Shown here one piece after another: positions 1-64,000 of a DNA stretch of 64,000 nucleotides (positions are counted from its first letter, which is position 1; each line of letters opens with the position of its first letter). This DNA is from Pezicula radicicola (Eukaryota; Ascomycota; Leotiomycetes; Helotiales; Dermateaceae), in the NCBI GenBank assembly GCA_003008705.1, contig PDUO01000031.1, forward strand, positions 434,001-498,000, written 5' to 3'. A program made the position numbers and the translations under genes. Under the pieces are notes generated by a model. The model was given only the letters and a program-made list of their open reading frames with translations, made no database searches and had not been told where the DNA came from.

Positions 1-3000
1 TATTGACTTTCAGCTTAGGAGAAGGGAATCATTTTGCGGTACTGTATTTATGTAGTCCTAGAGGCCTATTGATTCGGAAAGACTTAGTAAAGATATGCTT
101 GGTAGGAAAAGTGGTACTACTTTTGATACGTGATTAATTTAGAAAGCGGTAGCCAATCACCTTAACCACTTGAATGTCGCGAGGCTCAACTTCAAGAAAA
201 GCCCGTGACATGAATGGCTACAACACCCTAGAGTAGCGCTAACCGCATACAGACCTCATCCAGCGATCCATCCTGAGATTCGCCCTTAGCGACAAAAAAA
301 GCAGCACTCTCAGCTAATTGGATGATCATGACAGAACCATAGGACCATACAAAATCATACAAAGAAGTCTGCATACAACCGTTAGGATATTCGTGTTTTT
401 TCCCTGGTTCATATGCTTTGTATTTTTGTTGTGTTGTGTTTATTGGCCACCGACGTCAATGTTAAATCTGGAGAATAAAACAGAGTTTGAAATTTTTTTT
501 TTTTGAAAAGAAAGGGTGGTCAGACCGATACACAAACAGCCAACGTCAAACAGCAACAGCAACAGCAATACGAACTCTCAAGTTTCTGGACAATAATCAA
601 TGCAGACGAGGAAAGCAGTAGTGTATGGTACGGCTTCGAACCAACTCTTAGGAGTTCTGGTATAACCACCATGGCTCTGTTGATAAGCCTGGAAAAAACA
701 GCAAGATATTTACAGGATCTTAAAGTGCAGGTATGTAAAAGAGATTCCCCCCTAATTGCGATTTCTGGCCAGCACAAGTATCTAGCACAAAAGCTGACGC
801 CAAGTGCAGGGCAAAATGCATTCGTTTGTCTGTTGAGAGTACTTTTCATCAATGACTTTTCTTCGCCGCTTTCTCTTCGGTGACCTCATTGCGAAAGATT
901 ATAAGCCCACATTCAGAGCCTCGCAACACGAGAGATGGATTGATCATGTACCGAGCTATCATCTTGACGAGATCGACACGATTTCGAAACCGGCCCGTTC
1001 GTTTCCAAGGTTACACAACGCGACAACTCTCTCGAAAACTGCCTCTTGTTTTGGATGGTTGTTGCGAAGGTCGCTCAGTATAGTTTGATACAAAAGAACA
1101 GAGGCGCGCAAACAATGGGGACTGGCGATGTCTAGAATAATTGTCATGAGATGGTATAATTAGCGGCTTCGCCGAGTTTTTGCGCCTCTGTAGCCTTTCC
1201 AAGAGCCCGCCCGAAATCTTGATTATACTTGGTACTGAAGCGAGTTTGACAGCGACCATGAAGCCTGGCGAACTAGGAGATTTCAAGCCGTCGCAAATTA
1301 CACACGCATTTCACGATCTTCCGCCCGATTCACTGAGAACCAGACGCCCCGACCTCGATGCATCAGCAGACTAACTCTTGTTGAAGAGTGCGACCACGAA
1401 GGTCTCGGAGGAGATCGAACTAGGCCTTTTCAACCATAAATTGTCCAACCTTTTGATCCTCCGCGCAACTTCCATGTTGGTTTGAAAAAAGATGTACCTA
1501 GAAGAAGGGTTGGGGTCAAAAGGCGTAGCGAACTGTCGGCTTACGAAGCACTTCTGTCAGTGTCGCCTATTACATATGCTTCACTATCTTGCGGCCACTT
1601 TTGCTAATCATCTTACAGTAGCGATATCACTCCAAAATTGGCTCGGTGAAGGGTGGTTGGTCGCGCTTCAGTTACTTGACTGATTTTTCCTGCACTCTCG
1701 CTTTGGAAACGAAAGGAATGACACAATAATATAACCTTACGAAGTTCTCTCACTTCTTGTAGTACGAGAAGCTGCCCCGTGAGTAATTCTGTACCGTCTG
1801 AGAGGTACGCCTCAGAATTGACTGGATGTGGTGCCATTGCTTCTCCCACCCCTGTCAGGGCAGAGCACCTCGACATAAGTCGTTGAGATTACTGCACATT
1901 CCTTTGAGCCAATACAAAGAGTTTTCTTCTTCCCTAACCTCCGATTGTTTTCTTTTTCATATCGGCGACGGGTTATTTTTGTGTCGTATCACCCAAGTTC
2001 AGCGTGTAGGCCGAGAGCGGAGGAGATACGGGGAATTGTCTGTGCGGCTTCCATCCGCTACCTGCAGATTATGACTCCACGTCCCTGTTTTACTCATTCT
2101 GCCGGCTCTCCTCGTACTAGGGATGATAAACATTAATTATTGGGTGACGAGCCACGTTAAATTTAACGTTTATTCATCCTCAGTACGAGCACAACCAAGT
2201 ATGGACTTTGGGTCTGAGTACTGCATAAAATGAATGCTTCATTCTACTGGCGCCAGCGCTGACAGTGTTTGGAGGATGGCCGCAGAAACATCGTGATCTG
2301 ATGGTATGGATATACCGTCGGCGATGACATAGTGGCCCAATTGGCGACGACAACGTCACTGCTATTATGAAGCCTACTTCACCGCCTCCGAAGAGAATAA
2401 GTAACACATGCTCAACGTTCCGATGTCGAGTGTACGTCAAACATCCACTTTTCTGCCCGAAATCAAGTATTTCCATTGTTTCGAACCATTTTCTCTACAA
2501 GTCTGGCTTCAGTGTGTAATCAATCCAGCTCTATTGGCGGATTCGGCGTGTCATGGAGCTAGTATCTTTCCGTTAAGTTGAACTTCCGACTACCAAAAGG
2601 GGAAATGAAACCTCTAGAATACTTCCTTCGAGATACGACAATCAGATGAACAAGGCCAATTGGGTATTCCAAAAAGCACCCACGCATGCTCTGTACAACA
2701 ACCTAATCATGAAGCGTCAGGTGGGGACGTACTTCGCCTCACTTTAGTGCCGCCGCCAAAAAAACGTTTAGTTGTATCACCTCTACATCCCTACACCTCT
2801 GCATTTCCTATTCTCCCACCTTCCTCCCATCGGCCCAAAGACCACGGAGACACAGTGCTTCCTACACGGCGACGAAATGGCTCCACTTCAAGATACACAT
2901 AATTCTAAGGTAAACATACCCATAGTACTCGAGCAGTCCGGTGTCGGGGTTTATCTTGGCAACGAAACAGCAGATGTCAAGCGCAGATGTTAACCGCGGC

Positions 3001-6000
3001 CAGCTTGCCACATTTACACATTTAGCAAAAGCAGAACGCTGCAATTTATCAGATATTCTGCAGACAGTCAAAGACCAGGTAAGAACCTCTCGGTTTCCGT
3101 GGGTTTAGATATCCGTAGACTGATCTTGGGAAGACCGGTTTGACTGTGCAGGCCGTCGCATCACGCCAATTGGTCTTTCCGTTGTCGTCTCTCTCCAGAG
3201 CCCCAAAAATCAACCCTCCCACGCTCTCTAAGTTGGCTTTTTGTCTGCGAATAATCCACCAAGGCCCTCAAGGCTTTACGATAAATGCTGATGGTGGCGA
3301 CACGGGCACGGTGAGCGGTGGTGGTAATGTGAAATCGGTATGAATCCTTGACGTTTTCATCTGGATTCAACTCCCGGCTAAGATGAACCTTCAGGGCACT
3401 TCTGGCAGTGGTCCCAAGAAGGGACGGTTTGTTATGCAACATCTGCAAAGCGCGCGGCTTCTACCTGATTCAGTGGTCGTGCTCCTCAGCTCCTCAAACC
3501 TGCAGCTTTACCAGCCAGTCTCCGCCTGGATTCGAGAACCACTGTCAACAGTGTGGGATATGCAGTAACTGCAACGCGATGGATGGTACTGAGTTAGCGG
3601 GCGTCAAATGCACAGACTGGGCTAAGGTTTGGGGGATTGGGCGCAGAGTTATGGCCTCTGGTATTGGGTTTGGTGTAGATGCCACAAAATTGTTAGAATA
3701 GATGGGGCACCAAGGTTAACGGGACGGTTAGGACAATTAGCATAAGCGGTCTAAAATATCAATATCATCATTGTCTGTAACACGGTGTACCAGTATCTTT
3801 AGCTTTGAATTCGTACCTGGATTTATTTGCTATTTATTTCCACCTCTATTGATATTATGACTCACTCAGATATGTGCCAAGCAAGCCTATGGGTCTAATA
3901 AAATGAAAACACAATCCAACGTCTAGCTAGACTGCTAGGAGTAGTAGATAGAGCTGGTGAAATGGATAAATATCTTTTGGCACAGCCTTGCATCTCCTCA
4001 ACAGTCACCCCCGGAAATAAATCGCCACTACCGGTAATCTGGTGAATGGCAACTACTCTCCAGATTGCATGCAGCCATCACAACAAAGCTGCCCAATCAT
4101 AAAGTCCGAAGTACGACAGTTGTCTGATTTGAGTGATAGGATGATCTTGTCAACCCCCCTTTAGGACTAGCTATAATTCGTTCTCACAGCAGACCAGGGT
4201 TGCCAGCCTGCTTGTAGAAAGGTTTGATTCGATGGAGGGAATAGGCTTAAGCCATAAGGCTTATGGTTTACTGCGGTATGGAGTGTCAGACTTAGTAGCC
4301 TTGCCACCACGTTTGTACGCATTGCAACTCGCCGAATCACTGTTCAAAGAAACGGTCGTATGAGAGCAGAGGACCATCCCTTTGTGTGTCTAACGACTTT
4401 TTGTACAGGGATTCGACACCCCAAGAATTTCATCACCAAAAAGTATATGCATTTTGCCGTGCATGTCATTTTCTAGTAGTCACCCTGTCATATCGAGGAG
4501 TCTTTAAGATAGGACACAAAGAAAATCTGCTACTGCTCTCGGTTGCAGTGGTTCTCACACCTTAGGTACTTAGTAGCCTTGCCTATAGATGTAGGTGCAG
4601 TCAGGTACAGTACAGTACGACTGCTGTCTTCACAAAAAACGGCTCGTGAAACATCCGAACCCCATTTCCGAAAGCAAAATCACAGAATAGGACGTGGTTA
4701 CCGTTTCACAGAAACTGAATGCCTTAGATCGTTCCTCCTGTCCAATCTGCACTGAAATAGACATGATCAGACTACAACAGCCAACGAGGAGGACGATAGT
4801 TTTTAGCCTGTGAAAACAAGGCACTCGCGGCTCGCCACACATGTTCTCCGAAGCACAACAGTTCCATGCCTAAGCAGATAACATGATGCTTTTGATGTAT
4901 ACTTAACACTTTGTATACAACAATATCGTTGGACAAGACTAGGTACTCCCAAGTCAAAACCCATTGCGGATTAGCCTGCTTTATTTAAGGAGGTACCTTA
5001 TGTATAGTAAACGATACACTATGTCCTCAAACTTCGATCTATGAAATTCATTGTTAACATGAAAGTAAAAGAAAGGCTGTAGGTGGGATGGGTATTATTC
5101 CTTGAAAGTGATGCAGGCGAAGAAGAGGATTCAACCCAGTTGCATGGTTACCCTCCCTGAACGTCTCCCCTGAGCACCGCCGCTTCAGGCTGATAGGACA
5201 TCGCAACCACACTATGTTACCACTTGAATAACTTATAGAGAAGAGCAATTATATATGAAATTTGTAGTTCTTGGGTATACTTATACACCAACGAAGTTTG
5301 CATTTTATTATCGCAATTTTTTGGTCGTATGGTGATGTTTGGTGTTCACATTCTTTGTATCACATATGTTGAGGGCGAAGCTGGGCGAGCCTTCGGCTAC
5401 TGTCCCTTAGTCATATGATTGCAACTAGTGCGTATATCAACTTCATTCATATCTAGATCGAAATATAAAACAGATGGTAGTGATTGTTCTTATTATCGAT
5501 ACAAAGAGTAATTTTTCACTAGTAGCGATAAGAGTTAGTAGCTCTTTGTGTCTACTTTGTACAATATTTTCCCTTGGCTTTCTGAATACCTAAGTGAATT
5601 AACAGCTCTGAACCATCATATTACTGCTTCGTAGGAAGTTGTAGTCATCAGTCTATGTTGCTGTGCATTATATTGATTTAGTGATATGAGTTAATATAGA
5701 GAACAGAGATCTTCTAGAATCAATCAATTTGGAGTATAATTAAGGCAAGGTTAGAAGATACAGAAAGTTCTCTGTGTGTTCCTAATATAACACTCTTAGT
5801 GTTATGTTTGTACGCATAAGTACGGATTACTATATATTCTTAGACTTGATGTAACAATGTACTAATAGTCTGATTACTCCCAAGTCTCACGTCGAGAAGC
5901 TGGAGCTATTTTCACATCTCCTAGGCGAGAGAAAGTTTCTTTTTTACAACAAAATTAACAGTTGAGCGAGAGCTTCTTGTCCCACTTCAACCTAACGGAA

Positions 6001-7033
6001 GACAATTATCTGTGAACGTTGCTCTTAGTACGTCTTGAAAGGTTCAGTTTAATGCACTCAAATTGAAGCAGCTTTGGCCAATGCTACTCGTTTAACAAAC
6101 ATACAAGGTCACATTCAGAGAGTACATAAACAGTACAATTAGTCCTGTTTATACGCAAGATATTAAAGGAAAAATAAACTTAAAACGCATCTTAGAAACC
6201 TCAAAAACACTTCGACTTACTGCGCGATAACTTTCCTGCGGAATTTACAGAACTCGGGTAATGTATGAAATATGGAAGGATTTCGATTTGTTTATGTTGC
6301 CAAATCTGGTATTACTAAAATAGGCTACTCCGAGCTATTACTCTAATAGGAAATACCCTACCCCCCCCAGCCTACAGATGTATATATATACTACCTCTAG
6401 ACCCTACATTATTCTACAATCGAGTCCATTTCTACTTTCTAACAGTTTATTTCTCGATTTCTTCGTAGATGATGTAGGAGTTTCTTCCTTGTTTTCTACC
6501 TGGTGTTTTGGCAATTCATGAGCCTTTGAAGAACTTGTGTTCTGTATTCCAAAGATTACAATTTTTGCATTAAATCGGATACTCAAATCAAGTCAGTTAC
6601 TGAATTCTACTTTAGTCGGCTACTGGAGTAGTCAAGTGTCGGTGTCGAATTCGACGGAACACTTTACAGTACTTAATAGATAATATACTTGTAATTATTC
6701 TCGATACATACAGTATCGGCCAATAGTCAAAAGAATGAAAATTGGCTTGCTACAGGCCAAGCGAGGCAGAAAAGGGGGCATCGTCACGTGTGTTAAATGT
6801 TACATATCCAAGTTCTACTAAGTTTGAAGGAAGTATTTGCCAAATGGATCAAGCAAAGAGTGAAGGATTTATTTGAACGTCTTAGAACAAAATGCATTCC
6901 ATCGACATTTGGTTCTCTTAAACACGTCACATGATGCCCTCTAGAAAATAAAATCCGTTCACTTCAGGATTTCGCGACCTCGACGCGCTTCTCGTCAATC
7001 ACATCTCATCTCGTCTCAGCTCAGCTCAATTCA
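1..7033. other. Gene-poor 7-kb stretch, no supported gene
   Basis: Both strands were read in all frames. Open stretches are short (under about 130 codons), overlap one another on opposite strands and show no recognisable domain or convincing intron chain. Local features are a T-tract near 489-502, a CAA/CAG-rich run near 550-570, and a 15-bp direct repeat (cttagtagccttgcc) at about 4291 and 4568. From about 4980 to 6900 the DNA is AT-rich. This could be a long regulatory or decayed region; nothing here supports a gene call. Confidence 0.6.
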
Positions 7034-9302
7034 ATGAACAACCCACCGCGGCCCTTTCGAATTGCAGCTGCCTGTGCAAGATGCCGGAAACTTAAGTGGG
7101 TGTTCTTTCTTGAGAAAAAGATTGAGAGAAATTGACTTGCGATCCAGGGTCAAGTGCGCGGGGCCTGACAATGTCCCATGTCCTAGGTACGAGAAAGATC
7201 TCCAAAATCCAGGACATAGGCCAATCTTTGTACTAGGTGTGCATCAAATAATGTAGAATGTATCTTTTCCGCACCGGGACATAGCTCCATCACTCCTAGA
7301 AAACGGCCTTTGCCGAGTGACGAAAATGAACCTATGCAGGAGCAGGATGTCATGAGCCACGAGTGAGTCGACATATTGATATTAGGGGTGCTTTCTGATA
7401 TTAAATATAGTGCTAGGAGTAGAGTTGATAAATTGGAGCGGCAGGTACAGGATGTCACGGACTTATCCAACCGCTACTCGAAGCAGCTACAAGATGCCCT
7501 TGCTCGAATTAGCAGGCTCGAGCAGGCACAGTTGTCTCAGCCTTCAGAATCTCTGCCAGAGAGTAGTGAACAAGAAGCTCATCGGCTTACAGAAAGCAAT
7601 AACTCCGGCCCTGGTCCGCATGATCCTATACAAGACGCTCTATTTGCACTTTCATCCGAAGATGGTCCCATCAACGATAGTTCCAATCGCAACGTCAATC
7701 TTGTTGCAAAGAACATTATCACAGAAGTGCAATGCAATGAGCTGTTTTTATTGTTGGTATTAAGTATGAAATTGTGAGTATTATTACTCACAGTATACAG
7801 TTACCGGTTGCATTGCGACGATACCATTGCATTTCTTGATGCTGTGAATCCAAGCCTTGCTACTGTATTGCAAACACCAGTTCTGATTGCTGCAATTTGC
7901 ACCATTGGAGCTCGTGCATCCAAATCACCTCTGTACAGTGTATGTAGAGAAGAGACGGAACAGCTCATTCTCCGTACCGTATCTGCGCGGTGTAAACCCG
8001 ACTTGGCTACCGTCAAAGGGATCATGATTTTTGCGGCGTGGCATCGATTGCATCGAATATGGGGGCAGGTGCTCTGCATGGGCTACGAACTTGGTCTTCA
8101 TGATGCTGCCTTATCTCTTGCACAGACGGGTGAGCAAACTTCTGAGACTGTTGATATGGCCCGGACCTGGTTATCGTTCTGCTGCCTAGATATGGTGTAA
8201 GTACATCTACCGGTACTTTGTGTCCAGAAAATATATAACTAAACTTTTAAATTAGTTATCATCTCGACGGGAGGTTCTTAACCTCTGACATACTAACATA
8301 TATTCCTCTCGGCGCAGAGTTGTGTGCTTCAAAGCATTACCGAACCGTGGACTACAGAATTATGGCGTATCTGGAGATTTTTGGAATCGCTGGTGAGTGA
8401 AGCACAACCGTTTGGCATCGTAGTTCTGCATGACAACTAATTTGTCAAAGCGGAAGCAAAAATTGCCATGTCAAAGGTAAAATCCAATTTATCAAGTCCT
8501 CTGGCGTTGGAGTCCATAGACCTTTTCCAGTCCTTCAACCAGAAGGTAGATGCATGGTTTTATAAAGTTAGCAACGAGATTGACCCACTGTTTCAAACAT
8601 ACTCGAAACCTCAGGACAGAAACCGGCTTCTCACTCCTTATGCATTCGTTCGGATGTAGGCAGGTCAGTTCGTACTAAAGTGATCTCGCTGATAGTGTTA
8701 GGTACATCAACGGCTCTTTCCTTCATGATATGAAAGCAGACACGGTACTCGATGATTTCTCTCGTATCAGTTTCATCCAGACATCTGTGGAGTCTGGCAA
8801 AATGCTACTTCGGGCAGCTTTGCAATCGCACAACTATCAGAAAGCGCTGAAATACACCATTGTGAGTTGTAAATGTGAAGACCAGTACAAGTTCTAATGT
8901 GATTCGACCACAGGACTACTCCGGTTCGGCTGTTATTCTGGCCATCAATTTTCTCTACAAGGCAGTCGTTGTAGCCCATCGCTATATCGATGTTGCGTCC
9001 ATTGCAATCACATTTCACGAAATTGTGGAGCTCTTTCAGGAGGCTGATGCAGCCACACATGCTCAAGCTGTAGAGAAGATGAGAGTCAAGATTGCCGAGA
9101 TTGGCCATACAGGCATGCTACCAGAATCACCAGACCAAGTCGCGCCTGAACAAGAAAGCTCCCTCTACGATATTGTTACTGGTGCTTCGGATTTTGTTAG
9201 GGATCCTGTAGGTCATATACTCTTATGTAAAAGATATCTACTAAAGGTTTGCAGAGTTGGCAGCAGAGCTTCCCTTTGTTCGACTGGTTCTCTACTGAAT
9301 AA
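7034..9302 (+). CDS. Zn2Cys6 fungal-type transcription factor
   Basis: Predicted nuclear DNA-binding regulator of about 602 aa. I resolve ten exons: 7034-7095, 7148-7186, 7237-7362, 7411-7752, 7801-8196, 8256-8392, 8451-8655, 8702-8861, 8914-9207 and 9255-9302; the total (1809 nt) is divisible by three. The first three exons together rebuild a complete binuclear zinc cluster near residues 14-40: CARCRKLKVKC, then PCPRC, then six residues and the last Cys. Two introns split the cluster, so single-frame reading makes it look broken. A short heptad-like linker follows (VDKLERQVQ), then the middle homology region of fungal_trans-type factors (RLHCDD, ICTIGAR, WLSFCCLD, YHLDGR). The protein ends FDWFSTE. 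The 7753-7800 intron has a weak GTTGGT donor and is the least certain junction. It faces the permease gene tail to tail; co-regulation is possible but only inferred. Confidence 0.85.
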
Positions 9303-9559
9303 AACTTGGATACATACCCAATACGACAAAATTTATCCAAGTTTTGACTTCGCTTTCTGTCAATCTCAATACACGGACAAAATTTTACAACACGTTGCGC
9401 TGCGGAATGTTATAAGTTATTGAAGAATCTTTCTGTCTCAGTTGAAATCTGCCACGCCTATCAACACGCTTAAGTCCATAACCAACTACAGTAGCAACTA
9501 AGGCTTAATCAGAGCAACTAACCCTTGCTCCTCACGCGAACGTGCCTGTTCTGATGCGT

Positions 9560-11570
9560 TTACATGACATATCTGAAGTATGGATTCTCTTTCTGTTGAG
9601 TGTTGAATCAGTACCGCAGAAGCCAGAAGTGGGACGGAAATACTTACATCAGTCATATCTGAGAGGCCTACTTCTATGCGCGCTTCGTGTGATAGCTGCT
9701 CTTCACAACTTTGTGTTTGATCACGCTATAGACGATCAGTAACAGGCAATTCATGATGGGACTCCAACATACCTTGGAGTTATCTCGTCGACACAGAATA
9801 TAGAAAACGATGAGAAGGATACCCTGGGCTGAAAAGCATACCAGCATAGAGATAAACCCAGACTGGTAATGTGGAGCTTCTGACTCGAAGAATAACTGTG
9901 GACCAATGAGGTTGCCCACACAGTAAAATATGAAGTAAAGCGAGCTGACCACAGTTTTCTTCGTACGTCCAGCAACATTGGCCTGTATGAGACCAAGGGA
10001 AAGTACCCATGTGGAGCTAAACCCAGGCATCATGTAGTATCCAAGCAGTCGGCCGACCTTGTTTGATGACGGCAGGGCATACATCATGGCTGCTCCAGTA
10101 ATACCGACCAGAAGACCTCCACACATGATAAAGATTCGGCAGTTTTTAAAATATCCTGCCATCAGTCCGGATATCCAGAGAGCCATAATTTGAGTCACGC
10201 CTGCGGGCATACCAAGTAAAGACGTCTGCAGAGCGTTATACCCAAAGCCTTGCACAATCAAAGGTCCGAAAGCACTAACGCCCCCATTTGGGATATTGCT
10301 AGCAATAGCGAAGAACAAAAGGATCCAGACCTTGATATCGAGGAGAGCTTCTCGAGCTTGATACCACTTGAAGACTTTATTGTCAATTCCAGTTTTGTTT
10401 TCGGCAACTCTTTCAATTGCAATGGTCTTCTCTCGTGCAGAGAGCCATTTCGCTTTTGTCACATTTGGTGCAGCCGCAAAGAAGAAAACTACAGACCAGG
10501 CAACTGTTATGGAGCCATATATGATGAAGGGAAACTAATTTCTTGTAAGCAAAATTCAATCAAGGAGGAGGACCTTTACTAACCTTCCATGCAGGCAAGG
10601 CGTTGTGTATAAAACCAATTCCGTACTTGGCTTGTCAGTAAACATATTCTGTATAGGATAATCTCCAGCTTACAGAAATTGGAGCTCCCAAAAACTGCGC
10701 TAGCCCATTCATGGAGAACCACAGACTTGTTCGGAAAGGCTGCTCGTCCCTATTATGGATTAGATCCTTGATCTTCGTACTAGAACGTATAAAGCTTACC
10801 TCTTGTAATACATACTCGTCAAGAGAACGAAGCAAGGACTGACCCCACTTTCTAGCACACCGAGAAAAAATCGTGTAACCATCAACCCAGCAAAGTCATT
10901 TGCCGCAGTCATACAGAGCAAGACAGTTCCCCACAGACCACTACGATATATGTCAATACCTCGACACACCTTTTCTTCGCTAAACTCACATCAGTATCCC
11001 ACAGGCCCGGGTAATGTTTACCTTCTGGAAAAGGTAGTTGATTGGAAATTCGCCGGCCAGATAACCAAGATAGAAGATGGTCGTAAGCCCTGCGGAGTCA
11101 AAAATTTAGCTAAGACACGTATGTTGGAAGTGGTACCAAACAAACATGAGTATTGGTTTCCTTCTAGATGGGCATCTGCACGCATTCCCCAAAGTGCTGC
11201 ATAGGATATGCAAGATTTATCCAAGAACTTTCAAGTCATCAGTTCTGTAGCTTCATACAGATATGGCATCTGGAATTTCACGAACTTGAATGAGGTAGGT
11301 GATCATCATCTGAATTTGGGAAGTTAGTAACTAATCCCAGCCACAGCTTTATCTGATGGGTTGGCTTACAAGGGGCAGGAGAAAAGTATCAATTCGTCGC
11401 AAAACTTGACGATTCTCAGCAGCAGTATATTCCATAGACTCCGAAGAGGCATGAACTGCAGCAAGGCCTACATCCCCATTGGGATCTAGTATAATTCCTT
11501 CCTTCATCTTATCCATGGTCGGTGCAGTGCTCTCTGTTGTCGCTTGCTGAACGCCTTTCTCGGTTGACAT
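9560..11570 (-). CDS. MFS permease, Dal5/allantoate-type anion:cation symporter
   Basis: Predicted plasma-membrane transporter of about 512 aa, of the fungal Dal5/Tna1-like MFS family (allantoate, nicotinate or similar organic anions); the substrate cannot be told from sequence. Ten exons on the minus strand: 11570-11370, 11309-11286, 11227-11146, 11089-10990, 10940-10800, 10749-10674, 10625-10584, 10534-9773, 9725-9648 and 9592-9560; the sum (1539 nt) is divisible by three. Family landmarks are FLLPL, MMITYLIQ-FLDK, QYSWL, FYLGYLAGEFP, RFFLGVLESGVSP, FRTSLWFSMNG and the C-terminal LSDMTDKENPYFRYVM. Exon 2 is a 24-nt microexon that supplies part of the first membrane helix. The N-terminus is cytosolic and hydrophilic. 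No disabling change is seen. It converges with the Zn2Cys6 regulator. Confidence 0.87.
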
Positions 11571-11689
11571 GATGACTGACGAATATAGATGTTCGGCTTA
11601 CAGTTTTGAGGTATCTGGAACATTCTGGGAGATCCAGGTTGACTAAATATATATTCAACAGACCTTTTAGAATCATCCTATTGTTTTCC

Positions 11690-11795
11690 TAGCTTTTCCT
11701 AGCTTGCTTCCTTATCTCGCGCTATCTGATGGGAGGACGGCGAAGGAGGGGGGACACGGACGGGCCGCCCGTGAGGGCCGCTGCCAAGACATATT
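11690..11795. repeat. Copy A of a dispersed repeat with a GC-rich near-palindromic core
   Basis: This shares with 15300-15420 the words tagcttgcttcc, cacggacgggccgcccgtg and the following agacata. The core acgggccgcccgt is self-complementary except for its central base. The two copies bracket the interval that contains the F-box-like gene and the 12.7-13.1 kb inverted-repeat element, in the same orientation. Confidence 0.55.
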
Positions 11796-12682
11796 CATTC
11801 ACAACACTACAACATTATACTTTGAAGACTATTACGATTGATCTATATCAACCTCTTAGCACCTTAACACAGATTTGCTTAAGTAAATTTCATTTAGATG
11901 CGGTGGCTCTTCAGATTTAGCCATGCAATATATTGCCCTCCGTGGGGTGCCCACTTCAAGGTAAGTTTCCACCGAATTTAATTAAGCCTGAAAGCTATGG
12001 TTCCCTAACATGAATGAAATTACTTTTATGTCCTTGTAGTTGCTTCATTCTAACTTTCAGAGTAGTTACCTGTTATTGTCATCCAGTCCTGTCAGGGAAA
12101 TAGCAAAGCTCAAAGTCTGGGCCGCAGAACTTTTGTATATCGCTGGCCTAGAAGTGGAGGTGCTGAAAGCTATACTAGGCCATTCAATGACCACTGGTCG
12201 AAACTGTTACCGCGCCTTGAACGGACACGTTATCCTTCCTCATAGGCCAATTGCATTCTCTGGTAGATCACCAGGCTATATCTATAGAGAATTATTACGG
12301 CCAGATATAACAAAAAATTTCCCCTCTTAATAATACATCAGCAATGGTTTTCTGCTAGTACAGTTGTAGTAGGTCTCTCCACAGGCTATGCTTCCCTAAA
12401 AGATGAGGTATAAGCTTTTTAAGATATAGGCTCATACTTACCTATATAAGTCCTAAGCTGTATAGTTTTTACTTCCCTAATAGTGGTAAGGACTTTAAGA
12501 AAGATAAACAAAATAAACCACGTAGTCATTATGCATTACTCCAATAGATGGGTTAAGTTCTATTATTAAGACTCGTATAATATCACCTTAAAAAGTAGTC
12601 AAGTTAAAAAAATTTAGTATGGGAAGAATTTTGTTATATTTGGTTATAATAACGGCAAAATTACTCCCACACCCCCAAAGGC

Positions 12683-13081
12683 TTTTTTATTACTTTGCCG
12701 CACCCTAAGAAGCCCGGGGAGGGGGGGCTTCCGAGAAAGATATAATAGGATTAAGCGTTTCCTAATTAGGTCTCTTCCGTTCTCCTCTTCATATATTTCC
12801 CTATACAAAGTAGAACGCTAGGGAACTGTGTATTAACGCCTAAGGCAGTTCAATTGCGACACCTAAGGCAATTGCGGCTCGAACTTTAAAGATATACCTA
12901 TACCTGCTTAAGTGCATTCATAGCATTGCCAAGATGGCTGTTTTTCGACTATCTTCCCCCTATATATTTTGTATAGGGCGCCGATACGCCAGGTACCGAA
13001 TTAGGGAACGCACGATGCTACCCAGGCAGTTAAGGTCTTTCTTGGAAACCCCCTCTGGGGGTGCGGCAAAGTAATAAAAAA
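12683..13081. mobile_element. MITE-like element with imperfect terminal inverted repeats
   Basis: A 23-bp inverted repeat lies at 12683-12705 and 13059-13081 (poly-T, then attactttgccgcaccc, and its complement). Looser complementarity continues inward (ggcttccgagaaaga against its counterpart) and again at ccctatacaaa/tttgtataggg near 12811 and 12968. The element is about 400 bp and holds no coding capacity. Family and target-site duplication were not resolved. Confidence 0.5.
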
Positions 13082-13501
13082 ATCTTTCATTAAGCGAAAT
13101 ATAGTATATATGTAGCGTACGAGCGTACCTAGTCCGCTTATTATTAATCTTACTATGAGTCTTACTATCAATCATACTATGTTACCTTCCTGTACTCGTG
13201 TTATTAGTTTCATGCCAGACTCGCGTATCACATCTAGTTCTTTGCTAAGATTAAGCTAAAGAAAAATTAGCAATTGGACTACAGAATCTAAATTTCGCAT
13301 ATAAGTTATTTCCTTTTAGTCGTACTCCCTCTCAGAAGTATAGCCTCTCTCCGTAAGCCCACAAAGTAAGTTCTACGGTATAAAGCAGCCTAGTTTGTGT
13401 TGAAAACATAACTTCTAACCAGCCCATTAAAACACACTTCGTGACTCGAGTAGTCCAATTCAAGTCTTTGTTCGACGTCCGCGAGTTCACAACCAAGCAA
13501 G

Positions 13502-15040
13502 ATGTCTCTCCAGACCCAACAAAGCTCGGTCATCTACTGGCAGCGTCTACCACCGGAAGTGCAGTTAATGGTTCTCGAAATATTGGAAACTCTAGACGGC
13601 AATCAAATAACAAGTTCAGAGCAGCAGTATCTCCTGTCTCCGTACGCCGCTGTCAGTAGACAGTGGCAGTATTTCTTTGAGGGAATAAACTTTAAGCGTC
13701 TCATTTTACATCAATCGGACATCCCCGAGCTTGACAGGATAGTACAGGGTCAGCGAAGGAGATTTGTGAAATGGATCTGGCTGCGTTTGGAGCTTCCTGA
13801 GTACGACTGCTATTACTGCAAAAAGCAAGAATCTCCTAAAGAAATCAGAGACCACAACATTATATTCACTAACGCACTCTGGGACCTCTTGGCTCTTTTG
13901 TCCACCTGGGAAAAGGATGGTGAGTTCGGAGTTGGTCGAATAGGACTCACACTGGAGTTGAGTGCTCATTCCCCGAGTGACTCAAAACACTTTTTCAAAG
14001 AGCTGGGTAGTCGAATCAACCATAATCCGTGGAGGCTAAGCAAATGCGGCCCCAAGGAACAGCATCATGACCTTGCTCATGGTTGGAACCGCGGACGACA
14101 AACTCACAAGCCAGGATACGATGCCACAATGAGGGCCTTTGGACCCCCCAGCGGTATTAAATTTGACTTGCGTGCAAGTTCTAGTAGAAAGATGCGAACA
14201 CTGCCCGAGGTCACAGTGATCAGTTCACTCGTTATTCGCCGACAGTTCTATCGAGCGTTCTCGGTAGCTAAGGCTCTCGCCCCAATCATTCAATGCTTGA
14301 AGAAGCTTCAGAAACTTACATACGAGTCATGGCGTGGAATCAGTGCTGATGTTCACTGCGGCCGGACGATACGGGATAATGAACACGACATTTTGTTTTC
14401 TAATGTGCTCATGCATAGTAGAAGTCTGAAAAGAGTGTCTATGTATGAAGACTTCAATTATCTCATCCACACAAGAAATGAGCGGAAGCCTTCTGCGTTC
14501 TTAGGTTACAGTCTCGAAAAGAACAGTCGGAATTTGAGGAGACTACACGCCTCCCACAATGTTGACGCAAAAGATTTCTTTCATGCATTCTGGCCTGGCC
14601 AGGGTCCAAAAAGGAAGAAAGGAGTGCGGTGGAAAAACCTGGAAAATTTGGCACTTACGTCTCTCTCACTCGACCGCTGGGACTGCGATCAGTTGTTCCG
14701 GGCTGCGGCTGCGGCTGCAAAAAGGATGCCGAAGCTTCTAGTCATGGAACTATGGAATGCTAGAGAAGGGGATGCGTGCATATTTCGATATGATCGACGA
14801 CAGCGACCGACAATCGACCTGCTAAGTACTTGGGGCGGCCAGCTTAGTGCAAAAGCAAGGACGTGCTGGGAGAATACAGCACGCAACCACCACTGCCGTC
14901 ATGAGCTTCAAGTGAAGCAGATTCATCTGGGCCCAAGGTTTGTCAAGAGTCCCGTATCTGTTTTGAAACATTTGGTTCTAAGGGAGCAGTTGCTACTCCC
15001 CGCATCTCTACAACAAATGGGAGTACCACCCCGCCGGTGA
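13502..15040 (+). CDS. F-box-like fungal protein (DUF6546-like C-terminal region)
   Basis: Single-exon protein of 512 aa. Residues about 11-60 (YWQRLPPEVQLMVLEILE ... SPYAAVSRQWQYFFE) fit an F-box-like helical bundle, which in known proteins docks to Skp1 in SCF ubiquitin ligases. The rest has no repeats I can define, but blocks such as LVIRRQFYR, MPKLLVMELWNA and ACIFRYDR resemble the fungus-specific region catalogued as DUF6546; that name is from memory and moderately sure. The start at 13502 has a purine at -3 (aagATGTC) and gives the F-box at the expected N-terminal place. Proteins of this type are often expanded in filamentous ascomycetes. It lies between two copies of a dispersed repeat. 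Target unknown. Confidence 0.75.
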   Translation: MSLQTQQSSVIYWQRLPPEVQLMVLEILETLDGNQITSSEQQYLLSPYAAVSRQWQYFFEGINFKRLILHQSDIPELDRIVQGQRRRFVKWIWLRLELPEYDCYYCKKQESPKEIRDHNIIFTNALWDLLALLSTWEKDGEFGVGRIGLTLELSAHSPSDSKHFFKELGSRINHNPWRLSKCGPKEQHHDLAHGWNRGRQTHKPGYDATMRAFGPPSGIKFDLRASSSRKMRTLPEVTVISSLVIRRQFYRAFSVAKALAPIIQCLKKLQKLTYESWRGISADVHCGRTIRDNEHDILFSNVLMHSRSLKRVSMYEDFNYLIHTRNERKPSAFLGYSLEKNSRNLRRLHASHNVDAKDFFHAFWPGQGPKRKKGVRWKNLENLALTSLSLDRWDCDQLFRAAAAAAKRMPKLLVMELWNAREGDACIFRYDRRQRPTIDLLSTWGGQLSAKARTCWENTARNHHCRHELQVKQIHLGPRFVKSPVSVLKHLVLREQLLLPASLQQMGVPPRR

Positions 15041-15299
15041 TATATGTGGAAGGTTATTAAAATGGGTAGCTTTTTGTTTCTTTGCAATTTCAGTCAGCAC
15101 GACGTCTATAAGATATTTACCTACCTAAGCTCTTGGGGAACTTATCTACATAGATTAATAATATATTGTAGACAATAAATCAACGCTATTCCTAGCACAA
15201 TGCTATCGAATAACTATACACTCTTTACTTGAATGCAAAGAGATTAATAACTGAAACTCTTATAATTAAGACATTTATCTAAGCTTGTCTAGTACTATT

Positions 15300-15420
15300 A
15301 GCTTGCTTCCATATCTTACGCCTCACCAGCCTCCTAATACGAGGATAGCGATAGGGAAAGCACGGACGGGCCGCCCGTGGTGTCTGACAAAGACATACTA
15401 CGCCGGGCCGCCCGTCTAGT
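15300..15420. repeat. Copy B of the dispersed repeat with GC-rich near-palindromic core
   Basis: It contains tagcttgcttcc, then cacggacgggccgcccgtg at about 15361-15379, and a second partial core gccgggccgcccgtc about 35 bp further on. It matches copy A at 11690-11795 in the same orientation. It sits in the gap between the F-box-like gene and the M20 peptidase gene. Confidence 0.55.
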
Positions 15421-15553
15421 CTCCGTCCCCATTCTTGCGCTCTCGGTTGGGAAAACGGTCTTGTTCAAATAGAGAATTTCCCCATCATTGGTAGCACTTA
15501 CGGAGTACAAGCTTTTGAATCCTCAACTTTCATATAGAAACTCTTCCCCACTT

Positions 15554-17063
15554 ATGTCCGACAAGATGACCATTGTGCGAGCTTCCTACCCATCAAGTGA
15601 CAAGGTCCGAGAACATGTTGAAGCAGCTATCAATGAAGCAGACACAGAGTTGAAGAAAATTAATCGTGAGGTTAGTACTTGATACCTATACCCATATAAA
15701 ATTCCAGGGTCTCAAATCAAAACAGCTAATAGATACATAGATATGGGAGAATCCAGAGGTCATGTTCACGGAAGTGAAAGCTTGCAAGCTTATTACCGAT
15801 TGGCTTGAAGCGAGAGGTTGGACCGTAGAACGAGAAGCCTATGGTATCAAAACGGCCTTCGAAGCCAAGTTTTCCGTCAAGTCAGGAGGTCGAACTGTTT
15901 GCTTCAATGCCGAATACGGTAATTTAATTCTGAGAACTCTTCTTCGGTTATGGTCGCTAAACTTTCGTCCGTAGATGCTTTACCAGGAATTGGCCATGCA
16001 TGTGGTCACAATTTAATAGCAACATCCTCCCTAGCATCAGCTGTAGGTGTCTCAGCTGCAATGACCAAATTCGACATAGCTGGAACACTTATCCTCATGG
16101 GAACTCCAGCCGAAGAAACTGGCGGCGGAAAATATATCATGGCTAAAAACGGAGCCTGGAAAAATGTCGACGTCTGTATGATGTCTCACGGAATGCCCAA
16201 TTTCTCAACACCCCTCTGCATAACTAAAGCATCCTGGAAATTCCGTGCTAAGTTCCATGGCAAGTCCTCGCATGCTGCTGCGGCTCCTTGGAATGGTAAT
16301 AATGCTTGTGATGCTATTGTGCATGCTTATAACGGATTAGCGCTTCTCAGACAGCAGATTCAGAAGACGGATAGTATTCAGGGTGTTATTCTTACGGCTG
16401 GCAAGGCTCCGAATGTTATTTCGGATTTTGCTGAGGGGACTTATTCTTTGAGAAGCATGAATTCACGGACTTTGGAAACACTCAGGAAGAGAGTCATTCC
16501 TATTTTTGATGGGGCGGCTGCGGCTACGGGGTGTACTGTTGAACTCTTCTGGTATGTTATCTTGAATTGTTTATTAAAATGTGAGTTAGTACGTTAAAGA
16601 CTGACTGGTTTAGGGATGCTCTTTACGAAGATGTAGTTACAAACCACGAGCTCGCAAATCGATATCGAGACTATATGATCAACAACCTTGGCATGCCAGC
16701 CAAAGAAATGGTACCGCTCGATGAGGCTGAGAGGAAATATACTCAAAACGGTAGTTCGTAAGTTCTCCCAGTCGCATTCTTATACCATCTTTTGAGATCA
16801 ATATCCTTATAACAATTCGTAACAGCGATTTTGGAAACTGCACATACATTGCTCCAGGTATTCAAGCCATGTTCGCCATCAACGCAGCAGATATGCCACA
16901 TACACCACTGTTCTGCGAAGCAGCAGGACGGGATTTCGGGCATCAAGAGGCTATTAGAGCGGGGAAGGCTAATGCGTTTGTTGGGGTGGATGTTTTGATT
17001 GATGATGGCTTTTTTGAGAGGGTAAGGGGGGAGTGGGAGGAGGCTATGAAGGTTGGGGCGTGA
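15554..17063 (+). CDS. Peptidase M20 family amidohydrolase (PM20D2-like)
   Basis: Predicted zinc-dependent amidohydrolase or dipeptidase of 417 aa, cytosolic (no signal peptide). Five exons: 15554-15670, 15741-15918, 15975-16551, 16614-16757 and 16826-17063; lengths sum to a whole frame. The hallmark YDALPGIGHACGHN, rebuilt across the second junction, carries metal-binding His residues. GTPAEETGGGK holds the catalytic or metal-binding glutamates, and SHGMPN follows. The dimerisation or lid domain runs from about KASWKFRAKFHGKSSHAAAAPW to the C-terminal third. The final exon has PGIQAMFAI and FCEAAGRDFGHQEA. PM20D2 relatives act on dipeptides with basic residues; the fungal substrate is not established here. 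The gene looks intact. Confidence 0.88.
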
Positions 17064-17139
17064 TTAGGTGGGTTGGTATTTTAAAATACTGCTTTTGTTA
17101 AAATAGGTTAGCTTAAGGAATGGTTATATAATCTTGCCC

Positions 17140-17475
17140 TTAATAACCAAGTTGTTCGAATTAAGTGAGTTATTCATGTCAAGTCAGTCACTCAAGTTTA
17201 AAATAAGTGGGGTTACTCAAAGCAAGTGAGTTACTCAAGTTTGAAATAAGTTAGTTACCCCAAGTCAAGTTAGTTATTTATATCAAATTAGTTGCTCAAT
17301 TCAAGTAGATACACAAATCAAGATACTCAGAGCAAGTAGGTTACTCAGATCCAGAGTTCCTCAAATCAAGTGAGTTACTCAAGTTCAAAATTAGTAGGTA
17401 ACTCAAATCAAGTAAGATTAGGTTACTGAGATCAAGTGAGTTACTCAGGTCAAGTCAGTTACTCAAAGGTGAGCA
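17140..17475. repeat. Degenerate minisatellite of GTTACTCAAG-type units
   Basis: This array of variable units is built on the words caagtgagttactcaagt and agttactcaagtc, with about fifteen occurrences of (a/g)gttactca-like cores. The same word recurs at about 41510-41610, in the intron at 43395-43415, and in complement at 44750-44820, so it is a dispersed motif and not only a local satellite. It separates the M20 peptidase gene from MED6. Confidence 0.7.
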
Positions 17476-17769
17476 GGCTTTATGTGTCGGTTATCTATTG
17501 ACACGGTGTCGTTAATCGGTATCGTTAATCGGTGTCGTTTAAAATTGATGAGGAGTGAATTTCGGCTCTCAGCCTCGCGACCGCGACGCACCGAGGAAGC
17601 TCATCCAAACTTACCCATTCTCTTCCATCCCCAGTCACAACCACCATCTCAAGCCTTAATTGATCGCAATACTTCTTTTGTACACGCGCGCAATCACCCT
17701 TAGTGTCCAACCTCTTGGCACAATCAAAATTAATACCCGTCGCTCACGAATGCAATACCGGTAGTCAAA

Positions 17770-18813
17770 ATGGCATCTCAGGACCCTCCTTTGGATGAGG
17801 TCCAGTGGAAGGCGCCTGACAAGGTCATGGAATTGCGAGGCATTCATGAGAATTCAATCCTCTACTATTTTGCATACTCACCCTTCTTTGACCAGACCTC
17901 CAACAATGCCGTTGTATTCTCCCAAGCAATGCGAAATCAGAGCATGCTACCCCTCATCGAGACCCGCGCGGCTTTCGAGGGCTACCTGAAGACGATGTCA
18001 GGATTGGAATATGTTGTCGCGCAAGAGCCTGCAGAAATGGCTCCGGGTACGGGCACAGGAGTTTGGGTCATTAGGAAACAGACGCGGAGGAAGAGGCAGG
18101 GCCAGGAGGACGAGATTACCATACATGCGACGTATTTTGTGGTTGGGGAGAACATATACATGGCACCTACTTTGTGTGATATTCTCAGTGGTCGTATGGT
18201 AAGACAGCCAGTCCCCCTTGTATAGGTGATATCTAACGAAATACAGCTCCAAATTACCTCCTCACTTAACAAAATCATGTCTAAAGCAGCCTCTCTCACC
18301 GAATTCACACCCTCGCTCGGAAACACCTACCTTCCACCAGCTACGAATCGAACAAAAGCTACAGAATCACAGCCCAGCCAAACAAGTCAAAACAGTCAAG
18401 CAAATACTCCCCTTCCCGACTCTGTCCCAAATTCCAAGAAAGTACCCACCCTTCAAACCTCGACAAGCAGCAACCTCAGCACTCGACTCCTCGAAGAATC
18501 GCTCAGCATTTCACTCAAATACGGTGATGAATACATGGATGAGAACCCCATCACCGGCTTCCCAGGAGATTTCCATCTTTCGACAACGGGCAGGAAGGAG
18601 AAAGATAAGCTTATGGTGCCGCAGCCTGGAAAGACGACGGTTCAGCCGCCAACTAAGATCACCATTCCGCCACCGACATCAAACTCAAAGACAGACAGTC
18701 CAACGGGAAGAAAAGGAAGCAAAGCTGATAAGAGTCCGAAGACGCCTGGAATGCCAAAACTTAAGCGGAGGAAGAGTAAGGCTTTGATGTCTGGTGGCAC
18801 AAGTCCTGTGTGA
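17770..18813 (+). CDS. MED6: Mediator complex subunit 6
   Basis: Head-module subunit of Mediator, which links activators to RNA polymerase II; nuclear. The protein is 331 aa from two exons (17770-18198 and 18247-18813, with a 48-nt intron). The N-terminal Med6 domain is clear: VQWKAPDKVMELRGIHENSILYYFAYSPFFDQTSNN, then an ATYFVVGENIYMAPTLCDIL block. The C-terminal half is low-complexity (Ser/Thr/Pro-rich) and ends in a basic stretch, KLKRRKSKALM, as is common in fungal Med6. The start gives the W and SPFF motifs at their usual place. Intact, housekeeping. Confidence 0.93.
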
Positions 18814-19321
18814 TCAAGCTTTTGGTGGTGGAAACAAATAAGCAAGCATAAGCTCGGAACGACTTTATACTATAAGAGGCTCTACGACTTCAACGACGAT
18901 ACCTGATCTTACCATCTTCCCATTGCCGTGTCCGGATTGGGGGTGTCGCGAGTGTTCATCTTTTGAACAGGGATTGAAGGCGATTTCCAAATTCTCATTC
19001 AAGATTAGACGTCAAAGTTATGACACAAAGGTGCATGGAAGACAGGCGTTACCAGGAATGGAAAGGAATATACCCCTGCATTAGGCCTTTTTGATTAGAT
19101 CAGCTTATCAAAAAAAAAATTACACTATACTCCAGGCTACATGAACGCGTAGCCGTTGATGTGCTCGTCATAACCACCTCCTCAGTCCTTCTATGGTCTA
19201 CTCCAATCCAGCTCAACCATTAAAAAAAATTGGGGCTTGTCGCCAGAACATTAAGTACTTCATTAACGCCCACTTCCTTCTTTACAGCAAGGGGTTAAGT
19301 TATATACTAGGTCTAACTTTC
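18814..19321. other. Intergenic region between convergent MED6 and the serine hydrolase gene
   Basis: This should hold the 3' regions of both genes. No open frame or RNA gene is supported. An A-tract lies near 19111-19120. Confidence 0.5.
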
Positions 19322-21576
19322 TCAATAGGAGTCATCACCCCTTCCCTGTAGCTTTAGCCTACTTGCCATATCAAAATGCTCTTCCTCTATCTCATCGCTC
19401 TTATACTGTTCACTCTTATCTTTCCACAATACGGTTCTCAACCCCGGAATTTCCAAACCACTAGGAATTCGTTCTTCACCCTCCACAACAAAAACAAACT
19501 CCTCAATAGACCACCCCCCATAAATCAAACCATCAACATCCGTGAAACAATAATCATAAAAAATCTTCTCATCCCCACTACCATCTCTCTTCTTAGGAAC
19601 AACAGTCAATCTCCATACCTCGATCCCAGGATCATCCCAGTTCTCATTCGTAGGTAATAACCTTGCTTCCCATTTGCTTTGGTCTTCTGGCATTCCCGCT
19701 AACATCCCATATGTAGTTAGGAAATCTGTGTTATTTGATATCCAACTCTTAACGAGGAGACCGGGTCCAGAGTCGTCAATTTCTAAGGAAACGGACCAGC
19801 TTGAGTTCTTCCCACCAGGTGCATCATTTAAATCAAAACTCCCATAAAATCCCTCATACCTCTCTCTCACATCCTCCCTAACCAACCGATCAATCTCTGG
19901 TACCAAAGCAGCAATAACTTGTTCTCTCAAATCAAACTGAGCTTCTTGAGTACCAGCTGCTAATATCGTAAGTCCGATTCCAAATTCCGGGAGGAGGATT
20001 ATACTGCTGTAATAACCACCGAGGGATCCACCCTTTGTTATTAAGTCTATTGGTCGTTTGTCTGGTGTTAGTTTTGAGGTGCGTAGGATTTCCCAGGGGA
20101 GGCCGTAGGCGGATTGCGCGTTTGAGGAGGTCCAGGACTGCGGTTTTAGGAAGGTGTTGAGTGTGGGTTTTGAGAGGAGGTGAGGTGTTGAGGTTAGTAG
20201 GGAACGGAGGTAGAGGGAGAGGTCATTGGTTGTTGTGTAGATACCGCCTGAACTGTGGTAATGGCATGAGTATGAGTATTAATAATGTATCATTTGAAAA
20301 GAAGAAAGAATAAGAGTTTAAGAGAATGTTTTCGCAGAGGAGTATTAGTAATACATACGGGATATCAGGACCGAGTTCTTTTCTCCAATCATTAGGACCA
20401 TATGGAATTATACCCTTTGAATCGTTCGGTTTGCTGGTGCTTGTATTTTCCATACCTAATGGTTTGAAGATTGTAGATTCTACGATTTGGGAAAATGATA
20501 GGCCGGTTACGTTTTCGAGGGCTAGTCCTAGGAGACTGAATGCTATGTTTGAGTATGTTGATCGGTCGTTTGGTGAGAATATGGGTGGTTGACGGCGGGC
20601 TATTTTTATGATTTCTAGAGAGACATTAGTTTGTTGACTATGTATATCAAGGGTTTAATTTGTTCTTTTTAGCTGGAATGAAATGTTGACGGGGAGGATA
20701 AAGAGTTTGTGGGTCTTTTCTTTGACTTGATGGGGGATTTCTGGATAGTGTCTTTACCTACCACTTGCTGTGCATGGTCTATCGTCTGAATTCTTCATGC
20801 ATGGCTGCAATGAATGGAAATCCAAGTGTTACAGGATCAGGATATCCTTCTGTATCTCTTCCTGGAACAGAAAGTTCTGTATTCCCATCTATTGACATTC
20901 ATCTCTTATTAGCAGTGGTCCTCAGTAACTCAACTCAACACCCGAAGAAAAAGAGATAAAGAGAAAGAAGAAAAAACTTACTTCCTCTTCTTAACCCACT
21001 AAGTTGACTAGCTAAAGACCTCACAGTAATACTATCCCAATCCAGCTCCTTCCTATACCTCCCACCAAACCCACCACCAGCACTTTCCCCCCAAACATCA
21101 TCATCCCCGTCCCTCTCCTTCAACTCAGGCAAGAATTTCGTAATTGGATCATCTAATCTAATCCCACTCTCCAAGAGTAAAGCATAAACAGTAAACGTCT
21201 TGCTAATACTAGCAATTCTAAATGCTGTATCTCCTATTACTGGGGTTGGGGATCCATCGATGTAAGAACCGAGGAGGGATGCTGTGTGATGGGTTGACCA
21301 GAGTGTGTCGCTTTGGGATGTTAGGGCTATTGAGAATGATGTTGTGGTTGGGGACCAGGTTGTGTTAGGATTGAGGGTGTTTTTTGAGAGGATGTTGTGT
21401 ATTAGAGTATTGAGGGTTGTGGGGATTTGTGAGTTGTTGAAGTGGGTGGGTGTTAGGTTTGGTGTTGAGAAGGAGGGACCTGGTGTGTAGCAGGTTCCTA
21501 TTGTTTGGGTTGGGGTGATGAGATGGAGGAGGAGAATGAGGAGGGTTGTGGTTATTGAGGGGTGGTGGATCGTCAT
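19322..21576 (-). pseudogene. Beta-lactamase-like (class C type) secreted serine hydrolase, apparent frameshift
   Basis: It resembles fungal serine hydrolases of the penicillin-binding/class C beta-lactamase fold. The N-terminus is a signal peptide (MTIHHPSITTTLLILLLHLI). Catalytic landmarks are present: SISK (the S-x-x-K box, after DTAFRIA), TYSN (Y-x-N box) and ITKGGS (the K/H-T-G equivalent). Exons can be chained from 21576 downwards: SQLSGLRRG, then DGNTELSVPGRDTEGY, then the YSN exon, a GGIYTTTNDLSLYL exon and a long C-terminal domain ending at 19322. One break appears near 20810-20820: after LGFP the continuation SLQPCMKN-RPCTASG, which fits the family's PPCG/RPCT region, lies in the +1 frame. 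Either one base is inserted, or a very short 28-nt intron (about 20805-20832) is used. It could therefore be a young pseudogene, a sequencing slip, or functional with an unusual intron. Confidence 0.7.
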
Positions 21577-21921
21577 GGCTTTTAACTGTGGGTTGATGGG
21601 TTTTTATAAGGTCCTTGTGTGAAGTATAGAAACGAAATGGGCGAAGCACTACATCAAATAATATTCCAGAATACAATCGAGGTGCACTTCGAGCGTAACA
21701 CTCATTTCATCTTATCAGCTACGTATGTACAGTACATATGATATTAGCTCTGAAAATGGGGTGAGTGAATAAGCTCGCTTAGTATGGCGTCTTTTAAGGT
21801 ACCCTATTGTATAGCTTGTTCAGGAAGGTCGATCACCAACCTCGCCTCTTTCCCTGTCTCATCTGGGCCAACCTCCCCGCATCCACATTTCTGTCAACTG
21901 CAACAGCAACCTCCAGCTAAT
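21577..21921. promoter_or_regulatory. Divergent promoter between the serine hydrolase and DPP5 genes
   Basis: This 345-bp gap lies between the two start codons. Its right part has the CT- and CA-rich composition typical of fungal 5' leaders. No specific operator was recognised. Confidence 0.5.
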
Positions 21922-24332
21922 ATGACAATCAAATCTAATATCAAGTTTTCTCCAGAGTAAGAAACAAATATCCACTGCATCAAATTCGTCTTACTCATCA
22001 TATCCGTAGACTTCTCATCACAGCACCCCGTCGCTCCACTGTCGTCCCCTCTCCAGATGGAACGTATGCACTTTATACTGTTTCAACATATTCCCTAGAG
22101 TCTCACACAGAGGCCAAAGAAATCAAGACTGTAAATCTTAAGACCGATGAAACATTACTATTTTCCGATGATGAAAAGAATTATTCCCCGCGATGGCTGA
22201 TCGGGAACCAAGTCCTTTGGTTGAGAAAGGGAGATGTTGGAAAAACGGAACTTTGGATTGGGAATGCTGGGTCTGGTAATAAGAAGTAGGTATTCCTGGT
22301 TGCATTTAAAAATTAGTATGGTTTTGGGCTGATTTGAAGGTATATAGTTCATACCGAGCTGGAGAAATTGACGCTGCTGTTGATAGTGTCAAGACCAAAG
22401 AAGTAGCTGATGGTAATATAGCTCTCTGCTTTTCAGCATTGGTTAATGATGATGGACAACTTCATAATGCAGAGAAACAACCCAAGTCCTTGTCTTCTGC
22501 AAGGGAATATGAAACTATTAACGTTAGGCTATGGGATCGTTATTATACTAGAGAGCGACGTACTTTTTGGTATACGACTTTGGAGAAGGTCCCTGGTAGC
22601 GACAGGTATAAACTTTCCGGAAAAGGACTTGTGAATGCTCTAGAGAATACCGGTATTGAATTTTCTAGCGACCCATCGGAGGCTGGTAGCTTAGATGGTC
22701 ACATTGATCTGAGTGAGGATGGAGTACTTTTAGTTTCAAGAAATCCTGAAGTGGACCCGGCCAAAAGAATGTCGTTGGGGCTATGGTATCTCTCCATCTC
22801 ATCATACACGTCGCCACCGAAGAAAATCCAACGAATCAGAATTCCAGGTTTAGATGGTCTCTGCTCCGCACCATCATTCTCACACGATGGAAAGAAGGCA
22901 GTCTTCCTAAGTACAAAAACAGGATCCATTACGGATTTCAATCGTATTTTCGTGCTGCATTTCTTTGGGGCTGTTAAGGTTCTGCTCGAGGTTGTTCCCA
23001 TACGAGATGAGGAGAAGAGGGAAGGGTGGGATCTTTCTCCTAATTCGATATTATGGTCAAATGATGGGAATGAGCTTTATGTGACTGCTGAGGACAGAGC
23101 TAGAGTGAAGCTTTGGAAGATACCCATCAAAGATCCACTAAGATATCCCACTATTTCGACCCTATCTGTTGTTGCTACTGCGTTCTTAGGCGACGGCTCA
23201 GTAACATCTGTTCATCCCCTCAGCAAGGATCCATCCGAAAAGCGAATCTTGATCAACAAAACTAGTCTGGTCAATAACGGAACGTCCTACATCACAGATC
23301 CAAACACTAGTTCAGATACCTTCTTTCCGAGCATGGCGCTCAATGAGCTCTCCCTTGGTCTCAGCAGATCTCAAATCTCAGAAGTCACTTTTCAAGGGGA
23401 TGGAGATTATCAGGTTCAAGCATGGGTTCTTAAACCTTCTGATTTTGAGAAGAAGAAGAAATATCCTTTGGCTTTCCTCATTCATGGTGGTCCTAATGGC
23501 ACCTGGTCGGATTCTTGGTCAACAAGATGGAATCCTGCTGTTTGGGCTGAGCAGGGTTATGTCGTTATTTCACCTAATCCGTAAGTACTTCATTTCCCTA
23601 TCCATTTGTCTCATGCCATATATGATAATATTAACGCTTATACCTAGCACGGGATCAACTAGTTTCGGACAAGCCTTCGCTGGTGCAGTTCAAGGTCATT
23701 GGGGTGGACGTCCATATAGAGACCTAGTAAAATGTTTCGAATATATCGAAACAGAAATGCCATTCGTCGATACCTCGCGCGCAATTGCAGCAGGTGGTTC
23801 CTACGGCGGATACATGATAAACTGGATAGCAGGACAACCTCTCGCCACCAAATTCAAAACCCTAGTCAGCCACGACGGAATCTTCTCCATGACAAACCTC
23901 CTCTCTTGCGACATCCCCACCGCACTAGACCAATCCATGGGCACCCACCTCTGGGCACCCAACTCCTCATCATGGGCAAAATATAACCCAGCATCCTACA
24001 CCTCAAACTGGAAAACTCCCATGCTTTTCATTCATAGCGATACAGACTTCAGATGTCCAATTACTGAGGGTTTAGCTCCTTATAATGTTTGTAAGATGAA
24101 GGGTATTGAGGCTCGGTTCTTAAATTTTCCGGATGAGAATCATTTTGTGCTTAAGAGGGAGAATAGTTGGAAATGGTATAGGACTGTGCTTGGTTGGGCG
24201 AATAAACATGTTGGGAATGAGGGGGAGGGGGTAGTGGAATTGGAACCGCCTGTTTCGGAACCGAGGAGGAGAGGGAAGGAGGTTTGGAGGAGTGGAGGAG
24301 GGATTTGTGAGGAGCTGGTTTTGGGATTGTAG
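21922..24332 (+). CDS. Dipeptidyl-peptidase 5-like S9 family serine peptidase
   Basis: Prolyl-oligopeptidase-fold enzyme of about 742 aa. Four exons: 21922-21956, 22010-22285, 22348-23580 and 23648-24332; the total is in frame. An N-terminal beta-propeller with WD40-like blocks (LSPNSILWSNDGNELYVTAEDRARVKLW) precedes the alpha/beta-hydrolase domain. Active-site landmarks are GGSYGGYM (nucleophile Ser), HSDTDFRCP (Asp) and DENHFVL (His); the oxyanion-side motif FLIHGGPNGTWSD is also present. No signal peptide is seen (MTIKSNIKFSPE), so unlike secreted DPP5 this copy is probably intracellular, as in fungal acylaminoacyl-peptidase-like relatives. The last 40 residues are rich in Gly, Glu and Arg and lie beyond the catalytic domain. 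Intact. Confidence 0.9.
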
Positions 24333-24517
24333 AAAGCTTTTGTTTGGAGATTGGGTCTGATTGAGGGCTATTTGAAACGCTTTGAAGATTCTTTTTTTAA
24401 TTACTGTAGTGATATAATAATATTGAAGGTTACATCTTTCTCTAGGTATACTCTGGTTTTCTTTAGGTGACACGCTGCAGTAAATTTTGAGAGTAGTCGA
24501 CTTAGTATAAGCGAGTA

Positions 24518-24617
24518 CTGTACGAATTAGTTTATAAGAGATCATTTTGATTTAAGTACCTGAAAGTAAATCACCTGCCCCAATCAAAATAATCTCTTAT
24601 AACCCAATTTGTACGGT
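24518..24617. mobile_element. Short MITE-like palindromic element, copy 1
   Basis: Terminal inverted repeats of about 35 bp carry the words ttataagagat and attttgatt. The left end (24519-24552) and right end (24583-24617) are complementary with a few mismatches; both outer edges have gtacga/aatt words. The same element, with diverged centre, lies inside an intron of the acyl-CoA ligase gene at 43334-43457. It sits about 190 bp downstream of the DPP5-like gene. Confidence 0.6.
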
Positions 24618-24639
24618 AGGTGTTTTTTGTTAGATGACG

Positions 24640-25030
24640 TGTGATACACGCTGTAATGAATGTTGAAAGAAATTGATTTTTGGAAGCAAGGAAGCTAGGC
24701 AGCAGGTTTCGTTACATGATGCGCTCCATCTCTCTGGTGAATTTTGAAGTATGGCTTAGCATTTGGTATTGTTGCATAACGCGCTGTGGTGCTGTGGTGA
24801 ATGTTGTAGGATTACAATGATTGAAAGTGAGGAAGCTGGCTTCGTTGCACGATGTGTTCTGTCTCTCTGGTGAATGTTAATATATCCTGATTGATATAAG
24901 CGAGGAAGCCAGTTTTGTTGCACAACGCGCTGGTGAATGTTGAAGGGATTCAGTCATTAAGGGGAAGTTAGCAAAAACACCATTTCCGTTGCATAACGAT
25001 CTGTAGTGAATTGACTGAAGTTTATTAGCA
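24640..25030. repeat. Degenerate tandem repeat, about 90-bp units
   Basis: Four to five imperfect units each contain cgttgca(c/t)(g/a)a, then a gcgctgtggtgaatgttga-like word, then gattga-a-gtgaggaagct. Unit lengths vary. No coding frame is kept. It lies in the convergent gap between the DPP5-like and SDR genes. Confidence 0.55.
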
Positions 25031-25296
25031 CTATATGCAATTTTGTAACATGTTTACTTTCTGAGCAAGTCATCTAACTTAAGGTAGTCACTTGGTTCAA
25101 GCAATGTATTTTCTTTCTCTTTCAGCTGGTAATTCAGTTGGATTGAGTTACCGGCTTAGCTTGAATGATTTACGCTTATCAAGGAGTTCATAAAAACTTG
25201 TCACACACCTCGAAAGTATCGAGTACGTAATACTTGTAAACAGACACAAGCTAACATCCAACAACTAATCTGCCCAAGCAAACTCCATTGTAACTA

Positions 25297-26564
25297 TTAA
25301 TTAATAATGTAGCCACCATCGACAAGCTATATTCAATTAGCATCTATTTTATTCCATCTACCCTCAGGGAAAAGCTTTTCTGAGAACCAAAAAGCCAATC
25401 AAAAAGAGCACCCCAAAACTCACCAAAGCATGACCCTGAACAAAACTAGCCTTCGAACTCGCCAAAAATAAACAAGCATCCGCAACTTCCTGCGCGGTAC
25501 CCATCCGTTTCATAGGCGCAATATCGATAGCAGGTTTAAGAGCTGCTGCGAAGACTGGGTCTCCTTGTGTCATTGGTGTGGCTATTACGCCTGGACAGAC
25601 ACAATTGATTCGGATGTTATCTTTTGAATACTGATTTAAAGGATTTTATGTTAGTTATCTAGTTTAGTTTTTTGATCATGAATATGAGGATTGGAAGAGA
25701 GGGGAGGAGATGGGGTAGGGAGATATACGTCTATAGCATCACATTTCGTCATAGAGATAACAGCTGCTTTACTTGCACAATATGCCGCTATATTCGAATA
25801 TTCAATCAGCAGTCTTTCCTCAAAACATAAAAAGACCCCTGATTCTATCCCCTTCTAACTTAGTACGGAAAAGGGCAAAAATACTTACGAGCATCAGGCC
25901 TTCCAACAACACCCAACTGACTAGCAATATTAACTACACTACCTCTCTCCCCAGGCCTCCCATCATGACTAGGCAAAGGCTCCTGTTTTAGCATCTGAGA
26001 TATCTCTGCTCGTGACATAAGCCATGAACCTCGGTAATTGATGTTATTTACTAGGTCAAATTGTTGGGACGTTGTTTCTGTTGAGCGGGTGTTTGATCCT
26101 ATGACTCCTATATTTCACCAGCAAATATAACTTATTAACAAACATCCTATTCAATTCAAGAAGAGATGTCATACACTGGTTCGAGCTAGACGATACGAAA
26201 CTGAAATTTAGTAAAACTGTAAAGCTTACCAGCAGCATTAATAGCATAATCAACCCTCCCCCACTTCGAAACAACAGCCGCTAAAGTAGCAGTGATCTCA
26301 TCCTCTTTCAACATATCAACTTCTTGAACTAGAACCTCGACATCTGAAGAAATGGATGAGATGGATTCTTTGGTTGTATTTAGACCTGCTATGTCACGGT
26401 CACAGATGGCGATTCTTTGACATCCTTCTGTTGCAAAGGAGAGGGCTGTTGCTCGGCCGATACCTAGGATTCTTGTTAGTAGTGTTTGTCGTGGGAGACT
26501 GGATGGAGATTTGGATACCTGATGCAGCACCGGTGACTAGCGCAACTCCTGGGAAAAGCGTCAT
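25297..26564 (-). CDS. Short-chain dehydrogenase/reductase (classical SDR)
   Basis: NAD(P)-dependent oxidoreductase of classical SDR length. Six exons chain on the minus strand. The first ends within TGAASG and continues as IGRATALSF after a short intron, rebuilding the Rossmann TGxxxGxG motif. Other marks are NAAG, the catalytic Ser in NIASQLG, YCASK (Tyr and Lys), and CVCPGVIATPM. The C-terminus is HALLVDGGYIIN, the usual end of this family. A 122-nt intron (26108-26229) follows NAAG and is longer than its neighbours. The substrate cannot be inferred; relatives act on sugars, sterols, fatty-acyl chains or secondary metabolites. It converges with the DPP5-like gene. No defect was seen. Confidence 0.85.
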
Positions 26565-27017
26565 TGTTTAATTTGATCTGGCGAGTTGGAAGTGAAGAGG
26601 TTGATGGGATGGGGGTGTTGGGTGAAGGAGGAAAATTGGACAGAGAATATGGGAAATTTCGACGGGGTGGTAGGAGACTTTTGCACTTGCTCTGGAAGTT
26701 TCGAAGCCCGTAAGGTGCTACCTCAACATAGAGGGGAAGCATGTGATCTTATCAGTCGGACTTCCGATTTTGGTGCAAAGAATGGGGGAGTAGAGAAGGG
26801 TGGGGATGTATGCTAGAAGTTAATGAATTTCTGGCAGAACGGTGCTAGAGTATTAGCAAAGTGAATCACTGTCAGTCAAATGAGTCATCATAATGAAGTA
26901 ACTTTGCATAAATTCATGAATTAAGCGACTCATGAGCACGCTGAGCGTCAACACAAATATGACCACCTCAAAAAATATCCATAATATCTTTCCAATCCAA
27001 AAATATGATTCGTAAAA
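26565..27017. other. Intergenic region upstream of the SDR gene and downstream of ECM16
   Basis: Nothing supportable beyond the SDR promoter and the ECM16 3' end. Confidence 0.5.
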
Positions 27018-30000
27018 TCATACTACAACCCATCCTTGTCCAGGAATTTTCTTCTGCGTCTCCTTCCTAGCAGGTAATGGCCAGCCCATACCACCAAGTC
27101 CCTCGGGCCTTAGAGACGGAATCACCCAACACTTCCTCTCCTTGTCGCTTATTGTAATCATACCCTGGCCGAGGGCTTTCCCATACTGCAAAAGAGGTGT
27201 ACCCTTTGCTAATGCCGCTAATTGCCCGCCAGTAATGTCTGTCAAGGCATGCATTCTCGTTTTTGGAATCTTCTCTGGTGTTACCGTTGCTGGAGCTGCT
27301 CTCTGGAGGTATGAATACACGATGTATGCTGGACATTCTTGAGGCGAAATATGGGCAAGTGGCGATGAGGGGTGGATGTATACTGCTTTATCTTCCTCAT
27401 CATGGCTGACGTGCGAGGGAAAGAGGGTCAAATATGGAACATCAATTGCTCGCTTTGGTTTTCGGTGCATCTCAGGCGGGCTGGGTGATTTGTCAGCTCG
27501 AATGGCTATATGGTCAATAAAACCAGTTGCAACGATTTGTTTAAGAGCTTTCACTTGTTTGGCCGAGGGAGGGTCAAGTTTCTCTTGGAATTTCAAGCCT
27601 GCGAATTCTGTGATGTTGGTACGCAGAAGATCTGTGATCTGTTTTCGTAACTGTAAGATCTCCTTCAGTACTTTGTATCGTACGAAATGAGTCCTACACC
27701 AATCCTCTGTAGGCTCATGCGCATATTCTCCAACAACTTGAAGCAGCTTGATGGCATCTGATTTATCATCAAGAAAGCAGAAGTCTTTTTGGACCTTGTT
27801 AAAATCACGCCGGATACGATTGCGTTTTTCCTCTTCGTCCCGATCTGCACTCGAGAAATATGCATCTTCTTCTCGAGGTGCAATGGTAGGGACTACTTGG
27901 TTCTCGGGAATGAAGACATCCGCAGCGGAAAGACCAGCAACAAGAGCAATTGTATATGGTAGACATTTCTCGAGATGGCCAATAAGAAGAATTCTTGCAA
28001 AGCGAGGAGATAGCGGGAATATGGACATTGTAGCTCCATTCGTGGTAATTTTTCCAGCGGGTGAGATAGCAGATAGATATTTCAAAAGGTTCTCTGAGCT
28101 CTTCAAGCTCTGTCGATCTGGTGGTGTTGGGAATGGAAAGTTGATGACATGTTCAAGATTCATGGCTTTGAGCTGCAAAACCACGCCCTCGATAGGCATA
28201 CGTAGTATCTCAGGCTCTGCAAATTCTTGCATATCTCGCTCATAGACAGCAGAGGAATATAGCCTATAGCAATGACCGGGTCCAGTACGTCCTGCACGTC
28301 CTGCTCGTTGACTAGCAGACGCCTTGCTGATCCATCTAATCTCAAAGCTTTGCACACCAGTAAGATCATCGTATTTGCGCTCTTTAGATCTTCCGCAGTC
28401 AAAGACATAACGAATACCAGGTATCGTCAAACTAGTTTCTGCGACGTTGGTGGCTAATACAACACGACGTGATCCTTCCGGTGTAGGCTCGAAAACTCGC
28501 AGTTGTTCCTTGGTTGGAAGTAAGGAGTATAATGGCAGTACTTGCATTTTGATAGGGCCAGTCTCTTCATCCTCACCGACGTCGAAGTCGTCGTCGTCGT
28601 CATCGACATTTGATGACTCGTCGTCTGAATCACCACCGTGACCCACAACATCTCCAAATTCAAAATCTTCTGCTTCAGTAGGTGCGTCTCTTCCAGATAT
28701 TCTGACTTGAGGACCAGATGAGGTAGTTCCAATGCGAAATGCCTCTTTAAGACGTTTGCTGAGGTGAGTGATTTCGTTCTGGCCTGTCATGAATACCAAG
28801 AAGTCGCCAGGTGGTAGTTTGCGATGTCCCTTGCTGATTTTTCGAAAGGCTTCTTCCACGTAATCATGATGTGTTTTGCGTGCGAAATGATTAGTGACTG
28901 GATATTGCCTGCCTTCCGCCTCAATAACAGGAGGCGGTGTTTTGAAAAGGGTCTTGTTTTGTGTAAAGTCTGTGATTCTTAGTGTCGCAGACATAATGAT
29001 TAACTTCAAAGGCTTGATTCGCGGGTCTTCAATGGCCATATTTTCTCTCAATACCACAACTCGGCTTAGCATACCAATCAAAATATCTGTGTTTACACTT
29101 CTTTCGTGCGCTTCATCGATTACGATCGCGGAATACTTCCGGAGAGCAAGATCTTGTGCAACCTCTCTAAGAAGCACACCGTCTGTCATAAATTTAACAG
29201 CTGTTTCGGAGCTTACTGTGCCCTCAAATCGAATCTGGTATGCTACCTTTTTACCATGGTCGCCTAGCTCATCTCCAACACGTTTGGCCATACTGACGGC
29301 TGCAACTCGTCGAGGCTGAGTGATTCCAATCATGCCTGGAGTCGGTGAATTCGGATCTCCATAACCAGCTTCAAATAAAAATTGCGGAACCTGAGTTGTT
29401 TTGCCTGAACCCGTAGCTCCATATATAACTACGAGATTGTTGTTGTGGACTGCCTCCATAATCTTCTGTTCTTCTGCTACAACTGGGAGTTGTAGGCGAA
29501 CAGATTGAATGTCAGGTGGTCTTGTTACTGTGACACTATATGCTTTCCGTGCAACATTGGTAGTCTGCTGCAGTTCTAGGGGTAAAGGATCCTGCTCAGG
29601 TGCTCTTGGTTGAAACCCCTCTACCTTTGGCGTTTCTGTCGCATTAGGTGTATTTGACGAAGGCACGTAACCAAGAGCGTCGTTTATGTGCTGGTTTGCC
29701 CAAGCTTTGAAAGCCGACGACCGCTGCTTCCTTTCAGCTTTATCTTCCTCATCCTCACTCTCATTCTCAGAGGCATCCTCCTCCTCTTCGTCTTTGCTCT
29801 CTGATTCGTCCGTGGAGTCGGACCTTGATTCTTCAGATTCGTCTTTATCAGAAATTTCGTCCCAACCGCTCAATTCTTTCTCGCCTTCTTCTTCCGAATC
29901 TGTATTGCTATCCGCTTCGGAAGCAGAGCTGAACCCCTCCCATTCAGGTTCGGCTGGTGCTTCATGCCTAAAGGACAGTTTCGAGTCAACCCCTCCTCGC

Positions 30001-30599
30001 CGTTTCCGTTTCTTCAACACAGGTTTACCATCGTCACCAACTTCCAACGGTCTTTTCAAACCTGCGCCAATACTTAGAACTGGTTGTGCGGCTTGTACTG
30101 GAGCTATCGTCGGAGCTTGGAACAGTCCCGTGTTTTCTTCCTCGTCTGAAGAGGGTAGTTCCTCAGGGTCCTTCACTGTATGTTTCTCGAACAGCACTTC
30201 GTCATTATCACCATCTAGATCAATTCCAGCTTGCCTATCTCTCAAGGCCCTGCTCAATCGCTCTCTCTTTGTTTCCTTTCCTTGACCTAGCTTGCTACTG
30301 CTAGAATAAAGATGTGTATCGGTTTTAGAGGCTGCAAGTCGCCTGATCAGCTCCCGGTTCTCGTCCTTCTTCAGCTTGGTCTCGATGTATTTATCTAATC
30401 TCTTCGCTTTCTTTCCGCTGACCTTGGGGCCATCTTTGAGCAGTTCTTCCTTAAGTCGTCGTTTCTTCTCGTCGATTTCGTTCTTTGCGACGGGGAGGAT
30501 TTCGGTCGCATTGGAGTCGACAGCTAGTTGCTGTGAAGCATCGCTCTTGGTTCGCGCAATGACCTTGTGCTTACGCTGCCTGGGTACAAATTTTGGCAT
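27018..30599 (-). CDS. ECM16: DEAH-box RNA helicase Ecm16/Dhr1 (DHX37 family)
   Basis: Nucleolar ATP-dependent helicase of the small-subunit processome; in yeast it releases U3 snoRNA from pre-rRNA during 40S assembly. The gene is intronless, about 1193 aa from the start chosen here. I place the start at 30599 (MPKFVPRQRKHKVIA), the N-terminus I recall for the family; an in-frame ATG 69 bp upstream (30668) would add 23 residues. Motifs in order: a basic, acidic-repeat-rich N-terminal third (long Glu/Asp/Ser tracts at about residues 240-315), GATGSGKT (Walker A), DEAHERS (motif II), MSATLR (motif III), TNVAETSLTIPGI, and QRAGRAGRTGPG (motif VI), then the HA2 and OB-fold regions. A low-complexity acidic insert (SDDESSNVDDDDDDFD) lies between the two RecA-like lobes. 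It is divergently paired with MSS1. Confidence 0.95.
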   Translation of the reverse strand: MPKFVPRQRKHKVIARTKSDASQQLAVDSNATEILPVAKNEIDEKKRRLKEELLKDGPKVSGKKAKRLDKYIETKLKKDENRELIRRLAASKTDTHLYSSSSKLGQGKETKRERLSRALRDRQAGIDLDGDNDEVLFEKHTVKDPEELPSSDEEENTGLFQAPTIAPVQAAQPVLSIGAGLKRPLEVGDDGKPVLKKRKRRGGVDSKLSFRHEAPAEPEWEGFSSASEADSNTDSEEEGEKELSGWDEISDKDESEESRSDSTDESESKDEEEEDASENESEDEEDKAERKQRSSAFKAWANQHINDALGYVPSSNTPNATETPKVEGFQPRAPEQDPLPLELQQTTNVARKAYSVTVTRPPDIQSVRLQLPVVAEEQKIMEAVHNNNLVVIYGATGSGKTTQVPQFLFEAGYGDPNSPTPGMIGITQPRRVAAVSMAKRVGDELGDHGKKVAYQIRFEGTVSSETAVKFMTDGVLLREVAQDLALRKYSAIVIDEAHERSVNTDILIGMLSRVVVLRENMAIEDPRIKPLKLIIMSATLRITDFTQNKTLFKTPPPVIEAEGRQYPVTNHFARKTHHDYVEEAFRKISKGHRKLPPGDFLVFMTGQNEITHLSKRLKEAFRIGTTSSGPQVRISGRDAPTEAEDFEFGDVVGHGGDSDDESSNVDDDDDDFDVGEDEETGPIKMQVLPLYSLLPTKEQLRVFEPTPEGSRRVVLATNVAETSLTIPGIRYVFDCGRSKERKYDDLTGVQSFEIRWISKASASQRAGRAGRTGPGHCYRLYSSAVYERDMQEFAEPEILRMPIEGVVLQLKAMNLEHVINFPFPTPPDRQSLKSSENLLKYLSAISPAGKITTNGATMSIFPLSPRFARILLIGHLEKCLPYTIALVAGLSAADVFIPENQVVPTIAPREEDAYFSSADRDEEEKRNRIRRDFNKVQKDFCFLDDKSDAIKLLQVVGEYAHEPTEDWCRTHFVRYKVLKEILQLRKQITDLLRTNITEFAGLKFQEKLDPPSAKQVKALKQIVATGFIDHIAIRADKSPSPPEMHRKPKRAIDVPYLTLFPSHVSHDEEDKAVYIHPSSPLAHISPQECPAYIVYSYLQRAAPATVTPEKIPKTRMHALTDITGGQLAALAKGTPLLQYGKALGQGMITISDKERKCWVIPSLRPEGLGGMGWPLPARKETQKKIPGQGWVVV

Positions 30600-30791
30600 T
30601 ATGACTGCCTGCGTCTTTGCTTTCGTTCGGCGACTGAAACTTTTTGTGGCTGATAAGTTTTCGGCCACTTTTCTGCCATCTCAATCGCTCGGAATAGAGG
30701 CGGTGTATGGACTGGTGGTGGATTGGGGATTGGGCGGTTTACTAGGGCGAGGCAGCGGACCAGGCAAGGCAGCGGACCAGGCAAGGCTACC
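30600..30791. promoter_or_regulatory. Compact bidirectional promoter between ECM16 and MSS1
   Basis: Only 192 bp separates the two start codons. It contains a perfect tandem duplication of a 17-bp word (gcagcggaccaggcaag) at about 30752-30785, immediately before the MSS1 start, which is in a strong context (ctaccATGG). Cytosolic ribosome assembly and mitochondrial tRNA modification may thus share control; this is inference. Confidence 0.6.
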
Positions 30792-32749
30792 ATGGCAAGC
30801 AAAATCGCGTCGCGTAAAGTCTACAGTTTTGTGAACTACACCTCATCCCACGATAGCGCTTCTCTACCAATGCTTCAAAATGCATCGAGAGCTAGATCCC
30901 AGGTGCTTAGTAGACGCCTGTTACGTGCATGTTCTGGCTATCTCTGTCGGAGATGCACACCCACATCCTCACTCTTGAACACGATCCCAAATCCAGACTA
31001 CCTTAACTTGACTTTCGCATACCCACAAGGACGTCGTCATATCACCACAGCCGTGCAGCCTTCATCCTTAGGTGAGGATACCATATACGCTGTCTCTACT
31101 GGGCCAGGAAGAGCAGGCATCGCCATTGTGCGCATCTCTGGCCCTTCATGTTTGGATGTTTGTTTAACCACTCGTTTAGTGTTGTAATAGCTAATTTGTG
31201 ATAGATATACCAATCTCTGTGCCCTGCTAAAAACCCCCCAAAACCACGATACGCATCACTTCGAACCCTGTACGATCCTTCGTCTGCATCTCCCAGCATA
31301 CTCGATTCGGACGCTTTGGTTCTCTTTTTTCCGACGCCACAGACAGTGACTGGGGAAGACGTTCTTGAGTTACATATACATGGAGGACCTGCAACGGTGA
31401 AAGCGGTCTTGGGCGCTATCCCTCGATGCCTGTCGAAATTCCCCATACGCTATGCAGAGCCAGGCGAGTTCACAAGACGTGCATTCCAGAATAACAGACT
31501 GGATTTGTCCCAGGTGGAGGCTCTGAGTGATACTCTATCTGCAGAGACCGAGCAACAACGACGAGCAGCGGTCCGTGGCAATTCTGGGAACCTTGGACGG
31601 ATATATGAAGAATGGCGTCAGCAGCTCTTGGATGCAAGAGGCGAACTTGAGGCTCTGATCGATTTTTCAGAAGATCAACATTTTGACGAGTCACCTGCAG
31701 AGCTCTTGACGAATGTTACGGCACAAGTGAAAGTAATGATTGAAGCGATCAAATCGCACGAAACTGCTAGCCACTGTGGAGAGTTGTTGAGACGTGGGAT
31801 TCGGATTTCACTCCTGGGACCACCTAACGCTGGTAAAAGTTCTTTGCTCAATCGTATCGTTGGCCGCGAGGCCTCAATTGTTAGTCAAGAAGCGGGGACC
31901 ACAAGAGATATTGTCGAAGTCAGTGTTGATCTTAGAGGATATTTGTGCACATTTGCAGACACAGCAGGACTGCGCACTCAGCACGGAAACCCCAAGAAAG
32001 GCGCCAAAATTGGTGCTATCATTGGCGCTATTGAACAGGAAGGGATAAGGCGGGCGAAGGCCAAAGCTGGCCAGTCTGATGTCGTTATAGCACTTGCGTC
32101 TGTAGAATCTACCCGCTTGGGATGGACTATCCGATATGATGAAGAGACAATTGCGATTGCTGCGAAAGCGGAAAAGGCTATCATTGTCATTAACAAATCT
32201 GATATTGTCCCTCGAGAAGATCTTCAGGTACTCACGGAGCAATTCAAAGCTTCGGTGGCTTCTATTATGGAAGGAAGAGAAATACCCATCGTCACCACAT
32301 CGTGCAAAAATCACAAAGGGTCATCAGTTTCATCAAAAACTCAACAATCTGAGCACCATCCCACAACAACATCACAGGACCCTGCAGACATCAATGTTTT
32401 TCTCAATACGCTGGTCCAAACTTTCCAAAGCATGACAGCTCTTCCCACAGACCTTGAGGATCTTCTTGGTGTTACAGAACGTCAACGGCAATTGCTATCA
32501 AGTTGCTCTGATCATATCTATGAATTTATGAATGAAGCTCGAGCTGGTGACGATAGCGATATTGTGATTGCTGCAGAGCATCTCAGAGCTGCTGCGAACT
32601 GCTTATCGAGGATCACAGGCCGAGGTGAAGCTGGTGACGTCGAAGAGGTTCTAGGTGTTGTCTTTGAGAAGTGTGTCATTACAATCCGTTCCATTTGTAA
32701 TACGGAGTCGCCGTACTGACTTGAGAATAGATTCTGTGTTGGGAAGTGA
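30792..32749 (+). CDS. MSS1: Mitochondrial tRNA-modification GTPase Mss1/MnmE
   Basis: With Mto1/MnmG it installs the carboxymethylaminomethyl group on wobble uridine of mitochondrial tRNAs. The protein is 616 aa from three exons: 30792-31157, 31205-32670 and 32731-32749. The N-terminus is a basic, Arg/Ser-rich presequence typical of mitochondrial import. The TrmE N-domain begins at DTIYAVSTGPGRAGIAIVRISGP; the G domain has GPPNAGKSS (G1), TTRD (G2), DTAG (G3) and NKSD (G4). The last exon is only 19 nt and restores the conserved terminus FEKFCVGK, whose Cys is characteristic of MnmE. Reading through the last intron would give a false end, CVITIRSICN. Intact. Confidence 0.93.
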
Positions 32750-34384
32750 TTAACTTACTTTTACATGAGTTGGGTCGGACTGATGTCTACCTCCTGTGGA
32801 TATTTTTTCCGTATCTGCAATCTCCGGTATTACATGAGAAATGTATTATCTCACAATCCTCAATATCTACAACCTCATGTCGTCATTTCCATCTCGCTGA
32901 TGAAGGATAACGAGGAAGTGATTCTAGCCACTGATACGTCATGATATTGATTATGTGCATGACTGCGGATTGAAAAGTGCAACGAACGAAAAGCCTCGTG
33001 AGATTGATCTTACGGATGACTGCTTGTCGGCGAGAGCGTTGCTTGTAATCCAAAGTTCAAATGATCACCAAGTTGATGGCTGCAAAGAGCGGTGGAGTTT
33101 ACGGCTCACCAGACTTGAGTCGGAAGATTTGTAACGAACCAACTACCTAAATGCTGGGCGCTCTACCTGCGGCTGTTCATCGATCTTATTTGACAGGAAG
33201 CGCAGCGCAGCGGCAGCCGTTTCCAAGATCTATTTGTACCCAACGACTTGTGTAGAGCTGATTACTCATAGGTATTATTTTTAGAAGAGCAAGCGCAAGC
33301 GCACAAGCGACTGCTAATGCAAGTGTGTGACGACTTTAAATCTAATGCATGCAACGTTAACTGCAGTCACAAGGCTACTGCGTAAAAATGTGTATTTACT
33401 ACTCCATCCAAGATACCAACTTGCGAGTTCATGGCCATCTCTAGCTCCTATACGAGGGATACATTCCTGAGAACTAGGCAGCGGTATTCTTCCAGTGAGG
33501 AAACCGTATTTTACGAACATTGTGTACAACAGGAGCTTTTCGCGGCAGTATTGTCTCGTTGCGAAAGCCATTGAGAGTGCTACACAACAAGCGCCCAGTT
33601 TCTCCGGCTTTCTATAATGTTCATCTTGAGTTTCCGTGGCTTAGGGTCGAACATAACCCAACTAGGAAAAGTTATCCCAAGGCATCCTTTGCCATGTCAC
33701 ATTTACCATGTCACGCTGTCGCAGCATCTTTCGGAGATAGTTAGGTGCCTGTACTTTCCGGCGGAGTCATTCGGTATCGGTCAGCTTACCACTGACTAAT
33801 TTAGGCCCCCAAGCACCAAAGCCACGCTTCTTGTATAATCCCAAAATAACAACGACTTCATAAGGCTGGCCAATTACATTTTCGGATTTTACAGTACCTT
33901 GCTTTCTCATAGGGCTGAACATGCCACCTTGCACCAACATAGTTCATGACGGATCACACTGCATATCCGTATACATTCTATGTTGATTCCATGCATGCGC
34001 CTTGCCAAATCGTATCTCATCCATGTCGCTCTCCCGCGCGCACACCCCGATCTTTGGGTCCCAACTTCTAGCATTACCGAATGCATTTCTGTTGCCCATC
34101 CAATAAGCTCTGTTGTACCGGAAGAAGAGAACGACACTTGGTCTCTCTGCGGGCCTTGAATGGACGGCTCTTCTCGGAATATTCAGGAACGGTTTGCGGT
34201 GCAGTCTATGCTTAGAAGTTTGGACCGCCGAAGCTGGTGGAGGTGTTGATGAGGTTTGGTATGAGAGTTCGCTGACCTGACTGTGCAGTGCTGGGGGTGC
34301 CTGATGGCTGTGTAATCATGTTACTTCAAGTTTGACATTCCGGAATGTAGGATGCCGACGATGACGATGGACTGCAGAGGCAGA
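32750..34384. other. Intergenic region, 1.6 kb
   Basis: No supported gene. Short open frames occur on both strands without domain or intron support. A short run of gcgcagcg/gcgcaagcg words is found near 33195-33305. Confidence 0.5.
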
Positions 34385-34394
34385 GTATATAAAA
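34385..34394 (+). promoter_or_regulatory. TATA box of the small acidic peptide gene
   Basis: The word tatataaaat lies about 210 bp before the start codon at 34596. The leader after it is CA-rich and G-poor (repeated atcaacaa/caatca words), as in highly expressed fungal genes. Confidence 0.5.
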
Positions 34395-34595
34395 TCTAGT
34401 CGAGTACGGTATTGAAATCTCTTTCTTCACCATCAACAGTTAATCATCGCAAGCAATACTAACCCTACTACAACATCACAAAAATCAACAATCAACCATC
34501 AACAAGCTTATCAATCATCTTGCTACTTTCTTAAGTATACTACCATCCTACCTCAATCACTTCAAACCTATACTATCAAACAACCAACAATCGCA

Positions 34596-34790
34596 ATGGC
34601 ATCTTCAAGCTTCACCACCACCTCTTCTATCACACCCAAGCTCTTTGGCCGCGCTGGCTACAATGGTCCTAACCGTGATGAAGAAGACGACAACAACGAC
34701 GCCTTCATCACCATGGGCGCACCTCTAGTCAACTCTGGCCGTGGCGACGACGACGATGATGACGACCAAGGTCGTGCTGGCTACAACTAA
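34596..34790 (+). CDS. Small acidic protein with repeated GRAGYN motif
   Basis: Uncharacterised 64-aa protein. The N-terminus is Ser/Thr-rich (MASSSFTTTSSITPK) and has no signal peptide. A GRAGYN hexapeptide occurs at residues 18-23 and again as the exact C-terminus; between them lie acidic runs (NRDEEDDNND and GRGDDDDDDDQ) and a hydrophobic patch, AFITMGAPLV. A TATA box, a typical G-poor leader, and good start context (gcaATGGC) favour a real gene, perhaps strongly expressed under some condition. It is intrinsically disordered by composition. The repeated motif flanking acidic DNA-mimic-like or metal-binding-like runs has no function I can name. Confidence 0.6.
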   Translation: MASSSFTTTSSITPKLFGRAGYNGPNRDEEDDNNDAFITMGAPLVNSGRGDDDDDDDQGRAGYN

Positions 34791-34929
34791 GCCTTTACTC
34801 CACACTCTCACTCTATGGAGTTGAGACTTCAAGAATTTCCTTTGTTTATTTGAGAGATGATGGAATTCTTTTATTGGCGATGGCGTTGGAGATTACAGAT
34901 GCATTAGATCGGAGTTTTTTCTTTCCCTA

Positions 34930-35480
34930 TCTTAGTACATGCTTAGGGCTGTTGTTTTAAGGGGTTGCATTTTTGAGGAGTTGTGCTTTTGGAGTGGTTG
35001 CCTTTTTGAAGGAAGAGCATTTTTGGAGGGGTTGCATAGACAGGGAGCTGAGGACAGCAAAAAGCTTTGCATTGCGACTGATCAGCATTTCCTGGAGTTT
35101 TTTCCAAGCATTCGTTACTGGGTTGCATTACTGTTATTTCCTTTGTCTTTCGAAGGGAGTTAGAGGGGTGCATTGCTTGGAGTTTGGAGAGGATTCTGTC
35201 TGGCATTTTTCGATTGTCATATTTAGACTATCCAAGTGGATGGCACTTTTTCGGTCCTATACATTTTGGGGTTTTGGGATTTGAAGCATTTTTGGGGAGT
35301 TTGTTAGAGGTTTTGCATGGGATGGAGTTTTCAGAGGGGTTTGCAGACTGGGTTTTTGGGGTTAGATGTGGGCTTGTGTTGGAGACATCTGGTGGAGAGA
35401 TCTGGTGGGAAGATTCAGTGGGGAGATTCAGTGGAGAGATGGGATTTATTAATGCATTGCTTGGTGTTCTGGTAGATGGA
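34930..35480. repeat. G/T-rich low-complexity tract with recurrent gcatttttggaggggttgcat-like words
   Basis: The tract is built from variable words such as ttttggaggggttgcat, ttttgaggagttg and gggattcagtggagag. Open frames across it on both strands are products of the biased composition. It lies between the small acidic peptide gene and the tRNA gene. Confidence 0.5.
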
Positions 35481-35866
35481 GGGTAGATGGCGTCCTGTTT
35501 AGATTTCTTTCTTTTCGCTCGCTTCATCAGCTCCTTGGTCTTGGTTTTTCTCTCCTCTTCAACAGAACTTCTTCAACAGAATAGCATGTTACCTTCTTCA
35601 ATCTTGATCTCTTTTGTTGCACTAGACTCTATGTATTTATAATTCATTCATTCTCTTGCTTGGAAGACAAGATTACAACATGTGCTAATGACTTCACATG
35701 TATTAAACTCTCGATCATTATCTCCACAAAAATTACAACTTCATAATCCGAACCCACTTGTAACCTCCCAGAAAATATTCAAAACTAAAATCAAGCGCAG
35801 CAGCAAAGGACAAGAGACGATCCCCACTAAAGCAATAAACAATAAAAGTCCAAAGCGCCAAAGAAG

Positions 35867-35872
35867 AAAAAA
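35867..35872 (-). terminator. RNA polymerase III terminator of the tRNA-Met gene
   Basis: A run of six T (minus strand) begins 10 nt after the tRNA discriminator base. This is a sufficient Pol III stop signal in fungi. Confidence 0.75.
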
Positions 35873-35917
35873 GAAATCAACTGTCCTCGGTGAGACTCGA
35901 ACTCACGACCTTTGGAT

Positions 35918-35951
35918 GGCCCAAGTAGTGAACTACTTAATCATATGATAA
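35918..35951 (-). other. Canonical anticodon-loop intron of tRNA-Met
   Basis: This 34-nt intron sits one base 3' of the anticodon (between positions 37 and 38), the normal eukaryotic place. It contains atatga, which can pair with the anticodon region, as in most pre-tRNA introns. It should be removed by the tRNA splicing endonuclease. Confidence 0.8.
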
Positions 35952-35968
35952 TATGAGACCAACGCTCT

Positions 35969-36027
35969 CTGTAAAGTTTATTAGTCGTTGTTTTGGTTGA
36001 GGTTTTTTGTGAGGGGTAGTAACTTAC
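35969..36027 (-). other. Spliceosomal-intron-like insert in the tRNA-Met D-loop
   Basis: The 59-bp insert lies exactly between T20a and A21 of the D-loop. It starts GTAAGT, has a branch-site-like gactaataaac 14-24 nt before the end, and stops with CTTTACAG. Length and signals are the same as those of introns in the protein genes of this window. Precise removal restores AGTTGGTTA. The ends can also pair with each other (GTAAG with TTTAC), so cutting by the tRNA endonuclease cannot be excluded. Confidence 0.75.
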
Positions 36028-36049
36028 AACCAACTGAGCCACGAAGACT

Positions 36050-37320
36050 TGTATGTTTGTTGTGTTTGTTGGAAGATTTTTGGTTATTTGGTACTTTGGT
36101 TTGTGTGTTTTCTGTTGTGGAGGGGGTGTAGGTTGGTTGGTGGGGGACTAGTTGTGTTGGGTGTGGGGGTACTGTCCTTAGCGAGGTTTAGGGGGGGGGA
36201 GGGAGACTAGGGTGTTATTTGAATATTTTTGATTTGTTATTAGATACGAAAGTACCGTAGGAATTAATTGAGTTTTTAGGTTTGTTGGGTTAGTTTTGAG
36301 TTTGTTTGTGGTGTAGAAGTTTTCGAAAATTATTGTAGCTATATTAAGTACTATTAAATTTTAAATCTATTATTTAGATCTTTTAACAGCTAAACTCTAA
36401 GGTAGCCAGCTTAGACAGGTTTTAGTAATTTTGAAAGAGGTGTTCTAAAGTTATGAATTTTCGAGTTGTTCGTGGGGGTAAGGTGTGGAAATGGGGGAGG
36501 CTCACGCGATCTTCTGCCCGAGTCGTATAGCCCGCCAATAAGCTCTCTACATATAGCGCCCAGTCATCCTTCCAATAAATGCTTCCAATAAATGCACACT
36601 TTCTCACATACAGGCAAAGTATAATCGTTATTGCCTTAAATCCCTCAAATCGTGTCATATTCTGGATTTGGGGATGAATTATCTCCGAGAGACGGAAATA
36701 CGACATGATGGAGAACATCGTGGTTTTTGGTGTTGGATAAATGAAGGACTTTAGCTTATTTGTATTTAGAGATTATGGAATAGAAGCATCTCAACTGCTA
36801 TATCAGTCATTATTAGAGTTTCTATATTCCAGAATCAAATACAAATGAATACCTCAAACTCCTCACCAATCCTGGACTCCAAATATTCAGTTAACTAGGA
36901 ATTAATACCGCGGCTAATTTTTATTTCATTACTGAGCTACCGTCTGCATATAATATTATAGCGTGTCAAGATTTGGCTCAGTCTTTGAAAATCATGTAGA
37001 CAGTTGTGAGTCTCTCCTATGAAAAATGATCAACTATGAGAAACGGGTTGTAAGGTATTAGTATAGGGCATTTGCTGCTGAGGTGATTAGAATATGAGTT
37101 AATACCGGTACAATCCATTATTTCAGTGCGTGAGCGCCAGTATTGGTGTAGTAGTCGTAGCTAAAAAAAAAAGATAGACCAAATTATCAATGAGGTACTA
37201 CAACAGCAATTCTTGTATGTTTTACTTGACTAACCTACAATCGATCTGAGCCCTACAAATAATCAATCGATTCTTAAAATCTGTTCCCTCAGTAGTGCCA
37301 TATCTGACCGTCATTGGAGC
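36050..37320. other. Intergenic region between the tRNA gene and a decayed gene
   Basis: G/T-rich near 36060-36220, with a G-tract, then AT-rich. No supported gene. Confidence 0.5.
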
Positions 37321-37329
37321 TTTAATTAA

Positions 37330-38400
37330 CGTTACGAGGATCTTGCAATTCCCAGCATTTTTCTTCGAAGTTTGCACGAGCATTTCCTCGTTCTCAATCT
37401 CCGAGGATCCATAGACTCGGGATCGAGAACTCCAGAAGGATCCCAGGTGATAAATCTGTACAATGCTTTCTGTTTCCAGATAATCAGATCAAGTTTCATG
37501 GCTTCGCGTATGATTCCTGCGAGCCCACTCTTGAGCTCATGACCGCTGTTGTTCAGGGTGCCTTCCTATAATCTTTCGTATTTGATGGATATATTCGTCA
37601 ACACATCGATGATATGCTTGGGCTGCGATGAGTCTACATGTTTACGCTCGCCAGTGATGATACGCTTTGTGGTCTTCTCTGTTCGAACCTAGAACTATGT
37701 TAGGAAGTATATCTTTGATCTGACTTGACATAGATTTCATGAATTAAATGCACGCACCTTTTGAGAGCCCCCCTGTTGAGGATCTCAAAAGCTCCAAGAC
37801 ACTTACATACTCTTCTGGATTCTTCTTGAAGACATGCTCCTCCCAGCTAGATCTGATGATCAAAGAGCTCGCTTAAAAGTTTCTCCCACACCCAGCTCTG
37901 GATCAGCAGCGGGAGACTGAGGGCGTAGGGAGGCTTGAGGTAGAATTCGGGTCTTTAAATGACCTGAAGAAATAAACTTGAAGGATCCTTGACTAAGTGC
38001 TTCCAGTTGTGTCCCTTGGGCATACATTTGAAGTTGTGGGACCAGTCTACAATCTTGAAGCGTAATTTGTTTATGGCGCCAGCTATATACGAATCGTTGA
38101 CTGGGTATGTGTCGGTTGTATACATAGCTGCCAGCTCATTTGTCGTTTCATCGAGACGCTTCTGTTGATTTCAATTACTGAGGATTTGTCGAACGAGAGC
38201 TACCTCCAAGTCTTTTGAAATAATCTTGGCTGCTAAATCGTAGATATCCTTTTCACTACCGCTCATAAAATCATGTGGTGAAGCTCTTCTCTCTTCCTGT
38301 TGTTTATCGCTGTTGTTTTCGTTTCCTCTTCTAGACGTGGTTGGACTTCTTTCCGTGACTGGCAGTGATCGCCCTCTCGAGTCATCCTATCGAGATATCT
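37330..38400 (-). pseudogene. Decayed fungal gene of unknown function
   Basis: Minus-strand reading gives coherent protein blocks that no single frame joins. In order: RSLPVTERSPTTSRRGNEN and MSGSEKDIYDLAAKII; then, past a stop, YPVNDSYIAGAINKLRFKI followed by VDWSHNFKCMPKGHNW; then, in another frame, EFYLKPPYALSLPLLIQSW and WEKLLSELFDHQI followed by a stop; then TEKTTKRIITGERKHVDS and HIIDVLTNISIKYERL, stop, and HELKSGLAGIIREAMKLDL. The pattern resembles fungal hypothetical proteins with an Asp-Tyr/Trp-rich region that I remember but cannot name. At least two in-frame stops and a frame change mark it as a pseudogene. Confidence 0.6.
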
Positions 38401-38784
38401 GAGGGCCCGTGTCTGTGATTGATTCTGTCAAATTCAGTTTTCGTCTTTATAATCATAGTTTCAAGCTCCCAGAGACTTCCTTAGGATGGGAACAGGCTTT
38501 TCAAGTCATTTACGGACCTCCCCGGGGAGCTTTTAATGTTGCAGACTGTAATACGGCCATGATACTTGTGAAATGCTTCTTGCTGGTATACTTTAAGAAG
38601 CACATCGCGAGCCGAACATGAAAGCCAGTAAATTTAGTGAACAAAGTGTATCGATGGAGACTTGTTGTCTGGCTTGAAGTGTTGAGTCTAATATATATGA
38701 GCGAGTGACCATATATATCACTCTATGCTAAATCCGTCTAATCACGGTTGCAGCAGCAAGGTTTCTAGGTTGTAATAGTCCAAC

Positions 38785-41191
38785 GTGTGGTCTAAGGAGA
38801 TCCTAGAAAGAAGAGGAACAGATCGAAGCCTCACTGATACAATGTTCTCTGCGTGTATTGGTCTACGTCCAGCATTGGTTGATAGCATACTCGCCGGCAA
38901 AATTGACATCCTTGGACGTCTTATATTGTATGCCAGTCAGACTAACGCTCTATATCCGCTTCCGTTAGATAATGGCCATATTAATCAGATACTAGCTCGT
39001 TCGGCTATGACTACAGATCTCTATGATGACTCGTTGCTACGTATGATGAGTTTCATTAATAGGTCCTGGGCCTTCAGCACTGTGGACTTGCTCTGCAAGA
39101 ATGGAGCAAATCCCAACCCCCAGGATGAATTCGGGCAGACTCCTCTTCACATCGCTGTCGAGGCAGGAGCCTGTGCATATAAAACTTTGTCAGATCTCGT
39201 ATATCAGAGGTCTATGCCTACCATTAATAATGGAATCATAAATTTTCAAACTCCATTCTTACAGGCTGCCGTTCTACTAACAATGAGAAATGTTTAAAAG
39301 TTAATCAAAGCCATGAACAAACCTTGCTGGGTCCTGACATTTGCAGTCAGATTGGGTACAAATCAACTATTAAGCGATATACTAGCTCAATCGGTGCCCC
39401 TTCGAGTTTTATTAGCGCCTATTGCTGAAGTTGGAGATGAAAGGCTCATCTCCGGACACTGAAAAGCGCACACAAAAAGCTTTCAAAATGGTTCATCCGC
39501 TTCAACGTTGACGATAGTCTGGCTTTTCGTAATTTACTTGGAAAGCTAGTTATAAAAAAACAGACGCCCGTCCAATTCAAGACTAGACCAACCGTCCAGG
39601 GTCACGACAGGGTTAAAAATAAGGCTTTACCCCCCCCCACCCCCCTAAATAGACTCTATTCAGTGGACTCCGTGGATCGGGGATATGAAGGGTATACTCT
39701 AAGTGGTTGGAGCCCCCTGAGAAGTCCTTGCAAGTCCTCGCGTAGCAAACTCTGCCTTGTTGCATAGGCCAAAGTCTGGTCTATTGTAAATTGTCAGGCG
39801 TTCGTAGAAACTTCGAGAGGTCTGTTAGGGGATTAACAGGCTACGAAATCAGTACTTTCTATTCGTTAGGACCCCTGGACGACTAGGACCACCCGCCCAC
39901 TAAATAGACTCTATTTAGGCGGGTGGGGGGGTAGTATTTCGGGCTGCAACACCTATATTTTAAGTTCGACCCCTAAAATATAGGGGGTTTCAGGGGGAAG
40001 GCCCGTATAAAGGCCGACAAAAAGCTAGAAAGCTGGCTTTTCCGGCTTCCCGTAAAACAGGCTAGACTGCGGTCTAGAAAAGCCACTAGAATAGTAGACT
40101 GAGAAGCCCAAAAAGCCAGTCCAGGCTACTAAAACAATAGACCAAGAAACTGGTTTATTTGGCTTCCCCAGCTTCTCATAGACTATCGTTATCGTTGATC
40201 CGCTTTATCTCAAGAGAAGACGGAGGGTAGACCAATAGTCGTGGTTTATTGATAGAAGTTGCTTCGAAAACCAGAGATCAGGAACTCAGAGAAGCGATCC
40301 ATGCGTTATGTGTTGCTTAATGGGAGAATATATTGACGAATATATGGATCAGAAGTCATTGGAAAGTTGCTCGATTTCTATAGGTAGGAAAATGAGAGTA
40401 TATATACACAAATGAGAGAGAGTACTGAATCATGCATGAACAATTTGCATAACATCGGAGAAACAGTCTAAATATATGGGAAACGCTTGGAAACCGACTG
40501 CCAGAATAATGCCGTCGGTTCATCTGTGGCATGAACTGAATATGGGCAAGATTTATGGTTTCTGAACTGAGTGGCAATACTGATATATTTGGCAACATTA
40601 TGACACGTTCAGTTATTAGTACTAAGGTTGCTTCAACACGGCGCTGATCCTATTATTCCTAGATACGAATCTAGGACGAAGATGCCCTTAGAGATTGCCC
40701 TCTGTGCTAGAGATACACAAGTAATCTTCGCACTCCTTAAATCTTTGTCCGATGGAACACAATTCAAGTTGTCACTCGCAAAGACCAAGGCTGAGAAGTC
40801 TGCAATCCTTGGTTCAGTATCAGAACTTCTAAGTAGGCTTATTTACTATGAAACTGCCGAATTCGACTCCTGCACAATCCTCATCTGGTTACTCGAAGTA
40901 AATTTCATTTCCGAAATCACGAATTCATACACTTATAGGGATGAGCAAGGTAATAGCAAAATGCATGTAGCTGCCACCAAAGGACATTATATGACTGTGG
41001 TCTACCTGATAACGCTTGGCTGTAAGAAGGATGTTATAGATGCGCAGGGACGGACTCCGATAGACTTGGTGATTTTAAACAGAAAGGGAAGGATAGAGTT
41101 TTCATTATTGTATAATGAGGAGAGGAAAGCAAGGAAGATTTCGAGGACTGCATGGTCATGGAAGGATAGGGAGTATATTCTGGTTGAATAG
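38785..41191 (+). pseudogene. Ankyrin-repeat protein gene, interrupted
   Basis: Two coding blocks carry ankyrin-like repeats. Block 1 (38785-39297) has VDLLCKNGANPNPQDEFGQTPLHIAVEAGA. It meets an in-frame TAA at 39295, after which the same frame stays open with KLIKAMNKPCWVLTFAVRLG up to about 39460. Block 2 (40628-41191) has LLQHGADPIIPRY and GNSKMHVAATKGHYMTVVYL, and ends ILVE with a stop. Between them, about 39480-40220 is non-coding and repeat-like, followed by a possibly coding scrap (GLLIEVASKTRDQELREAIH) near 40240-40320. Read as one gene it is broken by a stop and an insertion; it could instead be two short genes. Ankyrin repeats of this kind are common in fungal NLR and large accessory proteins. 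Confidence 0.6.
39540..40200. repeat. Hairpin-rich repeat-like insertion within the ankyrin locus
   Basis: It contains C-tracts with the word ctaaatagactctatt at 39646 and again in a strong hairpin at 39889-39930 (ccacccgcc...ctaaataga/tctatttaggcgggtgg). Several short gctagaaagctggctt-type inverted words follow. No coding frame is present. Similar ctttttggctttttag words recur just after the truncated domain at 45990-46020. Confidence 0.5.
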
Positions 41192-41509
41192 TACGCTATA
41201 CTAGGTCATTTTGTGTAGGTATGGATGAAAGGAATTTTGCTTCGAAGAATGGATTCTTATTTCACTATGTATCATAAGTTATATAGTCTATTGGGATAAA
41301 TATTGGACGCAATGCTTAAGTGTTGAAGATTAGCAGGTATTGTTATTAAAAGTTTGGTTTCAATAAGTATCACCTCGCTTACCTTTAACATATGTTTAGC
41401 GACGGTAAAGCAGGTAAACTTAATACTTAATTGCGGTCTAGATAACACGTATAATACTATAAAATTACGAAAATGCTTACGTACCTGTGGGGAAGCTTTG
41501 AATCAGATA

Positions 41510-41610
41510 CTGAAATGAAATGAGTTACTCAAATAAGTTAGTTACTTAACAAAGTCAGTCACTTAAATTTAAATCAAGTTAGTTACTTAAGCTAAGTGAG
41601 TTACTATACC
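41510..41610. repeat. Dispersed GTTACTCAA/GTTACTTAA-type repeat
   Basis: About six occurrences of (g/a)agttactta and gagttactca words, matching the array at 17140-17475. Confidence 0.55.
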
Positions 41611-42055
41611 CATTTCTGAGAATTATCCTCTTATGTATATCGCCACGTAGCAGTGACTGCATTATGCGGAACATTTCTTAGTCTCTATAGAAGTACTTTT
41701 CGTACTTTCGTACGAAAGGTACAACAAGAAGCGAGGAAAGCAGGGATATTCTGACTCGTCGGGTTGTTGGTCCCTCTTTCCCCGCTATTGCACTTGCCTC
41801 GGCAAGCCACGCTACTCCTCCCCACGTTCCTGGAGGTGACCCTACATCCCCTTTTATACTCCGTACTGTCCCGCAGGTCCCGGAGACCTCATCCCAATCA
41901 ACAAAGTTGGCTTTAGTCATCTATCCGTACCTTCTTTCCCTCCAAGTCTCCCCACTAAATTTCTTTATTCCATCTGTTCCTCGTAACAATCCGTTGGTCT
42001 CTTCTCATTTGGATCAGAATTCATTTCGGATTTGTCCCCTCTTACTCCAAACATC

Positions 42056-44065
42056 ATGACAATCTACCACGCAAAAAAGAACTACGATGTTCCCAACATA
42101 GACCTTTTGAGTTTGCTCTTTGGTATGTTAGATGAGAAAAGCCTCAATTGAATCTTTCAAAGCTGCTGATGCTTGCAGATTCTCCATATAGTAGATCGCA
42201 TGAAGATACAGTAATCCACATTAATGCCGACGATCCGAGCAAGTTTATCACCAAATCCGAAGCTCGTACTCTTACCAAGCGCGCAGCTGCTGGACTTCGC
42301 CGGCTTGGAATTGGTGCTAGTGGACCGGGCAAAGATGTCGTTGTTGTTATATCGTCAGGCCAGATAATGTTGCCGATTTTATTCTATGCTGTTATTGCTG
42401 CTGGAGGAGTATATTCGGCTGCAAGCGCGAGTTCAACAAGAGGAGAATTGGCTAGACAGATTCGTCAGGGTAATAGCAAGTTAATCTTTTGTAGCGAAGG
42501 TACAAGGGAGGTTGCTGGTAATGCTGCAGATGATGTTTCGGTTGGAAGGGATAGGGTCTATACGCTAGACTCAAACTTGAGAAATATGTTTAGTTTTGGA
42601 AGACATCTGAAGCTTATTCCTGAGGATTCAAAGGAAGAACTGGATTGGGATAGGATTGATGACCAGAAAACTCTGGAGGACCGTTTGATTTGCTTGTTGT
42701 ACTCATCTGGAACTACTGGAGACCCTAAAGGTACTCCACCAAGCCTCTACCCGACTTAAATGTAAGAAGCTTACAGATGTTACAGGTGTACTCCTTTCTA
42801 ACAGGAATGTTGTCGCCGAGGTTGTAATTCCATCCTCGATGACAAGAGAGTACCTCGCAAAACGAGAAGCAGCTGGCGATCCTCCTTTTCAATTTAGCAC
42901 TCTGGCACACCTGCCAGCAGCACACATAGCAGGCGTTCAGGGTTACTTTATCAATCCATTCTACCAAGGCGGTCCTGTGTACTGGATGCCAAAATTTGAC
43001 TGGTCTAAATTCCTCGAGTATAACAAGAAGTACAAGATTACGTACTTCTTTACAGTACCCCCAATATACTTGCTGATTGCAAAGAGTCCTCTTGTGACAG
43101 ATCAATTCGATAACCTGAAAATAGCCATTAGTGGCGCGGCACCACTTGGAAAGGAATTACAAACTGCAGCCAGTGCCAAATTGGGGAAGGGACAAACTTT
43201 CATTAGCCAGACTTGGGGACTGAGTGAGACGACTGGAAGTGTTACAGGTATGCCGTGGGGTGAAAAAGATGATACTGGAAGTGTGAGCCCTCTGTTGCCA
43301 AATATGAGTATCAGGTACGTCGTGTAGACCTTGCTAATTGGCTTATAAGAGATTATTTTGCATAGGAATCTGTTCTCAGAAAAGAGGTGGACTTACTTTA
43401 TTTGAGTAACTCAATTGCCCTGATCAGAATAATCTCTTATAACCCAATTCGTACGGTAATTCTTCTCTCTAACCCGTATTCTAATATGGCTACACAGACT
43501 CGTTGATGACGATGGCAAAGATGTCGAGCCAGGAAAGCCAGGTGAAGTTCTCGTAAAAGGACCTGTTGTCGCCAAAGGATACTACAACAACCTCAATGCA
43601 ACCACTTCCGCGTTTACTAAAGACGGCTGGTTTTGCACAGGTGACATAGCAGAGTTCCGAAATGGCATGTTTTATATCGTGGATCGAAAGAAGGAACTCA
43701 TCAAGTACAAAGGTCTCCAAGTTGCTCCTGCCGAACTCGAAGCACTTCTCATATCCCACCCCAAAATTCTTGATGCGGCCGTCATTGGTGTTCCAGGAAC
43801 AGGAGACAGTGAAGGCACAGAGGTTCCAAGGGCATATCTCACACCTGCAGTCAAAGTAGCGGATCATCATAAAACAGTGGAACCCCGAGTAAGCAAAGAG
43901 GAGATTATTAAGTTTGTGAAGGACAATGTGGCCGGTCATAAACAGCTTAGAGGTGGTATTGTTTGGATGGATGTCATTCCGAAGAGTCCGAGTGGGAAGA
44001 TTTTGAGGAAGGAGTTGAGGGCTTTGGCTGCTAAGGAGTATGAGGGGAGAGTTAGTAGGTTGTAG
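42056..44065 (+). CDS. Peroxisomal 4-coumarate:CoA ligase-like acyl-CoA synthetase
   Basis: ANL-superfamily adenylating enzyme of 571 aa that would activate an aromatic or fatty acid to its CoA thioester. Exons: 42056-42122, 42179-42730, 42786-43314 and 43498-44065, in frame throughout. The AMP-binding motif YSSGTTGDPKG spans an intron. Others are TWGLSETTGSVTG, GWFCTGDIAEF, the hinge VDRKKELIKYKG, and the C-terminal catalytic lysine in PKSPSGKILRKELR. The protein ends SRL, a canonical PTS1 signal, so it should act in peroxisomes, for example in side-chain beta-oxidation. The third intron (183 nt) is about three times longer than the others because it contains a MITE-like palindrome. Intact. 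Confidence 0.92.
43334..43457. mobile_element. Short MITE-like palindromic element, copy 2, inside an intron
   Basis: Left arm 43334-43360 and right arm 43422-43457 share the ttataagagattatttt and gtacgaattgg words with the element at 24518-24617. The centre carries a gagtaactcaat word of the dispersed GTTACTCAA family. It lies wholly within intron 3 of the acyl-CoA ligase gene and spares both splice sites. Confidence 0.62.
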
Positions 44066-44264
44066 ATATGGGTTATTAGGGCCTGTTGCCTGGGGTTTGT
44101 TATATTGTTTTCGGGCTTAGTATCAATCAGTAGGGTAGTTGCTATGATATAGAGTCTATAGAAGATGCATTGATTAAAGTATTATCCTTTGCAAAAGTCC
44201 TTTGTTGTTTTAAGCAACTGGCTTAACCACCCAAGTAGCCTATTAATATAAAGTAAATCACTTA

Positions 44265-44747
44265 GAGCCCGTTCGGCTGCCATATAGAAGTGCATATGAA
44301 AAATCTCATATACGAACCCATATATGATCATATAACATATGATCATTTGCAGCTTCTTCTTTTAACCACCAATGCGTTCGGCTGCCTGTATTGTATATAA
44401 AGTGTGAAAGATAGCATAATAATTATGAATTGCATAAATATTTGTGAACAGTGTAATAAATAATAGTCTATCTAGGTTAGGAGTGCCTGAATATAGCTAA
44501 GTTGGGGCCTTATTTTTTCATATAGGCGTTGCAGGGGTAGCAAACAGTGCTAGAGGCGCCATTTAGACAATTCGACATCTTTTCAGAAATCACGTACAAA
44601 TCGCAAATGGTCATATGCAGTTTTTCATATATTATATGATCATATATATGGCGAACGCCATGGTGGTTGCATATAAAAATTTTCAGCTCTTATGAAACCC
44701 GTCATATAGGGTCAGATGCGCTTTCATGGCAACAGCTGAACGGGCTC
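44265..44747. mobile_element. MITE-like element with GAGCCCGTTCGGCTG ends (PIF/Harbinger-like?)
   Basis: The first 15 bp (44265-44279) match the complement of the last 15 bp (44733-44747) at 14 positions. Subterminal regions are rich in catatatgatcatat-type palindromes. Flanking bases are tta and ata, close to the TWA duplication of Harbinger elements, but not identical. The element is 483 bp and non-coding, so it would be non-autonomous. Confidence 0.55.
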
Positions 44748-44921
44748 ATAATTTGAGCGACTTACCTAATTTGGGTAACTCACATGATTTAAGTAACTTG
44801 TTAGGTTCATCTGATTTAACGCTTGTGTTAGGGATCATAATTAGTAGAATAAATGAGTAAGGCAAGTTCTTTTATTTGAGGTGAAATCACGGCCGAAATG
44901 TGCAGTATTAATATGTGCTTC

Positions 44922-45088
44922 GTATGGAAGGGGAGTGCACACTTGGGTGTTACCCCCTGGTCTAAAAGGGTTCGTTTTAAACCCGTTCCAGCGTCTCCGA
45001 GGTGCGCAGTTCTAATACTGTAGGGCTAAAGATGCGTAAATACAGTCACGCTAGCCAGGGGAGACCCTCAAGTTTGCATTCCTTCCTT
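44922..45088. repeat. Inverted-repeat element, about 170 bp
   Basis: 44922-44960 (ggaaggggagtgcacacttg, then ggtgttaccccctgg) and 45055-45088 form an imperfect inverted repeat of about 35 bp. It lies in the same repeat-rich gap as the Harbinger-like element. Confidence 0.45.
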
Positions 45089-45678
45089 TTGTATTTAATA
45101 GGAGAAACCTAAGGATTGTACTCTTTCACCTGTGTAATAAGTGTTACAATTTCGCCATGAATCTTCTTGATATGTGTTGATGAATTTACGAATAGCTCAT
45201 TTCTTGGATTTCTTGCTAAACAGTACTAAATTGCCCAAGCCAAGTACTTCGCCTAAATTTATATATCTAGCAATGGCACCCTAAATCAAGGGGTTTATAA
45301 GTTCGTTGGAGCAGATGTACACTACATGTATGTACTTATACTACTTAGCTTTCTCCTCAATACTCTCTCCTAAACCACACCTAGAATATCATATAAATTT
45401 TATAAAGCATCTTAACTGAAAAGTTCCAAGTTCGCTTAGAATCAGCGGTGACATACTTTTTCAGCACGGAAAGCAGGGAATTGCACAGTATTCCTTCACG
45501 ATGTTACTATAAGAAAGAACAATGCCTATGAAATACCTCGCAAGAAGTCTGACTAAGCTGTGCATATAAACCAGGCGAAGTAATTGCGACCTAACATAGC
45601 CCCACGCAGTCTCAGCCTTAAATCCTCATATTAGACACTTTTGAGTTTTCAGCTACTCTGTGTACGTAGTTCAAGACT

Positions 45679-45951
45679 ATGGATGGTCTAAGTGGAGCTT
45701 CTAGCGTTATCGCTGTTGTATCCTTCGCGTTACAGCTCGTCGAAAGCGCAAAGAAGCTGTACGATTTCTGGCAGTCTGTCGACGAGGGTCCAGACACGAT
45801 ACGGCACATCGTGCGAGATCTGAAGCAGCTGTCTGATATTTTTGCGGAGATCGCTCAGCATGGTCAAAAAAGTATGGACAAGACGGTTCCATCAGTGGCA
45901 GTGCCAACGTTGACGGTAGTCTATAAGAAGCTAGGGAAGCTGAAAAGCTAA
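45679..45951 (+). pseudogene. Truncated N-terminal domain of a fungal NLR/STAND-type protein
   Basis: The 90-aa frame begins MDGLSGASSVIAVVSFALQLVESAKKLYDFWQ, with IRHIVRDLKQLSDIFAEIAQH behind it. This matches the helical N-terminal domains (SesA/Helo-like or PigL_N-like) that open fungal NACHT or NB-ARC immune-type proteins and many ankyrin proteins. Such domains are normally over 100 residues and are followed by a linker and nucleotide-binding domain. Here the frame stops at residue 90 and runs into DNA with repeat-like words. No NACHT motif is found downstream. It is best read as a 5' remnant of an allorecognition-type gene, although a short stand-alone protein is possible. Confidence 0.6.
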
Positions 45952-46521
45952 GTTATTTGTCCACTAATTTAGTAGACTAGACTAGCGCTTTGAGCTGAAA
46001 AGTCAACTTTTTGGCTTTTTAGAGGCGGCCGTCCCCTGTTATCTTTTTCTTACCCCTCCTTCTCTATATTAAGTAATAATAGATTTGTTAAGCATGGGAA
46101 GTATGGAGACTATGATTTGTATTCTGTGGTTAGGAGCGTTGGTCAGATGGTTTTCTTTTTGGGGGATATTAATAGGAAAAGGTTTTAGTAGTATATAAAT
46201 AGTTAGGTATGTAAAAAGGTGTCTTTCTATTCTTATTCTATATCTAAAACAAGGGAATCGGTACAATAAATACCTCATCTCCTTTAATTCTTCTACATAA
46301 CTCTAAGGTGCCTAGGAAATAAATTTTCTAAATGATTGTGGATTCAAGATCTATCAACATTATCATTACCATAAATGCTTTCTCTAAATGATTGACTGGT
46401 ATCGGGCTTTCTTGTAAATAACCTGAAAACAAAAAACGAAAAATTCCATTAGATGCTCGCTTAGATAACTGATCAATTGAAAATCAAAAACAAAAAACCT
46501 CCAAATAGAGGTTTTAAACAC

Positions 46522-49500
46522 TCAGGGTTTCATAAGTTGTGCTTTCCTGAAGAACTAGAGGGAGATAATAGTTAGTGATGTTGATTCGAGAGGTGTGAAG
46601 GGAGAGGATAAGCATACCTTAAAATACCCAACACAAATAACAAGTTGACAGATTAAGCAAATCCAAAACCAAACTCCGGGAGTCAACCCATCTGCGAAAT
46701 TATGAAAGACACCAGCCGGTCCAATCTTATTAGGAGCCGAAGCCCTCGCAATAATAGTAATGAAAGCTCCAATAACCTGCGCAATGATAAAAACGAAAGT
46801 AATATGAACTCTTGTTAGAGTCATAAGCAAAATCATACCAAATCCTACATTTTGAATTCCTGCTAGAACACCGAGCCATAACCATACAGCTCGACTGATA
46901 ATAGCACCTGCTACGAGGGAAGAAATCCAAGGGAGGTGATTGCCGATGGCGGAAATTCCCCACAGCATTTGACACCATCCTGGTGCTCCTAATCCGATTG
47001 CGAAAATGGGGATTATCCAGGAATGTTGGGCTGTTAGCCGACCTAGAATCGCTAGGAGACCGCCCCAGATTACGATAAAAAAGAGGATTATCAATAGGAT
47101 TATTGAGTATGCGGGTGCGTTGTTGGAGGACCAGAGGAAGAGCCAGTTGCGGCTGTAGGTTGGGGACATCCAGTAGCCTTGCAGGATTACCATGAGCCAG
47201 AACCACTAGATTTTAATTTTTGATTAGTATTTGTCTGACGAGATATTTAAATTGAAAGAATTTCTTTAAAATGCTTACCAGTACAACACCCTTTCTACTT
47301 AGAGCTCTATAGAAAGAGGGTATGGCTCCTGGCTTTTGTCGATAGTAATCTGGTAGGCCCAAGAATAGACATATACCAATAGCCCACATCAGAATAGCGA
47401 GGGGAATTGTCACTCCTGTTAAAGTGCTGGAGGAAGGTGTATAGCTAGTCTTTGTCTCTCCTGTAGAACTGCTGTTTGTTAGGGAGGCACCGAAGTACCA
47501 GAGGAAGGCGATAATGAGTTGTTGGGTTCCTGTGATGACGCAGGCTCGGAATGCCCATGTTGAGGTCGGTGTGCCGCCTATATATCACGTTAGAACGCTG
47601 CAGGTTCTCAAATATTTGGCCTAGCAACAAAAAGACATACCTTCTGTGCCAAAATTGAGCGTGAAGTAGAAAGTACCTGCCGAGGAACCGATCGTATACA
47701 GTCCTGTCGCGACATTATATACCCAACCTTTTGCAAAGTCGGTCTTTGCAGCGATTGCCATGCCGAGCAGAAAGAAGCATGCTCCGATGAAGATGAAAGG
47801 AATAGAGAGAACATAGACGGCTTGAACTCTGCGGAATAAGATCCACCATCCGACTGAGGATGCGGCGTATAGCGCGCAGAGAGTGTATAGCTTAGTGGTA
47901 GGCTCGCCGACGGCACCTACTAGGAGAGTGAGTTGTAAAGAGCTTGCTGAAAGAATTTGACCCTATGCAATTGTTAGATAAAACACTGAGGGAAAGAGAA
48001 AGAAAATAACATCTTTACTTACCAGTGCAAGGAAAAAAGAGTAGATAAACCATGAACCAATCTTTCTCTGCATAAGCATCTTAAGTCCAGATGGGGCTAC
48101 GTAGTTGTCTCCAAGATATTCATTGAATTCTGCGTACGTCTTTCGCTTTGCCATCTTCTGCTCGCCTTTGCCTTCCTTCTTTCCTGGTAGCAGAAGCGAG
48201 TTAGTAGACAGTGAAGCTTGATGAAAGTTGTTGAACCACTCTCTCTCGCTGTCGACGATATAGTCTTCGATCGTATTACCACCTTTTTGCTTTTTGGTAA
48301 CCTTGTCTAGCTTCGCGGAGAATTTGTCGTAGTACTTGTTCGTTGAATCTGTAAATAGTGGAGCCACATTTTGCGAAAGATGAGATTCGGTGTTTGCGGT
48401 CGAAATCTCGCCTATACTGAGACGTCTTGGTGTGCTCATTCCACTTTGCATGATTGGGCCGCCGGGAAAGCTGTTGCCGTAGAACGATCCGACAGAGAGC
48501 GATGCGCCAGGACTGTGAGAAACTGCGTTCGGCGTAGTAGTACCGCCTGTGTTGCCAAAGTTGGAAAGACCAAACGGTGTTAAGTTCCTCTCGCCCGAAG
48601 GTGTGGATGTTTGTGATGGTGTCCCTGGCCTGGATACTAGAGCGAGAGATACCTTGGAGCTCATATTACTCAGCTTCTGGAAAAGATCAGGACGAGTCTT
48701 CACCTCCAAGCACTTGTGAATTGCAGAAGATTGCAGTATTTCCAGATCTTCAACCCACTGCGCGACCGGAAACCTCTGTATTACCGAGTAAGCGCGCATT
48801 AAAGCTCGCGTCTCCTGGTCTGAGGCAAGAGCAGCATTTATAGCTGCTTTGAACTGCTTGATGAGATGTTTCGAAGTTACTGACTCGACGGTAAACCACC
48901 ATCCGGGCATGTTTCCGAATCCACCGACTCGAGCGCCAATACAGATTGCACCTTTGCAGCCAAATTCAACAGCTACAAGTCCAAATGGCTCGTCACGGGA
49001 AGGCATCAAGGCAAACTCAGCACCCGTAAAGATGAAAGGCGGTAGTGCCGTGAACTCAGGCTTTGAAAAGACTCGGCCCGGGTACTGGGCCATGAGTTTC
49101 TCTAGCTTGAGTGCAGCGAACCTTCCGTGGAGGTCGATAACCGGACCGACACATATTAACTGTGTATTGGGGCGACTTGCCAGGACAGAGGGGAACACGT
49201 CTGCAATTAGGTCAATGCCCTTTTGAACGGACCAACGGCCAACGAAGATGAAGAGTTCAGCCTGTGAAGATTAGCATTTACTGTGACCTAATTGACAAGA
49301 ACAATTTACCTTGGAATCAACAGTCAGGCCAGCCCACTCTTGCGCCTGAACCCGAAACATTGCTCTTTGTTCTTCTTTCACGGGATCAACTACAGCTTTT
49401 GCCAGATCTGCATCCTTGTCCCAGGGTGCAGTGTCGCTGGGATCCGGATTTGGCAGAGAGCCGATCTTGTCAAGGCACCAGAAAATTGGGTATCGTGCTA

Positions 49501-52500
49501 AGGAACGCTTCCCGTATTTCTTAGATACGCCTACGGCTCCAAAACCCTGAGTTCAAGTTAGCTATAATTATTCGACAAGCCGTTATCATTTGAAACATAC
49601 CCCTTGATGGACATGCAAATATCGCACACCAGCATGAAGAAGATTAAAGACTTCGCCAAACTGAACATATTTCTTGACAACCTCCTCGCTTAAGTTGAAG
49701 ACACCACAAATTTCTGCAATCTGATCATCTGTTCGGAGTGGCCACATGCCTTGAAACTCGGCATTATGTAGAGATAGGCAGCAAGGTATGACAGAGGGAA
49801 GGAGATAGAGAGGGGCTGCTGCGCCGTGATAATCATTGATATGATAAAGGTCCGGGTTGAAACGTCGAACAGTTTCCGCAATACACTGGTTCCATGTTGA
49901 ATAATAGATACCACTTTCTAGGTCATCCATTCGAGGTGGATATGGTTCCGCTTTTGTTCGCTTGCGAAAGATGGGTGCGTCGAGAAGAACGTACGTGATA
50001 TTGTCAACGACGTGGTAATGAACAGCGACTTCGTAATCCTGCCCTGCGATACCAACTTGCATGTACTCCGCTTCTTCACCTTGTATAAGTCAGTATATTA
50101 TGTCTGTTGTAACACAGAAAAAAGGAGATGATTTTAGACTTACCTGGTGCATAGGGATACTCGATGCCACCAACGCACGGAATAACCCATATCAAGTTTT
50201 GATGTTGTAAGTTCTTGCCCATAAGAGAAGCCATAACGCCAAGTCCTCCAATTTTGATTTTGATACTCCACTCTGCGATTTCATACTCCATGGTTGCGAT
50301 CAGAACAGTTCGACGGCCAGTCGATCCTGCGTCAACAGCTAACGCACCTGATATCGCAAGATCGGAACTGACTGCTGCTGCTGCATCTGGAGTGGTAGGT
50401 GCAACACTGAGGGCAGAATTATTTGAAATTTTGTTGCTCCCCCAGGAAGGTTTCATCAGAGGGATACCCAGTCCAAACACGTTTTTATTCTTAGGCTTCG
50501 CTGCCGTTCCTATCTTGTTAAATTTGACCTTGTAAAAGGCAGCTGTGAAAGCCCACACGCCTAACCCTGCTGTTATCACTGGTACAATACACAAAAATAC
50601 CATGATGATAATTTGAACAGTGGCTGATCCATACGGCACCAGCGTATAGCTGAAGTTGCCATCATTGACAACCAGTTTATAACCAAGGCGGCCATGTGCT
50701 GGAGCGGCGGAAATGTTGATAACGTTGCTTGCAAGACTGTCCGGAGGAATCCAGTCAAGAACACCATCCTGGTCCACATCGCCATACGCTGCACTTTTGT
50801 CGGGTTGACCATCAGGATTCATGCCCCACACATTGACCATTACGTTAGTTGGCCACTCAGTGAATAGGTTGAAAGTCCAATTTCCTACAGAGTCCTGCGA
50901 TAACTTGTTGCTGAGTCCGCCATCGTATCCCCACTGGTTCCATTCTCCTTCTACCCAGGCATGCGGCCAGCGGCGCGGTGGTTTATCATCCCTGTCGAGA
51001 TCGGAGTGTTGAACATGGTCACTACTTCCCGTCATCTGACTCCAGTAATGAAGGATAACATGCTCTCCCTCCCACTCCTGAGCTTTAGTCCCTGTCCAGT
51101 TTTGCTTAACTAGCGTAATGTTTCCACCTGTGTAATTTTGCCAGTCGCTGAAACTTGAGCCCCAGTTTGTCGAATACCGAAATTTGTCTGCTCCAGCTGC
51201 TCTTGGTGAGACGTAAAGGTCACCAGTGCTTGCGTCTTCTTTCAAAAGGCCACTTGTATAATTTGCCAATTTGGGAAAGACCATAGGATTATCGACTTGG
51301 CCAATACGGAACATGAACTTGTCTCGGGCGTTTGTTGACAGTGTAGTATTTGTAGTTGAATTTGAACTTGCCGTAGCATTGTCGACAGTATAGGTGTGAA
51401 CACCATTCGCAACGTTGAGGAGTTCTGCAGTAAAGACGTATGTAGATGGTACTTGACCTACATAGGATGGTGTTTCTGCAGTAATACTATGGCAAGCATA
51501 GCTCGTCTTGTTCAAAGTGGCTGTGATTCCCAACTCAGTAGTGGACTCAATTGTCAGTGAATCTGCGACAGAATCACAATCCATTGCCTTAGAGAAACTA
51601 ATCTGGAGTGTGACAGTCTCTGTCTCGTCATATGCGACACTGGACACAATTCGAGTATCATGGGCTGGATAGACGTGAGTAATAACTGGCTTGGGTTCTG
51701 CCCACTCCGCTAGAGGAACAAATGCCTTAAATTCGTATGGACGCATATCGATGCTGGCGACACAACCCTGACTTTTGTTTGAACCCTCGAATCCGTAACT
51801 GAAAGTCGAAGCCACTAACGTGTACTCCTCGTATGGCCAGAACAAGTTTTTGACTGTAGTTCCTTCTGTGAATGCCGAGACAAGTGCGCCGTCAGAAGAA
51901 GTGCTATTATCGCTGGTGCAATCAAAGTCGTATGTGATAGAGCTGTTCGCGTTATGGAATAGTAGCCAAACCGATTGATTACCATGGGCAATACCAGTGA
52001 AGTCTTGCACATCAGTGTTGCGGGCCCTGTAGATGCTCCAAATACCGGTCGGTGACGGCATTCCTTCACTCCCTCGCAAATATATGTTATGTAGTCGGGT
52101 CGATAACGTTTGAAGCTCGTAGCCATCATTGAGTACTGGGTACTCCTCTCGAAGTTCGAACATACGTTTTAAGACATTTCGCATGAAATGCGAAGGATTG
52201 CGATGATCAAAACTTACACTATCATCATGACAGCCATATCCTGAACTATTGTAGGGCATGTCGACATACAACTCTTGGCCTAGTCCATAACAGCCGTGTA
52301 GCTGCCACGCAGAGGATGATGCAAAAGGCGCTCGTCCGAAAACTAATTAGGGCATCAGTATTAGTGCTTCTTCTAAAATCTGTAGGAATATTGAGACATG
52401 CAAAACAGCGAGGCGACTCTCAACACCGTCAAGCTCTTTTAAAAACTTCTGGGATGGTAAGAAAATAGGATACGAACCATAATCTGCAGCCAAATTTTCC

Positions 52501-54038
52501 AGAACGTAATACTCTTGCTCCTCGCCGTAAAATACCATGGGGATGCCCGGCAATTCCAGGGTGGTCACGAACAGACCAAGCAACTGCCGATGAGTACCAT
52601 TAGCCAGTGCCGGCCAGCGAAAGACGTCCTGATTAGTCGTTCCAAACATGTGGCGTGGGTCGAAGAGGCCAGTGTTGGCGTTAACCAAGTCGTGGGCTTT
52701 TCGGAAGCTCCCCCATAACTCAACCCAGTCAACACCCAGTGAACCCCAAGGACCATCCAGTCCCAAAAATCTAGTCATCGAACCGTAAATATCGTAATGG
52801 AAAGCGGCGCCGTCAAGTGCTGTCATACCGAACTCCCGAATGTAAGACGATGAATTCGATGTATTGCTGGTAAATACAGCTAGCGAGCTGTCCGAAAGTT
52901 CTTGATCTGGCTGTTTCCCTCGACCAAAATAGACTGCTGCTAGTTTCGGGTCTGCCACGAGCTCACCAACTACAAGAAAATTATCTTTGCCCAGGTTCCG
53001 GGCACACTGTCTTTGGTAGGCGGAAAATTGGGACAGGGCATCAATGGTAACCTGGACGGCCTTGTCGACACGGAAACCATCAATATCCAGCATCGCAATC
53101 TGCATACATCCCATTACGTTAATTTTTTCGAGGACGTCAGAACGCCATTCGCGGAGACGGTCTTGAACAGAAGCAAATCGTGAGAACTGGTTAATATAAC
53201 TCGCATAAGATCCAGTACTTTCAATGTCTCCGTACATGTCGAAGGAACTATTTCGACAGCCATTGTATTTGTCAGTGACGTTTGAAGGCTCGAGGTAACC
53301 ATTCTGCTCCCAGATTCGAGGCATTTCGCAATCTGGGTCTCGTTCATTACCGACGTCAAAGTCATGGTATCGACGGTCAGGTTGTTTCCAGACAGCGTCA
53401 TACTCATCAAATTTGAACTCAACAGTCGCATTGAGATATTTGCCCCCATATCCCAGAAGATTGCCCATTGTCGACATTGTTGTGTCCAAAATGAGATACA
53501 TCCCTCGGCGATGGATCTCGGTAGTCAGAGCTCGCCATTCATCGATGTCTCCGTGGTGTCGATCGAGAAGGGTAAAATCCAAGGGTCCATAACCATCAGG
53601 TGACCAAGGCATATTGAGGAACATGCTGCCAGTGAAATATATTGCTTTGATCCCAAGACCTTGGATATAATCAAGGTCACTGTAAAGTCCGGCCACATCA
53701 CCTCCAAAGCGAAACTGGTTCGCCATCCAGTTGTGTTCAAATACTGTTCCATTGGCTTCATCGTTAGTCGGATCACCTATATCTTGTTAATATTTATCCA
53801 TCACATCCAACTTCCACTACGAACCATTAACATAACGGTCAATCGTAAGGACATAGAAAGGAAAACGCCAGTTCGATGGCGATGGTTGGTACGTGTGATT
53901 GTCCCATTGTCCCCAGTAGTCTTGTGGACGGGTAGCTGTTTGGTTTTCGTTCAAGTTGTAGCCCACGTGTTCTGAATCATATTTCAAAGCCGTACAACAC
54001 TGGACCAGTACCAAGAGAAGAAGAGTATAAGAAAACAT
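46522..54038 (-). CDS. Cell-wall alpha-1,3-glucan synthase
   Basis: Large multi-domain plasma-membrane enzyme (Ags/Mok1 family, about 2400 aa) that makes wall alpha-1,3-glucan. About ten exons. The start at 54038 gives a signal peptide ([19 protein letters not shown]). The extracellular GH13 amylase-like domain has [20 protein letters not shown] and [16 protein letters not shown] single membrane span ([20 protein letters not shown]) leads to the cytosolic GT5 glycogen-synthase-like domain: [48 protein letters not shown], and [20 protein letters not shown] Ser-rich linker and a multi-span C-terminal domain (putative exporter) follow. The last exon adds [10 protein letters not shown] with a stop at 46522, a typical family terminus. 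One intron (about 52347-52480) is longer than usual. Divergent from the amylase gene. Intact. Confidence 0.94.
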
Positions 54039-55692
54039 CCCGAAGGATCACGTGGAAAGGAAAGAAACGAACGAGAGTGGTATTGATGGGCGTCTAAAAA
54101 GATCTCATGGATAGAGGCTCAAATTCGATGGCAATCGACTTCTTAACATCGTTGCCAATTTTCCACTTCCATTTTCGCACTGCCCACTCAACAATATGCA
54201 GGCTATCCGTCATCCCGAATAGGGTATTGGCCAAGGCTCTCTAGGATACGGTCTAGCAGCGTACATGTTGTCCCGCAATAAATACCCGGACGAGAGGCCA
54301 GGAAGTTGGAACCACATCCCCACCCCCTCCTATCTACAAAAACCTTGCAGGGTGTCCTTGGGGGTCGAGCTGATTACTTACTACTACAGTACTAGCACTG
54401 GCAAAGTTGCTCATGACCCACTTACAACACGTAGACGCAGACGCAAAAGTTAGAGCTGGCTCTCCTCTGGTCGTGAGTCGTTCGTTGTTGTCCCTTAGGC
54501 TCTTGTGGCGCCTCAGCAATGAGCTGTGGACTTTCTCGATGTAGGATTCGGTCCAGGCCGGCCATACAAGGACTGAGTAGCATCAGCCACAGAGCACATG
54601 TAACATACGGCCCGCATGCCGTTGGATGCTTGTTGATACGAGGTAACAATACTCGAGCCTGCTGGCTAGTGCCTGCACATGAGACGAACGTGATTGAGCT
54701 TTTTCGCGTAGAAACTTCGTAGATCAACAGCTCCTAATCCGTAGAACCCGGTTTCTCTAAGTTTCTCCTTATCGTGTGTTTTCCGAATATTGACAGTCTA
54801 AAGCTACGCACTCTCAGACCCCTTAAGCTCATTGGCATTTAAATATGGAGTATGTCGTGAGTGGTGGCTCATAGATCCAGCTGTCCGCTTTTTCACCTCC
54901 GTCGCCTGACGTTGGTGTACTTAAAAGAAAAAACATTTTGCTTACTTAAAAAGGGGATCCTCGACGACTTTTGACGCCAATGAGTGGAAGACCTTTTTAG
55001 GAAAAGAGCCACTGTGCCCAGTCGCTTAACAAATCAGATCTCTTGGCCTACCTTTGTGACCAGTGCGGTGCAAGAAGTTTGAACCCATGTTTTCTGCATT
55101 AACCTGATCAGGTACACTCCATCCCTAATCAGGCAGTATTGTTCTCGCGTAGGCTCGCGTAAGGACATATGCCATACTTGATCACGTTAGTGTAAAAAAC
55201 ATGGGTTCAAACTTCTTGCACCGCACTGTACCTCGTAGACTCACCAGCCCCCCCGTAGCCCCCCTCGAAAACCCTGAAAACCCTGAAACCTCGTATGGCT
55301 TGCCGGCAGAGCCTTCTCGAATTGGAAGGGCGAGTACTCTATTCGCTACGGACCGACTTGGTTAATAATAGATTTCAGCAGAATGAGGCAATCACACCTG
55401 CACGTTCTGATTCAAGGACCAACCCAACCCAGCCACAACGGGCCATGGGAATGCCTGTAGCGTGGTAAGCCGTGGGGCCATGGGTAAGGTTCACAAGGTT
55501 CAACACTGGTGGTTCGCAGCCAAGTCCCCAGTGCACCGGCACCCCAAGCGATAACGGTGAGCTCGTTGGGATTGATTGGGATGGTACGCGGCAAAGGCCA
55601 TTGCGCTATATTGTCGACCTCACCCAGCAGAAAATCATCTCATGCTTCGCGACGACGACGACGACGACAGCAGGTAAGGTCATTTATTAATC
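54039..55692. promoter_or_regulatory. Shared divergent promoter of the glucan synthase and amylase genes
   Basis: This 1.65-kb intergenic region separates two start codons facing away from each other. Apart from the mariner-like MITE at 55061-55228 it holds no supported gene. A ctc-rich word (cccccccgtagcccccctcg) follows the MITE. The gene pairing suggests co-regulated wall alpha-glucan synthesis. Confidence 0.6.
55061..55228. mobile_element. Tc1/mariner-like MITE with 33-bp perfect terminal inverted repeats
   Basis: Ends at 55061-55093 and 55196-55228 are exact complements, starting cagtgcggtgcaagaagttt, which resembles fungal Fot1/pogo-type ends. The 168-bp element has no open frame. The right flank is TA, the left flank AC, so a clean TA duplication is not seen. 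It lies in the shared promoter of the alpha-glucan pair. Confidence 0.8.
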
Positions 55693-57848
55693 ATGATCTT
55701 TGATGCCAGCCGTCACATCCTTTTCGTCATTCTCGTCTTTCTATGCAACTTTCTTAACCAAGGCCATGCCGCAACGCCGGCGGAATGGCGTGGTCAATCT
55801 ATCTATCAGGTCTTGACAGACCGCTTTGCGAGAACTGACGGTTCAGTGACGGCAGCGTGTGCTCCAGGCTACGAGGGATACTGTGGTGGAACATGGAAGG
55901 GAATCATTTCCAAGCTCGACTACATCCAAGTAAATATTTTCACGTCTTCCTTTTCCGGAAATTCAAATTTTTAATTGGCCAAATCTCAGGGAATGGGATT
56001 CACGGCTATTTGGATATCTCCCGTTGTTGAGCAAGTATCAGATGCGACTAGAGCGTATCATGGCTATTCCGCTTCCAATATTTACGCTTTGAATGAGAAT
56101 TTCGGGAGTGCTTCGGACCTCAAGGCTCTGGCAAAGGCTCTGCACAAGAAAGGAATGGTGAGCATCGTCGGTTTATTTTGCTTTTTTAATCGTGTTGATT
56201 GAGCATATTACAGTATTTGATGGTTGATGTCGTTGCAAATCACATGGCATATGATGGAACCGCTGAGACTGTTGATTACAGCACCTTGACTCCTTTTGAC
56301 GATCAAAGCTACTTTCATAATATTTGTTGGATAAATGATTACGATGATCAAACAGAGGTCGAACAAGTATGTCCACCCTCTTCGGCATGGTTTCTACGCC
56401 GCTGGTCATTTCTAACCCAGGATTCAGTGTTGGTTGGGAGGGGATAATTATCCACTACCAGATCTCAATACCACTCTGACAACTGTTCGAGATATGTTCA
56501 GTTCATGGGTTGGAGATTTCGTCTCGAACTACTCAAGTAAATCCTTCCCTAGTGCCAATTATTTTTTCTTTTTTTTCTTTTTTTTTTCTTTTTGTACGGG
56601 AGTTAACTTTCATTGCCAGTTGATGGATTACGAGTCGACACAGTAAAAAATGTCGAGCAACCATTTTGGCCCATCTTCAATTCTGCATCAGGTGTCTACA
56701 ACGTCGGAGAATTATCAAATGGCAATGTAGACTACTTTTGTCCGTACCAAGATTACATGGACGGTCTTCTTGACTACCCTACGTATGTTTCTTCCGCTTC
56801 GAACATGTAATATTAGGAACGAGAGAACTAACGAGGCCTCGTAGATATTACCAAGCAACCCTATTCTTCTCCAACACTTCCGCCAATTCAACCAACTTCC
56901 TTAATGAGATTCAAGTCCTGAATTCCAAATGTAAAGATCAGACGTTACTTGGTTCCTTCTCAGAGAATCATGATCAACCACGTTTTGCATCTATTACATC
57001 AGATATGTCTGTAAGTTAATCTCATTTTAAATACACATATATCACATGATCGTCTAACACATGATAACTTCCAGCTCGCAAAGAACATCATCACATACAC
57101 CATGCTCGGAGACGGCATCCCAATAAGTAAACTCCCACCAAACCCCATACCTTCCAAACCCTCAGCAATAAAATCTAACCAGTCTTCACAAAAACACAGT
57201 CTACCAAGGCCAAGAACAGCACCTCAACGGAACAACAGACCCCTACAACCGAGAAGCCCTCTGGCTAACCCACTACACCAAATCCACCCTCTACAAACAC
57301 ACCAAAACACTAAACAAAATCCGTTCGCAAGCAATCTCCAAATCCTCCACCTATCTAACCTGGAACACTCAAATCGTTTATAACGATACGAACACAGTTG
57401 CTTTTCGAAAAGGAGATGAGAGTTATATGACTTTAATGATAGTTAATAACCTTGGGGAGAATGCTAGCAAATATAGTGTGTCGATGACTGATGTGGGGTT
57501 TCCGGCTGGTTTGAAGGTTGTTGATATGTTGAATTGTGGGAAATCTTTGACTGTTGATGGGGATGGTGGGTTGGAGGTTGAGGTTAAGGGTGGTTTACCT
57601 TCTGTAAGTCTTGTTGAATTTTTTTAAAAATTCCTTTCCTTTTCATTTCTTTTACTGCGCTGCTTTTTAATCCATGTTGGATGATAACTAACTGAGTTGT
57701 GTGACTATTATAGGTTTACTACCCTCTGTACCTGGTGAAGGGCTCCAATCTGTGCTCCGGTACACCGTTATTTGCTGCTCCAGTAAGACTCAGTATTGCT
57801 ATTGCTATCTTAACTTGTGTCTTCCTGGGCTTGTCTTCTGTCTTTTAG
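55693..57848 (+). CDS. GPI-anchored-type alpha-amylase (GH13)
   Basis: Secreted GH13 amylase of about 480-500 aa with at least eight introns. The N-terminus is a signal peptide ([20 protein letters not shown]). Catalytic regions: [24 protein letters not shown] (region I), [12 protein letters not shown] with the nucleophile Asp (II), VGELSNGN with the acid/base Glu (III) and FSENHDQPR (IV). The final exon ends in [21 protein letters not shown] and a stop at 57848, a hydrophobic tail that fits a GPI-attachment signal. Such amylases (for example those near agsB in aspergilli) trim or prime alpha-glucan in the wall instead of digesting starch. One intron contains a long T/C tract (56562-56598). 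The divergent partner is the alpha-1,3-glucan synthase. Catalytic residues are intact. Confidence 0.9.
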
Positions 57849-58791
57849 AGCGTTACATGAAAATGGGTTTCAAGGGTTCAACGGTGTCATGGTTGCTAGC
57901 AAATAGTCGGTACCTGATACCACTATATAGAAATTTGGGAAGGTGAATAGAGAAAATATTACTCCGTTTTTAGATATATAGAACTTATTACATCATTACT
58001 TTATAAATTATATATTTTACAGCTAGTAGAAGGTGCCTGCAAGATGTTGTACTCCAGAAATTATCCGTTCTGTAGATACTGGCAATACCCTACCTTTCAA
58101 AATTTTCAAAAGTAGCGTTGTAGATTAGGCCTATACAAGTAGTATTGCTTAAAAAGGGGGAAAAGAAAGACATTAGTGGTATATTGATTTGTGTTGAATG
58201 GGCATAATATAAGTGGGCAGCAACATGTGGTGGCAATAGGGTTTGTATTGTGTTCTGTGTGAAAGCCATTATGTGGGAATGGGTCTACTTGTTGTAGTAG
58301 GACGATCACATGACTATTCCCATATATTTCACTGAATTCAACAATTTGCGATGTATCCGTCTTCTCAAGTATCTCGAATATGTCTCTACCTCTAACTTGA
58401 ATTTTCATTGATAGAAGTGTAGTTGGAAAAGAGCCTGAGTATTTGACTATCAGCTTTGATATTGTATGTTTTTCGACATATCGGTTCCAAATGTCTATCC
58501 TAAGCTATCTCTATTGATTTGAGACATTCTTTACAACGGCTTTAGCTAGGTTAAATAACATCTAAAGATAATTAGTCTAATACGAAATCTTACAAGTCTA
58601 TGTGTTTCTAAATAAATTATTAGTATTCCATCCCTTCAAAAAAAAATACTCCAAGAGAATAATTCTTAGTGTGTTTGAGAGATGGTGAAAACAGCATGTA
58701 AGCTATTGCTGCTCTAGCACCTTGGAGACACTTCTTCGCTGTAACTCTTCTTTCGTTTTTCAAAACTGCTTCAAGTAATGCAGCAGAACTA
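57849..58791. other. AT-rich intergenic region
   Basis: Nothing supportable beyond the amylase 3' end. Confidence 0.5.
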
Positions 58792-58976
58792 CGAAGGTTG
58801 GATGGGTAAATAATCAAAAGTCGGTGCGCTGTTTTACTATAGCTTCACCATATATTTCGAGTTCTACATACAAATTTAACGCAGCCTTGTAATGTAAGTG
58901 GCTAGTTATTTAAATCAAGGCTTGTTTTTCTGTAACAAAAGCACCGACTTTTGATTATTTACCCATCCAACCTTCG
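58792..58976. mobile_element. Tc1/mariner-type MITE with TA target-site duplication
   Basis: Perfect inverted repeats of about 36 bp (starting cgaaggttggatgggtaaat) close a 185-bp non-coding element. It is flanked by TA on both sides (58790-58791 and 58977-58978), the mark of Tc1/mariner insertion. Confidence 0.85.
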
Positions 58977-58981
58977 TACAA

Positions 58982-59121
58982 CCTATTGTCATTAATGCTG
59001 CACAAAAGAAAATGCCATAAACGAAGTCTTACAAGGATAAAGTTGGTGTATTCGGACAGTGGTTGAAACAATTGAAACCTATCAAACTCATTGAAAACTG
59101 TGCAGCATTTATGACAATGGG
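58982..59121. repeat. Imperfect inverted repeat, about 140 bp
   Basis: ctattgtcattaatgctgca at 58983 and its near complement at 59100-59120 (about 21 of 23 positions) suggest another small palindromic element, immediately beside the TA-flanked MITE. Confidence 0.45.
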
Positions 59122-60230
59122 CTGTACATACTTATGATACAGTAGCGAAGATCGAACGCTTTACATATACTGATTGTAAGTCTAATAACCAGTATAATAA
59201 CAGCAAACGTAATTTTACTACAGACTTAAAAGGGGGAAAGGGACAATGTACTGTATAGAACTGAAACTAAGCGACATCCTTCCAGCTTGTTCTATAGCAC
59301 TGCCCAATAATAATTAAAACTACAATTTCAATTAACCTTTCGCTACTCAACGTCGTCCGATCAAACATTTCGTTTGTAGGGTACACCCTCGTTGCCAAAT
59401 AAGCGAGCATAAAACGTCAATGTCAAAATAAAGGAGAAGACAGACTCGATACCATACAACCTCGGATTAAAACCATAAAGTATAGATGACAAACTTTTGT
59501 AGGATGGACCGAGTTCTTAAATCTTACAAAACAACACCGTATTACCATGACATCGTAGCAAAGATAAGCTCTCTAAGTATTAGACATGAGACAGGTTTCT
59601 TCTACCTTATATCTTCCTACGACTCCATGCGATCCGAGTCCCTTGGCATCCAATTCCATCAACAAGACTGCGCCTCCTACCGGTACAGCACGGGAAAGCA
59701 CGGAAAAGCAAAATCAAGAATCTCGGCAACTAGAAATGATAATCGTCGGTCATGGCCGAATAACTTTAGTGAGTCCAAATTATTATGGAGCCAACCGAGT
59801 CTTAGCCAAAAATTCTAAATCTATTCTTGCCCGGTTGCGCTTCCATACAAATCGCTTGTATTTCAAAGAATTGAGACAAAATGATTACCCCATTCCTTCA
59901 ATTATGCTATGCGGATCCCAAAGGATCAAAAAGAAACTCTCCGAGCTATGATCTCGGCTTCTGAATCTCGATTCGATTTTCTTAGAATCCTATGTGGAGT
60001 TGTTGTTAAATAGATGGCCATTTCTCATCTAGTTTGAGCCCCATCATCTCAAAGCATCACGCTTCAGATATCTCACTTTCTTTTATCCCCCTTCACATTC
60101 ATTCTTTCGTTTATCTTCGGATCTAACTTACCACTTTCGTTTATACTCTGCTTTACGGATTTCAAACATCTTCATCTCATTCACAACAAAACAAAACAAC
60201 CTAGTCCATTCAATCTCAATTTTTTTCAAA
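59122..60230. other. Intergenic region, 1.1 kb
   Basis: It holds the promoter and A/C-rich leader of the peroxidase gene (from about 60040). A 121-codon frame at 59586-59951 has no recognisable domain and is not called. Confidence 0.45.
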
Positions 60231-61308
60231 ATGAAGTCCACAACATTCATCCTCGCAACCCTCTCCTCAATGACTCTCACCCTCGCAGACTCAACCACAA
60301 ACCCCTTCACAGCAGCCGGAACCGATGATCGTAAATCCTCCCTCCTCCCCTTTCCCCACGCCCTCAAAAACCCCAAAATCTCATACTAACTAACATCCCC
60401 ACAGTTCGAGGCCCCTGCCCCATGCTCAATTCCCTAGCAAACCACGGATTCCTCCCTCACAGCGGCGCAGAAATAACCGCAGACGACATAAGTACCGCCT
60501 TCGACGTAGCTCTCAACATAAACGCTACTGGTCTTTCTACTTTTACCAATGCGGCTTTGGCTGCTAGTACGACGGGAAATTCTAGTACTTTCAACTTGAA
60601 TGATTTGAATGCTCACGGTAGTAAGTATCTTACTCTTAAATCTTCTCATCTTACATAATTTCTTCTTCCCGATTTTGTTAGATTTTGTTTGGTTGGTTGG
60701 CTGACCTGGATAAATCAAGTCCTTGAACATGATGGAAGCTTGAGCAGAGCCGATCTCTTCTTTGGTGATAATCATAGCTTCAATGCTTCGGTCTGGGCTG
60801 GTACGAAGGAGATTTTGACAAGTGGTGGAAGTAATATTTCTGTAAGTCTTCCTCCTCCCCCTTCTTTCCCTTCCCTCTTCCTGCCCCCGCCCCCCAAAAC
60901 AAACAGAAACCCGAAACTGATTTAAATCCACACAAAGATCACAACGGCAGGAACAGCACGTTCATCCCGTTTCGCTTTGGATAAAACCCAAAATCCAACC
61001 TTCAACATGACTACGTAAGTTTCTTTCCCTTCCCCTCCCCCCCAAAACACCTCTCTAAAAAAACAAAAAACAAAACAAAAACTAACCCCTCAAAAAGAAC
61101 CAACATCCAAATCAGCGCCCTAGAGTCTGCCCTCTACCTAACAACATTCGGAGACCCAGTAAACGGAAACGCAGTCAATGAATTCGTCAATGTTTTCTTT
61201 GAGGAAGAGAGACTTCCATTTACTGAGGGATGGACAAGACCAGCCACTGAGGCTACGATTACTACTTTGCAGACTATGGCTAATTTGATTGCTGCTGTTA
61301 CTGTTTAA
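60231..61308 (+). CDS. Secreted chloroperoxidase-like heme-thiolate peroxidase
   Basis: Short-type heme-thiolate peroxidase of 241 aa (Peroxidase_2/chloroperoxidase family; unspecific peroxygenase relatives oxyfunctionalise or halogenate organic compounds). Five exons: 60231-60330, 60405-60620, 60720-60841, 60938-61014 and 61098-61308, in frame. A signal peptide (MKSTTFILATLSSMTLTLA) leads to GPCPMLNSLANHGFLP, in which the PCP cysteine is the heme ligand. LEHDGSLSRADLFFGDN, rebuilt over the second junction, is the conserved EHD-S block. The C-terminal part has ALESALYLTTFGDP and FFEEERLPFTEGW. Length fits the short group. Intact. Confidence 0.88.
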
Positions 61309-61848
61309 GTCTTTTCACTATGGTAGCGTCTAGAGTCTAGGAAAGTGGAATGTTGGAATATGGTGGAGTTAAGGGTGGGTTTTGGGGTCTTGTTGGTTTT
61401 GCGGTTCGGCGTGGGTGGATGGGTTATGGGATGGGGTTTGGAGTGGATTGAATTTGATTGGATGGAGTTTGTTCTTGGTTTTGAAGTTAGAGGGTTTTTG
61501 TTTGAAATTTCGTTGATAGATTGTTTTGTTTTCTTGTATTAGGGGAGACAATTGAAGTACCACTTGTTACTTCTATTCCGGGGTTATACTAAGCGATATT
61601 CTATTATAAAAGATAAAATGTTGGAAAGTCGTGCGAAGTACTGTAAGTGAGTGAGTTCTTGATATTAGGTTATCTCTTGCTTAAATTAACATCCTGATTC
61701 CTATTCGTCTACCTCTTCTCAGTATCTCAAATGATCACTACTACTCACCATTACCATAAAAACTCCCCTTACCTGCTCTCTCGTTGCACTAACCATTCCA
61801 TACCCCATAAACCCCAGACACTTCCAACAACACCCCAGTCCCCCCACC
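61309..61848. other. Convergent intergenic region
   Basis: 3' ends of the peroxidase and membrane-protein genes; a G/T-rich tract at 61340-61500. No gene supported. Confidence 0.5.
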
Positions 61849-63750
61849 TCAAAGAAAACTAGGTAAATACCTCGCCCAAGTACTCCCATAAACCCCCACT
61901 GGCTGCTCCCTCAACGTAGAAAAACAAAGCGCTAAAAGCGACAACCTCGCCAACATATAAACCGCCGCAGCTCCAATAGGCACTGTCCAACTCACCTTCT
62001 CAAACCAATTTTCCCTCTCAATATCCCTTCCTTTCTCTAGAGCTTCCTTCCTCTGTATCAAATAATCGAGAAGGCCATCTTTTACACAGGTTTGACTCCC
62101 CATTCCCTTGCTCTCCGCAACGGCTATTTCGAATTTCTTCCATTCAACACCGAGAGTTTGTAGTTTTTGGATGCGAGAGAGGATTTCGGTGGAGTCGTGA
62201 GATAGGTCGGAGAGGTTTTCGAGGACGGGAGAGTTTTCGATTAGGGAATGGGGGAGATAGGAGATTTCGTGTAGGGAGTTGAATTCTTGGGAGTGTTGTG
62301 TGAAGTATTCTTCTACACTATCGATATCCTCGAGATTGTAGTGACGTTGAACGGCTTCTCGATATACGGGACGGGAGAAATCTGTATTTTGAAGATTATC
62401 CCACCATTCTTCTGATATATCTGTTAGTTCATTGAAAGAGGCCTGTACTTGTTTAAAATCTCGCAGCTTTTTCCATCGTGCGGCTTGACCTAGTACAGTA
62501 CTTGTCACTAGTGCGAATAGAGGTATACCAGCTGAGCATGCGGATGCTGTTCTCCATAACCAAAGTTCCACAAGAGTTGGAAATTCACTATTCCATGCCA
62601 GACAATGAAGACCACCGAATACGAGACTACAAATAGCCATTAAGGCGAATACCGTGCGTGGTTGCCGGACGCTGTCGTTACGGATCCGTAGGTCGTGGGA
62701 GGGCGGAGCTGCAGGTTTTAAAGTGTTCGAAACGAGAGATACTAGAGGTGATGAACGCTCGCCACAAGTGGAATGATATTCCGGCCATACTCCAACCTCT
62801 ATCGGCCTTTTAACATCCTTGGGCTTGCCCCAGTTTGCTGCGTACGTTGCAATTCCCACGACTGAGAAAGCAACAGTGGCTATCTCGAGTTGCGTGATAG
62901 GCATATTTCCACATGCTCTCATTATCAAAGACAAAACAAGAAATGAGATTTGCCATATAGCAAGTGAGAGTGTTGCCCAATCTGCCTTACTTCTGTCCTG
63001 AATTTCCTTCTTCGAGAGCCGTAGCTTTGGGAGTGGATCGTGTGCTGAGCCTATGCAACCTGTAACAAGTTGATGGTTGTTCCAAGGTTTGCACTCCCAA
63101 AATTCCTTGGAGCCTTTCTGCCAGGACACTAGACCACCCATGTTTACAAAATAACAGTGTGAGAGGGTCCAGGTGAGCTTCTCGTGGGTATTCGGAGGTA
63201 TGACAGGTTGTACACACTCGAGCTCAATATCTTGTCCGTCCTGGAATCGATGGTAAGTGTTCACTAAGTGCTCAATGGCCAGGATTTCTTTATTTGGACT
63301 CTGAATTTGGGTAATAGCTGGCATAACACCTTCCTCGGCATTGTATTGCTTTTGTTCATCAGAAGCCCTGGCTATGTCCGTCCCGTTGCAGAGGATTCGA
63401 TGTAAAGTTTTTTCGACTGCACCAATCTTCACCGTCCATCCTCCGTCGCCAGAATCCATCTTTCTCTTGATGGAATACAAATCTTCGATGGACATCCTGA
63501 GTTCTTCGACTGCCCGGGCAAAGACAAACTCAGGAAAGAGGACGTTTATCGCCATCCATTTAACTTTTCGGACATAGACGTTCCATTCCGTGTCGTAGAG
63601 GCCAGGCAGGTTGAGGTGCAAAACCGTCCAAGTGCATAAGATAACAATAGATATGCAACTCCACACGATGTCAGTCGTACCGCGGACGTTGGGGCCACCA
63701 TTCCACCCAACCTTGTCTACAGTTGATATGTTGGACGTATTCTGGACCAT
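61849..63750 (-). CDS. Multi-pass fungal integral membrane protein of unknown function
   Basis: Single-exon protein of 633 aa. It opens with GWNGGPNVRGTTDIVWSCISIVILCTWTVLHLNLPG, the start of a membrane-protein family that I recognise as widespread in filamentous ascomycetes but cannot name functionally. Hydrophobic segments lie at about residues 28-45, 255-285 (LSLAIWQISFLVLSLIMRAC), 292-308, 372-388, 402-420 (a Cys/Ala-rich span) and 590-610. A large hydrophilic loop covers about residues 60-245, and a long helical, Glu/Lys-rich region about 430-580. No catalytic motif is visible. The ATG at 63750 places the GTTDIVWS block at its usual N-terminal position. Intact. Confidence 0.75.
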   Translation of the reverse strand: MVQNTSNISTVDKVGWNGGPNVRGTTDIVWSCISIVILCTWTVLHLNLPGLYDTEWNVYVRKVKWMAINVLFPEFVFARAVEELRMSIEDLYSIKRKMDSGDGGWTVKIGAVEKTLHRILCNGTDIARASDEQKQYNAEEGVMPAITQIQSPNKEILAIEHLVNTYHRFQDGQDIELECVQPVIPPNTHEKLTWTLSHCYFVNMGGLVSWQKGSKEFWECKPWNNHQLVTGCIGSAHDPLPKLRLSKKEIQDRSKADWATLSLAIWQISFLVLSLIMRACGNMPITQLEIATVAFSVVGIATYAANWGKPKDVKRPIEVGVWPEYHSTCGERSSPLVSLVSNTLKPAAPPSHDLRIRNDSVRQPRTVFALMAICSLVFGGLHCLAWNSEFPTLVELWLWRTASACSAGIPLFALVTSTVLGQAARWKKLRDFKQVQASFNELTDISEEWWDNLQNTDFSRPVYREAVQRHYNLEDIDSVEEYFTQHSQEFNSLHEISYLPHSLIENSPVLENLSDLSHDSTEILSRIQKLQTLGVEWKKFEIAVAESKGMGSQTCVKDGLLDYLIQRKEALEKGRDIERENWFEKVSWTVPIGAAAVYMLARLSLLALCFSTLREQPVGVYGSTWARYLPSFL

Positions 63751-64000
63751 GAGTGTTTAGGTATTTGGACAAGTAAATTATACTTGGAGTAATATAGTTG
63801 CAACCTCGAGTGACGAATAAGCGACTAAACCCAAATCCTTGAGAAGGTAACTGAGACGACAGAGGAAGTAGGAAGCATAGAAAAGGACTTTAATAGGAGT
63901 AGTATGGGAGATGAAAACCAAAGACATAGTAAGTCCAGAAGAGCTGGGCAGACCAGCATTGCCACTTGGGACCAAGAAGCTACATTCATAGCGTGTGATA
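63751..64000. other. Window end, upstream of the membrane-protein gene
   Basis: Promoter of the 633-aa protein. A 65-codon minus-strand frame (63778-63975) could be part of a gene beyond the window, but nothing confirms it. Confidence 0.4.

Follow-up and report, generated by a model that had tools for sequence, protein, structure and literature searches.

A predicted spliceosomal intron in the D-loop of fungal elongator tRNA-Met genes

The elongator tRNA-Met gene in a 64-kb stretch of fungal DNA (the window) is interrupted twice: by a canonical intron in the anticodon loop and by an insert in the D-loop that is very probably a spliceosomal GT-AG intron within a functional gene. Judged from sequence, the D-loop insert would be removed by the spliceosome and the anticodon intron by the tRNA splicing endonuclease. 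In the usual view, mRNA introns belong to one splicing machinery and tRNA introns to another. The window belongs to one contig (C77) of an assembly of 61 Mb in 152 contigs, the one genome covered by the analysis. Its DHR1 helicase has its best listed match in Coleophoma crateriformis (84%), followed by Phlyctema vagabunda (83%), and two further proteins have Phlyctema as their first listed match (72% and 56%); both species are Dermateaceae (Helotiales, Leotiomycetes), so a helotialean origin of the genome is most likely. The exon-intron junction of the tRNA gene has no match in viral and prokaryotic collections, as expected of a fungal gene.

The gene lies on the minus strand at 35882-36048 of the window, as do all of its parts, and contains an anticodon intron of 34 nt and a D-loop insert of 59 nt. 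Exon 1 (36028..36048, 21 nt), which is identical to that of two paralogues on contigs C25 and C65, comprises the 5′ strand of the acceptor stem, the 5′ strand of the D-stem and the first part of the D-loop, and the A box (36030-36041) is entirely inside it. The D-loop insert, a predicted spliceosomal intron, follows at 35969..36027 (59 nt) and reads GTAAGT...GACTAATA...TTTACAG; its predicted branch-point word, CTAAT (35980..35984), places the branch A 12 nt before the insert end, a spacing common to all four D-loop inserts found in the genome. Exon 2 (35952..35968, 17 nt) holds A21, the 3′ strand of the D-stem, the 5′ strand of the anticodon stem and the anticodon CAT. It is followed by the canonical anticodon-loop intron (35918..35951, 34 nt) and then by exon 3 (35882..35917, 36 nt), which supplies the 3′ strand of the anticodon stem, the variable loop, the T-arm with the B box (35894-35904), the 3′ strand of the acceptor stem and the discriminator A. 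A run of six T (35867..35872), 9 nt past the gene, is a predicted RNA polymerase III terminator, and the upstream stretch (36049..36072) ends in ACAAACATACAA, as it also does in the C25 and C65 copies. The D-loop insert leaves both promoter elements whole (A box in exon 1, B box in exon 3) and lengthens the spacing between them. When both inserts are cut out, the D-loop reads AGTTGGTTA and the product is a 74-nt tRNA that ARAGORN identifies as Met(CAT). The first-pass annotation had described a tRNA-Met gene with a GTAAGT insert in the D-loop and an anticodon intron, and every part of that description was confirmed in the sequence. Just upstream of the gene, positions 36080-36200 are strongly G/T-rich on the plus strand, by eye.

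Four elongator tRNA-Met genes were found across the genome, on four contigs (C25, C65, C77, which is the window copy, and C81), and each carries a D-loop insert (57, 56, 59 and 54 nt, respectively). An assembly artefact is excluded by these independent copies. Exact exon-1 and exon-3 words occur in C25, C65 and C77, the exons of which are identical, and C81 is a fourth elongator gene with diverged exons. The insertion point follows GGTT in C25, C65 and C77 and GGTTAG in C81, which is 2 nt further 3′; in tRNA numbering we take these points to be about 20a/21 and 22/23, respectively. Removing the C81 insert gives GGTTAGAGC again, the same D-arm sequence as in the other copies. The window gene and all three paralogues also have the anticodon intron, and in each of them this intron contains CATATGA, a word able to pair with the anticodon region. 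The elongator genes have the parts of an RNA polymerase III gene: A and B boxes are intact in all four, and the first run of at least four T comes 9 (C77), 5 (C65), 4 (C81) and 41 nt (C25) after the gene. None of the five initiator tRNA-Met genes found has an insert. A loose pattern of an A box plus GTANGT matched 44 places (53 in a reversed control), three of them the Met genes. One other match, at C81:280639 (L084), was set aside: by eye it is a tRNA-Val, with the word occurring by chance in the anticodon arm.

A second tRNA family is interrupted in a different place. Two genes for tRNA-Val(UAC), picked by eye from at least 57 Rfam tRNA hits, were found on C3 and C113. In addition to an anticodon intron, each has a variable-loop insert, 59 or 54 nt long. 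The insert follows GCAGTTGGT; its removal restores a variable loop of TGGTC, and ARAGORN then reports Val(tac) with an intron of 25 or 26 nt. The 3′-exon word of these genes occurs at seven places: it is exact in C3 and C113, and the other five share one identical word with two mismatches, which proved to be tRNA-Arg in the two of those five loci that were inspected. Matches to a spliced tRNA-Val query were confined to the two Val loci. The first run of at least four T lies 13 and 7 nt after the genes, and the spliced tRNA has, by eye, a T27-T43 mismatch. The anticodon introns of both Val genes (L102, L103) read GTA..CTCTAACGCAG with the next exon, which is reminiscent of a branch word and a 3′ splice site. 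Two other tRNA-like loci with inserts were noted. One (L104, G000:C109:672923-673077, minus strand; Ile-UAU or Gly-UCC by eye) carries roughly 82 nt of inserted sequence close to the anticodon, with an 11-bp perfect stem (AGTCGTTCTGA/TCAGAACGACT) and, by eye, no GT-AG signals. The other (L101, G000:C77:252794-252942, minus strand), possibly a pseudogene, has an ambiguous anticodon and about 75 nt inserted behind an anticodon loop that lacks T33, again with none of these signals by eye.

The inserts of the Met and Val genes share the signals of spliceosomal introns. First, all six (four Met, two Val) start with GT and end with AG. Second, their 5′ ends form an extended, GTAAGT-like splice site complementary to U1 (GTAAGT in five and GTAAGA in one). 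Third, each has a YTRAY word with the branch A 12 nt (Met, 4/4) or 13 nt (Val, 2/2) before the insert end. This spacing falls inside the range of 6-36 nt between branch and 3′ end that the available text of PMC5832005 gives for fungal introns. A segment of 54-59 nt that starts with GTAAG, ends with AG and has YTRAY 7-20 nt from its end was counted as passing a signal test. All six inserts pass, against 9 of 767,322 window segments (1.2e-5), although the six are not independent, because copies may share ancestry; the insertion points number three. Among 200,000 shuffles of an insert, 0 to 4 pass. The inserts can also be set beside four GT-AG introns of protein genes in the window that were placed with homologues. 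These are 53, 62, 67 and 47 nt long (the second, at 22286-22347, 62 nt, keeps the reading frame) and begin with GTAAGA, GTAGGT, GTAAGT and GTTTGT, in that order. YTRAY occurs 10-15 nt from the end in three of the four and is absent from the first (53 nt). The tRNA inserts, at 54-59 nt, fall within the 47-67 nt spanned by this small sample of four.

To compare what lies between the signals, insert interiors, trimmed of 6 bases at the start and 3 at the end, were aligned with one another and scored against 300 shuffles. For the six pairs of Met inserts, the score was reached by 22, 25, 106, 130, 201 and 237 of the 300 shuffles. The anticodon introns of C25, C65 and C77 are 80-91% identical and beat all 300 shuffles in each of the three pairs, and the anticodon intron of C81 has diverged from those of the other copies (17-62 of 300 shuffles reach the score). 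In C25, C65 and C77, then, the anticodon intron is conserved along its full length and the D-loop insert at its splice signals alone, which is the pattern expected of a spliceosomal intron. The argument from scrambled interiors fails for Val. Here the likeness of the two inserts goes past the signals, with 61% identity in the interiors and a score matched by 0 of 300 shuffles; the Val anticodon introns behave similarly (2 of 300). Recent duplication may explain this likeness.

The first-pass annotation had offered the spliceosome as one reading of the D-loop insert and a non-canonical endonuclease site as another. Under the latter, the D-loop and variable-loop inserts would be tRNA-type introns that the splicing endonuclease cuts outside the canonical position, as happens in archaea and red algae. 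There is some precedent, since non-canonical intron positions are known in other organisms, according to the portion of PMC4090602 available. A relaxed bulge-helix-bulge scan also put the inserts no lower than the anticodon introns, but the latter served as the positive control and failed: the score was reached by 64-297 of 300 shuffles for the inserts and by 98-285 of 300 for the anticodon introns. The earlier remark that the insert ends can pair holds for the window insert (GTAA with TTAC) and for that reason speaks for an endonuclease site, but such pairing is seen in one of the six tRNA inserts, so it is not general. Against an endonuclease stand also the interiors of the Met inserts, which lack the conservation seen in the anticodon introns of C25, C65 and C77, and the GTAAG, fixed-spacing branch word and AG common to all six inserts; the tRNA endonuclease is not known to require any of these. 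The endonuclease reading is weakened and appears quite unlikely. The spliceosome is strongly favoured: every elongator gene found has the insert, its signals retained and its interior diverged between copies, and an insert recurs at a different position in a second tRNA family.

A further possibility is that these genes are dead or dying, invaded by introns, and that an intact elongator tRNA-Met gene lies outside the assembly or was missed by the searches. An assembly of 152 contigs may indeed be incomplete, and the searches had a known reach. A spliced 74-nt tRNA-Met query of the genome returned exon pieces at C25, C65 and C77 and a cross-match to tRNA-Ile (84%), with no uninterrupted copy; it overlooked C81 and could therefore overlook an equally diverged intact gene. 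Pattern searches for intact copies allowed two or three mismatches. The anticodon-arm word, with up to two mismatches, occurs at 25 places, and among the 20 examined the four with A and B boxes are the four known genes. The first-pass annotation had proposed comparing elongator genes with and without the insert across the genome; this comparison gave four with it, and no uninterrupted copy was found. Its suggestion that the gene had been newly killed by the insertion fails on the same result and on the identical exons of three copies. Dead genes should also lose their splice signals, which are present in 4/4; every copy has A and B boxes and a T-run downstream, and the same pattern recurs in tRNA-Val. 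Among the loci searched, neither intact copies that could supply the function nor decay of the exons and promoter boxes of the four genes was found. Altogether, the proposal of dead genes is very improbable.

Decayed copies, the presence of which would suit that proposal, do occur at two other loci. The first, a fragment on C7 (L045:1490-1556), matches C25 minus its D-loop insert at 62 of 67 positions, and all five differences are C-to-T or G-to-A. Changes of this sort are the kind produced by repeat-induced point mutation. The D-loop insert is exactly absent from the fragment, which retains an anticodon intron of C25 type (96% identity to C25 over 55 nt, versus 86% to C77 and 84% to C65). Ten of the 13 bases before GCGTTGG fit the spliced form and six fit the unspliced form; when C-to-T and G-to-A changes are allowed, the D-loop part matches at 12 of 12 positions, as happens at 9 of 691,760 positions scanned, the site itself included. 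The fragment starts at the base right after homology to C94 and ends 6 bases before homology to C76, with repeat sequence abutting one side, and in these flanks 9 of 17 changes against C94 and 7 of 8 against C76 are of the repeat-induced type. It reads as a DNA copy of a precursor from which the D-loop insert had apparently been removed with the anticodon intron still in place; alternatively, it may descend from an uninterrupted allele. The second copy, on C91 (L100, G000:C91:27090-27340), is a decayed, rearranged tRNA-Met in which the 3′ part is well preserved; a long T-run follows it, and the copy is too rearranged to judge the insert.

Finally, it is very unlikely that the precursors come from RNA polymerase II and are spliced as ordinary capped transcripts from which the tRNA is released later: this would make access for the spliceosome easy, but the A and B boxes are intact and T-runs follow the genes, and such a transcript is not needed, because the excerpts of PMC10484740 describe U6 as an RNA polymerase III product and report that fission-yeast U6 carries an mRNA-type intron that is spliced. 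The genome analysed here has a U6 gene on C3 (L128, G000:C3:394300-394590) with two GT-AG inserts of 63 and 53 nt, located between CATTTG and GTCAA and between AGCATG and GCCCC, so another RNA polymerase III gene holds such introns in this fungus. A second U6 hit (C146:17702-17803) has no insert, and its 5′ part has diverged.

Splicing of the D-loop insert by the spliceosome would then proceed as follows. The tRNA-Met precursor would be transcribed by RNA polymerase III, as both promoter boxes, which are intact, and the T-runs after the genes suggest, and the D-loop intron would be recognised by the U1 and U2 snRNPs. Going by the C7 fragment, this intron might be removed ahead of the anticodon intron, which the tRNA splicing endonuclease would take out as usual. 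If so, the spliceosome would be obligatory, alongside the tRNA endonuclease, for every elongator tRNA-Met and tRNA-Val(UAC), and all internal Met codons would depend on it. Introns would also have been gained repeatedly in tRNA, and in small structured RNAs of the lineage generally, perhaps through reverse splicing and copying back into the genome. We consider this wider picture likely.

Genes of this kind can escape standard searches. On the 64-kb window, ARAGORN and Rfam reported no tRNA, and the Rfam tRNA hits for the whole genome, at least 57 from the 63 candidates scored out of 2516, include none of the four elongator genes. With introns allowed, ARAGORN returned nothing for the C25 and C65 precursors, Asn(att) with one 72-nt intron for C77 and Met with a 70-nt intron for C81; the Val precursors were called Glu and SeC. 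Removing the D-loop insert alone gave Met for C25, Leu for C65 and C77 (Leu(aag) in the latter) and Thr for C81, and removing both inserts gave Met in all four. Genomes that seemingly have no elongator tRNA-Met gene are worth re-examining. If the prediction is confirmed, a single tRNA would need both splicing systems and an essential tRNA would be wholly dependent on the spliceosome. Confirmation would also add tRNA to U6 and U3 as small structured RNAs that take in spliceosomal introns, and would make intron gain into non-coding RNA directly testable.

Interruptions of tRNA genes at positions other than 37/38, D-loop included, have been described before. Non-canonical tRNA introns occur in nucleomorphs, red algae and archaea, and the elongator tRNA-Met of Guillardia theta has three introns, the splicing mode of which is called unknown in the accessible parts of these sources (PMC4090602; PMC3978253). 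According to the consulted sections of PMC4090602, in which no word beginning with "spliceosom" occurs, a eukaryotic tRNA gene with a short D- or T-arm insertion is usually one among many synonymous genes, and such insertions are presumed to mark pseudogenes. No report of spliceosomal introns in tRNA genes was found in the literature searched, a partial body that leaves most subscription journals outside it. The inserts described here resemble the known non-canonical introns in where they lie, but the introns of archaea and Cyanidioschyzon are tied, in the text available on them, to bulge-helix-bulge sites (strict or relaxed) and to splicing endonucleases, whereas the present inserts begin with GT, end with AG and keep their branch word at a set distance. 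The canonical eukaryotic tRNA intron at 37/38 has its counterpart in the 34-nt intron of the window gene and its three paralogues; it differs from the D-loop insert in being conserved in sequence among C25, C65 and C77 and in having a word able to pair with the anticodon region, whereas the insert is conserved at its splice signals alone. Closer parallels in kind come from other small structured RNAs, among which U3 and U6 are the only ones known to be often interrupted by introns, according to the excerpted text of PMC5832005. Fungal U3 snoRNA introns are likewise spliceosomal introns in a small structured RNA, but their host is a snoRNA rather than a tRNA and has no anticodon intron. Like the predicted tRNA introns, fungal U6 introns are of the spliceosomal GT-AG type and interrupt a small structured RNA that RNA polymerase III transcribes; U6, however, is itself a component of the spliceosome, whereas the host here is a tRNA, on which a second, unrelated splicing system acts as well.
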